Assembly (NCBI GenBank): GCA_903893675.1
Contig: CAITNA010000159.1
Span: 1 to 50,415, forward strand
Length of the DNA: 50,415 nt
DNA from: an uncultured Micrococcales bacterium
GTDB taxonomy: Bacteria > Actinomycetota > Actinomycetes > Actinomycetales > Microbacteriaceae
Direction of reading: 5' to 3'
In this document: positions 1 to 50,415 of the stretch, one piece after another
How the letters are laid out: every line of letters begins with the position of its first letter
How positions within the stretch are numbered: the first letter of the stretch is position 1
Made by a program: the position numbers and the translations under genes
Notes under the pieces: generated by a model
What the model was told of the DNA's origin: nothing
The model's input: only the letters and a program-made list of their open reading frames with translations
Databases searched by the model: none

Positions 1-65
1 AGACGGGATTTGAACCCGTGTAGACGGCTTTGCAGGCCGCTGCCTCGCCTCTCGGCCACTCCACC
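1..65 (-). tRNA. tRNA-Cys (anticodon GCA), 3' end truncated by the window edge
   Basis: Reverse complement reads ggtggag-tggccgagaggcgaggca-gcggc ctGCAaa gccgt-acacgggttcaaatcccgt: D-arm, anticodon loop GCA and T-arm GGTTCAAATCC are recognisable; acceptor 3' strand lies before position 1. Confidence 0.9.
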
Positions 66-91
66 GTGCTAGAAGGCTTGCGCCTGATGCG

Positions 92-164
92 AGCGGATGA
101 CGAGATTCGAACTCGCGACCCCAACCTTGGCAAGGTTGTGCTCTACCAACTGAGCCACATCCGC
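92..164 (-). tRNA. tRNA-Gly (anticodon GCC)
   Basis: Reverse complement gcggatg...caacc ttGCCaa ggttg...gcgagttcgaatctcgt catccgc; complete cloverleaf with 7-bp acceptor stem. Confidence 0.92.
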
Positions 165-249
165 ATGGTTCCTTACGAAACCTCGAAAATCCTAACCCAG
201 ACTTCGCCGATTTGGCAACCTCACCACACCCGTGGCATAGCCTTGAGCA

Positions 250-489
250 ATGCTCATGGTGAACAATTCCAGCTGGCCAGATGTGATTTTGGCGGCCTGT
301 TTCGTGGTTCTTGCCGTGGCCATGCTCTTCGGCACCTTCTATTTCGGCGGCGCTTACGTGTTCTCGAACATCAAAGAGCGCTGGGCCGAATACAGCATCA
401 AGAAGCGCATCACTGTGATCAGCCAGGTGGTTATCACGCTTGGCGTGATCACAATTCTAGCTGTGCTGTCGTCGCAGAAACTTCACTAA
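250..489 (+). CDS. Small hypothetical membrane protein with two predicted hydrophobic segments
   Basis: 79 aa ORF MLMVNNSSWPDVILAACFVVLAVAMLFGTFYFGG...ISQVVITLGVITILAVLSSQKLH; two hydrophobic stretches; start may be internal. Confidence 0.6.
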   Translation: MLMVNNSSWPDVILAACFVVLAVAMLFGTFYFGGAYVFSNIKERWAEYSIKKRITVISQVVITLGVITILAVLSSQKLH

Positions 490-539
490 GCAGGCAACTC
501 GACCATAGTCCTAAGAGAACTGGGACTCCTTAAGGCAAA

Positions 540-565
540 GCGGGAGCAGCATTCGCCACTCCCGC
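540..565 (-). terminator. Possible weak terminator hairpin downstream of amt
   Basis: GCGGGAG (540-546) / CTCCCGC (559-565) inverted repeat just past the amt stop; no strong T-tract. Confidence 0.3.
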
Positions 566-579
566 CCTGATGAGAATCT

Positions 580-1854
580 CTATCCGCGGTCTGAACCGAA
601 GGCGTAAGCCTCTTCACCGTGAACCACGGTGTCGATGCCTGCGATCTCATCTTCTGCCTTGACTCGGAAACCAATGGTCTTCTCGATGACCCAGCCGATG
701 ATGAATGCCATCACGAAGCTGTAGATAAGAACCGCACCGGCACCCATTGCCTGGGCGAAGAACTGGTGGAAGCCGAAGCCGAACGCTGCGCCAACTCCGC
801 GACCGAAGATTCCGATCCACAGGGTTCCAACGATTCCACCAACGAGGTGGATGCCGACTACGTCTAGCGAGTCGTCGAAACCGAGCGCGAACTTGAGGTC
901 GATTGCGAGTGCACAGAGAGCACCGGCGACCAGGCCGAGCAGTAGCCCCCACATTGGATCGAGCTGAGCACAGGCTGGAGTAATCGCAACCAAACCAGCT
1001 ACTGCACCCGAGGCCGCGCCAATCGAGGTCGCCTTGCCGTGCTTGATTCTCTCGACGATAATCCAGCCGAGCATTGCTGCAGCAGGTGCGCCGATGGTGT
1101 TGATGAATGCAACCGATGCAATGCCGTCAGCTGCAAGCTCACTGCCCGAGTTGAACCCGAACCAGCCGAACCAGAGCAGCGCTGCACCGAGAAGAGTTAG
1201 TGGAACGTTGTGTGGCTGGTTGATGCCCTTCGAGAAACCGAAGCGCTTTCCTAGGATGAGCGCCAGCGCAAGACCGGCAGCACCAGCGTTAATGTGCACA
1301 GCGGTTCCACCGGCGAAGTCGATTACGCCGAGGTCTTTGACGATCCATCCGCCGTCGACGATTTTGCCGTTTGCCACGGTGAAGTTGAATACCCAGTTAG
1401 CAACCGGGAAGTAGACCAGGGTTGCCCAGACACCGGCGAAGACCATCCAAGCACCGAACTTTGCACGGTCGGCAATAGCGCCCGAGATCAGAGCAACGGT
1501 GATGATGGCAAAGGTTGCCTGGAACGAAACGAACGCGAGCGACGGATAAGTTGCACCAGCGACAGGGTTCAAGGCGTCAGTTACCTGCTGCTGCAGCCCG
1601 ATGAAGTTGGTATCGATTCCGAACCAGCCATCGATGCCATGGAAGGTCGAAGTGCCTCCGTTTGAGAATGCGATTGCATAGCCGTATACGACCCACAGAA
1701 CGGCGATTAGGCCCAGCGAGCCGAAGCTGAGCATCATCATGCTCACAACGCTCTTGGCCTTGACCATACCGCCATAGAAGAACGCCAAGCCGGGGGTCAT
1801 CAGCAGCACTAGGGCCGCCGAGATCAACACGAATGCGGTGTTGCCCTGATCCAT
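580..1854 (-). CDS. amt: Ammonium transporter (Amt/AmtB family)
   Basis: 424 aa; MTPGLAFFYGGMVKAKSVVSMMMLSF, FAGGTAVHINAGAAGLALALILGKR, DDSLDVVGIHLVGGIVGTLWIG are classic Amt motifs. Confidence 0.97.
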   Translation of the reverse strand: MDQGNTAFVLISAALVLLMTPGLAFFYGGMVKAKSVVSMMMLSFGSLGLIAVLWVVYGYAIAFSNGGTSTFHGIDGWFGIDTNFIGLQQQVTDALNPVAGATYPSLAFVSFQATFAIITVALISGAIADRAKFGAWMVFAGVWATLVYFPVANWVFNFTVANGKIVDGGWIVKDLGVIDFAGGTAVHINAGAAGLALALILGKRFGFSKGINQPHNVPLTLLGAALLWFGWFGFNSGSELAADGIASVAFINTIGAPAAAMLGWIIVERIKHGKATSIGAASGAVAGLVAITPACAQLDPMWGLLLGLVAGALCALAIDLKFALGFDDSLDVVGIHLVGGIVGTLWIGIFGRGVGAAFGFGFHQFFAQAMGAGAVLIYSFVMAFIIGWVIEKTIGFRVKAEDEIAGIDTVVHGEEAYAFGSDRG

Positions 1855-1910
1855 TTCATACCTCTTTCGTTACAGATCCCTACGATCTGGTGAAAGTCTG
1901 CAGAAGCGAA

Positions 1911-1949
1911 GTTTCACGCTATGGCGTGACTTGTTACGAAGATGTAAAA
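1911..1949 (-). promoter_or_regulatory. Putative nitrogen-regulator (GlnR-like) operator upstream of amt
   Basis: Minus strand TTTTACATCTTCGTAACAAGTCACGC (1949-1924) matches 34575-34600 upstream of glnA with 3 mismatches; fits TTTAC-n6-GTAAC-n6-CGCCA-n6-GAAAC spacing. Confidence 0.6.
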
Positions 1950-1950
1950 G

Positions 1951-2961
1951 TTACAGCGCTGCCAGAGCGCCAAGACGACTAACGGCACGCAGGTATTTCT
2001 TGCGGAAGCCGCCTTCGATGTGCTCGGCTCGGAACAGTTTGGTGGTGTCGAGCCCTGCCCCGCGAATCGCGACCTGCTCCTCGTAGGCGCGGTCAACAAA
2101 CGCCACAAAGCGCAACGCATCTGATTGATCCTGGATGACCTTCGTGCCGATCAAGCCGACTCGGTCGAGCCCTTTGACCAGCACGCCGTAGTTCGAAGGG
2201 TGAACCTTCGATAGGTGCTTCAGCAGCGCGTCGAAGTTGTCGAGGGCAGAGTGCTTGGCCCCGCCCAACCACGATTCGATCTGCTTCTGGTCGTAGTTGC
2301 CGGCCTCGACTTCGGTTGGTCGATGACGGTGGTCTTCACCCTCGATGCGCAGCATCTGAAAACGCTCACTGATGCCGATGATTTCGCGCGCGAAATCGGC
2401 GGCGGCGAAGCGGCCCTCGCCAAGTGCGTTAGGTGGAGTGTTTGAGGTCGCAGCAAAGCGCGTGTTTCCACTGAGCTCGTTGAGCAAGCGCGACATCATC
2501 ATGGTGTCGCCCGGGTCGTCGAGTTCGAATTCATCGATGCAGAGAAGTTCATACTTGGAAAGCGCCTTCACGGCCTCTGCGAAACCAAGGGCACCAATCA
2601 GCGACGTGTATGAGATGAATGCGCCGAACGCCTTGCGACCCGAGAAAGCGTGATAGGTCGATGCGAGCAGGTGCGTCTTGCCGACACCGAAACCGCCGTC
2701 GAGGTAAATGCCCGCAGAAAGTTCTGATTTGCCGAACAGGCCTTTGCGCTCACGCTTGCCGAGGGCGAAATCTTGGGCCTGCTTCGAAACCTGGGCCTGG
2801 GATGGGTATTCCGCGTGAGGAACATAGTTCTTGAAGCTGGCCTTGGAGAATTCTCGCGGTGGCACAAGGTCGCCAAGCAGGGCGGCCGTGGTCGGTTGAG
2901 GGACTCGGGCGCACACAGATTCAAACGCTTGTTTTGCCAATTCTTTCCTCACCGTTGGCAC
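1951..2961 (-). CDS. zapE: Cell division protein ZapE / AFG1-family ATPase
   Basis: 336 aa; Walker A GGFGVGKTHLL, LLCIDEFELDDPGDTMMMSRLL. Confidence 0.9.
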   Translation of the reverse strand: MPTVRKELAKQAFESVCARVPQPTTAALLGDLVPPREFSKASFKNYVPHAEYPSQAQVSKQAQDFALGKRERKGLFGKSELSAGIYLDGGFGVGKTHLLASTYHAFSGRKAFGAFISYTSLIGALGFAEAVKALSKYELLCIDEFELDDPGDTMMMSRLLNELSGNTRFAATSNTPPNALGEGRFAAADFAREIIGISERFQMLRIEGEDHRHRPTEVEAGNYDQKQIESWLGGAKHSALDNFDALLKHLSKVHPSNYGVLVKGLDRVGLIGTKVIQDQSDALRFVAFVDRAYEEQVAIRGAGLDTTKLFRAEHIEGGFRKKYLRAVSRLGALAAL

Positions 2962-3017
2962 GATTTCGGGCCGTCAATTAGCCTAGGTGGGTAAGTCAGG
3001 AAAGCAGAGTCACTCAG

Positions 3018-3917
3018 ATGCCATTTGAACTAGATCCAAACCCCGAATTCGCCGCATACGCGCATCCTGAGGTGTTGGTCAGCACCGAGTGGCTAGCCCA
3101 AAACCTCGGCAAGCCTGGCCTGGTCTTGGTCGAATCTGACGAAGACGTTCTGCTCTATGCAACGGGCCACATCCCAGGCGCTGTCAAGATCGACTGGCAC
3201 ACCGACCTGAACGATCCAGTTCTGCGCGATTACCTGCAGGGCAAGGAATTTGCCAAGCTGCTTTCAAGCCGAGGCATCAAGCGCGACGACACCGTCGTGA
3301 TCTATGGCGACAACAAGAACTGGTGGGCAACCTATGCCCTATGGGTGTTCAAACTGTTTGGTCACCAGGATGTGCGCATCCTTGATGGTGGCCGTGAAGT
3401 TTGGATTGCCGAGGGTCGCCCGGTGACCACCGAGGTTCCAGTGGTTCAGCCAACCGACTACCCGGTTATTCAACGCGACGACCAGAAGTTGCGCGCATTC
3501 CGCGATGACGTTCTGGCCCACCTCGGTGGCCCACTGGTCGACGTGCGCTCTCCACAGGAATACACCGGCGAACGAACCCACATGCCGAATTATCCAGAAG
3601 AAGGCGCGCTTCGTGGCGGGCACATTCCGGGTGCAGCATCGATTCCTTGGTCGAAGGCCGCTCAGGAGAACGGTCGCTTCAAGTCGCGCGCAGAATTGAA
3701 CGCGCTCTACCTGGAAACCGAGAAGCTAGACCCGAACGCAGACACCATCGCCTACTGCCGAATCGGCGAGCGAAGCAGCCATACCTGGTTCGTGCTCACT
3801 TATCTGCTTGGCTTCAGCAACGTTCGCAACTACGACGGCTCGTGGACCGAGTGGGGCTCGCTAGTTCGCGTGCCGATTGCCACAGGCCCAGAGCGCGGAA
3901 GCTACGCAGCCCACTAA
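3018..3917 (+). CDS. Sulfurtransferase with two rhodanese domains
   Basis: 299 aa; [33 protein letters not shown], active-site loop [12 protein letters not shown]. Confidence 0.93.
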
Positions 3918-4343
3918 ATGCCAATCACCGCAAACGCACAAGAGACCATCGAAGAGCTCGCACTGGTATCTGAGACTGACCGTCTCGAAGTTCTGATCGA
4001 ATACGCCGATGCCCTTCCGGCACTTCCGGCGCGCTATGCAGAACACCCAGATCTGCTTGAGCGAGTCGAAGAGTGCCAGTCACCTGTTTTTCTATTCGTT
4101 GAAGTGGCAGACGACAAGGTTCACCTGTTTCTAACTGCGCCGAAAGAGGCCCCGACCACGCGAGCGTTCGCAAGCATTCTGCACAAAGCACTCGACGCCC
4201 AGTCGGTAGAGACGGTTCTCGGTTTCGACGACGACTTTCCTGAACGGCTGGGGCTGACCCGTTTGGTTAGCCCGCTTCGCATGCGCGGCATTCGAGGCAT
4301 GCTTGCTCGAATCAAGCGACAGGTCGCCGAGAAATCTCGATGA
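3918..4343 (+). CDS. SufE family Fe-S cluster assembly protein
   Basis: 141 aa; RLEVLIEYADALPALPARYAEHPDLLERVEECQSPVFLFVEV; directly follows rhodanese gene. Confidence 0.92.
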   Translation: MPITANAQETIEELALVSETDRLEVLIEYADALPALPARYAEHPDLLERVEECQSPVFLFVEVADDKVHLFLTAPKEAPTTRAFASILHKALDAQSVETVLGFDDDFPERLGLTRLVSPLRMRGIRGMLARIKRQVAEKSR

Positions 4344-4900
4344 CTCAAGGTCGCTATGGTGCCTGGACTGGCCTTCGCCTGGCAATGGTCGTAGGCCCTG
4401 CTGGCCAAACACTCGGCCCGGATGGCACCAGCCACTCACTGAGCAATCCCGAAGACCGCCACGAACTCATGGCCCTTCGAGCACTGGCTGATCTCATCGT
4501 CACTGACGCAAGCACCGCTGAGCGTGAGAACTACCGGCAATCGAAGCTTGCACCGCTTCAGGTTTGGTCGAGGCATCCAGGCACCATTAGCTGGAAGCCC
4601 ATCCAAGTTGAAGGCGGGCTTGCGCTCACGCTGGTCGACAGCAGCGACTTGGACTCGGCCGTGGCCAGCCTGGCTGGCAGCAATGTTCTTCTTGAGACAG
4701 GCCCGACGCTGTCTGCACTTTTGCTGCCTTGGATATCGTCTCTGGCAATCACCGTAGCGAGCCACGACAGCGACGATCGCACTGAGGCGCTGAACGCCTT
4801 GCTGCGCAAAATGGGCGCTGAACCGAGCCAGTGGCAGATCACCTGGATCAGCGGCCAGGTCAACTCATACGCTCTTGTCTCGCGGCGTGGCAGCCTGTGA
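4340..4900 (+). CDS. RibD C-terminal / dihydrofolate-reductase-like family protein
   Basis: 186 aa; GLRLAMVVGPAGQTLGPDGTSHSLSNPEDRHELMALRALADLIVTDASTAERENYR resembles RibD-C/pyrimidine reductase N-terminal half. Confidence 0.6.
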   Translation: MTQGRYGAWTGLRLAMVVGPAGQTLGPDGTSHSLSNPEDRHELMALRALADLIVTDASTAERENYRQSKLAPLQVWSRHPGTISWKPIQVEGGLALTLVDSSDLDSAVASLAGSNVLLETGPTLSALLLPWISSLAITVASHDSDDRTEALNALLRKMGAEPSQWQITWISGQVNSYALVSRRGSL

Positions 4901-4929
4901 AGCGCTAACCGCGCCAATATCCTGAACGG

Positions 4930-5499
4930 GTGACCGACAACAAGTTGAGCCCTGAATTCCAGGCCGCAGAGCACACCCTGCGGGTTGCCTTCCAGCGCAG
5001 CGAGCTCGACATCCAGCAGATTCCTGCACCTAAGGAAATCGCCGAGAGTTCGGTCGCATTCGCGGCCTCAGTGCGCACCGACAAAGACCACGAGCACTCA
5101 CCTGCCGGCACCGGTCGATTTGTTCTTTTCTGGTCACCTGAACCGCAGGAAAATTGGACCACTCGATTCCGCATCGTGGTCTACGCGCGCGCACCTCTCG
5201 AAAGCGACATCGGCACCCAGGAAGACAGCTCTGAACTCACCTGGGCTTGGATGCTCGATTCACTCAAGTTTGCAGGCGCTGAGTTCAGCGCCCTGGCGGG
5301 AACTACCACTCGCATCATTTCAAACGGCCACGGCGATCTCGCAAGCGAAAACCAGCACGCAGAAATCGAACTGCGTGCCAGCTGGTCGCCGCACGGCACC
5401 GAGATGGGTCAGCACTTCGAGGCCTGGCAGAACCTGATCTGTGCAATGTCAGCGCTCTCGATTGCTCCTGGCATCGAAAAGCTAGACCGTTTCGCATAG
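4930..5499 (+). CDS. DUF3000 family protein
   Basis: 189 aa starting at GTG; FQAAEHTLRVAFQRSELDIQQIPAP...WTTRFRIVVYARAPLES; located immediately upstream of rnd as in other actinobacteria. Confidence 0.8.
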   Translation: MTDNKLSPEFQAAEHTLRVAFQRSELDIQQIPAPKEIAESSVAFAASVRTDKDHEHSPAGTGRFVLFWSPEPQENWTTRFRIVVYARAPLESDIGTQEDSSELTWAWMLDSLKFAGAEFSALAGTTTRIISNGHGDLASENQHAEIELRASWSPHGTEMGQHFEAWQNLICAMSALSIAPGIEKLDRFA

Positions 5500-5502
5500 T
5501 TC

Positions 5503-6759
5503 ATGGCAGAACTCGAAAACACCCCGCTTCTAAAGCCGCGCCGTGAAGTCGTCTTTGTCGACAACTCAGATGCTCTCGCGAACTGTGTTGCAGAACTCGC
5601 TACTCAAGACGGCGCGTTCGCGCTCGATGCTGAACGTGCATCCGGGTTTAAGTATTCGCAGCGCGCCTATTTGATTCAGATCAGCAGACGAAACTCGAAG
5701 CTCTATCTGATTGACCCAGTAGCCATCTCCGCGGATGGAGACATCGCCGCTTTCTCTGCGCTTGCCGAATTGCTGGCCAAAGACACTTGGATCCTGCACG
5801 CGGCAACTCAAGACCTAGGCTGCCTTGCCGAGTTGGGCTTAAAGCCAACCTCGTTATTTGACACAGAGCTTGGCTCGCGATTGAACGGCCTCGAGCGCGT
5901 GGGTCTTGGCGCCGTTGTCGAGCACTATCTTCACCTGCAACTCGCAAAGGAACACTCCGCTGTCGACTGGTCTAAGCGCCCGCTAGATGCAGCTTGGCTC
6001 GACTACGCCGCACTCGATGTAGATGTGATGCACGAGGTCATGGATGGAGTTCGCACCGATCTCGAAGCTGGCGACAAAGCCGCCTGGGCTGCCGAGGAAT
6101 TCGAGGCTCTTCTGGGCTTCACTCCAAAAGGCCCTAAGCCAGATCGCTGGCGCAGCACCACTGGCCTGCACGATGTGAAAGACCAGCGCGGGTTAGCCGT
6201 TGCCAGAGAGCTTTGGCAGGCACGTGAAGACCTCGGTCGCAAACTCGACGTATCGCCTGGCCGTTTGATTCCGGATGTATCGATAAGCCACGTGGCAAAG
6301 ACGCTGCCGCGTTCTCGCCCGATTTTGGCAGCAGATAAGTCTTTCCATGGCCGCGCATCGCGCAACTACCTAGACACCTGGTGGGAGGCAGTTTCGCGCG
6401 GACTCGAGACCAATGACCTGCCACCGCTTCGAGTGCCGGCCACCGGCATTCCGAACCACCGCAACTGGCCAAACAAGTTTCCGAAGGCGGCTGCCCGCTT
6501 GTCGCTTGCCCGCACCGGCCTCACTGAACTTGCCGAGCAACTGAAGTTGCCTGTAGAAAATCTGATTTCACCTGAGCCAGTGCGTCAGGTCTGCTGGATC
6601 GAGCGCGATGATGTTGATCACGATGTGCTCATCCAAGAACTGATTGGGTTGGGAGTTCGCAATTGGCAGGCAGCTTTCGCCGCACCGATTCTTATTGCTG
6701 CGATTCAGAGGGCTGACGAGGAACTGACTCGTCAAGCGCCCGAGCATACGGAACCTTAG
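5503..6759 (+). CDS. Ribonuclease D (HRDC domain)
   Basis: 418 aa; AFALDAERASGFKYSQRAYLIQISRR, LHAATQDLGCLAELGL, AAWLDYAALDVDVM, HRC/HRDC-like C-terminus. Confidence 0.92.
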   Translation: MAELENTPLLKPRREVVFVDNSDALANCVAELATQDGAFALDAERASGFKYSQRAYLIQISRRNSKLYLIDPVAISADGDIAAFSALAELLAKDTWILHAATQDLGCLAELGLKPTSLFDTELGSRLNGLERVGLGAVVEHYLHLQLAKEHSAVDWSKRPLDAAWLDYAALDVDVMHEVMDGVRTDLEAGDKAAWAAEEFEALLGFTPKGPKPDRWRSTTGLHDVKDQRGLAVARELWQAREDLGRKLDVSPGRLIPDVSISHVAKTLPRSRPILAADKSFHGRASRNYLDTWWEAVSRGLETNDLPPLRVPATGIPNHRNWPNKFPKAAARLSLARTGLTELAEQLKLPVENLISPEPVRQVCWIERDDVDHDVLIQELIGLGVRNWQAAFAAPILIAAIQRADEELTRQAPEHTEP

Positions 6760-8626
6760 CCCCGAGCACCTGCGCAACGATGTCTTGCGCAATTGTCTTG
6801 GCATCAAGCCCAACGCGACGCAGAATCTCCGAGCGGCTGGCGTGCTCTAGGAATTCATCTGGCAGACCGAGTTCGTTAAGTGGCGTGTCAATCTGCGCTG
6901 CACGCAAAGTCTGGCGAATTCGAGTTCCGATGCCGCCGACCTTCACGCCATCCTCGATTGAAACCACCAGACGGTGGTTAGCTGAAAGTTCAACGACGCT
7001 AGGGGCAACCGGAACCATCCAGCGTGGGTCGATGACTGTCGCGCCAATGCCCTGCGCTGCGAGCAAACCAGCAACCTCGAGAGCGGTCGTTGCCATCGAA
7101 CCGACCGGGATCAGCAGAACATCTTTGGCAGCAGACTCAAGCAAGACATCAACACCGTCGCTGGTGCGTCGAATAGCCGGGATGTCGGAACCAACCGACC
7201 CCTTGCCGAAGCGAATCATGGTCGGAGCGTCATCAACGGCAATTGCCTCACCGAGAAGCTCGCGCAGGCGCGACTCATCACGAGGTGAAGCCATGCGGAT
7301 GTTTGGCACGACCTGGAACAGCGCAAGGTCCCACTGACCGTGGTGGCTTGCGCCATCGGGGCCGGTGACACCCGCACGATCGAGCACGAAGGTAACGCCC
7401 TCTTTGTGCAGAGCGACATCCATGAGCACCTGATCAAGGGCGCGGTTCATGAAGGTGGCATACACAGCAACAACTGGGTGCAGGCCACCAAAGGCCATGC
7501 CTGCCGCCGAAGTGACTGCGTGCTGCTCGGCGATGCCGACATCGAAGGTGCGGTCAGGGAACCGCTTTGCAAATTGCGCAAAGCCAACCGGGTTGAGCAT
7601 GGCGCCGGTAATGGCAACTACTCGGCCATTCGCCTCGCCCTGCTTGAGGAGCTCATCGCCAAAGACCTTTGTCCACGAGTTGGTCGATTCCTCGAGCGAT
7701 TCACCGGTCTCTGGGTTAATCTGACCAACCGCGTGAAACTGGTCAGCCTCGTTTAGAACGGCTGGGTCGTAGCCCTTGCCCTTCTGGGTGATGACGTGAA
7801 CGATCACTGGATAGGCGTAGTTCTTGGCCTGCTGAAGAGCCGTTTCAACCTGCTCGAGGTTGTGACCATCAATCGGGCCAATGTATTTCAGGTCGAGATT
7901 CGGGAACATCGACTTCGGGGTAGTCGCGTTGAACAGCCCCTTGCCTGCGCCGCGAGCCACGTTCCAGGCCATGCGACCGAGCGGGCCGAACTTGGCGAAG
8001 ACGTCGCGGCTCAGTCGATAGAGCTTGCGGTAAGACTGCTGAGTGCGAATGCCGTTTAGGGTGCGAGCAAGGCCACCGATGGTAGGTGCATAGCTGCGGC
8101 CGTTGTCGTTCACGATGATCACCAAGCGACGATTGTTATCGTGCGAGATGTTATTGAGCGCCTCCCAAGCCATGCCGCCGGTGAGAGCGCCGTCGCCAAT
8201 TACAGCGACAACGAAGCGTTCATCCTGGCCAGTGATTCGATAGGCCTTGGCGATTCCGTCTGCCCATGAAAGCGACGAGGATGCGTGTGACGACTCAACG
8301 ATGTCGTGAACGCTCTCGGAGCGCTGCGGGTAACCAGCGATGCCGTCTCTTTGTCGCAGATTCGAAAAGTCCTTGCGACCAGTGAGCAACTTGTGCACAT
8401 AACTCTGGTGACCGGTGTCGAAAATGAAGCTATCTTTCGGCGACTCGAACACTCGATGCATCGCAATCGTGGTTTCGACTACACCTAGGTTTGGCCCGAG
8501 GTGACCACCGGTCTTTGAAACCGATGAGATCAGATAGGCACGGATGTCGGCAGCCAACTCGATCAGGTCGGCCTGACTGAGACCCTTGAGGTCGTCAGGT
8601 CCGTTTACTCCATCGAGAATGGTCAT
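6692..8626 (-). CDS. dxs: 1-deoxy-D-xylulose-5-phosphate synthase
   Basis: 644 aa; GHLGPNLGVVETTIAMHRVFESPKDSFIFDTGHQSYVHKLLTGR, VIGDGALTGGMAWEALNN, GIAEQHAVTSAAGMA. Confidence 0.97.
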   Translation of the reverse strand: MTILDGVNGPDDLKGLSQADLIELAADIRAYLISSVSKTGGHLGPNLGVVETTIAMHRVFESPKDSFIFDTGHQSYVHKLLTGRKDFSNLRQRDGIAGYPQRSESVHDIVESSHASSSLSWADGIAKAYRITGQDERFVVAVIGDGALTGGMAWEALNNISHDNNRRLVIIVNDNGRSYAPTIGGLARTLNGIRTQQSYRKLYRLSRDVFAKFGPLGRMAWNVARGAGKGLFNATTPKSMFPNLDLKYIGPIDGHNLEQVETALQQAKNYAYPVIVHVITQKGKGYDPAVLNEADQFHAVGQINPETGESLEESTNSWTKVFGDELLKQGEANGRVVAITGAMLNPVGFAQFAKRFPDRTFDVGIAEQHAVTSAAGMAFGGLHPVVAVYATFMNRALDQVLMDVALHKEGVTFVLDRAGVTGPDGASHHGQWDLALFQVVPNIRMASPRDESRLRELLGEAIAVDDAPTMIRFGKGSVGSDIPAIRRTSDGVDVLLESAAKDVLLIPVGSMATTALEVAGLLAAQGIGATVIDPRWMVPVAPSVVELSANHRLVVSIEDGVKVGGIGTRIRQTLRAAQIDTPLNELGLPDEFLEHASRSEILRRVGLDAKTIAQDIVAQVLGAKVPYARALDESVPRQPSESQQ

Positions 8627-8635
8627 TTTGTGCGA

Positions 8636-11314
<2,679 letters not shown>

Positions 11315-11395
11315 GCATGGTCCTTATTGATTGCTATTGCCTACGCCCAAAATTACCAGACCAAAGCCTGAGTAATCGCCCAAAAAACGCTAGTT

Positions 11396-12097
11396 CTAGG
11401 CGTTCTTGGCGGGCTCGTCGGCAGCCTTGGCGGCCGCTCTGCGCTTCAAAACTCCACGGATGAGCAACCAGGCGAGCCAGAGCGCCGTGGCATAAAGCGG
11501 CAGGCCCAATACCAGCTTGGCGATGGCCAGGGCTTCGAGCTGATTTGAGAAATAGAGTGGCAATTCGACAAGCAGGCGGATGGCGAAAACGCTGGTCGCG
11601 ATCAGGGTTGCGGCCGTAAACACTCGCATCTCGTACTTGTTCTTGCGCCACTCGAGCTTCTCGCCGATGGCAAAGCCCACAATCAGGCCAAAGATCGGGT
11701 AACGAACCAGCACCGACAGCGCCAAGACGGCTCCATAGGAGATGTTGGTGATGAAGCCGGTGATGAAATAGTCGCGGCCAGAGCCACCGTTGCGCAGCGC
11801 CAAAAACGCTGCAATGCCGATGCCGACCAGGCCGACCAGGGCATTTAGCAGTGCTTGTTTGCGAACCGCGCGGGTCAAAATAAACACGGTCGAAGCAGCC
11901 ACGCCAGTGATGACGGCAGCAACCTGGCTCTTCAAGATTGCGAACACCAGAACGAAAAGCGTGCCTGGAACAATCGACTCGAGAATTCCCTGCAATCCGC
12001 CCATGCCCGGTAGCAGCGACTTGCTGTCTAGCTGGTGAACGCCGTCGATCTCACGAATGCCCAGCTTCTCGGCTACGGCTTTTCGCTGCTCGCTCAA
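11396..12097 (-). CDS. DUF3159 family membrane protein
   Basis: 233 aa multi-TM protein; GGLQGILESIVPGTLFVLVFAI...; neighbour of DUF3710 and dut. Confidence 0.85.
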   Translation of the reverse strand: MSEQRKAVAEKLGIREIDGVHQLDSKSLLPGMGGLQGILESIVPGTLFVLVFAILKSQVAAVITGVAASTVFILTRAVRKQALLNALVGLVGIGIAAFLALRNGGSGRDYFITGFITNISYGAVLALSVLVRYPIFGLIVGFAIGEKLEWRKNKYEMRVFTAATLIATSVFAIRLLVELPLYFSNQLEALAIAKLVLGLPLYATALWLAWLLIRGVLKRRAAAKAADEPAKNA

Positions 12098-12666
12098 GGC
12101 TGGTTCAATTCCGGTGGAACAACAGAGCCCGGAGGAACGCGCAGGGTGAGAGTTTCGTTTGGCGGCAGCGGCTCGTCGCCACGAGCAACGATTACCGAAC
12201 GAAAGAGTTCAACGATCTCTGCTTCGGCACGAATGTCGCCAAGTGCTGCACCAGAAATTTCACCGCGAAGCAACCAACGAGGGCCATCGAAGCCCACATA
12301 CCGCGCCAGTCGATAGCCAGAAGGTCTGCCCTGCTCATCAACGAGTGGCAATCGCGCATCAAGGTGAACACCTAGTGGGCCAACTGATTCTTCTGAGCTG
12401 CCACCCTCTTCAAGGATGCGCGTTGCAATCGCCGCGCGCACTTCTGTCCAGATGCCATCGTTCTTTGGTGCGGCAACTGCCGAGAGCTTGATCTTTGAGC
12501 CGTTGCAATCGAGGGTGACATAAAGCACGCGGCCGGTTGAAGGCTCGATATCAACAGAGATGGTGACGTCGGCACGAGGTTCGATGCGAAGTGCGCCGAA
12601 ATCGACGTATGGGCGAACCTCTTGCAGCTCATCCGAGTCAAACGGACCAATTGCTGAGAATTGCAT
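12094..12666 (-). CDS. DUF3710 family protein
   Basis: 190 aa; GPFDSDEL...YVDFGALRIEP...GVHLDARLPLVDEQGRPSGYRLARYVGFDGPRWLLRGEISGAAL. Confidence 0.88.
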   Translation of the reverse strand: MQFSAIGPFDSDELQEVRPYVDFGALRIEPRADVTISVDIEPSTGRVLYVTLDCNGSKIKLSAVAAPKNDGIWTEVRAAIATRILEEGGSSEESVGPLGVHLDARLPLVDEQGRPSGYRLARYVGFDGPRWLLRGEISGAALGDIRAEAEIVELFRSVIVARGDEPLPPNETLTLRVPPGSVVPPELNQP

Positions 12667-13100
12667 TAGTTGACTCCGGTTGAGCCAAAACCACCTTCAC
12701 CACGGTGGCTGTCTGGAAGTTTCTCGACGCGAATCCACTTTGCTGCCTCGACATGCTGTATTACCAACTGGGCAATGCGATCGCCGATCTTGATTTCGAA
12801 GTCGTTGTGCTTATCAGTGTTGAGCAGTGTGACCTTGATCTCGCCGCGGTAGGCGGCGTCTACGGTGCCAGGCGCGTTGAGCACGGTGATTCCATACTTG
12901 GCAGAAAGCCCAGAACGAGGATGCACGAGGCCGACGTAACCGTCCGGAAGAGCAATGGCAATGCCGGTTGCTACCGTGCGGCGCTCGCCGGCTGGAATCA
13001 TTAGTGCTTCGGCGGCGCGAAGATCTGCACCAGCATCGCCCGGATGCGCGTATTCAGGCACATCGGAGGTGGTGACTATTAGAACTGGAACTTCTTTCAT
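12666..13100 (-). CDS. dut: dUTP diphosphatase; ORF track start trimmed to internal ATG
   Basis: PEYAHPGDAGADLRAAEALMIPAGERRTVATGIAIALPDGYVGLVHPRSGLSAKYGITVLNAPGTVDAAYRGEIKV; all five dUTPase motifs incl. GEGGFGSTG. Confidence 0.96.
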   Translation of the reverse strand: MKEVPVLIVTTSDVPEYAHPGDAGADLRAAEALMIPAGERRTVATGIAIALPDGYVGLVHPRSGLSAKYGITVLNAPGTVDAAYRGEIKVTLLNTDKHNDFEIKIGDRIAQLVIQHVEAAKWIRVEKLPDSHRGEGGFGSTGVN

Positions 13101-13125
13101 CCCGATAGAGCGTAGTCTAAAAAGC

Positions 13126-13590
13126 ATGAGCCCCACCCCGCGCTTTTCCGAATGGCAGCTACCGAACTTCTCTTCGTTTCTTCCACACTTGCTGATTGCT
13201 CCGGCCATTTGGATGACTCTGGCGCCGTTCAACCCAGACCTCGGATTGATTGTTGGGCTTTTGCTAACTGCGGCGACCGTTGCGTTGAGATTTGCTGTGG
13301 CACGCCGAATAATCGTGACCGAGACGTCGTTGCAGTTGGGCAAGGCGACGCTGCCGCTCGAGTTCATTGGCAAGGTTGAGTCGATTCCAAAAGAGGAACA
13401 GTTCTTCGCACGCGGGGCTCTTGCCGATCCACGGGCATTCTTTCAATTGAAATCAGGATTGCCAGACCTGGTGCGCATTCAGATCACCGATCCGAGCGAC
13501 CCGACGCCCTATGCACTGGTTTCATGCCGCAAAGCTTCAGAGTTGATTGCTGCGCTAGAAGATGCGAAGCCTACGAAGAAGGCTAAATAG
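13126..13590 (+). CDS. DUF3093 family membrane protein; start trimmed from ORF track
   Basis: MSPTPRFSEWQLPNFSSFLPHLLIAPAIWMTLAPFNPDLGLIVGLLLTAAT...; divergent from dut. Confidence 0.8.
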   Translation: MSPTPRFSEWQLPNFSSFLPHLLIAPAIWMTLAPFNPDLGLIVGLLLTAATVALRFAVARRIIVTETSLQLGKATLPLEFIGKVESIPKEEQFFARGALADPRAFFQLKSGLPDLVRIQITDPSDPTPYALVSCRKASELIAALEDAKPTKKAK

Positions 13591-13613
13591 CCTTTCGGTT
13601 TAGATGCAGCTAG

Positions 13614-13901
13614 TTATGCGCAGTCGACGCAGATAGGGCCATACTTGCCCTTTTTGTTTGATTTCATCGACTTGTGCTTAACGATGAAGCACTCGCTGCA
13701 GGTGAACTCGTCGGTCTGCGGCGGAATGACCATGACCTCAAGGGCCTCGTCGATTAGCTGGTCGCGCTCGTGGTCCTCGGCAATGCCGTCTTCCTCAACG
13801 TCGATGATCGACGGTGAAGTCGGCTTAGTGCTCTGCTTGATGGCATCCAGAGATTCGTGATCATCGTCAGTCTTCTTGGGTGCATCGTAGTCCGCGGCCA
13901 T
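13614..13901 (-). CDS. DUF4193 family protein (zinc-ribbon-like C-terminus)
   Basis: MAADYDAPKKTDDDHESLDAIK...EFTCSECFIVKHKSMKSNKKGKYGPICVDCA. Confidence 0.88.
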   Translation of the reverse strand: MAADYDAPKKTDDDHESLDAIKQSTKPTSPSIIDVEEDGIAEDHERDQLIDEALEVMVIPPQTDEFTCSECFIVKHKSMKSNKKGKYGPICVDCA

Positions 13902-14059
13902 TTGAACCTTTCCGTGCTCAAGCGCGCCTAGTTTGCTACCTAAAGTTCGAAAAATCAAACTCGCCACGCTGAGAGTCTCGATTTGTGACTTCAAGGTGCC
14001 GGTCGCAAATCCAAGGGGTTGCTCGACTGAGGTGGCAAACTTTCTGGCAGGAGGCCCCA

Positions 14060-15091
14060 ATGCACGAACTACGCCTTAGCGGCGCTGATGGAGACTTTCT
14101 TAATCTCGAGAGCCAGGATGGCCAGCACTACAGACTGGCTATTGATGAGCACCTGAAGACCGCGGTTAGAAACCACACCAACTTCGACAAGTCGTCTGTG
14201 ACCCTAACTCCTCGAGAGATCCAGGCAGAGATTCGTGCGGGCGCAACCGTTGAAGAACTCGTCAAGCGCTGGAACGACCCGATCGAATACGTCGCAAAGT
14301 TCGCGCAGCCGATTATTGATGAGCTTGGTCACATCGTTCACGCAGCAAAGGCCGTTCGCATCTCTATTGCCGGTGATCGCTACAACGAGGTCAGCCACAC
14401 AGAATTCGGTGACATCATCGCCACTCGCCTAGACGCAAGCGGCGCTCGTGCGGTCTCATGGAACGCATCACGTGACGAAAGTGGAACTTGGCGAGTAAGC
14501 GTCAACTACACCCTCGGTGGCGAAGAAGGCCAGGCGATCTGGAGCTTCGACCCACGCAAGTTGATTCTTTCGCCAGAGAACCAAAACGCAATCGCGCTTT
14601 CAACTCAAAACACTTTGACTGCGCCGACGCCAACCAAGCTTGCTGCGGTTGAAACCCCAAGCTACGTCACCGAACAACTTGAAGACACCATCCAGGTTGA
14701 AACCGTTGTTCCACTTGGTCGCGCAAGCGAACGCAACCTAACCTCGCCTGCTGCTGTCGAAGGTGAAGGCGAAAACCTGGCCACAACTTCAGATCTCTTG
14801 GATGCGCTAAAGAAGAAGCGTGCGGGTCGCGAGCACCCTTCGACTCAGTCGATTGAGATTGATGTCGTCGAAGCGGTATCTACGCCTGAAGTGATTAGCG
14901 AAGCCGAAGCCAGTCAGTTGCCTGTCGAAGAGATCGTTGTCGTTGAAGAAGTCGTGATCGAAGACGTTGTCGCCGAAACTTCAACCGAAGAGCCTGCGCC
15001 TCGCCCAGCACCGGTGCGCCGCAACGGCCGACCTTCGATTCCAAGCTTTGACGAGATTGTTCAGGGCACCAAGTCGGAAGACGACGAGTAG
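14060..15091 (+). CDS. sepH: Septation protein SepH (DUF3071)
   Basis: MHELRLSGADGDFLNLESQDGQHYRLAIDEHLKTAVRN...LTPREIQAEIRAGATVEELVKRWNDPIEYVAKFAQPIIDE; acidic disordered C-terminus. Confidence 0.88.
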   Translation: MHELRLSGADGDFLNLESQDGQHYRLAIDEHLKTAVRNHTNFDKSSVTLTPREIQAEIRAGATVEELVKRWNDPIEYVAKFAQPIIDELGHIVHAAKAVRISIAGDRYNEVSHTEFGDIIATRLDASGARAVSWNASRDESGTWRVSVNYTLGGEEGQAIWSFDPRKLILSPENQNAIALSTQNTLTAPTPTKLAAVETPSYVTEQLEDTIQVETVVPLGRASERNLTSPAAVEGEGENLATTSDLLDALKKKRAGREHPSTQSIEIDVVEAVSTPEVISEAEASQLPVEEIVVVEEVVIEDVVAETSTEEPAPRPAPVRRNGRPSIPSFDEIVQGTKSEDDE

Positions 15092-16182
15092 GCGCCGAGC
15101 CGAACTAGCGGAATCTCCAACTCCATGTTGCTGAGTCCGCCGTGTTGCCCGACCATTCGCAACGACGCCGCCTTTGAAAGGCCGCGGTGGTAAACCGCAT
15201 GACCTTCGGCGGCAAGTAACACTAGGTCTGGAAGCAAATCAGGTTCATCTCTTAGTTCTTCACCAAAAAATGCAGCATCAAACATTTCGTCTGCCGTAAG
15301 CAGTTCTGCCCTAGCGCCCAGCCAGCCGGTCAAGCGACGGGTTGCGTCGCTCGAGTCGCCAGCGAAGTAGAGGTAGGCGGATCTTGGGTCGCCACCGAGA
15401 CTGAGCAGTTCATCCGTGCTGAAGATTTCATCGAGATAGATGTGGTCCGTCGCATCAACATCGACAATGCCGTGGTCGGCAACAACCAGCACTCCGACGT
15501 GCTCGCCAATGTTGCGAAGCAGTCTGCCGATAGCAGCATCCAAGTCTGCAAGAAGCTCAGCCCAAGTTTGACTTTGCCAACCCATCGAGTGCGCGCACTG
15601 GTCGAGTTCTGGAACATAGAGGTAACTCACGACACCTGGTTCGCGTGCGAGCTCGGCTGCGAGTTTGAAACGATCGGCAATGCTCGCGCCAAAGTGGTGA
15701 GTCGCACCATGCATGGTTGCTCGAGTGAAGCCACTTTCCGCGTAAGCCGGCAAAGTGATGGCGTTCATACGATGCGTCGACGATAGCGGTTCTTGCTTCA
15801 GGTAATCGAGGATGGAGTACTTGTCCATTCCGGTGAGCAGATTGTTCTCAACGCCAATTGCACGATCGAAGATGCGGTAGCCGAAGAGACCGTGTTGTGA
15901 TGGAGTCACACCGGTTGCCAGGCTGGTGATGTTCGCAACTGTCGACGACGGGAACGCGGCGGTAAGCCCGGTGGTGAAAGGTTGAGTGGAAAGGTTCGGC
16001 GCCACGCTCGATCGAGCGCTTAGATTGTTGCGGCCGAGGCCATCGACCATGACGACGATGACATGATCGGTCTTCGGCAAGTTCAAAGGGTTCGCAAGGC
16101 CGTTTAGCGAGGCGAATGCTGACGGCAACACGTGGCGGATGTCCCCTAGGCTGTCGGGACTCGCGGGTAGCATCGTAGGCAT
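15061..16182 (-). CDS. Alkaline phosphatase family / nucleotide pyrophosphatase-phosphodiesterase protein
   Basis: [60 protein letters not shown]; start set at internal ATG (16182). Confidence 0.88.
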
Positions 16183-16197
16183 CCGACCAAGTTTTAC

Positions 16198-18627
16198 ATG
16201 ACAGACAAGATGACAACAGCAGAATCTAGCAACGAGAAAATCGTCGATATCGATCTCTCTAAAGAGATGCAGGATTCCTTCCTCGAATACTCCTATTCGG
16301 TCATCTATGCCCGAGCTTTGCCAGACGCCCGTGACGGCCTCAAGCCGGTTCAGCGCCGCATTGTTTACATGATGGGCGAAATGGGTCTTCGCCCCGACCG
16401 CGGTCACGTCAAGTCGGCCCGCGTCACGGGTGAGGTCATGGGCAAGTTGCACCCGCACGGCGACGGGGCGATCTATGACGCCCTAGTTCGCATGGCTCAG
16501 CCTTTCACCCTGCGCCAGCCCCTGGTCGACGGTCACGGAAACTTCGGCTCGCTAGACGACGGCCCAGCCGCTGCCCGATACACCGAGGCACGCCTCTCGG
16601 CCGCAGCCCTTCTCATGAACGACTCGCTCGACGAAGACGTGGTCAACTTCAAGCCAAACTACGACGCACAACTGACCGAGCCTGAGGTGTTGCCGGCCGC
16701 ATACCCGAACCTGCTCGTCAATGGCGCTTCGGGCATTGCGGTGGGCATGGCAACCAACATGCCGCCTCACAACCTTCGCGAAGTCATCTCGGCCGCGCGC
16801 TTCTTGCTTGCCAACCCAGATGCCAACCTGAAGCAGCTGATGAAGCACGTTCCCGGCCCAGACTTGCCAACCGGCGGCATCATCATGGGCCTCGATGGCG
16901 TCAAGGATGCCTACGAAACCGGTCGCGGAACCTTCAAGACCCGTGCCCGTGTTTCAGTCGAGAGCGTTAGCCCTCGAAAGCTAGGCATCGTTGTCACAGA
17001 GTTGCCATACCTGATCGGACCTGAAAAGGTCATCGAGAAGATCAAGGATGGCGTCAACGCCAAGAAACTGCTCGGCATTGCAGACGTGACCGACCTCACC
17101 GACCGCACCAACGGCATGAAGCTTGTCATCGAACTGAAGACCGGCTTCGACCCTCAGGTCGTTCTCGACCTGCTCTATCGCTTCACTCCAATGGAAGACA
17201 GCTTCGGCATCAACAACGTCGCACTGGTTGAGGGCCGCCCGGCGACGCTGGGTCTAAGAGAGATGCTCCGCGTCTATCTCGACCACCGCCTCGAGGTGAC
17301 CAAGCGTCGCACCGTCAACCGTCTTGGCAAGCGCGAGGCTCGCCTCCATCTGGTCGAGGGCCTGTTGATTGCCACCCTCAACATCGACGAGGTCATCGAG
17401 GTCATTCGCGCAAGCGACGAGGTAGACCAGGCCCGCAAGCGCCTGATGCAGGTTTTTGACCTGACCGAGATTCAGGCCGAGTACATCCTTGAACTTCGCC
17501 TTCGTCGCCTAACCAAGTTTTCTCAGATCGAACTCGAAACCGAGAAGACTCAGCTTCTTGCCGAGATCAAGGAACTAAAGCGCATCCTTGCCAGCAAAGA
17601 GGCACTCGACGACCTAGTTTCGACCGAGCTCGCAGAAGTTGCCGAGAAATACGGCGATGCCCGCCGCACCACCCTGATCGCAGATTTCGAAGAAGTGAAG
17701 CCGGTGGCTGTCGCAAAGATCGCCGGCATGGATGCACAACTCGCAGACTCGCCAACCTTCATCCGTTTGACCACTTCAGGTCTGATCACGCGCTTCGATG
17801 CCGCAGAAGATTCAACAATCACCGGTGCCAAGCGCAAGCGTCACGATGCGCTTGCTCGCAAGTTCGCGGCAACCACCAGAAGCGAGATCGGCTTCGTCAC
17901 TAACCGCGGTCGAATCATTCGCATCCACGCGGCTGACATTCCTGCAGCATCAGACCCAACCGACTACGCGAGCGGTGTAAAGGCGAGCGACTTCCTAGGT
18001 CTCGAAAAGAAAGAGACCGTACTGCACGCCTTCGTTCTAGACGACAAGGCGCAACTTGCAATCGGCACCAAGCAGGGAACGGTAAAGCGACTTTCAGCAG
18101 ACTGGGCTAACAAGCACGACTTCGAAATCATCTCGCTAAAGCCGGGCGACGAACTGGTTGGCGCATGCGAGGCAAGCGACGCTGATGAGCTCGTCTTCAT
18201 CACAACCCAGGCTCAGTTGTTGCGCTTCAAGGCCGATGCCGTGCGACCACAGGGCCGAGGAGCTGCCGGTGTCGCCGGCATAAACCTAGGCAAGGATGAC
18301 CAGGCCATCTACTTCGGAGCAATCAGCGGAGAGGCGGTTGTCGTCACCGCTGCGAACTTCTCAGGTGCACTGGCAGGAACCGACCCAGGCAGCATCAAGG
18401 CAACCGACTTCGCCGAATTCCCCGCCAAGGGCCGTGCCACCGGAGGCGTGCGAGCCCACAAGTTCATTCGCAATGAAGATCAGCTCTACTTCGCCTGGGT
18501 TGGTGGAGTTGACTGCCTAGCGGCCGCTGCCGATGGCAAGCCACTCGATCTGAAACTTGAGCCTGCTAAGCGCGACGCTAGTGGCACAAAGATGCAGAAC
18601 GCCATTGGCGCCATCGGAAACGCCTGA
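16198..18627 (+). CDS. parC: DNA topoisomerase IV subunit A (gyrA/parC family)
   Basis: 809 aa; [67 protein letters not shown]. Confidence 0.93.
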
Positions 18628-18690
18628 AAGTAGTTTCAGACACCTAAAAGTATTTTCAAAAACCTAAATGTTTTTGCAAACGACTAAACC
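18625..18690. repeat. Degenerate 20-bp tandem repeat, 3.3 copies, in the parC/parE convergent junction
   Basis: TGAAAGTAGTTTCAGACACC / TAAAAGTATTTTCAAAAACC / TAAATGTTTTTGCAAACGAC / TAAACC. Confidence 0.7.
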
Positions 18691-18703
18691 CATCAGTGAG
18701 CGC

Positions 18704-20785
18704 CTATGCGTCGATGCGCTCGCGCTCGAAGCTATCTGCCGAATCAATGATGAAGTCGCGACGTGGTGCGACCTCATTGCCCATCAATAGTTCGAAGACC
18801 TTGTCGGCCTGCTCGGCCTGTTCCATGCGCACGCGGCGCAGGGTGCGGTGTGAGCGGTCCATGGTGGTCTCTGCCAACTGGTCGGCATCCATCTCGCCCA
18901 AGCCCTTATAACGCTGAATAGGGTCTTTATAGCGCTTTCCGGCCTTCTCGAGTTTCACCAAAAGCTGTTCGAGCTCTTGCTGCGAGTAGGTGTAGAGCAC
19001 GTCGTTGGCCTTGGATCCAGGGTTGATGACCTCGACTCGGTGCAGTGGCGGTACGGCAGCGAACACACGACCATCTTCGATTAGCGGGCGCATGTAGCGG
19101 TAGATCAGGGTCAGCAGAAGCGTGCGGATGTGCGCACCGTCAACATCGGCATCGCTCATCAAAATGATTTTTCCGTAGCGAGCCAGGTCGAGATCGAAGC
19201 TGCGACCGCTGCCTGCACCAACCACCTGAATAATCGAGGCACACTCGGCGTTAGAAAGCATGTCTGAAACCGAGGCCTTCTGCACGTTCAAAATCTTGCC
19301 TCGAATTGGCAGCACGGCCTGGAACTCGCTGTTGCGGGCAAGCTTCACGGTGCCGAGCGCGGAGTCACCCTCGACGATAAACAGCTCGCTATCGGCTGTG
19401 TCGGTGGTGCGACAGTCAACCAACTTGGTCGGAAGCGACGATGACTCGAGCGCGTTCTTGCGACGCTGAGTCTCTTTGTGAGCGCGAGCCGAAATTCGCG
19501 ACTTCATCTCGGCGACAATTTTGTCGAACAAAATCGCGGTCTGTGCCTTGTCGTCACGCTTTGAGCTGTTGATGCGATCGGTCAACGTCTTGGTAACCAC
19601 GTTTGCCACGATGTTGCGAACGGCCGGGGTGCCGAGAACCTCTTTGGTCTGACCCTCGAATTGCGGCTCGGCAAGACGCACGGTTACAACGGTGGTGAGA
19701 CCCGCAAGGATGTCTTCTTTCTCAACCTTGTCGTTGCCAGCCTTGAGCTTGCGTGCATTCGCCTCGATGTGACCACGGATGGTCTTCAGCAGCGCCTGCT
19801 CGAAACCGGCGATGTGGCTTCCGCCTTTGGGAGTCGAGATGATGTTCACGAAGGACTTCACGACGGTGTCGTAACCACTGCCCCAGCGAACCGCGATGTC
19901 TACCTCACAGTTGCGCGAAACTTCGCGGCTGACCATGTTGCCCGATTCATCGAGAACCGGAATGGTCTCGGTGAATTCGCCAGAACCGCTGAGTCTCCAG
20001 GTGCTGGTGATTGGGTTATCGCTTGCGAGATAGTTAGCAAATTCGACGATGCCGCCGGCGAAGCGGAAATCTTGTTTGGTTGATTTGCCATCGCGCTGAT
20101 CGTCGACGGTGATGCCTAGACCTGGCACCAGGAATGCGGTCTGACGAGCACGAGCGGCCAGCTCATCGATGCTGAATTGGGCATCCTTGACGAAAATTTG
20201 CGGGTCTGTCCAATAGCGAACTCGAGTGCCGGTAACGCCCTTTGGTGCCTTGCCGATTACTCGAAGTTCGCTGGCATCTTCGAATGGCTTGAATGGGTTG
20301 CCAGGCTTGATGCCCTTTGAGTCATCGAAGTTGCCCGGCTCGCCGCGGCGGAACGACATGGCATAGGTCTTGCCGTCGCGATCGACTTCAACGTCGAGTC
20401 GCTCGCTAAGGGCGTTAACTACGGATGCACCAACACCGTGCAGACCACCTGATGCCGCGTATGAGCCACTGCCGAACTTGCCACCCGCGTGCAGCTTGGT
20501 GAAAACTACCTCGACACCGGTCAGACCGGTCTTTGGCTCGATGTCTACTGGGATGCCTCGGGCCTTGTCGCGAACCTCGACGCTGCCGTCTTTGTGCAGG
20601 GTGACGTCGATCTGGCTTCCGTGACCGGCTAGGGCTTCGTCAACTGAGTTGTCGATGATCTCCCAGACGCAGTGCATCAAACCGCGCGAATCGGTCGAGC
20701 CGATGTACATTCCAGGGCGTTTGCGAACGGCCTCTAGCCCCTCTAGAACAGAGAGATGACGGGCTGAGTACTCGCTTTTAGACAC
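18704..20785 (-). CDS. parE: DNA topoisomerase IV / gyrase subunit B family protein
   Basis: 693 aa; VRKRPGMYIGSTDSRGLMHCVWEIIDNSVDEALAG, GGLHGVGASVVNALS, IVEGDSALGTVKLARN, MSDADVDGAHIRTLLLT. Confidence 0.95.
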   Translation of the reverse strand: MSKSEYSARHLSVLEGLEAVRKRPGMYIGSTDSRGLMHCVWEIIDNSVDEALAGHGSQIDVTLHKDGSVEVRDKARGIPVDIEPKTGLTGVEVVFTKLHAGGKFGSGSYAASGGLHGVGASVVNALSERLDVEVDRDGKTYAMSFRRGEPGNFDDSKGIKPGNPFKPFEDASELRVIGKAPKGVTGTRVRYWTDPQIFVKDAQFSIDELAARARQTAFLVPGLGITVDDQRDGKSTKQDFRFAGGIVEFANYLASDNPITSTWRLSGSGEFTETIPVLDESGNMVSREVSRNCEVDIAVRWGSGYDTVVKSFVNIISTPKGGSHIAGFEQALLKTIRGHIEANARKLKAGNDKVEKEDILAGLTTVVTVRLAEPQFEGQTKEVLGTPAVRNIVANVVTKTLTDRINSSKRDDKAQTAILFDKIVAEMKSRISARAHKETQRRKNALESSSLPTKLVDCRTTDTADSELFIVEGDSALGTVKLARNSEFQAVLPIRGKILNVQKASVSDMLSNAECASIIQVVGAGSGRSFDLDLARYGKIILMSDADVDGAHIRTLLLTLIYRYMRPLIEDGRVFAAVPPLHRVEVINPGSKANDVLYTYSQQELEQLLVKLEKAGKRYKDPIQRYKGLGEMDADQLAETTMDRSHRTLRRVRMEQAEQADKVFELLMGNEVAPRRDFIIDSADSFERERIDA

Positions 20786-20937
20786 CTCGAAAGACTACCC
20801 GCGGGCACCCACAAAGCCTTGGATTTACACAGCAGCTAGGGTCAATGGTCAATTCGGAATTCGCAGATAGCGAAATAGGCCGCAATCAGCAATAAATTGT
20901 CGGTGTTCTGTGTTCAGATAGAGGCCGAGAGGAATTA

Positions 20938-21156
20938 ATGTCTACTGCTGAACTTGAGAACGAAACCGAAACTCCACGTGAGTTGAACGCACTTGACCGC
21001 TGCGACATCTGTGGCGCTCAGGCTTATGTGCGAGTCGAATTGTCGACCGGTGAGCTTCTCTTCTGTGCACACCACGCTGCCGAAAAGCGCGCTGCCATCG
21101 AGCCGATCGCAATCGCCTGGCACGACGAGACGTCGAAGCTCGAGTCTTCTAAATAA
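20938..21156 (+). CDS. DUF7455 family small zinc-binding-like protein
   Basis: 72 aa; LDRCDICGAQAYVRVELSTGELLFCAHHAAEKRAAIEPIA; position next to parE and sigA. Confidence 0.8.
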   Translation: MSTAELENETETPRELNALDRCDICGAQAYVRVELSTGELLFCAHHAAEKRAAIEPIAIAWHDETSKLESSK

Positions 21157-21159
21157 TTT

Positions 21160-21795
21160 CTAACCCGCCGCGATTTCAGTGGCGAGCTCAATCGCTGCCT
21201 TTGACAGCGTTGCAACCTGACTAAAACGCTTGGCGTTTATTTCGCCGCGAGACTCTTTGAGCTCAGGTCGTTGAGCAACCACACTGCCCAAAATCTTGTC
21301 TGCTAGCCAGATGTTTTTTGCGAGCAACGGACCATGAAGAAGAGAACCGATCAGATTCCCTTGGATGTGCAGGTTCTCAAGAGCCAGATCGCTGTTCTTG
21401 TAGCCTGCGAGCACTTGGCCCTCAAAATCTTCAACGATGAAATTTGAGAATCGCTCATCCAAGCGCTCGATTTTGGCCGGCAGAGAACCAAAGAGCCCGT
21501 GCAGCGCGGCGAAACCACTGCTAATCGCGATCAACTGCGTGCCCTCCAGCAGCCACTGCTCCAAAGTCGCCGACACTGCTTTGAGCGCCGGATAGGCCTG
21601 ACGCCAGGCAGCAGCAGAGCCGTGCCCAATCAAGACAACATCTGGGCGAACCGAAGGCAAGTTAGCGCCAAGCGCAAGCTTCTCGAGCGAGACGGCAAGT
21701 CCACCCCACTGCGCTCTGCGCTGCAGAATGAGCAAGTTGCCGGCATCGCCATTCAGGTCTAGGTGATCCGGGTAGAGCTGCAGGAGACGAATCAT
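21160..21795 (-). CDS. GatD-like type 1 glutamine amidotransferase subunit (lipid II isoglutaminyl synthase family), nucleophile Cys replaced by Ser
   Basis: 211 aa; LYPDHLDLNGDAGNLLILQRRAQWGGL and GSLLHGPLLAKNIWLAD match GatD; nucleophile elbow is AISSGFAAL (Ser92) instead of A-x-C-G-G-Y/F-Q. Confidence 0.85.
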   Translation of the reverse strand: MIRLLQLYPDHLDLNGDAGNLLILQRRAQWGGLAVSLEKLALGANLPSVRPDVVLIGHGSAAAWRQAYPALKAVSATLEQWLLEGTQLIAISSGFAALHGLFGSLPAKIERLDERFSNFIVEDFEGQVLAGYKNSDLALENLHIQGNLIGSLLHGPLLAKNIWLADKILGSVVAQRPELKESRGEINAKRFSQVATLSKAAIELATEIAAG

Positions 21796-23054
21796 CGAGC
21801 CACCTCGTTCGGGCTAGTGAAACCTAGGTGGCGACGAAGGCGACGCATTGCATCGGCACTGAACACCACGGTGCGAATTCCCGACTTTGGCTCCGGCAAA
21901 GCCAAGAACTTATCAATCGCTGCGAACAGATCGGGCTCGACGTCATCGACCTCAATGTTGTCGTAAACCAAACGCAGGCCGAGCTCGGCGTAGTTGTAGC
22001 CGCTGATGATGTCTACGTGCTCGAGTCTCGAAAGGTCGACTGTCCACATCCAGGATGGATCGTGCACGTCTCGCCCAATGGCGATCATGAGGCGGTCAAG
22101 TGGCAATTCGAGGTTGTCGAGATTGAGTTGGAACGAGGTCGGGTTCTGCACCAAGACGAACTCCACCTGCTTGCCCTGAATCTCAACGATCTCGCCTCGT
22201 GCGAAAACCGGAGGCAGCTCGGCCATGACCTTCTCGGCGAGCTCGAGGTTGAATTCGTCGCCGAGCAATTCACGCGCGGTCGAAATTGCAGCAACAGCAT
22301 CCAAGGCATAGTGAGCACCGCGGTTTGGCAATTCGAAGATCATCTCGCGGTCGCCAAGTTTGACCATGCAGCGACGATCGTTAAGCGAAACAACTTCGGC
22401 AGAAACCCTTGGTCGAGCCATCGGCTTGAGATAAGTCGGGGCAACGCCGAGGTCATCGCCTTGAAGCACGTCTTCAGCGATTCCGAAGTAGCTCTTCTCA
22501 GGCGACTGAATTTCTGCATCGATCAACAAGATGTTCTGATCATCGGCATTCAACAAAACGCTCTGAGTTGCGCGGGCGGCAACATTTGCGAGCTTCTCGC
22601 GAACGAGAGCCGGGTCGATGAAACGGTCGAGCTGATCCTCGAGAACGTTGAGCAACGTGACCAAACGTGGGGCGACTTCTGCACTTAGGGTGTCTGCGTG
22701 AGCCTCATCGACTTCGAGAATTGCGATGTCGCCGGGAATCTTTCCGAACAGGTTGCTCTGCTCAACAATCGAAGAGAAGAATCCCTGACGAATGTTTGCT
22801 GTTGTCGGGTTGGTGAAAACCTCGAGTCCGTGTGCGCGGGCAATCGCAACAACCATCTTTGTGGTTGTCGATTTGCCGGCCGAGCCGGTAATGATGACCA
22901 GGCCCTGTGGGAACGAACCCAGGGTCTTGGCGAGCAGACCAGGCGCTAACTTGCTTAGCAGCAAGCCCGGAGCGGCAGAGCCACCACCTGGACGAAAGCG
23001 TCTTATGGCCTTTCGTGCCAAGCGACTGATCAGGATCGCAGGCAGGTAAAACAC
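21792..23054 (-). CDS. MurT-like Mur ligase family protein lacking the zinc ribbon
   Basis: 420 aa; VIITGSAGKSTTTKM, FTNPTTANIRQGFFSSIV, ILEVDEAHADTLSAEVAPRLVTLLNVLEDQLDR, LNADD, FARGE; 4-nt overlap with GatD-like gene; only one Cys in the whole protein. Confidence 0.88.
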   Translation of the reverse strand: MFYLPAILISRLARKAIRRFRPGGGSAAPGLLLSKLAPGLLAKTLGSFPQGLVIITGSAGKSTTTKMVVAIARAHGLEVFTNPTTANIRQGFFSSIVEQSNLFGKIPGDIAILEVDEAHADTLSAEVAPRLVTLLNVLEDQLDRFIDPALVREKLANVAARATQSVLLNADDQNILLIDAEIQSPEKSYFGIAEDVLQGDDLGVAPTYLKPMARPRVSAEVVSLNDRRCMVKLGDREMIFELPNRGAHYALDAVAAISTARELLGDEFNLELAEKVMAELPPVFARGEIVEIQGKQVEFVLVQNPTSFQLNLDNLELPLDRLMIAIGRDVHDPSWMWTVDLSRLEHVDIISGYNYAELGLRLVYDNIEVDDVEPDLFAAIDKFLALPEPKSGIRTVVFSADAMRRLRRHLGFTSPNEVAR

Positions 23055-23057
23055 TTT

Positions 23058-24863
23058 TTAGAGAACATCCATGAAGTCGCGCAGCAACTGAGCACGCGAT
23101 GGGTGCTGCAGCTTCTGCATGGTCTTTGATTCAATCTGGCGGATGCGCTCGCGAGTTACGCCGAGCTCTTCACCGATCTGGTCGAGAGTCTTCGCGATGC
23201 CATCGACCAAGCCGTAACGCGACTTGATGACCTTCGCTTCACGCTCGGTAAGCCCCTGGAGCAGGCGCTCGATGGCCTCGTTGCGAGCACGGGTAACCGA
23301 TGCCTCGACCGGCGAAACGGCCTCGACGTCTTCGATGAGGTCACCGAACTCGCTGTCGCCGTCTTCGCCCAGAGGGGTAGACAGCGAAATCGGTTCGCGA
23401 CCATACTTCTGAACCTCGACAACCTTTTCAGGGGTCATGTCGAGTTCGTGCGCTAGCTCTTCAGGGGTCGGTTCGCGACCGAGGTCCTGCAGAAGTTGGC
23501 GCTGAACACGCGAAAGCTTGTTGATCACTTCAACCATGTGAACCGGGATGCGGATTGTGCGAGCCTGGTCTGCCATCGCACGAGTAATCGCCTGGCGAAT
23601 CCACCAGGTTGCGTAGGTCGAGAACTTGAAGCCCTTGGTGTAGTCGAACTTCTCGACCGCGCGAATCAGACCGAGGTTTCCTTCTTGGATAAGGTCAAGG
23701 AACTGCATGCCTCGACCGGTGTAACGCTTTGCGAGCGAAACCACGAGACGAAGGTTCGCCTCGAGCAGGTGGGCCTTCGCGCGTCGACCATCCTTGACGA
23801 CCCACTTCAGGTCTTCGGTCATGGTCTTGCTAAGACGCTTGTCGGTGGCCAGCTTCTCTTCTGCGAATAGACCGGCTTCGATGCGCATTGCGAGGTCGAC
23901 CTCGAGCTCTGCGTTTAGAAGTGCAACCTTTCCGATCTGCTTCAGGTAGTCCTTAACAGAGTCGTTAGTCGCTCCTGGAATTGCGATGGTTTGAATCGCA
24001 ATGTCGTCTTCTTTGTTCTTGAAGAGCAAGACACCTTCAGGGTGCTCGTCTTCATCTTCTTCGTCGTCTTCGACAACTAGAGGAACAGCGGCAGCTGCCT
24101 CTGCGACAATCTCTTCGACCGCGAGGTCATCGCCATCGACGACTACAACTTCGTCATCTAGCTCTTCGTCGTCTTCAGGAAGATCTGAACCCTTGCCACC
24201 CTTGACTGCTTTGGCAGGCTTTGCCTTGCCGGCTGGCTTTACAGCCGGGCCGGTGCTCTTTGGAGCGTTGGCAGCAGGCTTCGCAGCCTTGGCGTCTTTT
24301 GCGGCAGGCTTCGCAGCCTTAGCAGGGGCCTTCGCCGCTGGCTTTGCAGCCTTTGCTGCCGGTTTAGCGGCTGGCTTTGCGGCAGCTTTAGCAGTCGGCT
24401 TGGCCGCTGGCTTAGCAGCGCCCTTCGCGGGCGCCTTGGCAGCAGGCTTAGCCGCGACCTTCGCGGCCGGTTTGGCGGCTGGCTTGACTGAGGTCTTAGC
24501 TGCAGGCTTTGCAGGCGTCTTGGCCGCTGGCTTTGCTGCTGGCTTGGCGGTTGCCTTAGGGGCTGGCTTAGCGGCGGCCTTGGCTACTGACTTGGCCGGA
24601 GTCTTGGCTGCAGGCTTTGCCACTGGCTTGGCCGGAGTCTTCGCAGGAGTCTTCGCCGCAGGCTTTGCCGCGGTCTTCGCGGCTGGCTTGGCGGCTGGCT
24701 TTGCTGCGGCCTTCACGGCTGGCTTAGCCGCAGGCTTTGCGACTGGCTTGGTGCTCTTCGGTGCTGAAGCTGAAATGGTCTTTCCCTTATCTGGTGCCGA
24801 CTTAGCCTTGCTTCCACCCAGGAGGCCGCTCAGGAATCCGCGCTTGTTACTCGGCTGAGCCAT
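23058..24863 (-). CDS. sigA: RNA polymerase primary sigma factor (SigA/HrdB type) with long Lys/Pro/Ala-rich N-terminal tail
   Basis: 601 aa; [88 protein letters not shown]. Confidence 0.97.
24210..24760 (-). repeat. In-gene repeat encoding (K)PAAKPAAK-type low-complexity tail of sigA
   Basis: Reiterated [15 protein letters not shown] units on the minus strand (ggctggcttag/tgcaggctt variants on plus). Confidence 0.85.
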
Positions 24864-25047
24864 CTTGCCTCCAGTGATATTCGGGTGATCGTTCTGGTGT
24901 TTCGGGCATAACTTGGACCCATGTCAAGTCCTTGCGGATCGACTGGGTCTTGAAGCAATTATGGCAGCAAATACGGACATTTGCCCGATTTAGCCACGCT
25001 TGCCCTACTGGTAACAGCAAACTCCAAGGCTTTATTCCTTGCGGGTG

Positions 25048-26292
25048 CTAGACCTCGTGGGTCTTGGATGTGCGTGCCCGCTCGATGAGATACATGACCA
25101 ACCCGAACCCGACCACCAGAATCTGCACGGCAAGGGCCAAGCGGAAGCCTGCGAAGGTGAAGGCCGACGCCGAACCTGTCGACTGCTGCACGGCATCCAA
25201 GATGACTCCGGCCAACCACATCATGGTGAAGGTTGCCAAGAAGCCACCAACGTTGATGAACCCATTGGCCGAACCAAGGCGCTCCTTCGGAATGAAGCCG
25301 CGCGAGAAATCCATGGCGAGCATGCTGCCTGAGCCACCCATCGAAATGATGATGACCAAAAGAACGAGCAGCCATCCCGGAGCTTGCGTTGGCAACAGAG
25401 CGAAGACAACCCAGATTGCGATGATCGAGCTCGCAATGCCGAGCACCACGCGACCGCGCCATTGAGGGCGATACTCTGCAATCCATCCGAGAGCAACACC
25501 CCAGACCAGCGACAAGAGCATCTGCATGGTCAGCAACGCGGATGCGAACTGCCGCGTCTGCCCCTCACCCGCCACCAAGAATGGAACACCCCAGAGAAGC
25601 GCAAAAACTGATCCGCTTGATTGCAAGGTGAAGTGGATCCAGAAACTCATGCGAGTTCCAGAGAAACGAATGTTCTCGACGAGCAAGTTGAAGGACTGAC
25701 GGAGGGTCATGTCTTGATGAGTTGCGGCGACACCGCTTGGCTGGTTCTTGACGAGGAGCGAAACGAGAATTGCGCCGAGCAACACCACACTCGAAGAAAT
25801 CTCAAATGCGTTTTGCCAACCGAAGTTTGCAAGTGCGATTGCAAATGGAATTGCACTTGCTACTTGACCAAGTTGACCGAGTGCCGCGAGGTTCTGCTGT
25901 GTGCGACCGGCAACCTTCGGGGTCGACCAGGCGACCACGAGTCGCAGCAGTGAGATAAACGTGAATGCATCACCGAGCCCAACCAAAGCTCGCCCGACAT
26001 AAGCGGCGTTGATGTCGGTCGCGTATGCGACAAGCAACTGCCCCGCAAACATTCCGATCGCGCCAATTTGCAGCATCGCCTTCGCGCCGAAGCGATCGAG
26101 CAAGATGCCGACCGGTATCTGCATTGCCGCGTAAACAGCAAGCTGAAACACGGCTAGGGCGGCCAACGCGCTTGCAGAGACATGGAAGCGACTTGCCGCT
26201 TCAAGTGAGGCAACGCCCAGGGATGAGCGCTGCATGACTGCGGCGAAGTATGCGAAGGTTGCGGCCGTAAGCACCGCTGAGCGCTTAGGCAC
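25048..26292 (-). CDS. MFS transporter
   Basis: 414 aa, multi-TM; VFQLAVYAAMQIPVGILLDRFGAKAMLQIGAIGMFAGQLLVAYA...YVGRALVGLGDAFTFI. Confidence 0.9.
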   Translation of the reverse strand: MPKRSAVLTAATFAYFAAVMQRSSLGVASLEAASRFHVSASALAALAVFQLAVYAAMQIPVGILLDRFGAKAMLQIGAIGMFAGQLLVAYATDINAAYVGRALVGLGDAFTFISLLRLVVAWSTPKVAGRTQQNLAALGQLGQVASAIPFAIALANFGWQNAFEISSSVVLLGAILVSLLVKNQPSGVAATHQDMTLRQSFNLLVENIRFSGTRMSFWIHFTLQSSGSVFALLWGVPFLVAGEGQTRQFASALLTMQMLLSLVWGVALGWIAEYRPQWRGRVVLGIASSIIAIWVVFALLPTQAPGWLLVLLVIIISMGGSGSMLAMDFSRGFIPKERLGSANGFINVGGFLATFTMMWLAGVILDAVQQSTGSASAFTFAGFRLALAVQILVVGFGLVMYLIERARTSKTHEV

Positions 26293-27200
26293 TACTTATC
26301 GTCGTCGTTTTTGCGCTTGAGCGAGAGGTAGTCCTCAAGCTCGGCCGCGATCTCATCGGCCGATGGCACGGTGGGAGCCTGACGCTCGAAACGCATCGGG
26401 CCATTGCCCTCGCTCTGGAATGAGCGCTCTAGACCCTCGACCATTTTTGCCAATTCGGTATTCTGCGAAATGTTTTCTTCGAGGTTCTTGAGGAACTCAC
26501 GGTGGTCTTCGCGCAGCTTGTCAGTTGGAAAGACAATGCCGGTTGCGGCGGTGATCTGCTCGAACGCAGAAACGGCTGCGAGTGGCACAACTGTGTCGCT
26601 CAAGTAGTGCGGCACAAGAATGACGAAACCAACTGTCGGAAACTCGGTCATGCTCAAGCGGTACTCGAGCATGTGCAAGATGTTGCCGGGAACCTGAGTC
26701 TGCGGCTTCCACTCAGAGATGCGCTCGATCAAATCTTTTCGATTGCCAGATACGGTCACGCCGAAATTGCGTGTATGCGGAATCGGAAACGGAATTGAGT
26801 GAATCCAGGTGAGGCTTTGAATGTCGAACAGTTCGATGATCTGCTCAATCGCATCGGTGAAGCCCTCCCAGCGGAAGTCTGGTTCGTATCCGTCGAGGTA
26901 AAGGAATTTCTGACCGACTTCATCCGTGACTAGATAAATAGCCAACGATGCTGGTTCGTAGTCGGCGATGTGGTCTTTCTCGAAGTACATCACCGGACGT
27001 CGTGATCGGTAGTCAAGCAATTCGTCGTTATTGAAACTGAGCACCAGACGGTAATCGAGGTTTTCAAAAATGTGCTCGCTTGCGGTTCGAACCATGGAGC
27101 CTGCGTCGGTAAATCCGGTAAGGCCGGCGACCAGGTGAAGCCCGAGAGGAACCTCGAAGTCTTCGTTTTCTAGAGTGAATAATTCACTGGGTGCTACCAC
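26292..27200 (-). CDS. PAC2 family protein (proteasome assembly chaperone-like)
   Basis: 302 aa; LVAGLTGFTDAGSMVRTASEHIFENL, PDFRWEGFTDAIEQIIELF, VPHYLSDT. Confidence 0.9.
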   Translation of the reverse strand: MVAPSELFTLENEDFEVPLGLHLVAGLTGFTDAGSMVRTASEHIFENLDYRLVLSFNNDELLDYRSRRPVMYFEKDHIADYEPASLAIYLVTDEVGQKFLYLDGYEPDFRWEGFTDAIEQIIELFDIQSLTWIHSIPFPIPHTRNFGVTVSGNRKDLIERISEWKPQTQVPGNILHMLEYRLSMTEFPTVGFVILVPHYLSDTVVPLAAVSAFEQITAATGIVFPTDKLREDHREFLKNLEENISQNTELAKMVEGLERSFQSEGNGPMRFERQAPTVPSADEIAAELEDYLSLKRKNDDDK

Positions 27201-27234
27201 TCGAATATTGTAAATCGAGGTTTAGAGTGAAGCC

Positions 27235-28707
27235 ATGGCTAAACAATTCATCAAAGTTTCTGCAACCACTCCTGCATTCTCGAAGGACAGCGTTTTCGTT
27301 GTCGCAGTCGTTGACCGCAACGGCAAGCTCGAGCTGCACTCAGGCGCTGTCGACGTTTCGTCGCTAAAGGGCCTTGACCTTCAAAAGATCGGTGCCCGCG
27401 CTGCAAACGACGCTGTTCTTCGCGTGCCAGGCCCTAACGGCTCAGTATTCGCACTCATCGGCGGTCTCGGCGATGCCAGCGAAGAGCGCCTGCGCTACTT
27501 CGGCGGCACCGTGGGTCGCACCGTGAACGACTTCAAGCAGGTAATCGTCGGTTTGCCAATTGCCAACGATGTTGAGGCCGGAGCCCTTCTCGAGGGCTAC
27601 GCCATTGGCCACTACAACTACACCGAGTACAAGTCGGACGCCAAGCGCGTTCCTGCACAGACTCTGATCCTGGCGACCAAATACAAGGTGAAGCCAGCCA
27701 CACTTGGCCGCGTCGAGGTGCTTCGCGCCGCAGTACACGACACCCGCGACCTCGTCTCGATGCCTGCAAACGACCTCTATCCACAAAGCTTCGCGGCAGC
27801 CGCATCGCGCTTGGCAAAGGGCGCAAGCGTAACCGTCACCGTGCTCGACGAGAAGAAGCTTGCCGCTGGCGGCTTCGGCGGCCTGATTGGCGTGGGCAAG
27901 GGCTCTGCTCGCCCACCCCGCCTGGTGAAGGTTGAATACAAGCCTGCAGGTGCCAAGAAGAAGATCGCCTTGGTTGGCAAGGGCATCACCTATGACACCG
28001 GTGGCCTCTCGCTAAAGCCTGCGGCCTCAATGCTCGGCATGAAATACGACATGACCGGTGCGGCCACCGTGCTCAACGCCGTCTTGGCCATTGCCCGCCT
28101 GAAGCTGAAGGTTCACGCCACCGCTTATCTGTGCCTCGCTGAGAACATGCCTTCAGGCACCGCAACTCGTCCGGGCGACGTGGTCAAGGCCCGAAACGGC
28201 AAGACCATCGAAGTGACCAACACCGACGCAGAAGGCCGCGTGGTCTTGGCCGACGGTTTGAGTCTCGCCAGCGAGTCATTCCCTGACTACATCATCGACG
28301 TGGCAACCCTCACCGGAGCTCAGCGGGTCGCCCTTGGCACTCGCTATGCAGGCATCATGGGTGACGACGCGACCGTCGCCAAGCTGGGGGCCGCAATCAA
28401 GGCCGCTGGCGAGTATGCCTGGCCAATGCCGCTTGCTGAAGACCTGCGCCCGCTGATCGATGGCCAGATTGCTGACCTCCAGAACGCCAAGGTGGGCAAC
28501 ACCGCCGGCGGCATGATCATCGGTGGCCTGTTCCTGCGCGAGTTCATCGGCAAGAAGAAGGGCTCAAACCAGCCAATTGACTGGGCTCACCTAGACATCG
28601 CTGGCCCTGCCGACAACGAAGGTGCGGGATACGGTTTCATTCCAAAGGGAGCCACCGGTTCATACGTTCGCAGTCTCGTGAACTTCGCCGAGTCTGTAAT
28701 CAAATAG
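27235..28707 (+). CDS. pepA: Leucyl aminopeptidase (M17)
   Basis: 490 aa; LVGKGITYDTGGLSLKPAASMLGMKYDMTGAATVL, NTDAEGRVVLADGL. Confidence 0.97.
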   Translation: MAKQFIKVSATTPAFSKDSVFVVAVVDRNGKLELHSGAVDVSSLKGLDLQKIGARAANDAVLRVPGPNGSVFALIGGLGDASEERLRYFGGTVGRTVNDFKQVIVGLPIANDVEAGALLEGYAIGHYNYTEYKSDAKRVPAQTLILATKYKVKPATLGRVEVLRAAVHDTRDLVSMPANDLYPQSFAAAASRLAKGASVTVTVLDEKKLAAGGFGGLIGVGKGSARPPRLVKVEYKPAGAKKKIALVGKGITYDTGGLSLKPAASMLGMKYDMTGAATVLNAVLAIARLKLKVHATAYLCLAENMPSGTATRPGDVVKARNGKTIEVTNTDAEGRVVLADGLSLASESFPDYIIDVATLTGAQRVALGTRYAGIMGDDATVAKLGAAIKAAGEYAWPMPLAEDLRPLIDGQIADLQNAKVGNTAGGMIIGGLFLREFIGKKKGSNQPIDWAHLDIAGPADNEGAGYGFIPKGATGSYVRSLVNFAESVIK

Positions 28708-28721
28708 CCAAACTGTCGATG

Positions 28722-28749
28722 GGGTCATCCGGGGTTTTCTGGATGACCC
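28722..28749 (+). terminator. Hairpin after pepA, possible terminator
   Basis: GGGTCATCC (28722-28730) ... GGATGACCC (28741-28749); poor T-tract. Confidence 0.55.
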
Positions 28750-28816
28750 TCTCAGCTGTCTAGGCACCCTTGAGTAGTAAACTTTTCGGGTTCGTCCCCC
28801 TTATTAGGAGCATGTT

Positions 28817-30193
28817 TTGGCTGAGCACAATTTCGACGTAGTAATCCTCGGCGGAGGAAGCGGTGGCTATGCAGCTGCGCTTCGTTCGGCACAGTTGGGC
28901 AAGTCAGTTGCTCTCATCGAGAAGGACAAACTCGGAGGCACCTGCCTCCACCGCGGTTGCATTCCTACCAAGGCACTGCTTCACGCAGCCGAGGTTGCAG
29001 ACACCGTAAAGGACGCAGCGCACTACGGCGTTAGCGCAAACTTCAACGCAATCGACATGAACGTGGTCAACACCTACCGCGATGGAATCGTCGACAAACT
29101 CTTCAAGGGCCTCACCGGCTTGGTCAACTCGAAGAACATCACTGTTGTTAAGGGTGAAGGCCGCATGGTCGGTGCAAAGACCATCCAGGTTGGCGAAGAC
29201 CGCTACACCGGAACCAACCTCGTGCTTGCTTCGGGTTCATACTCGCGCTCGCTGCCTGGTCTCGAAATTGGTGGTCGCGTAATCACCTCTGAGCAGGCAC
29301 TGCAGATGACCTTCGTTCCAAACAAGGTGATCGTTCTCGGCGGTGGCGTCATCGGCGTGGAGTTCGCATCGATCTGGCGTTCGTTCGGCACCGAGGTAAC
29401 CATCGTCGAAGGTTTGCCAACTTTGGTTCCTAACGAAGACGCATCGGTGAGCAAGGCTCTCGAGCGTGCGTTCCGCAAGCGCGGCATCGAATTCAAAACT
29501 GGCGTTCGCTTCTCGGGTGTTCAGCAGCACGAGAACGGCGTTATCGTTTCGCTCGAAAGCGGCGAGACTCTCGAAGCAGAGCTCATGCTCGTTGCTGTCG
29601 GCCGCGGACCAAACACTGCTGGCCTCGGCTATGAGGAAAACGGCATCTCGATGGATCGCGGCTATGTGCTGACCAACGAGCGTCTGCAGACCAGCGTTCC
29701 TGGTGTTTATGCAGCCGGCGATATCGTTCCTGGTTTGCAGCTTGCACACCGCGGTTTCCAGCAGGGCATCTTCATCGCTGAAGAAATTGCTGGCCTGAAC
29801 CCAGCCGTCATCGACGAGAACGGTATTCCGAAGGTCACCTACTGCGAGCCAGAGATTGCATCTGTTGGTTTGTCAGAGGCGAAGGCTGCCGAGAAGTTTG
29901 GCGCAGACAACATCTCTACCTACGAATACAACCTTGGCGGCAACGGCAAGAGCCAGATCCTTGGCACTGCAGGCTTCATCAAGTTGATTCGTCAGAACAA
30001 CGGCCCAGTGGTTGGCGTTCACATGATTGGCTCGCGCGTTGGCGAGCAGATCGGTGAGGCTCAGCTCATTGTGAACTGGGAGGCATACCCAGAGGATGTC
30101 GCAACCTTGATTCACGCCCACCCAACCATGAACGAAGCGATCGGCGAGGCTCACCTAGCACTTGCCGGCAAGCCACTTCACGCACACGCCTAA
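28817..30193 (+). CDS. lpdA: Dihydrolipoyl dehydrogenase
   Basis: 458 aa from TTG start; VILGGGSGGYAAALRSAQLGKSVALIEKDKLGGTCLHRGCIPTKALLH. Confidence 0.97.
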   Translation: MAEHNFDVVILGGGSGGYAAALRSAQLGKSVALIEKDKLGGTCLHRGCIPTKALLHAAEVADTVKDAAHYGVSANFNAIDMNVVNTYRDGIVDKLFKGLTGLVNSKNITVVKGEGRMVGAKTIQVGEDRYTGTNLVLASGSYSRSLPGLEIGGRVITSEQALQMTFVPNKVIVLGGGVIGVEFASIWRSFGTEVTIVEGLPTLVPNEDASVSKALERAFRKRGIEFKTGVRFSGVQQHENGVIVSLESGETLEAELMLVAVGRGPNTAGLGYEENGISMDRGYVLTNERLQTSVPGVYAAGDIVPGLQLAHRGFQQGIFIAEEIAGLNPAVIDENGIPKVTYCEPEIASVGLSEAKAAEKFGADNISTYEYNLGGNGKSQILGTAGFIKLIRQNNGPVVGVHMIGSRVGEQIGEAQLIVNWEAYPEDVATLIHAHPTMNEAIGEAHLALAGKPLHAHA

Positions 30194-30211
30194 TACTCAG
30201 GAGAACAGTAA

Positions 30212-31567
30212 ATGAGCGAAGTAGTACTTCCAGCACTCGGCGAGAGCGTCACCGAAGGCACCGTCACCCGTTGGTTGAAGAAGGTCGGCGACACCGTTGC
30301 CGTCGACGAGCCTCTGGTAGAAATTTCGACCGACAAGGTCGACACAGAGATTCCTTCACCTGTTGCCGGAACCATTGAACAGATCCTTGTTCAAGAAGAC
30401 GAGACCGTTGCAGTTGGCGCAGTTCTCGCAATCGTTGGTTCGGGTTCAGGCGCAGCAGCTCCTGCCGCTCCAGCCGCCGAGCCAGTTGCAGCAGCACCTG
30501 CTCCAGCGCCGGTTGCAACTCCAGAGCCAGTAGCAGCTCCAGTCGCAGCACCGGCTGCCGCCCCTGTTGCAGCACCAGCACCTGTAGCCGCTCCAGTGTC
30601 AGCACCTGCCCCAGTTGCATCGCAGACCGTTTCGCACACCAGCGACGCTGGCTATGTCACTCCGCTCGTACGCAAGCTTGCCAACGAGTCTGGCGTTGAC
30701 CTTTCATCGATCGCTGGCACCGGCGTTGGTGGACGCATTCGCAAAGAAGACGTTCTCGGCGCAACTCACGCAGCTCCAGCAGTTTCATACGCTGCACCTG
30801 TTGCAGCACCGGCAGCTTCGGCACGACACGTAGCAGCTGCTCCTTCGGCTCTTCGCGGAACCGTTGAGCCAATGTCACGTCTTCGCAAGGTTCTTGCAGA
30901 GCGCGCAGTTGCTTCGATGGTTTCAACCGCACAGCTCACCTCGGTGGTTGAGGTAGATGTCACTCGCATTGCAAACTTTCGCGAATCAGTGAAGGGCGCT
31001 TTCCAGGCAGCAACCGGCAACAAGTTGAACTTCATGCCGTTCTTTGCTCTCGCAGCCGCAGAGGCATTGCGCTCGCACCCAAAGATCAACGCATCGATCG
31101 ACGGCGACAACATCGTTTACCACAACGGTGAGAACATCTCGTTCGCAGTCGACACCGAGCGCGGATTGCTCACCCCGGTCATCCGTGAAGTTGCATCGCT
31201 GAACCTCGCGCAGATTGCAGGTCAGATTGTTGACCTCGCGAACCGCACTCGCAACAACCAGTTGAAGCCAGATGAGCTCAGCGGTGGAACCTTCACCCTG
31301 ACCAACACTGGTTCACGCGGCGCGCTGTTCGACACTCCTGTTGTCTTCTTGCCTCAGTCGGCAATCCTCGGCACCGGCATCGTCACCAAGCGCCCAGTGG
31401 TTGTAACCGCAGCCGATGGCAGCGACAGCATCGCGATTCGCCACATGGTCTACTTGGCACTCTCGTATGACCATCGCCTGATCGACGGCGCTGACGCAAG
31501 CCGCTTCTTGGTCGACGTGAAGAACCGCCTCGAAGAGGGCAACTTCTCGGCCAACCTCGGCATCTAG
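30212..31567 (+). CDS. sucB: Dihydrolipoamide acyltransferase (2-oxoglutarate dehydrogenase E2-type)
   Basis: 451 aa; lipoyl motif EISTDKVDTEIPSP, E3-binding domain VTPLVRKLANESGVDLSSIAGTGVGGRIRKEDVL, catalytic LSYDHRLIDGADASRFL. Confidence 0.93.
   Translation: MSEVVLPALGESVTEGTVTRWLKKVGDTVAVDEPLVEISTDKVDTEIPSPVAGTIEQILVQEDETVAVGAVLAIVGSGSGAAAPAAPAAEPVAAAPAPAPVATPEPVAAPVAAPAAAPVAAPAPVAAPVSAPAPVASQTVSHTSDAGYVTPLVRKLANESGVDLSSIAGTGVGGRIRKEDVLGATHAAPAVSYAAPVAAPAASARHVAAAPSALRGTVEPMSRLRKVLAERAVASMVSTAQLTSVVEVDVTRIANFRESVKGAFQAATGNKLNFMPFFALAAAEALRSHPKINASIDGDNIVYHNGENISFAVDTERGLLTPVIREVASLNLAQIAGQIVDLANRTRNNQLKPDELSGGTFTLTNTGSRGALFDTPVVFLPQSAILGTGIVTKRPVVVTAADGSDSIAIRHMVYLALSYDHRLIDGADASRFLVDVKNRLEEGNFSANLGI
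30440..30640 (+). repeat. Ala/Pro-rich interdomain linker repeat in the E2 gene
   Basis: Encodes AAPAAPAAEPVAAAPAPAPVATPEPVAAPVAAPAAAPVAAPAPVAAPVSAPAPVA. Confidence 0.75.
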
Positions 31568-32187
31568 TTCGCATTAGAAGAAGTGACCCGGTCAAAAGGC
31601 TGGGTCACTTTTTCTATTAACCAACCATCTGGGCCAGCCGATAGATAGAGCTCTGCCTCGAGCTCTGCCCCAGCACACTCGCCTGAAACCTTGACCGAAC
31701 GCAGCTGCCCAAGCACGATGTCGCGGTCGACCCGAATGCTCGGATGAGCATCCAGAAAGTCGGTCAACAACCGCCCCGCAACTGGCTGGCACTGCATCTT
31801 CGGCGCCGCAGGCGAAATCAATTTCGGCGTTGTGGTCGCGATAGTGGATTGCTTGGGTAGAGAAGGCGGCGACCTATGGGGAGCGAGCACTAGGCCGGCA
31901 ATTTGAGCTGCCACCATGACGACCCCAAACCCGCCAATCAGCCAGGTTCGGCGCGAACCAGAAACCGGCCTCGGTGACTCGCCCAAAACCGCCAGTGCGT
32001 CTTGGTTTTCGACTTGCAGATAGACCCTGCCATTGCTCAGCATGAGCGGTTGGGCCTTGAACCCGAGCCGATTGAGCCTGACCATGGCGGCAAACCAGTT
32101 GCTGAGAAGCCTCGGGGCTCGCCTGCCGAAATCGTGCATCGAACGATGGTGCCCTGGCGGAGCATCCAAGTGGAATAAAAGCCGCAA
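31564..32187 (-). CDS. Hypothetical single-pass membrane protein
   Basis: 207 aa; central TM segment RRTWLIGGFGVVMVAAQIAGLVLAP; start could be internal Met (MHDFGRRAP..., ~32139). Confidence 0.65.
   Translation of the reverse strand: MRLLFHLDAPPGHHRSMHDFGRRAPRLLSNWFAAMVRLNRLGFKAQPLMLSNGRVYLQVENQDALAVLGESPRPVSGSRRTWLIGGFGVVMVAAQIAGLVLAPHRSPPSLPKQSTIATTTPKLISPAAPKMQCQPVAGRLLTDFLDAHPSIRVDRDIVLGQLRSVKVSGECAGAELEAELYLSAGPDGWLIEKVTQPFDRVTSSNAN
31581..31613 (+). terminator. Rho-independent terminator of sucB
   Basis: Perfect 9-bp stem AAGTGACCC (31581-31589)/GGGTCACTT (31602-31610) followed by TTT; lies inside the 3' end of the opposite-strand ORF. Confidence 0.8.
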
Positions 32188-32209
32188 TCTGTGGATTTAA
32201 ACTAAAACA

Positions 32210-32842
32210 ATGCCCCTGTTCGAAACTCTTGGACTCGATCCCAATTTTGTGGATTACGAGCAGGCCTGGCAAATCCAGCGCAAGGTTCACTCAGAGGTAG
32301 CCTCAGGCGCAAGACCGGACACCGTTTTGCTGCTTGAGCACGCATCGGTTTTCACCGCGGGCAAGCGCACGGAATCTGAAGAGCGCCCGATGGACGGCAC
32401 CCCGGTAATCGACGTCGACCGCGGTGGCAAAATCACCTGGCACGGCCCAGGCCAGCTGGTTGGCTACCCGATCATGCAGCTGCCTGACCCAATCGACGTG
32501 GTTGGCTACGTGCGCTGGCTCGAGCAGGTTCTGATTGATTCGATTGCCGAATTCGGTGTCACCGGCGAACGCGTTGGCGGCCGAAGTGGCGTGTGGGTAC
32601 ACGTCGACGGTGCATTCGAGAAGGTTGCCGCCATCGGCATCCGGGTGGCCGAAAAGGTCACGATGCACGGATTCGCGCTGAATTGCAACAACTCGCTCGA
32701 CCCGTATGAAACGATTATTGCCTGTGGAATTCGCGACGCGAAGACCACCACCCTGTCCAGACTTTCTGGTCGGGAAATCACGCCAGCAATGGCGGCCGAA
32801 GTTGTCACAAGGCACCTAGGCGAAATTGAGAAACGACGATGA
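32210..32842 (+). CDS. lipB: Octanoyltransferase (lipoate biosynthesis)
   Basis: 210 aa; [54 protein letters not shown]. Confidence 0.97.
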
Positions 32843-33831
32843 ACGACAAGCCAGAAAAGAAGTTGCTTCGCATTGAGGTGCGCAACGCATCGGTGCCTAT
32901 CGAACGCAAGCCCGAGTGGATCAAGACCCGCGCCAAGATGGGCCCTGAGTATCAGTCGCTTCAGCTCTTAGTAAAGAACGAGGGCCTGCACACCGTTTGC
33001 CAAGAGGCAGGTTGCCCGAACATTTTTGAGTGCTGGGAAGACCGCGAGGCGACCTTCTTGATCGGCGGCTCGCAGTGCACTCGTCGCTGCGACTTTTGCC
33101 AGATCGACACCGGCAAGCCTGCAGACTTTGACGCAGACGAGCCGCGTCGCGTTGGCGACTCTGTGAAGCAGATGAACTTGCGCTATGCAACCGTCACCGG
33201 TGTCGCACGCGACGACCTCGAAGATGAAGGTTCATGGCTCTACGCCGAAACCATTCGCCAGATTCACCTTCAGTCTCCAGGCACCGGCGTCGAGATCTTG
33301 GTTCCAGACTTCTCTGGAAACCCAGAGCACCTGCAGCGAGTATTCGATGCAAAGCCTGAGGTATTCGCACACAACCTCGAGACCGTTCCACGGATCTTCA
33401 AGCAGATTCGCCCGGCCTTCCGTTACGAGCGCTCACTCGACGTCATCACTCAGGCACGCAACGCCGGCATGGTCACCAAGTCGAACCTGATTCTTGGCAT
33501 GGGCGAAACCGATGATGAAATCATCCAAGCCCTTCAAGACCTGCACGATTCCGGAACCGACATCATTACCATCACGCAGTATTTGCGCCCGACCCCGCGC
33601 CACCACCCAATCGATCGCTGGGTGAAGCCTGAGCAGTTCGTCGAGCTGAACAAGATTGCCGAGGACATGGGCTTCCTCGGAGTGCTCAGCGGGCCACTGG
33701 TTCGTTCGTCATACCGAGCCGGACGCCTTTGGGCTTCGTCGATGGTGAAGAAGGGTCGCGCGATTCCAGCCGAGCTTCAGCACCTGGCCGATGCCGCACT
33801 GGCCCAGGGCTTCAGCCAAGCCGTTCACTAA
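32839..33831 (+). CDS. lipA: Lipoyl synthase
   Basis: 330 aa; [30 protein letters not shown]. Confidence 0.98.
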
Positions 33832-33850
33832 ATCGTTTAGGCTATTGCGC

Positions 33851-34573
33851 ATGGCTAAGAGCACCGCACCTAAGATCCCTGCAAAGACCAACCGCGAACC
33901 AGGGCGATTCCGCCAACTGCTGAAGGTTTACGCGCTCACCGCGAAGACAGACAAGCCTGCGGTGCTTTGGTCGATTCTTGGCTTCGTTGTTCCGCTGGCA
34001 ATCGGCTTGATCATCGCCAACGTGGTTGCTCCGGGCAACATCATTTCGAATGTCATGTGGGGCGTCCTCGGCGCTGCCGCCGGTCTTCTGATTGCAATGA
34101 TCATCATGTCTCGTCGCGCAGAGGCAGCTGCCTATGCACGCTTCGAAGGCCAGCCTGGTGCAACCGGTGCCGTGCTCAACTCGGCTCTTCGTCGCGGCTG
34201 GCGCTTCAGCGAAATGCCAGTGCACGTTAGCCCCAAGACTCAGGAACTCGTTTTCCGCGCTGTCGGCCCAGCCGGCATCGTGCTGATTGGCGAGGGCACC
34301 TCGAAGGCCCGCGTTCAGGCCATGGTCGAGGATGAGCGCCGCAAGGCAGCCCGCATCGCGCCTGGCGTTCAGATTCAGACCTTCTATGTGATCCCTGGCG
34401 ACTCGCACGCAACTTCGCTTGCAAAGCTCGGCCCGACAATCCTCAAGCTCAAGCGCAGCCTCAGCCGCAGCGAGGTCACCGTGGTGGCCAACCGCCTCGA
34501 CTCAATCGGCACGAACATCCCAGTGCCAAAGGGCATTGACCCGAACAAACTGCGTCAGCAGCGCCAGCGCTAA
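33851..34573 (+). CDS. DUF4191 family membrane protein; start trimmed
   Basis: MAKSTAPKIPAKTNREPGRFRQLLKVYALTAKTDKPAVLWSILGF...; between lipA and glnA as in mycobacteria. Confidence 0.88.
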   Translation: MAKSTAPKIPAKTNREPGRFRQLLKVYALTAKTDKPAVLWSILGFVVPLAIGLIIANVVAPGNIISNVMWGVLGAAAGLLIAMIIMSRRAEAAAYARFEGQPGATGAVLNSALRRGWRFSEMPVHVSPKTQELVFRAVGPAGIVLIGEGTSKARVQAMVEDERRKAARIAPGVQIQTFYVIPGDSHATSLAKLGPTILKLKRSLSRSEVTVVANRLDSIGTNIPVPKGIDPNKLRQQRQR

Positions 34574-34574
34574 G

Positions 34575-34600
34575 TTTTACATCGGCGTAACAAGTTACGC
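34575..34600 (+). promoter_or_regulatory. Putative nitrogen-regulator (GlnR-like) operator upstream of glnA
   Basis: TTTTACATCGGCGTAACAAGTTACGC; contains perfect palindrome GCGTAAC-AA-GTTACGC; matches amt upstream motif 23/26. Confidence 0.62.
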
Positions 34601-34696
34601 GCAAGTCACCCCCTGCCCCGCAGATAAACTGAATCGGTTGGCTTCAAAGGCGCGCCACCAACCACAATTCGCTTCAGCTATCGAAGGGACATTTCC

Positions 34697-36121
34697 ATGT
34701 TCAAGAACGCATCTGAGGTCGTTAAGTACATCAAGGACAACGACGTAAAGTTCCTTGACGTTCGCTTCACCGACCTACCTGGTGTGCAGCAGCACTTCAA
34801 CCTCCCAGCAGCAATGATCGACGAGGACTTCTTCCGCGACGGTCAGTTGTTTGACGGTTCGTCGATCCGCGGTTTCGCATCGATCCACGAGTCAGACATG
34901 CAGCTCATCCCAGATGTGACCACCGCTTACCTCGACGCATTCCGCGTTGAGAAGACCCTGGTCATGATCTTCGACATCTACAACCCACGCAACGGAGAGA
35001 TCTACGGTCGCGACCCACGCCAGGTTGCCAAGAAGGCAGAGGCCTACCTCGGCACCACCGGCATCGCAGATACCGCGTTCTTCGCACCTGAAGCAGAATT
35101 CTTCATCTTCGATGACGTTCGTTACGAGTACAAGCAGAACAGCTCGATGCACTTCATCGACTCGAGCGAAGCAGCTTGGAACTCGGGCCGCAAGGAAGAC
35201 GGCGGAAACCTCGCCAACAAGACCCCATACAAGGGTGGCTACTTCCCTGTTTCGCCAGTTGACCAGCACGCAGACATGCGCGACAACATCGTTCTCGAGC
35301 TCGAGGCTGCAGGCCTGAGCGTAGAGCGCAGCCACCACGAGGTGGGCACCGCAGGCCAGGGCGAGATCAACTACCGCTTCGACACTCTGGTTAGCGCAGC
35401 AGACGACATCTTGAAGTTCAAGTACATCGTCAAGAACGTTGCTAACAACTGGGGCAAGACCGCAACCTTCATGCCGAAGCCACTGTTCGGCGACAACGGC
35501 TCGGGCATGCACGTGCACCAGTCGCTATGGAAAGACGGCAAGCCGTTGTTCTATGACGAGTCGGGCTACGGCGGTCTTTCAGACCTCGCTCGCTGGTACA
35601 TCGGTGGAATCCTGAAGCACGCTCCATCGCTGCTGGCATTCACCAACCCAACCGTGAACTCATACCACCGCTTGGTTCCAGGCTTCGAGGCGCCAGTAAA
35701 CCTGGTCTACTCGGCAGGTAACCGTTCGGCTGCGATCCGCATCCCGATGACCGGAACCAACCCGAAGGCAAAGCGCATCGAGTTCCGCGCTCCTGACGCA
35801 TCGAGCAACCCGTACCTCGCATTCGCTGCGATGTTGATGGCTGGCCTCGACGGCATCAAGAACCGCATCGAGCCACACGAGCCAGTAGACAAGGACCTCT
35901 ACGAGCTGCCACCAGAGGAAGCAAAGCTGATTCCTCAGGTGCCAGGCAACCTCGAAGACGTGCTCAAGGCTCTTGAAGCAGACCACGACTACCTGCTTGC
36001 AGGCGACGTATTCACCAAGGACCTCATCGAGACCTGGATTGACTACAAGCGCACCAAGGAGATCCAGCCGATTGCACTTCGTCCTCACCCATACGAGTTC
36101 GAGCTGTACTACGGCGTTTAG
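34697..36121 (+). CDS. glnA: Type I glutamine synthetase
   Basis: 474 aa; [38 protein letters not shown], adenylylation-site region [11 protein letters not shown]. Confidence 0.98.
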
Positions 36122-36132
36122 TCGAAACTTCG

Positions 36133-36163
36133 AAAAGGGTCACGCGAAAGCGTGGCCCTTTTT
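36133..36163 (+). terminator. Rho-independent terminator after glnA
   Basis: AAAAGGGTCACGC GAAA GCGTGGCCCTTTTT stem with T-run. Confidence 0.85.
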
Positions 36164-36191
36164 GTCTTCTTCTCGGATGTTCGCCCAGCAG

Positions 36192-39185
36192 CTATGCGAA
36201 GAACAGGCGCTCGAACACAGAACGTGCACGTCTGGTGAAGGCGAGGTAGTCCTCTTCGAGGCGAGTCGCTCCGCCTGCAGGGTATTCAAGGATGCGCGCG
36301 AGACCCTCGAGTTGACGTCGATCGGTTGGCAGTACATCCGTGCGCTTGTTTGCCCAGAGCACGCTGGCACTTCGAACGCGTGAGGCTAGGCGCCAGGCTT
36401 CGGTTAGCACACGGGCGTCGTGCTCCTCGATGATTGCTGCCGAGACCATGGCGCGAAGCGCGTCAAGCGTGCGAGGCGTGCGGATCTCTGGGTGCTGCTG
36501 ACCGAAGCGCATTTGGTAGAGCTGAACCAGCCACTCAACATCGCTAAGCGAACCCCGGCCAAGTTTTAGATGGCGCTTCGGGTCTGCTCCCTGAGGCAGG
36601 CGTTCGGTTTCAACGCGAGCCTTGATTCGACGAATTTCGGTGATAGCAGACTGTTCCAGCTTTTTCGGGTAGCGGTGTTCATCGATGATGGCGGCGAATT
36701 CGTCGCGAAGCTCTTGCGAGCCTGCAATCGGCCTGGCGCGAAGCAGCGCCTGTGCCTCCCAGGTGTCAGCCCAGCGCTCGTAGTAGGCGCGATAAGAGTC
36801 GAGAGAACGAGCCACTGCCCCGTTCTTGCCCTCGGGGCGCAGGTCTAGGTCAATCTCGAACTCGAGCAGGTGGTCGGCGCTAAGTCGCTTGATCTCGGCA
36901 ATGATTGCCTCGGCAAGCCGCTGGGCTGAATCGCTATCACCGAGCGCGCGGTAGACATACATGAGGTCGGCATCAGAGCCGAAGCCGAGTTCTTGCCCAC
37001 CAAAGCGCCCCATGGCAACGATTCCGAAGTCGATGGTCTTGTCGATGGTTTCATGGTCGGCAATGCCACCGAGACGCAGAACCGCATCGAGAATGCCCTG
37101 CAAATAGAGCTCGGTCAATACGCTCAAACCGTCGGCAACGTCTTCGATGGCCAGGGTGCCAAGCACGGCGCCCATCGCGATGCGCAGGGTCTCGCGGCGA
37201 CGAATCTGCTTGATTGCCGTGACCAAGGCCTCGAGGTCTTTGTAGCGCTCGGCAAAGGCTTCAAGCTCAGCGGCTAGCACCTCGGCGGTCAGCGGCTTTA
37301 GATCATCCAAGGATTCAAACCAGGCGGCAGCCTCTGGGATGCGCTCAAACAGCGAGGTCGCAAGGCGCGAGTTCGACAGCACTTGGGTCATGCGCTCCGC
37401 GGCACCCGACGAGTCGCGAAGCATGCGCAGGTACCAGTGCGATTCGCCTAGGTCTTCGCTAAGTCTGCGGAACGCTAGCAGAGCAGCATCTGGGTCTGTG
37501 CCCTTGGTGAACCACTCGAGCAAAACCGGGAGCAACTGACGCTGAATCGATGCGCGACGAGACAAACCGCTGGTCAGCGCCGCGATGTGCGTGAGTGCGC
37601 CCTTGGCGTCTGCAAAACCGATGGCTGCGAGACGATCGATTGCCTGCGCATTGCTGAGCTCGAGTGTCGAGTCGTCGAGTCGGGCAACCGCGCTGAGCAG
37701 TGGGCGATAGAAGATTCGCTGGTGCAGCGTGCGCACCTCTTGTTTGACGCCTTCCCACAAATTCATCAACGACTCGGCGTTGAGTTGCAGGTCGACTGTG
37801 CGCGCCAGAGCTCGCCTGGCCGATTCACTGGATGGCATCAGGTGGGTTCGTCGCATCTGCGACATCTGGATGCGGTGCTCAAGCAGTCGCAAGAACCGAT
37901 AGTGACGAGCGAATGCATCTGCATCGTCGCGCGAGATGTAGCCGCCGGCGCTGAGCGCTGCAATCGCGTTTAGCGTGTCGCGGTGGCGAAGCGATTCGTC
38001 GGTTCGGCCGTGAACCAGCTGCAGCAGCTGCACTGTGAATTCGACATCGCGCAAACCGCCTGGCCCTAGCTTGATCTGCGAGGCGACCTCGCTTGCCGGG
38101 ATGTTCTCGAGAACACGTTCGCGCATGCGCTGTGCCGACTCGACGAAACCGTCACGAGTGGCAGAAGCCCAGACCTTTGGCGCTAGAGCGGCCACGTAAC
38201 GCTGACCGAGATCGGCATCACCGGCAATCGGCCTGGCTTTCAGCAGGGCCTGGAACTCCCAACTCTCTGCCCAGCGGTCGTAATAAGCAACGTGCGAGTC
38301 AAGAGTGCGAACCAATGCCCCGCTCTTACCCTCGGGACGCAAGTTGGGGTCGACCTGCCAGAGCGCTGGCTCGGATGCCGTTGCATCGATAGCGCGCATC
38401 ATTCGAGTCGCCAACTTGGTTGCGATGTCTAGGGCGCGAGAAACCTCGAGGCTTTCTGATGCAGTGTCTGCGACGAAAATCACGTCGACGTCACTGATGT
38501 AGTTGAGTTCGCGGGCTCCGGTCTTGCCCATGGCGATGACCGCGAGCTTGGTGGCCTCGACCTCGGCCGGGTCATAGCCGCCTAGACCCGCGCCAACAGA
38601 GAGTTCGGCCCGACCAATCAGCAGCGCGGCCTCGAGCATGGCACCAGCCAGGTCGGCAAGCGCAGCCGCGATTTGTGGCAGGCCATCCTGGGGTGAGTCT
38701 TGCGACAGGTCATAAATCGCCAGCTGCAGCAGTTCACGGCGATAGGCAAAACGAATTGCCGCCCAAGCAGCCTGTGGCTCGAAGCCTGCGGTGAGTTGCA
38801 CCTTGGCGGTGTCAGTGAGCAGCTTCTTGAGCTCAGCAGCCGACTTCAGATAATCGGCCTTCTTCTCGAAGTGTTCGAGAAGCTCGATGCGACGGCGAAT
38901 CAAGTCGCCCATTGCCTCGGATGCGCCTAGTAACTTGCAGAGTCGATCAGCCGAGTCGCCTTTCGACAACAGTTTTTTGACTCGTGACTTGTCGATCTCC
39001 GCGAAGGTGATCAAATAGTTCAGCGCCTGGTCTGGATTGCCGGCGCGACCGAGACTGGCGAGGGCCGAGCGCCCAGAGTCGCCAACCAGTTTGACCAGTT
39101 GTTCAAGCTTCGAAACCGCGCCGGATAAATCAACGAACCCGAAGCGGGCAAGCTCAGAGAGCCCAGACGACCGCTCGAATGCCAT
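36192..39185 (-). CDS. glnE: Bifunctional glutamine synthetase adenylyltransferase/deadenylase
   Basis: ~997 aa; two nucleotidyltransferase domains: MGKTGARELNYISDVDVIFVAD and MGRFGGQELGFGSDADLMYVY; LRPEGKSGALVRTLDSH / LRPEGKNGAVARSLDSY. Confidence 0.97.
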   Translation of the reverse strand: MAFERSSGLSELARFGFVDLSGAVSKLEQLVKLVGDSGRSALASLGRAGNPDQALNYLITFAEIDKSRVKKLLSKGDSADRLCKLLGASEAMGDLIRRRIELLEHFEKKADYLKSAAELKKLLTDTAKVQLTAGFEPQAAWAAIRFAYRRELLQLAIYDLSQDSPQDGLPQIAAALADLAGAMLEAALLIGRAELSVGAGLGGYDPAEVEATKLAVIAMGKTGARELNYISDVDVIFVADTASESLEVSRALDIATKLATRMMRAIDATASEPALWQVDPNLRPEGKSGALVRTLDSHVAYYDRWAESWEFQALLKARPIAGDADLGQRYVAALAPKVWASATRDGFVESAQRMRERVLENIPASEVASQIKLGPGGLRDVEFTVQLLQLVHGRTDESLRHRDTLNAIAALSAGGYISRDDADAFARHYRFLRLLEHRIQMSQMRRTHLMPSSESARRALARTVDLQLNAESLMNLWEGVKQEVRTLHQRIFYRPLLSAVARLDDSTLELSNAQAIDRLAAIGFADAKGALTHIAALTSGLSRRASIQRQLLPVLLEWFTKGTDPDAALLAFRRLSEDLGESHWYLRMLRDSSGAAERMTQVLSNSRLATSLFERIPEAAAWFESLDDLKPLTAEVLAAELEAFAERYKDLEALVTAIKQIRRRETLRIAMGAVLGTLAIEDVADGLSVLTELYLQGILDAVLRLGGIADHETIDKTIDFGIVAMGRFGGQELGFGSDADLMYVYRALGDSDSAQRLAEAIIAEIKRLSADHLLEFEIDLDLRPEGKNGAVARSLDSYRAYYERWADTWEAQALLRARPIAGSQELRDEFAAIIDEHRYPKKLEQSAITEIRRIKARVETERLPQGADPKRHLKLGRGSLSDVEWLVQLYQMRFGQQHPEIRTPRTLDALRAMVSAAIIEEHDARVLTEAWRLASRVRSASVLWANKRTDVLPTDRRQLEGLARILEYPAGGATRLEEDYLAFTRRARSVFERLFFA

Positions 39186-39193
39186 GACTCGGT

Positions 39194-40531
39194 TTAGAGA
39201 ACTTCTAGGTTCTGCTTCAACTCGAAGGCAGTGACCTGCGAACGGTATTCGCTCCACTCACGACGCTTGTTGGCAAGAACATACGAGAAGACTTCTTCAC
39301 CGAGGGTCTCTGCGGCCAGCTCTGACTCTTCGAGCTTGCGAATCGCGTGCTCGAGGCTTGTTGGCAGCGGCTGGATGCCGAGTGCGCGGCGCTCTGCATC
39401 GCTGAGCGACCAGACGTCGTCTTCGGCCTCTGCAGGCATCTCGTATTCCTCTTCGATGCCCTTCATTCCCGCGGCAAGAATCAAGGCATATGCCAGGTAT
39501 GGGTTGGCTGCAGAATCGATTGCACGGTATTCAACGCGAGCCGAGTTGGCCTTGTTTGGCTTGTATAGCGGAACGCGAAGCAGCGCCGAGCGGTTGTTGT
39601 GGCCCCAGCAGACATAGCTAGGAGCCTCGCCGCCACCCCAGAGGCGCTTGTATGAGTTCACATACTGGTTGGTGACCGCTGTGATCTCAGGTGCGTGGCG
39701 CAGCAAGCCAGCGATGAAATGCTTCGCGGTCTTGCTGAGGTGATACTGCGAGCTTGGGTCGAAGAATGCGTTGTTGTCGCCCTCGAAGAGTGACATGTGC
39801 GTGTGCATTCCAGAACCAGGATGCTCGGTGAAAGGCTTCGGCATGAAGGTGGCGTAGACGCCCTGCTCGATTGCCACCTCTTTGATGACGGTGCGGAAGG
39901 TCATGATGTTGTCTGCCATGGTGAGGGCATCTGCATAGCGCAGGTCGATTTCGTTCTGACCTGGGCCACCCTCGTGGTGGCTGAACTCAACTGAAATGCC
40001 AAGCTGCTCGAGCATCGAGACTGCGCGACGACGGAAGTCGTGTGCGGTGCCACCTGGCACGTTGTCGAAGTAGCCGGCCTTGTCTACAGGAATCGGGCCC
40101 TCAGGGCCGATCTGCGAAGACTTGAGCAGGTAGAACTCGATCTCAGGGTGAATGTAGAACGAGAAACCCCTGTCGCTTGCCTTGGCAAGAGCGCGGCGCA
40201 AAACGTTGCGCGGGTCGGCCGATGCTGGCTGTGAATCTGGGGTCTTGATGTCGCAGAACATGCGGGCGGTTGGCTCGATTTCGCCGCGCCAAGGAAGAAT
40301 CTGGAAGGTGCTTGGGTCTGGCACGGCAAGCATGTCTGCTTCGAATGTGCGGGCAAGGCCCTCGATGGCTGATCCGTCGAAACCGATGCCTTCGGCGAAT
40401 GCGCCTTCAACTTCAGCAGGTGCGATGGCAACAGACTTCAGAGTTCCGGCCACATCTGTGAACCAAAGTCGCACGAATTTGACGTTGCGCTCCTCGATAG
40501 TTCTAAGCACAAAGTCGCGCTGCTTATCCAT
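39194..40531 (-). CDS. glnA2: Glutamine synthetase, GlnA2-type
   Basis: 445 aa; VKFVRLWFTDVAGTLKSVAI, GSGMHTHMSLFEGDNNAFFD, NKANSARVEYRAIDSAANPYLAYA. Confidence 0.95.
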   Translation of the reverse strand: MDKQRDFVLRTIEERNVKFVRLWFTDVAGTLKSVAIAPAEVEGAFAEGIGFDGSAIEGLARTFEADMLAVPDPSTFQILPWRGEIEPTARMFCDIKTPDSQPASADPRNVLRRALAKASDRGFSFYIHPEIEFYLLKSSQIGPEGPIPVDKAGYFDNVPGGTAHDFRRRAVSMLEQLGISVEFSHHEGGPGQNEIDLRYADALTMADNIMTFRTVIKEVAIEQGVYATFMPKPFTEHPGSGMHTHMSLFEGDNNAFFDPSSQYHLSKTAKHFIAGLLRHAPEITAVTNQYVNSYKRLWGGGEAPSYVCWGHNNRSALLRVPLYKPNKANSARVEYRAIDSAANPYLAYALILAAGMKGIEEEYEMPAEAEDDVWSLSDAERRALGIQPLPTSLEHAIRKLEESELAAETLGEEVFSYVLANKRREWSEYRSQVTAFELKQNLEVL

Positions 40532-40569
40532 CGGAAATCCTTTCGTTGCCTGCTATTAGGCTAGTCGTT

Positions 40570-42222
40570 ATGCCTGCGGTTCGCATTGCTCTCGCCCAGA
40601 CCAACCCCATCGTTGGTGATATTCAGGGCAACCTGGCGAAATGTTTCCAACATGTTTCAGACGCAGCTGCGCAGGGTGCAGATCTAATAGTTTTCGGCGA
40701 GATGGTTGTCTCGGGTTACCCGATTGAAGACCTCGCTGCAAGCGAATCATTCTTGAACGATTGCGTCACCGCAGTAAAAAACTTTGCAGTTGCACTCGCC
40801 GAGCGCGGGCTCGGTCACGTGCTCGTAGTTCTCGGCACGCCGGCGATAGTCGCACCCGAGCACCGCAGCCCTTGGGCGATTGCTCAAAACACCGCTGTGA
40901 TCATCCGTGATGGAAAAGTTTGGGCGGGTTATGCGAAGCACCACCTGCCGAACTACTCAGTTTTCGATGAGTACCGCATCTTCATTCCGGGCGATCAGCT
41001 GATCAGTTTCGAGCTTGCCGACATGAAGTTCTCGATGCTCATCTGCGAAGACATCTGGCAGGAAGGCGGGCCGGTTGCGCGTCTGTCTGAAGAGAAGACC
41101 GACGTGGCCCTGGTGCTGAACGGCTCGCCTTTCCAGATTGACAAGGATGACGTGCGAGTCGACCTTGTTAAGCGCCTTGCCAAGAACCAAAACGTTGCGG
41201 TCGCCTATGTGAACCTGATTGGCGGGCAAGACGACCTGGTCTTCGATGGCGACAGCCTGATGGTCGATGCCAACGAGAATCTGATTGGCCGTGGTCCGCA
41301 GTTCGACGAGGGCCTGGTTGTCTTCGAGATCGAGTCGAAGACCGAAATTCGCACAGCCTCTGCCCTGCCGACTCACAAGCAAGACGACAACTGGCAGGTC
41401 TGGAACGCCCTCGTGCTTGGGCTTCGCGACTACGTGAACAAGAACGGTTTCAAGTCGGTGATTCTCGGCCTTTCGGGCGGCATCGACTCTGCGGTCTGCG
41501 CCGCAATCGCCAAGGACGCCCTCGGCGCTCATCGGGTATTCGGAGTGAGCCTGCCGAGCAAGTATTCGTCTGACCACTCGAAGTCAGACGCGTTTGACCT
41601 GGCAAAGCGCCTTGGCATCGCGATTCGCACCGAGCTCATCAAGGGCGCGGTCAAAGAACTCGAGAAGCAGTTGAAGCTCGATGGCCTCGCTGCCGAAAAC
41701 CTCCAGGCGCGCATTCGTGGCACCATCTTGATGTCGCTTGCCAACAAAGAGGGTCACCTGACCCTGACCACCGGCAACAAGAGCGAGCTGGCCGTTGGCT
41801 ACAGCACCATCTATGGCGACTCTGTCGGCGGCTTTGCCCCAATCAAGGATGTCGCGAAGACTCTGGTCTGGCAGCTGGCGAAGTGGCGCAATGAGTTTGC
41901 GGCCGCGAATGGCGAGGTTCCGCCCATCCCAGAAAATTCGATCATCAAACCGCCGAGTGCCGAGCTTCGCCCCGGTCAGGTCGACCAAGACTCGCTGCCC
42001 GACTATGACATCTTGGATGAAATCATCGAGCTCTATGTTGGCCGCCGCTTCGGCAAGCAGCAAATCAAAGACGCAGGTTTCGCCGCAGAAACAGTCGAGC
42101 GCGTCACCAAGCTCATCGACCAAGCCGAGTGGAAGCGCCGCCAGGGCGCAATCGGCCCGAAGATCAGTGCAATGTCTTTCGGTCGCGATCGTCGACTGCC
42201 AATCACCAATAAGTACCGTTAG
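40570..42222 (+). CDS. nadE: Glutamine-dependent NAD+ synthetase
   Basis: N-terminal nitrilase domain (RIALAQTNPIVGDIQGN, ICEDIW) and synthetase domain LGLSGGIDSAVCAAIA, TGNKSELAVGYSTIYGDSVGGFAPIKD; start trimmed. Confidence 0.97.
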   Translation: MPAVRIALAQTNPIVGDIQGNLAKCFQHVSDAAAQGADLIVFGEMVVSGYPIEDLAASESFLNDCVTAVKNFAVALAERGLGHVLVVLGTPAIVAPEHRSPWAIAQNTAVIIRDGKVWAGYAKHHLPNYSVFDEYRIFIPGDQLISFELADMKFSMLICEDIWQEGGPVARLSEEKTDVALVLNGSPFQIDKDDVRVDLVKRLAKNQNVAVAYVNLIGGQDDLVFDGDSLMVDANENLIGRGPQFDEGLVVFEIESKTEIRTASALPTHKQDDNWQVWNALVLGLRDYVNKNGFKSVILGLSGGIDSAVCAAIAKDALGAHRVFGVSLPSKYSSDHSKSDAFDLAKRLGIAIRTELIKGAVKELEKQLKLDGLAAENLQARIRGTILMSLANKEGHLTLTTGNKSELAVGYSTIYGDSVGGFAPIKDVAKTLVWQLAKWRNEFAAANGEVPPIPENSIIKPPSAELRPGQVDQDSLPDYDILDEIIELYVGRRFGKQQIKDAGFAAETVERVTKLIDQAEWKRRQGAIGPKISAMSFGRDRRLPITNKYR

Positions 42223-42228
42223 GAAATC

Positions 42229-42621
42229 ATGGCTGCAGACAAACTCATTTCAAGCGGTGGTCCTTGGGAATCGGTCATTGGTTATTCGCGCGCAACCGTT
42301 GCTGGTCCTTACGTGCATGTCTCTGGTTCGACCGCGACCATCGACGGTCAACTGCAGGCCAAGGGTGATGCATACGGCCAGGTGAAGATTGCACTCGAGC
42401 AGGTAATTGCTCCTGCTCTGGCTCAGGCTGGCTTTTCACTCGCCGACGTCGTCCGCACTCGCGTTTATCTGGCAAACGGCGAAGACATGGATGCGGTCGG
42501 CAAGGCGCACGGTGAAATCTTCAGTGAAATCCGCCCGGCAACCACGATGCTTGCGGGCATTCAATTCATCAACCCGGAAATGCTCGTCGAAATCGAAGTC
42601 GACGCCTGGAAGGCAAACTAA
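42229..42621 (+). CDS. RidA family protein
   Basis: 130 aa; [44 protein letters not shown]. Confidence 0.9.
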
Positions 42622-43424
42622 TGGCAAAGACTAAGCGCATCGGGGCACTCGCCGAATACAAGGCGACCGGGCAGAAGTTTGCGTGCCTGACCTCTTACGA
42701 CCAGCAGACTGCGGCCATCTTTGACGAGGCCGGTGTCGACGTATTGCTAGTTGGCGATTCGGCAGCCGACAACGCTCTGGGCTTTTCCACCACCCTGCCG
42801 ATCACCGTTGACGAGATCATTCCGTTCGGTCGTGCGGTCGCCGGTGCGGCAAAGCAGGCGCTCGTTGTTGTCGACATGCCGTTTGGTTCATACGAGGTTT
42901 CGCCTCAGCAAGCACTCGAGAACGCAATCAAGATCATGAAGGCAACAGGGGCTGCTGCCGTAAAGCTCGAAGGCGGAGTGCGCAGTGCCGCAGCGATCGC
43001 CGCAATCGTCGAGGCGGGCATCCCGGTAATGGGTCACATTGGTTTCACCCCGCAAAGCGTTCACGCCCTCGGTGGGTTCAAAGTTCAGGGTCGTGGCGAT
43101 TCAGCCGCTGACTTGGCCGCAGATGCGGCTGCAGTTCAAGAGGCCGGCGCATTCGCAGTGGTGCTTGAGCTGGTTCCTGCTGACCTGGCCACCGAGATCA
43201 CACAGACCCTCTCGATTCCAACCATCGGCATCGGCGCGGGCAATGGCACCGACGGTCAAATCTTGGTTTGGACTGACTTTGCCGGTATCGCACCTGGAAA
43301 GCCTCGCCGCTTCGTTCGTCAGTACGCGAACCTGCGCGATGTGCTTCTCACCGGTGCCACCAACTATGTCTCGGATGTTCGCAGCGGCGAGTTTCCGAAT
43401 GCAGATGAAAGCTTTGCCGACTAA
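42621..43424 (+). CDS. panB: 3-methyl-2-oxobutanoate hydroxymethyltransferase
   Basis: 267 aa; [67 protein letters not shown]. Confidence 0.97.
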
Positions 43425-43610
43425 TTAATCGCGCTCTTCGCGATCTTCCTCTGCTCGCCATGCGGCAGCGCGTTCTGCCAACAGCTTCTCGGCATTTGCG
43501 GCTTCTTCGCGAGTTGAGAAAGGCCCTGCACGAAATAGCGCAGCCGACTGCTTGCCAACTTCAACCTCTTTTGTCCTGAAGTTGAACCAATACTCCTGCT
43601 GCTCAGCCAT
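43425..43610 (-). CDS. Small SPOR-domain-like protein
   Basis: MAEQQEYWFNFRTKEVEVGKQSAALFRAGPFSTREEAANAEKLLAERAAAWRAEEDREERD. Confidence 0.75.
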   Translation of the reverse strand: MAEQQEYWFNFRTKEVEVGKQSAALFRAGPFSTREEAANAEKLLAERAAAWRAEEDREERD

Positions 43611-43641
43611 GATTCTCGCTTTCAACTTCTAGACTAGAGCC

Positions 43642-44511
43642 ATGCCTCGCGACGAAAAGACCGGTTTGCTTACGCCCGGCGTCGTCTCCCCGCTTCGCAG
43701 TGTTCCTGCCTCAATCGTTCGCCCCGAGTACGTCGGCCGCAAAGGCCCGGCGAAATACACCGATGGCGATATCTACACCCCGGATGAAATCGAGCTGATT
43801 CGCGAATCAGGTCGCATCGCCGCCCGCGCCATCGAAGAGGTCGGCAAACACTGTGTGCCAGGTGTTACGACCGATGAGCTCGATCGCATCGGGCACGAAT
43901 TCGTTCTTGACCACGCAGCCTACCCCTCTGCTCTCGGCTACCGCGGTTTTCCTAAATCGATTTGCACATCGCTGAACGAAGTCATCTGCCACGGAATCCC
44001 TGACAACACCGTGCTCCAGGATGGCGACATCATCAATATCGACATCACCGCATACAAGAACGGAATGCATGGCGACTTGAACCGCACCTTCATGGTCGGC
44101 GAGGTCAGCGACGAGGCCAAGCTGCTGGTCGAGCGCACCGAGGAGTCACTCGCCAGAGCCATTGCGGTTGTGGCACCTGGCCGCCAAATTAACACCATCG
44201 GTCGAACCATTCAGGCCTACGCCAAGCGCTTTAACTACGGCGTCGTTCGCGATTTCACTGGCCACGGGGTTGGCAGAGCCTTCCACTCGGGCCTGATCAT
44301 TCCGCACTACGACGCGGCACCCGCATACTCGCAGGAAATGCAGGTCGGCATGGTGTTCACAATCGAGCCGATGCTGACCCTCGGCAGCTACGAGTGGGAC
44401 ATGTGGCGCGATGACTGGACTGTCACCACGCGCGACCACAGCCTCACGGCACAGTTTGAACACAGCTTGGTTGTCACCGAAAACGGTGCCGACATTCTTA
44501 CGCTTGTCTAG
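43642..44511 (+). CDS. map: Type I methionine aminopeptidase
   Basis: 289 aa; GYRGFPKSICTSLNEVICHGIPD, DIINIDITAYKNGMHGDLNRTF, VRDFTGHGVGRAFHS. Confidence 0.97.
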   Translation: MPRDEKTGLLTPGVVSPLRSVPASIVRPEYVGRKGPAKYTDGDIYTPDEIELIRESGRIAARAIEEVGKHCVPGVTTDELDRIGHEFVLDHAAYPSALGYRGFPKSICTSLNEVICHGIPDNTVLQDGDIINIDITAYKNGMHGDLNRTFMVGEVSDEAKLLVERTEESLARAIAVVAPGRQINTIGRTIQAYAKRFNYGVVRDFTGHGVGRAFHSGLIIPHYDAAPAYSQEMQVGMVFTIEPMLTLGSYEWDMWRDDWTVTTRDHSLTAQFEHSLVVTENGADILTLV

Positions 44512-44520
44512 GGAGTTAAG

Positions 44521-45279
44521 ATGGCAAAAATCGCAGTTGGAATCGACATTGGTGGCACCGGCATCAAGGGCGCACTTGTCGACGTCAAGTCGGGCGAGCT
44601 CATCGGAGATCGCGTTCGTGTCGAGACTCCAGCGGGCGGAGAGCCAGACGACATCATCGATGCGGTGAAGGGTTTGCTGAAGGCACTGCCGAAGCACGAC
44701 TCAGCCGCACCAGTCGGAATCTGCTTTCCGGCCGTGGTTCGCAAGGGCGTAACAATGTCGGCAGCGAACGTATCGAAGAAGTGGATTGGTTTCGACGCTG
44801 ACGCAGCTTTCGAAACGGCCTTGAAGCGGCACGTACACGTATTGAACGACGCAGATGCCGCCGGCCTTGCCGAGATGAAATACGGCGCGGGCCAAAATGA
44901 AACCGGTCTAGTGATCATGACCACTCTCGGCACAGGAATCGGCAGCGCAATCTTCTATGACGGCGTGCTGGTGCCTAACGCTGAACTCGGCCACCTGCAG
45001 ATTGACGGTGTCGACTACGAGACCAAGGCTGCCTACTCGGCCATGGAACGTGAGGGCCTCAGCTTCAAGCAGTGGGCAGAGCGACTGCAGAAGTACTACT
45101 CAGAGCTGGTCGCGCTCTTCTCGCCTGATCTGATCATCGTGGGCGGAGGAATCTCTAAGCAGTCTGAAGAGTTCTTGCCACTGCTCAAACTGAGCTGCGA
45201 GATTGTGCCAGCGGCAAAAAAGAACAATGCGGGCATCCTTGGTGCTGCACGCCTGGCATACAAACTGCACGGCAACTAA
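44521..45279 (+). CDS. ppgK: Polyphosphate glucokinase (ROK family)
   Basis: 252 aa; AVGIDIGGTGIKGALVDVKSG, LNDADAAGLAEMKYGAG, TTLGTGIGSAIF. Confidence 0.95.
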   Translation: MAKIAVGIDIGGTGIKGALVDVKSGELIGDRVRVETPAGGEPDDIIDAVKGLLKALPKHDSAAPVGICFPAVVRKGVTMSAANVSKKWIGFDADAAFETALKRHVHVLNDADAAGLAEMKYGAGQNETGLVIMTTLGTGIGSAIFYDGVLVPNAELGHLQIDGVDYETKAAYSAMEREGLSFKQWAERLQKYYSELVALFSPDLIIVGGGISKQSEEFLPLLKLSCEIVPAAKKNNAGILGAARLAYKLHGN

Positions 45280-45287
45280 AAAGTATT

Positions 45288-45633
45288 GGACGGGTCGGCC
45301 GATACGCCGGGTTTTGTCCTCTTGCGAGTGACGATCATCTATCTAGGACCGCCGTTACCGACGGCCTCAAGCGACCTACCCGAACGCTAGCCGAGCAGGC
45401 TAAACGCGCTCTGTCTGGTCTTGCTCCTGGCGAGGTTTACCTAGCCGCACCGGTTGCCCGGCACGCTGGTGGTCTCTTACACCACCGTTTCACCCTTACC
45501 GCTTGCGCGGCGGTTTGCTCTCTGTTGCACTTTCTCGCGGGTTGCCCCGGGTGGGTGTTACCCACCACCATGCTCTATGGAGCCCGGACGTTCCTCGTCG
45601 CTTTCGCGCCGCGATCGTCTGGCCGACCCATCC
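45288..45633 (-). ncRNA. rnpB: RNase P RNA
   Basis: Terminal P1 helix: 45292-45300 gggtcggcc pairs with 45621-45629 ggccgaccc; typical rnpB reverse-complement features gccgggttttgtcctcttgcgagtgacgatcatctatctaggaccg; no good ORF. Confidence 0.93.
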
Positions 45634-45679
45634 GTAGACAAGGTTAGCCAGCGCGGGCGGTAATGAATAGGGCTATTGC

Positions 45680-46861
45680 CTAGAGGTGCTCGGTGAGATT
45701 GACCGCGACCACTTCGGCGGCCTGGTCTCCCCAGGCTCGAATGATGGTGACAGAACACGGCGCAACCTGCGAACGCCAGTAGCTGGCCTCGGTTGCAGAA
45801 AAACCCCAACGCAGGAAACCGCGAATCGGCATCACGTGCGCAACGACTACCACGGTCTTTCCGCCGTGCTGACGCAGAACCTTCTCGCGACCTTCCTGAA
45901 GGCGCTTGTCGAAAACCTCGAGCGACTCACCGTTCGGCGGCGCGATGGTCCAGCTGCCGCGCCAAGCATTCCAGGTTTCTGGATCGCTGGCAGAAACCTC
46001 TTCGTTGGTGTGGCCATCCCAGTCTCCGAAGCCGATCTCGCGAAGGTTTTCGAGAGTCTCTACCTCGAGACCAACTGCCTCTGCAATAAAGCCTGCGGTC
46101 TGGCGAGTGCGCTGCATAGGAGAAGCAACGATTGCAGTAGGAGCGGCTAAGAGTTCGAAGCGACCAGGCTTTCCGAAGGTAGCAATCAGCTCGGCAACAG
46201 CGCGTGCGTCGCCGCGACCAGCTTCGCTCAGTTCTGGGTCATCGCCGTCGCCGCCAGAAATCTTGTGTGCCTCGGTTAGTGCGGTGCGACCGTGACGAAC
46301 CAGGATGAACGTGGTCAAAGGTTCGGTCACATTTCCTGGTGCGCGAACACTCGAAGGAAGAGTCGCGTTGAATTCTGTCAACGCAGCCGACTTCGTCATT
46401 GCAGGTTGATCGCCGGCATTCGCCGATGCGCTCTCGCCAGAACCAACATGAACGGTCGAGTCGGCAAGTTCATCCATGGCTTTGTTAGCGAGGGCGTCTG
46501 CGCGCGAGTTCTGTTCGCGCGGAATCCACTGCCAGGTCACCTCTCGCCCACGCACGAGTTCTTGAACCTTTGCACCGAGCGAAATCATGTCTGGGTGCTT
46601 GATCTTCCAACCGCCACCCATTTGCTCGATGACGAGTTTGCTGTCCATGCGAACGTGGATGCTCGCGCCGGCGTCGAGCGCAATTGCCGCCTGTAGCCCT
46701 GCGATGAGTGCTGTGTATTCGGCAACGTTGTTGGTCGCGGTGCCTACGTATCGGGCAATTTCGACAAGCACGTTGCCGGCCTCATCGAGCACGACAGCAC
46801 CAGAACCGGCAACCCCTGGATTACCGCGAGAACCGCCGTCAGCCTCGATGATCAACTTCAT
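45680..46861 (-). CDS. Bifunctional RNase H / acid phosphatase (histidine phosphatase) protein
   Basis: MKLIIEADGGSRGNPGVAGSGAVVLDEAGNVL (RNase H) fused to LVRHGRTALTEAHKISGG (phosphoglycerate-mutase-like RHG). Confidence 0.94.
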   Translation of the reverse strand: MKLIIEADGGSRGNPGVAGSGAVVLDEAGNVLVEIARYVGTATNNVAEYTALIAGLQAAIALDAGASIHVRMDSKLVIEQMGGGWKIKHPDMISLGAKVQELVRGREVTWQWIPREQNSRADALANKAMDELADSTVHVGSGESASANAGDQPAMTKSAALTEFNATLPSSVRAPGNVTEPLTTFILVRHGRTALTEAHKISGGDGDDPELSEAGRGDARAVAELIATFGKPGRFELLAAPTAIVASPMQRTRQTAGFIAEAVGLEVETLENLREIGFGDWDGHTNEEVSASDPETWNAWRGSWTIAPPNGESLEVFDKRLQEGREKVLRQHGGKTVVVVAHVMPIRGFLRWGFSATEASYWRSQVAPCSVTIIRAWGDQAAEVVAVNLTEHL

Positions 46862-47577
46862 TAGAAGGTCACCAACATTGCTGCGCACTCTGGGCAGCGA
46901 GCAAGCTCGTCGCGCGGAGTGGAGCGAATCTCATCGACAGTGGCACCTGAAAGGGCCAAGTTGCAAGCACCGCAGGTGAACCCCTCGAGCCTGGCAACCG
47001 GCAGAGTCTTGCCAACCAGCTTGTTGTAAAGCTCCTGCTGCTCTGCCGTAACCAGCGAAGCAAACTTCTCACGCTGCTGCATCAGAAGGGCCAGCCCGCT
47101 CTTGGCCTTCACAGCAGAGGCCTCAAGCTCGGCATCGATTTGATCGAGTTCGGCCTGCGCCGTCGTTCGAGCGGTCGCGGCCTCTGCAACATCGGCAGAA
47201 TTTGCCTCGCGACGCTCGAGCAGCTCGAGCTCTGCCTCTTCAAGATTCGCTTTGCGCTTTTCGAGCGACACCAACTCGTGTTGAATGCCCGTAATGTCGC
47301 GAGGATTGCTGCTGGTTTCGAGTCTGCTCTTGTCTTGGGCGATGCGGGTGTCAACGAGGGCCAGATCTTGTTCTAGGCGTTCGATTTCACTTGCCAGTTC
47401 ATCCGCGATGTGGCGCGCGGTCAGAAGCTGCTCTGAGGCGGCCGACAACTTGGCCTGCGCGGCATCACGAGCGGTTGCCTGTTCGATTTCAGCCAGGCGC
47501 CGATTGGCACGGGCGATTTCGAGATCTACGGCCGCAAGGTCTAGCAATGCCTGTTGTTCGACTGCTGTTGCTTTCAT
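46861..47577 (-). CDS. C4-type zinc ribbon, coiled-coil protein
   Basis: 238 aa; long coiled coil then FTCGACNLALSGATVDEIRSTPRDELARCPECAAMLV. Confidence 0.9.
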   Translation of the reverse strand: MKATAVEQQALLDLAAVDLEIARANRRLAEIEQATARDAAQAKLSAASEQLLTARHIADELASEIERLEQDLALVDTRIAQDKSRLETSSNPRDITGIQHELVSLEKRKANLEEAELELLERREANSADVAEAATARTTAQAELDQIDAELEASAVKAKSGLALLMQQREKFASLVTAEQQELYNKLVGKTLPVARLEGFTCGACNLALSGATVDEIRSTPRDELARCPECAAMLVTF

Positions 47578-47607
47578 GACCTCGCCTATGGAATTTGAAT
47601 TTGCCTG

Positions 47608-48423
47608 CTACTGCGTAACCACGAAATCCCAGGGATCGGTGCGCAGGTCGCTCACTACAAAGGTTACCTGCGGAAACTCGGCGGCGAGCTCATCCCGCGC
47701 GGTTTCGAGCCAAAGCCATTCGGCTGCCCAGTGCGAAATGTCGACCATTGCAAATGGCTTGGATGATGCCGCCGCACTCTCGAGAGCCTCTTGCACCGGA
47801 TGGTGGCGAAGATCCGAGGTGAGGTAAAGATCGGCTCCGGAAGCCAAGGCTTCGGCAATGAAGCTGTCGCCCGCGCCTGCACATAGCGCCACGGTAGAGA
47901 TCAGCTGGTTTGGGTCTCCGGCGACTCGCACACCCGATGCGGTCGATGGCAGCACGGCGGCTAGCCCACGCGCAAACTCGAGCAGGGTCTTCGGCTCTGC
48001 CAATCGCCCCATGCGGCCGTGGCCGGTGGTCTGAGTCACAGGAACGAGAGGCTCCAGGTTGGTTAGCCCGGCAGCCCTGGCAAGCGTCGCTGAAACACCG
48101 GTGGCCGTGATGTCTGCGTTGGTGTGGGCAGCATAGATGGCCACGCCGGCGTCAATTGCCGCTGCAAAAGTCTTACTCTTTGCCACATCTGCAGCAATAG
48201 AAGGGCTCTGTCGCAACAGCACCGGATGGTGGGCAAGAATCAAATCAGCGCTTGCAGCAATTGCCTCGCCGACGACGTCAGATGTCACATCGACCGTGAG
48301 CATGACCTTTTGAATTTGCTGCTCATCCGAGCCAACGATTAGTCCCGCGCGATCCCACGTCTCCGCGGCGTCAACCGGCCAGCGCTGCTCAATTGCCGCA
48401 ACGAGCGTTTTATGATTGGTCAC
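47608..48423 (-). CDS. Nif3-like dinuclear metal centre hexameric protein
   Basis: 271 aa; AADLILAHHPVLL, AIYAAHTNADI, LYLTSDLRHHPVQEA. Confidence 0.93.
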   Translation of the reverse strand: MTNHKTLVAAIEQRWPVDAAETWDRAGLIVGSDEQQIQKVMLTVDVTSDVVGEAIAASADLILAHHPVLLRQSPSIAADVAKSKTFAAAIDAGVAIYAAHTNADITATGVSATLARAAGLTNLEPLVPVTQTTGHGRMGRLAEPKTLLEFARGLAAVLPSTASGVRVAGDPNQLISTVALCAGAGDSFIAEALASGADLYLTSDLRHHPVQEALESAAASSKPFAMVDISHWAAEWLWLETARDELAAEFPQVTFVVSDLRTDPWDFVVTQ

Positions 48424-50415
48424 TAGATTGAGCCGAGGTCGATCGAGTCGAAGGTGTTGCGACGAGCCTCAACATCGTAAACCTTTTGCTCCTGTGCCCT
48501 AATGCGCTTGCCGCCGAATGCGACAGGAACCAGTGCAGCAATAGCAAAAGCGATAAACAATCCGGCAAGTGCATCCGTGAAATCAATCGCGGTCAGATAG
48601 CGGCCGATGAAATTAGTGACGAAGAATTCGTCGAGTGAAGTCGAAACGAAGCCGAGGCCCAACACAACCGCAACGATAAAGCCAGACAGATTCACCCAGT
48701 TCACTGCGCCATAAACTCCGAAAGCCTGACGCAGACCGGTCTCGTCATAGGCGGCCTTGCGGCGCCAAACATCTCCGACGAATGCGCCGGCGAACGCCAT
48801 CAAAAAGATCAACGCGATAACGAAGGCCGCGCGAAGAACCTCGGCAGACGATGCAGCGCCAATTGCAAGACTCGAGATAACCAAAACGAAGACGATGCTT
48901 TGACTTAGAACGCGACCGACGCGCACGCCGAGACCGCGAAGTGAGACGCTCGACGAATAAAACCAGGATGCGCTCCAGACCAGCAGCTGCAGACCGCCAC
49001 CAACGAGCACAATCGAACCCGACCAGTCAGGCAACACAGACAACAGAGAAGTCATAACGCTTTGCGTGCCCGCACCCTTGGCGGCTGCAAACGCGAATGC
49101 TCCGGCGATTGCGGCGAGCAGCGATAGCACGCCGACAGGTAGCGCAACGAACAATGCCACCTTCTTGCCGCTTTCGCTCATTGGCACCTGTCTGGTGAAA
49201 TCTGCAACGCTAGCCGTCCAGATTGCTCCAAGCCCAGCGCCCAGCAAACCGGCGAGAGCCAGAGCCTGTGCGACCTGTGGCCCTGAAATGGCAGCGGCGA
49301 AGTCGAACTTTGCGCTGGTGAAGGCAGGGCCGACGCCTATAGCGAAGGCGGCAACGGCCAACACTCCGACCACAGCTGCACCCCACTGAAGCCAGTAGAG
49401 AACTCGCCCACCAAGAGTTGCAAAAACAGCTGCGACGAAAATCAAAGCGACCGCAAGAACTGCAAGCCAACTAATCGATGTCGATCCGAGTGCCAACGTT
49501 GAAGCAAGAGTTGGCAGACCAACGACGGTTCCGTCAAACAACTGCTTGCCGATAGCAACAACGGTCACTGTGCCCACAAAAATCTTTGAAACAAATACTG
49601 GGATGGCCACTGCCGAACCACCGCGAACACCAAGCGATGCACGCGAGAGCATCAGCGTCTGCAAACCACTGCGCTTGCCTGCAACCGCGCCTGAGGCAAT
49701 GATCACTGCGCTAAACGCAAAACCGATGACGAGCGCGCCAAGCACAAGCGCGATTGGCAAACCGGTTTGCGCCACGAATGCGCCAAGAAAGATTGGAATA
49801 ACGCCAACGGTGATGCCCGTCCAGACAAACAATTGCGAGAGGGCCTTCGAACGCCTGGCAACCTCTGCGATCGGCTGCTTCTGCTTCTTGTCTTCATCGG
49901 TGAAAGCAATTTCGTCTTGCTCGAGGAGGTTTTCAAAAGTTGCTGGGTCGACCTCGTCAACGATGGTGACTTGTGCGGTCTCGATGATGTCGAAGCTTCC
50001 GGTTGCGTAATCACTCGCGCGCTGAGGTTCGACTTCTTCTTCGCTCAACTCTTCTGCGACTTGCATAGCTTCTTCTAGCTTTGCGGCGGCCTCAGCCTCT
50101 TCAAGTGCAGCAGCTTCAACACGCTCAGCCTCGATCCGCTCAAGTTCCGCAACCTGGGCGGCAAGCTCTTCGAGTTCGATTCGTTCGGCTTCAGCGGCAG
50201 CAAACGCAATGCGCTCGGCTTCTAGCCGCTCTGCCTCTGCGATCTCGTCAGCTATGCGCTGCGCCTCTAGGCGTTCTGCCTCGGCAAGTTCTTCGGCTAT
50301 GCGCTCGGCTTCGATGCGCTCTGCCTCGAGGCGCTCGGCTTCAGCCGCTTCGGCTGCCAAACGATCGGCCTCAATGCGCTCAAGTTCTAGACGCTTCGCC
50401 TCGGCTTCGGCGGCG
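48423..50415 (-). CDS. NCS1-type (cytosine/purine) permease family protein with long E/R/A-rich N-terminal coiled-coil extension; 5' partial
   Basis: [81 protein letters not shown]; reading frame open through the window edge upstream of the listed TTG start (adds ...[18 protein letters not shown]). Confidence 0.82.
50070..50415 (-). repeat. In-gene degenerate repeat encoding [11 protein letters not shown]-type heptad-like units
   Basis: Reiterated (A)[42 protein letters not shown] units running to the window edge. Confidence 0.85.

Follow-up and report, generated by a model that had tools for sequence, protein, structure and literature searches.

The window analysed here, a 50,415-nucleotide stretch of DNA from an uncultured Micrococcales bacterium of the family Microbacteriaceae, encodes a MurT/GatD pair whose GatD homologue (GatD*) has no catalytic cysteine. 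Judged by comparison with its relatives, this loss is the signature of a family-wide pseudo-glutaminase complex that is defined by synteny. We propose that MurT/GatD* probably ligates a bridge amino acid (e.g., D-Dab or D-Orn) to the alpha-carboxyl of D-Glu2, a reaction that would start group-B cross-linking. The genes and codons concerned are as follows:

23058..24863, minus strand: sigA-type primary sigma factor gene (named from its sequence), upstream border of the slot
21792..23054, minus strand: murT homologue encoding 420 aa, with a P-loop-bearing Mur-ligase central domain and the MurT C-terminal domain
22134..22136, minus strand: codon of MurT Ser residue 307 (S305 in the clade-comparison numbering)
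22122..22124, minus strand: codon of residue 311, an Asn, in the 420-aa MurT ORF (N309 in the clade-comparison numbering)
21160..21795, minus strand: gatD homologue (GatD*), 211 aa, ATG start, class I GATase fold without the catalytic Cys
21751..21753, minus strand: codon of Asn15, equivalent to the conserved Tyr (Tyr30 of S. pneumoniae GatD)
21745..21747, minus strand: codon of Asp17, equivalent to the triad Asp32 of S. pneumoniae GatD, retained
21520..21522, minus strand: Ser92 codon (AGC), where S. aureus GatD has its nucleophile Cys94
21334..21336, minus strand: codon of His154, equivalent to the catalytic His189 of S. aureus GatD, retained
20938..21156, plus strand: 72-aa CxxC protein, downstream border of the slot
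18704..20785, minus strand: parE/gyrB-type topoisomerase subunit (named from its sequence), far border of the slot

Despite its distance from characterized homologues at the sequence level (54 bits to the NCBIfam GatD equivalog, far under the cut-off of 450), GatD* is recognizable by its fold. The top nine PDB matches of its AlphaFold2 model (pLDDT 92), including 6h5e, 5n9m, 6gs2, 6fqb and 9sq9/9sqj, are all GatD subunits of MurT/GatD (Foldseek E 1e-9 to 1e-11, TM 0.69-0.78 on query length). In the model, Ser92 is preceded by a strand (E87-91) and followed by a helix (H93-101), the arrangement of a nucleophile elbow. The whole 211-aa protein contains zero cysteines, which rules out another cysteine as the nucleophile. 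A sequence-only reading of this stretch had described a GatD homologue without its catalytic Cys, with the His kept, short, and overlapping murT by 4 nt. These observations hold: the overlap is real (ATGA), Asp17 is kept along with His154, and most relatives are ~240-250 aa in length. The partner MurT scores above the cut-offs for its two domains (Mur_ligase_M 33.2 bits against 24; MurT_C 25.4 bits against 25) and at 83 bits against a cut-off of 800 for the NCBIfam MurT equivalog. Its model (pLDDT 91.5) matches MurT first in the PDB, followed by pseudomurein ligases and MurF.

We read 91 MurT/GatD pairs from Microbacteriaceae and added named and order-level outgroups. The window GatD belongs to a 57-member Microbacteriaceae MurT/GatD clade (clade B), sister to the canonical Cys-bearing complexes. 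Cys occupies the nucleophile position in none of the 57 rows, where the residues are Gly (36), Ala (13), Ser (4), Asn (3) and Thr (1), vs. Cys in 56/56 canonical rows of the main alignment and in all of the ~35 GatDs read across nine further families in the order. On the 131-row MurT tree (support 99-100), two changes suffice to explain Cys status. Within clade B, the nucleophile residue changes at least 14 times and never back to Cys, and the catalytic His, still present in the window protein, has been lost repeatedly and is missing in 21/57 members. Amnibacterium setariae (G157) is the only Microbacteriaceae clade-B genome named among the matches listed.

A second Cys-less clade (18 rows, with His, Gly or Asn at the site) comprises other Microbacteriaceae and Clostridia, and the 30 best-matching further clostridial loci have Gly (29) or Asn (1) at this position. 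Cys-less GatD accompanied by a ribbon-bearing MurT is common in Clostridia (L128, L143, L146, L148 and all 30 of the best-matching loci, L312-L341). Among the 50 loci read from Bacilli, Cys was present in every GatD found; five loci (L273, L277, L280, L282, L283) carry murT genes with no GatD found adjoining.

The sequence-only reading had asked whether a sequencing error at 21520-21522 could account for the serine, and whether Cys-to-Ser is fixed in a clade. An error is ruled out by the absence of Cys from all four genomes of the window's genus, which have Ser, Ala, Asn and Asn at the site, and from 57/57 members of the clade. The serine is likewise not fixed, as the site drifts among Gly, Ala, Ser, Asn and Thr. 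Because the site is variable clade-wide, the gatD* ORF is intact in 57/57 members and even the genus differs at this position, the alignments identify the window GatD* as a member of a pseudo-glutaminase lineage and not as a Cys-to-Ser replacement. Overall, the earlier interpretation is partly supported.

The change extends beyond the nucleophile. The GatD channel-plug residue, Tyr in canonical GatD, is mostly Asn in clade B, and Tyr30 of S. pneumoniae GatD has been described as an ammonia-channel plug. In MurT, the channel-loop Arg (R133 of S. aureus) is replaced by Val or Ile in clade B. New residues have been gained at the same time: N309 is invariant in 57/57 clade-B members and differs from the canonical residue, S305 (98% of clade B) replaces the Gly of the canonical NPxG motif, and H246 (98%), Q88, D250 and others are further gains. 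MurT retains an Asp at the position of S. aureus D349, which counts against reading the complex as a bridge ligase. The window MurT also lacks the zinc-ribbon CxxC pair. We considered ribbon loss as a diagnostic of the Cys-less change and rejected it, as canonical Arthrobacter-type MurT/GatD also lack the ribbon.

Clade-B complexes occupy a constant genomic position. The slot begins with sigA, continues with murT-gatD* on the same strand and then the opposite-strand gene for a small CxxC protein (in the window, presumably DUF7455-like), and ends with parE. The window sigA encodes a long N-terminal Lys/Ala/Pro-rich low-complexity extension. This sigA-parE slot holds the complex in 52 of the 53 clade-B loci with enough flanking sequence, and also in 10/10 loci of the Microbacteriaceae members of the second Cys-less clade (H-type complexes). 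Canonical Cys-type complexes were found there in 0/14 cases in Microbacteriaceae and 0/~30 elsewhere, and the slot is empty in 8/8 Microbacteriaceae with a canonical pair only. The occupation of one slot by two independent Cys-less complexes is hard to explain unless the slot requires a glutaminase-dead state.

Some Microbacteriaceae have no MurT. The first genome census considered just the best candidates in each genome, and MurT absence was verified at the slot in 12 genomes. A CofE-like ligase (PF01996) lies in the slot of 10 of these 12, i.e., in 10/10 filled slots (L295, L296, L301, L302, L305, L307-L311). This protein is only distantly related to the CofE-type F420 gamma-glutamyl ligases (35 bits to the CofE equivalog, whose cut-off is 181) and its fold is unrelated to that of MurT; its location suggests an analogous role, and the set of genes around it is apparently an unstudied alternative bridge cassette. 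With such cassettes in MurT-less genomes, one gene explaining the Cys loss across all of group B is too simple an account. Two MurT-less genomes with an empty slot (G051, G019) count against the bridge-ligase reading, and a simple form of that reading does not explain the four genomes (G054, G066, G122, G162) that encode both canonical Cys-type and clade-B complexes.

The neighbours of the Cys-less complexes suggest amino acids rather than ammonia as substrates. A racemase gene adjoins the complex in 20/68 Cys-less vs. 0/76 Cys loci (Fisher 5e-8, a value that ignores kinship), and racemase state changes at least seven times on the clade-B tree. In each of the five genomes tested, the slot racemase proves to be a second Alr paralogue. 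At one clade-B locus with Ser at the nucleophile position (L045), in a genome that may be Tropheryma whipplei Twist (G015), the sole detected alanine racemase adjoins gatD. Dab transaminase genes adjoin two clade-B loci (L112 and L202), and an ATPgrasp_ST (PF14397) gene is present in 6/10 H-type loci and in two clostridial Cys-less loci. At the clostridial locus L146, an ornithine-racemase-like gene (7091-8020; NCBIfam Orr 366 bits, E 2e-109, under the cut-off of 480) overlaps the 3' end of gatD*, and the related L313 has such a gene too. The CofE-like slots also hold ATPgrasp_ST, alanine-racemase-like and/or Dab transaminase genes, the transaminase of the MurT-less slots scoring 602-603 bits to TIGR02407 (cut-off 552). 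On the other hand, only 19 of the 53 sufficiently flanked clade-B loci have a racemase and the window's own slot has neither racemase nor transaminase, both of which count against the bridge-ligase reading.

In group-B peptidoglycan, the alpha-carboxyl of D-Glu2 is the point from which the bridge is built. This is the carboxyl that MurT/GatD amidates in other bacteria (PMC3266927). The freshwater species Rhodoluna lacicola, a Microbacteriaceae member with a small genome, has peptidoglycan of type B2beta, bridged by D-Ala-D-Dab (PMC4156110), Microbacterium walls contain D-Orn, L-Lys or Dab (PMC10757982), and a genus-level review table lists types A and B2alpha for Eubacterium (PMC11382707). The genomes that we take to be those of Eubacterium limosum ATCC 8486 (G1170) and Acetobacterium woodii DSM 1030 (G877) each encode one full-length MurT and a Cys-to-Gly GatD. 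Both E. limosum and A. woodii have group-B peptidoglycan, as does Erysipelothrix. A-type walls are found in Staphylococcus, Arthrobacter, Kocuria, Bifidobacterium, Corynebacterium, Mycobacterium, Micromonospora and others, and GatD is of the Cys type in all of these. No canonical complex accompanies the Cys-less one in most Microbacteriaceae or in the two clostridial genomes, the four genomes with both types being those named above. An MnmA-like gene that follows gatD* in both of these Clostridia was treated as uninformative. To our knowledge, no group-B enzyme that joins the bridge to D-Glu has been identified; the literature that we searched yielded none, and a search for group-B genes together with GatD/MurT returned nothing.

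From the clade-wide loss of the Cys and of the ammonia-channel residues, the shared slot, its racemase, Dab transaminase and ligase neighbours, the CofE-like replacement and the occurrence in group-B lineages, we infer a substrate, a chemistry and a role for GatD*. MurT would use ATP to activate (phosphorylate) the alpha-carboxyl of D-Glu2 in the lipid-linked stem peptide. The attacking amine would then be that of the interpeptide-bridge amino acid rather than ammonia, the way ordinary Mur ligases work; in the window lineage this amino acid is most likely D-2,4-diaminobutyrate, and elsewhere it could be D-Orn, D-Lys or Gly. GatD* would be a non-catalytic partner that holds MurT active and perhaps lines the amine site, and the bond formed would initiate group-B (2-4) cross-linking.

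The window complex shares the murT-gatD operon, domains and fold with the MurT/GatD isoglutaminyl synthases of S. aureus (6gs2/6h5e), S. pneumoniae (6fqb) and S. pyogenes (9sq9). Unlike these, it lacks the catalytic Cys, has replaced both the channel Tyr and the channel-loop Arg, carries clade-specific MurT residues within a racemase/ligase gene neighbourhood, and has no zinc ribbon (absent from the sister canonical group as well). Without its defining Cys, the complex is not expected to be a working glutamine-dependent synthase, but it belongs to the MurT/GatD superfamily. It probably acts in the manner of a Mur amino-acid ligase. The window MurT would share ATP-dependent carboxyl activation with MurC-MurF and the pseudomurein peptide ligases; unlike these, it has a GatD-like partner and, by homology with MurT, would act on a lipid-linked acceptor at the D-Glu alpha-carboxyl.

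Alternatively, the complex could be an amino-acid ligase for cell-wall precursors that acts away from the D-Glu2 alpha-carboxyl, say at a second residue of the bridge or on a different envelope polymer. The present evidence does not fix the acceptor carboxyl, and the second ligase type in the slot cassettes (ATPgrasp_ST, PF14397) could itself form the first bond. We nevertheless regard this as unlikely, given that canonical MurT homologues act on exactly the alpha-carboxyl of D-Glu2 and that the taxonomic match is with group-B lineages.

A different possibility is that MurT remains an amidating enzyme for D-Glu2 that draws on free ammonia, GatD* serving only as a scaffold. The S. aureus GatD C94G mutant provides the precedent: glutamine-dependent activity is abolished, ammonia-dependent MurT activity is kept and GatD is still required (PMC3266927). 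The commonest clade-B state, Gly, is the same change. The mutant bears out the earlier prediction that ordinary glutamine hydrolysis is unlikely, and from it loss of glutamine-dependent amidation of lipid II at D-Glu2 is expected here as well. In clade B, unlike in this laboratory mutant, the change is natural and fixed; many others have co-evolved with it, and the gene neighbourhood is distinct. MurT with GatD C94G amidated lipid II with NH3 at pH 8.5, but at neutral pH ammonia did not serve as a substrate (PMC3266927). Moreover, clade B has lost the channel residues and fixed new ones in the ligase domain, racemase, Dab-transaminase and amino-acid-ligase genes adjoin the complex, and group-B walls need the D-Glu alpha-carboxyl for the bridge. 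An ammonia-dependent isoglutaminyl synthase therefore appears quite improbable.

Decay of GatD* into a functionless, drifting remnant is very hard to sustain. The nucleophile and His positions do vary freely, and dN/dS of gatD* exceeds that of murT in all pairs bar one near-tie (0.152 vs. 0.149). However, dN/dS of 0.15-0.48 between close Cys-less pairs indicates purifying selection, the ORFs are intact throughout clade B, the slot is constant, two independent Cys-less complexes have been exchanged in situ, and no frequent gatD* loss or frameshift was seen beside intact murT. These results favour the view, already taken from the intact and conserved-looking ORF, that GatD* has a new function. 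A serine-type glutaminase using Ser92, which does lie in the elbow of a protein that retains His154 and Asp17, is extremely improbable when the site is Ala, Asn and Asn in the genus's other genomes and mostly Gly in the family.

Extending the bridge-ligase proposal from the window to the family, we lean towards viewing the sigA-parE slot of Microbacteriaceae as the group-B bridge locus. In this locus, three non-orthologous ligase modules (two glutaminase-dead MurT/GatD lineages and the CofE-like ligase) would interchange, and racemase, Dab-transaminase and ATP-grasp modules would determine the chemistry of the bridge; Cys-less complexes may follow the same logic in group-B Clostridia such as Eubacterium limosum. 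Automatic annotation of such proteins as lipid II isoglutaminyl synthase calls for caution. Actinobacterial taxonomy has for decades relied heavily on peptidoglycan type (group A or B, and the bridge amino acid). If this reading of the slot is true, it names the enzymes that start group-B cross-linking, and the candidate genes, the diagnostic slot and the residue signature would make the enzymology of this cross-link testable. It would also show how an amidotransferase can shed its glutaminase activity yet retain the pseudoenzyme as a partner.

Follow-up and report, generated by a model that had tools for sequence, protein, structure and literature searches.

The locus described here raises the question of what a MurT-type ligase does when its glutaminase partner has lost the catalytic cysteine. 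In the window, i.e., the whole analysed stretch of 50,415 nucleotides, a murT-like and a gatD-like gene lie between a sigma factor gene and a topoisomerase gene (Table 1). The window comes from the same genus as Rhodoluna lacicola, and the genome of R. lacicola MWH-Ta8 (G010) carries a Cys-less pair and no other MurT.

Table 1. Coordinates of the murT/gatD-like pair, its diagnostic residues and the flanking genes in the window.
Feature	Position	Strand	Description
sigA/rpoD-type sigma factor	23058..24863	-	3 nt upstream of murT; left border of the locus
murT-like gene (variant A)	21792..23054	-	420 aa, GTG start; ATP/carboxylate site intact, no Zn ribbon
P-loop G57-S-A-G-K-S-T-T-T65 of the MurT-like protein	22860..22886	-	Lys61 corresponds to the essential Lys59 of solved MurT
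E139-D140-Q141 of the MurT-like protein	22632..22640	-	Glu where canonical MurT has the Arg flanking the ammonia gate (R133 S. aureus / R135 S. pneumoniae)
Shortened loop G327-RDVHDPSW335 of the MurT-like protein	22050..22076	-	three DNAAD-motif residues deleted; Asp332 corresponds to D349
gatD-like gene	21160..21795	-	211 aa; 4-nt overlap with murT; pseudo-glutaminase
Ser92 of the GatD-like protein	21520..21522	-	in place of catalytic Cys94
His154 of the GatD-like protein	21334..21336	-	corresponds to triad His189; kept in the window, lost in about a third of relatives
parE/gyrB-type topoisomerase subunit	18704..20785	-	right border of the sigA-murT-gatD-parE locus

The window contains the domain set of the MurT family, Mur_ligase_M (6.7e-8 in a profile search) and MurT_C (25.4 bits against a cut-off of 25), together with an adjacent gatD. 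Solved MurT chains were matched by the MurT-like protein, and solved GatD chains were matched by its partner in two pieces. AF2 models reached pLDDT values of 92.7 (MurT) and 93.9 (GatD), and their best PDB matches were S. aureus MurT (3.5e-24) and S. aureus GatD (3.6e-12, TM 0.78), respectively. The MurT model superposed better on MurF (TM 0.69) than on MurT structures (about 0.5–0.6), which probably reflects the domain orientation of the model and is hence weak evidence. The NCBIfam equivalog cut-offs were discarded as a family test, as canonical actinobacterial pairs also fail them: the window pair scored 82.9 bits against 800, and none of the 149 genomes of the order passed.

The window pair and its relatives, referred to as variant A, share gene order, domains, fold, the ATP and carboxylate residues and D349 with the structurally characterised MurT/GatD lipid II isoglutaminyl synthases (S. 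aureus 6gs2/6h5e/7q8e, S. pneumoniae 6fqb, S. pyogenes 9sq9). The N-terminal UDP-binding domain is missing in both, the window MurT-like protein starting shortly before the middle domain. In contrast to the solved complexes, variant A lacks the GatD cysteine, the gate arginine and the zinc ribbon, has a shortened DNAAD/DGRD loop, is located between sigA and parE, and occurs in hosts with a B-type wall.

Residue conservation (S. aureus numbering) was compared between 131 MurT and 130 GatD proteins of variant A, not all of them independent because a few genomes were sampled twice, once anonymously and once under a name, and a canonical set of 112 MurT and 108 GatD proteins. Cys94 of GatD was present in none of the 130 variant-A proteins, as opposed to all 108 canonical ones. 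Its position was occupied by Gly (99), Ala (21), Ser (7) or Asn (3), while the His189 equivalent was retained in 84 of 130. A GatD that uses another nucleophile and remains a glutaminase, making the pair an ordinary amidotransferase, would suit the window itself, with Ser at the place of Cys and the histidine kept, as it is in those 84 proteins. This reading is nevertheless very improbable: Gly and Ala, the usual replacements, are incapable of acting as a nucleophile, the glutamine-capturing Arg128 is replaced by Glu in the window, and S. aureus GatD carrying C94S is inactive (PMC6113224).

On the MurT side, residues K59, N85, E108, D110, E111, D134, Q135, R138, R298 and D349 were found in 131 of 131 variant-A proteins; K59, N85, E108, D110, E111 and R298 are the ones with a known part in handling ATP and the acceptor carboxylate. 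The gate residue Arg133 (R135 in S. pneumoniae), which flanks the opening toward GatD, was present in 0/131 compared to 112/112 canonical proteins, and residues 343–345 of the DNAAD motif were deleted in every variant-A member. The gate Asp355, likewise present in all 112 canonical proteins, was found in 55 of 131 and is Thr in the window. As judged from sequence, variant A has lost its ammonia chemistry throughout the family, with the ligase half under full constraint. The joint divergence of both subunits, proposed in an earlier note on this DNA, was thus borne out, with the GatD Cys, the MurT gate Arg and the DNAAD loop all changed. The GSAGKSTTT P-loop and the remodelled GRDVHDPSW loop described there were also confirmed (ITGSAGKSTTT and AIGRDVHDPSWMWTVDLS in the window) and proved clade-wide. 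Given the recurrence of these features in 131 homologues, the P-loop, loop and ribbon features of the window pair are not due to chance.

Decay of the locus to a non-functional state might be read from the lost GatD nucleophile and from the divergence of the pair from characterised ones. It is scarcely credible, as the locus is intact in nearly all sampled carriers, the MurT active site is invariant across 51 genera, including streamlined genomes of 0.9–1.4 Mb, and both AF2 models are confident.

When considering the zinc ribbon, a different outcome was obtained. The 420-aa protein does lack the CxxC...CxxC ribbon and has a single Cys, as the earlier note had observed; in the ORF sequence, the segment after LNADD contains one Cys and no CxxC, and no CxxC pair occurs elsewhere in the protein. 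The absence of the ribbon, however, does not distinguish variant A, since 32 of the 112 canonical MurTs sampled (about 29%) lack C205. Many ribbon-less MurTs from the window's order are paired with a GatD that keeps Cys and His (e.g., L046, L048-L061, L079-L081, L083-L085). According to published work, only a subset of bacteria has the MurT zinc ribbon, and only some Actinobacteria carry its Cys tetrad (PMC6113224; PMC6085368).

In the MurT tree, variant A stood beside ribbon-less canonical pairs, so the ribbon loss is not specific to variant A and probably preceded the change in function. These nearest relatives, canonical pairs from other families of the same order (L046, L058), share the absence of the ribbon, but unlike variant A they keep the GatD Cys and His, GTNGKTTTT and NDxxADGRD, and are not beside sigA. 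By this comparison, ribbon loss is separate from the other variant-A changes, and it was rejected as the key event, since the ribbon is also missing from ordinary pairs of that order whose GatD keeps Cys. What is informative is that GatD has lost its Cys, MurT its gate Arg and the DNAAD loop three residues, with the ATP/carboxylate site and D349 kept. Of the earlier interpretation, co-divergence and the remodelling of P-loop and loop stood, and the emphasis on zinc did not.

In the MurT tree, the variant-A clade including the window comprised 51 genomes, each or nearly each from a different genus, with an SH-aLRT support of 100. All 130 variant-A pairs came from Microbacteriaceae, the window's own family. 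In a scan of a genome collection covering 84,980 species, the best 80 loci fell into about 30 genera, all of them Microbacteriaceae or MAGs among them, and the GatD Cys was absent from all 79 of these loci with a detected GatD. Other pairs examined across the phylum keep the GatD Cys, with one exception outside Microbacteriaceae, L234 (G322), where a GatD without Cys and His accompanies a MurT with the Zn ribbon. A plasmid search for named variant-A genes returned only a canonical Cys-positive pair on a Leifsonia shinshuensis plasmid (NZ_CP043642; L099, 9875-11856), beside an M15 (VanY-like) peptidase and metal-resistance genes. In one Microbacteriaceae genome of 1.4 Mb (L094, G005), murT and a dead gatD form a low-GC island (39.5%) that adjoins a type I restriction specificity-like ORF.

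Variant-A pairs were located directly behind sigA wherever the flank was readable, usually before parE, whereas canonical pairs were not. In three other Microbacteriaceae genera, the sigA-parE place was occupied by a second dead-GatD clade (L090, L091, L093), also directly behind sigA, in which MurT belongs to a different branch and has the Zn ribbon, and GatD lacks both Cys and His. By its sequences, this clade represents a separate loss of glutaminase function.

MurT was absent in 14 of 80 Microbacteriaceae genera. A CofE-like gene was found in nine of these 14, eight at the sigA-parE place and one (G044) on its own contig. In total, ten of the 80 genera carried a CofE-like gene and none of these was a variant-A genus, the two being mutually exclusive. 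CofE-like genes were often accompanied by an ATP-grasp gene and racemases, and in two cases by a DABA transaminase. At sigA-parE loci without murT (L282, L286, L287, L289-L292), CofE-like (PF01996), ATPgrasp_ST (PF14397), DABA transaminase and paired alanine-racemase genes were observed. The CofE-like/ATPgrasp_ST cluster is not homologous to variant A but shares its place and the same kind of racemase pair, and it is a second candidate for bridge synthesis.

Alanine-racemase-type genes were present within 5 kb of 16 of 51 variant-A pairs and 5 of 10 CofE genes, compared to 0 of 41 canonical pairs (p=3e-5 for variant A versus canonical). The window pair itself has no racemase next to it, and neither do the other pairs of the A1 half of the variant-A clade, to which the window belongs. 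The locus racemase is often a pair consisting of one complete and one divergent copy (L164, L175, L158, L123), possibly forming a heterodimer. The genome-wide occurrence of DABA transaminase was rejected as a marker of Dab walls: it was found in 13 of 80 genera, did not match the clades, and probably reflects ectoine genes in part. In about 14 of the 80 family genera, sigA and parE are neighbours and no ligase gene separates them; most of these cluster in the ParE tree, and nine carry only canonical Cys-positive MurT/GatD. If these genera have B-type walls, another enzyme must make the bridge there.

Microbacteriaceae are described as having B-type peptidoglycan. In walls of this type, the bridge begins on the alpha-carboxyl of D-Glu, which is also the group activated by MurT. 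A D-diamino acid is required for B2-type bridges, and the racemase genes fit this requirement. The peptidoglycan of R. lacicola is of type B2beta with diaminobutyrate, and its partial hydrolysate contained D-Ala-D-Dab and Gly-D-Glu. With wall types assigned by genus and not by strain, the published Orn/Lys-wall genera (Frigoribacterium, Frondihabitans, Salinibacterium, Microbacterium) formed one MurT subclade, and the published Dab genera (Agromyces, Clavibacter, Cryobacterium, Glaciihabitans, Rhodoluna) fell outside it. One change on the tree accounts for this correlation, which is therefore consistent with a role of the pair in the bridge without being independent evidence. In a literature search, no paper was found that names the enzyme starting the B-type cross-bridge or links MurT with Microbacteriaceae; the Pontimonas genome paper gives direct cross-links and no cross-bridge enzymology (PMC6106888).

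The reading that we prefer, with a probability of about 0.6, is that MurT together with pseudo-GatD couples the initial amino acid of the bridge to D-Glu. It draws on the loss of the glutaminase nucleophile, the altered ammonia gate, the conserved ligase site, the position and neighbours of the locus, and the distribution of the pairs, all read from sequence, and on the published B-type wall within the window's genus. On these grounds, the variant-A pair is a strong candidate for the enzyme starting B-type cross-links. MurT would bind ATP and convert the D-Glu alpha-carboxyl at stem position 2 to an acyl phosphate, like ordinary MurT. The acceptor would probably be a lipid-linked precursor, as suggested by the missing UDP-binding domain, which ordinary MurT also lacks. 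As pseudo-GatD is no longer able to free ammonia from glutamine, the nucleophile attacking the acyl phosphate would instead be the amino group of the first interpeptide bridge residue. The incoming amino acid would be D-diaminobutyrate in Rhodoluna; other genera would probably use D-Orn, D-Lys or Gly. Such chemistry, an acyl phosphate meeting the amino group of an amino acid, would resemble that of the amino-acid-adding ligases MurC-MurF. In contrast to these, variant A has no UDP-binding N-terminal domain, it would act on the alpha-carboxyl of a D-Glu already in place, and it has a GatD-like partner.

Pseudo-GatD would act as a structural or amino-acid-docking subunit, and it was probably retained because MurT stability depends on GatD. 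Most variant-A members keep many GatD pocket residues, which would be needless for a purely structural subunit; GatD may hold the amino acid.

Two other uses of an intact ligase half have to be weighed against bridge ligation. The pair could still be a D-isoglutamine synthase working on free ammonia, with MurT amidating the D-Glu alpha-carboxyl and GatD only stabilising MurT. The invariant MurT ATP/carboxylate residues and D349 agree with this, and a glutaminase-less GatD could serve, since amidation by the S. pneumoniae enzyme with added ammonia still requires GatD (PMC6085368). We nevertheless consider it quite unlikely: the gate Arg and the DNAAD loop are altered in every variant-A member, and the racemase and diaminobutyrate genes at the locus would be left unexplained. 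Moreover, as the B-type alpha-carboxyl carries the bridge, its amidation would block cross-linking.

Alternatively, the pair could act at another position of the stem peptide or on another wall polymer, the link to B-type walls being a coincidence of lineage history. Because variant A is confined to a single family, a correlation would be expected with any trait of that family, and the altered part is the DNAAD motif, which is thought to contact the stem peptide. The invariance of Asn85 and Asp110/Glu111, which hold the accepting carboxylate, and the filling of one locus by two separate dead-GatD clades and by non-homologous ligases make this unlikely.

A broader form of the bridge-ligase reading is offered tentatively, as one that is possible but doubtful. 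The sigA-parE place would be a cassette for bridge ligases that are not homologous and have been swapped for one another, either MurT/pseudo-GatD, with two separate origins, or a CofE-like enzyme plus ATP-grasp, each joining a D-diamino acid to the alpha-carboxyl of D-Glu. Where MurT does this, the incoming amino acid would be held by GatD in what was once its glutaminase pocket.

For decades, B-type peptidoglycan has served as a taxonomic marker. If bridge ligation by variant A is right, a candidate gene would be named for most Microbacteriaceae genera, the presence of a dead glutaminase partner beside a ligase under full selection would be explained, and an amidotransferase would have turned into a peptide ligase.
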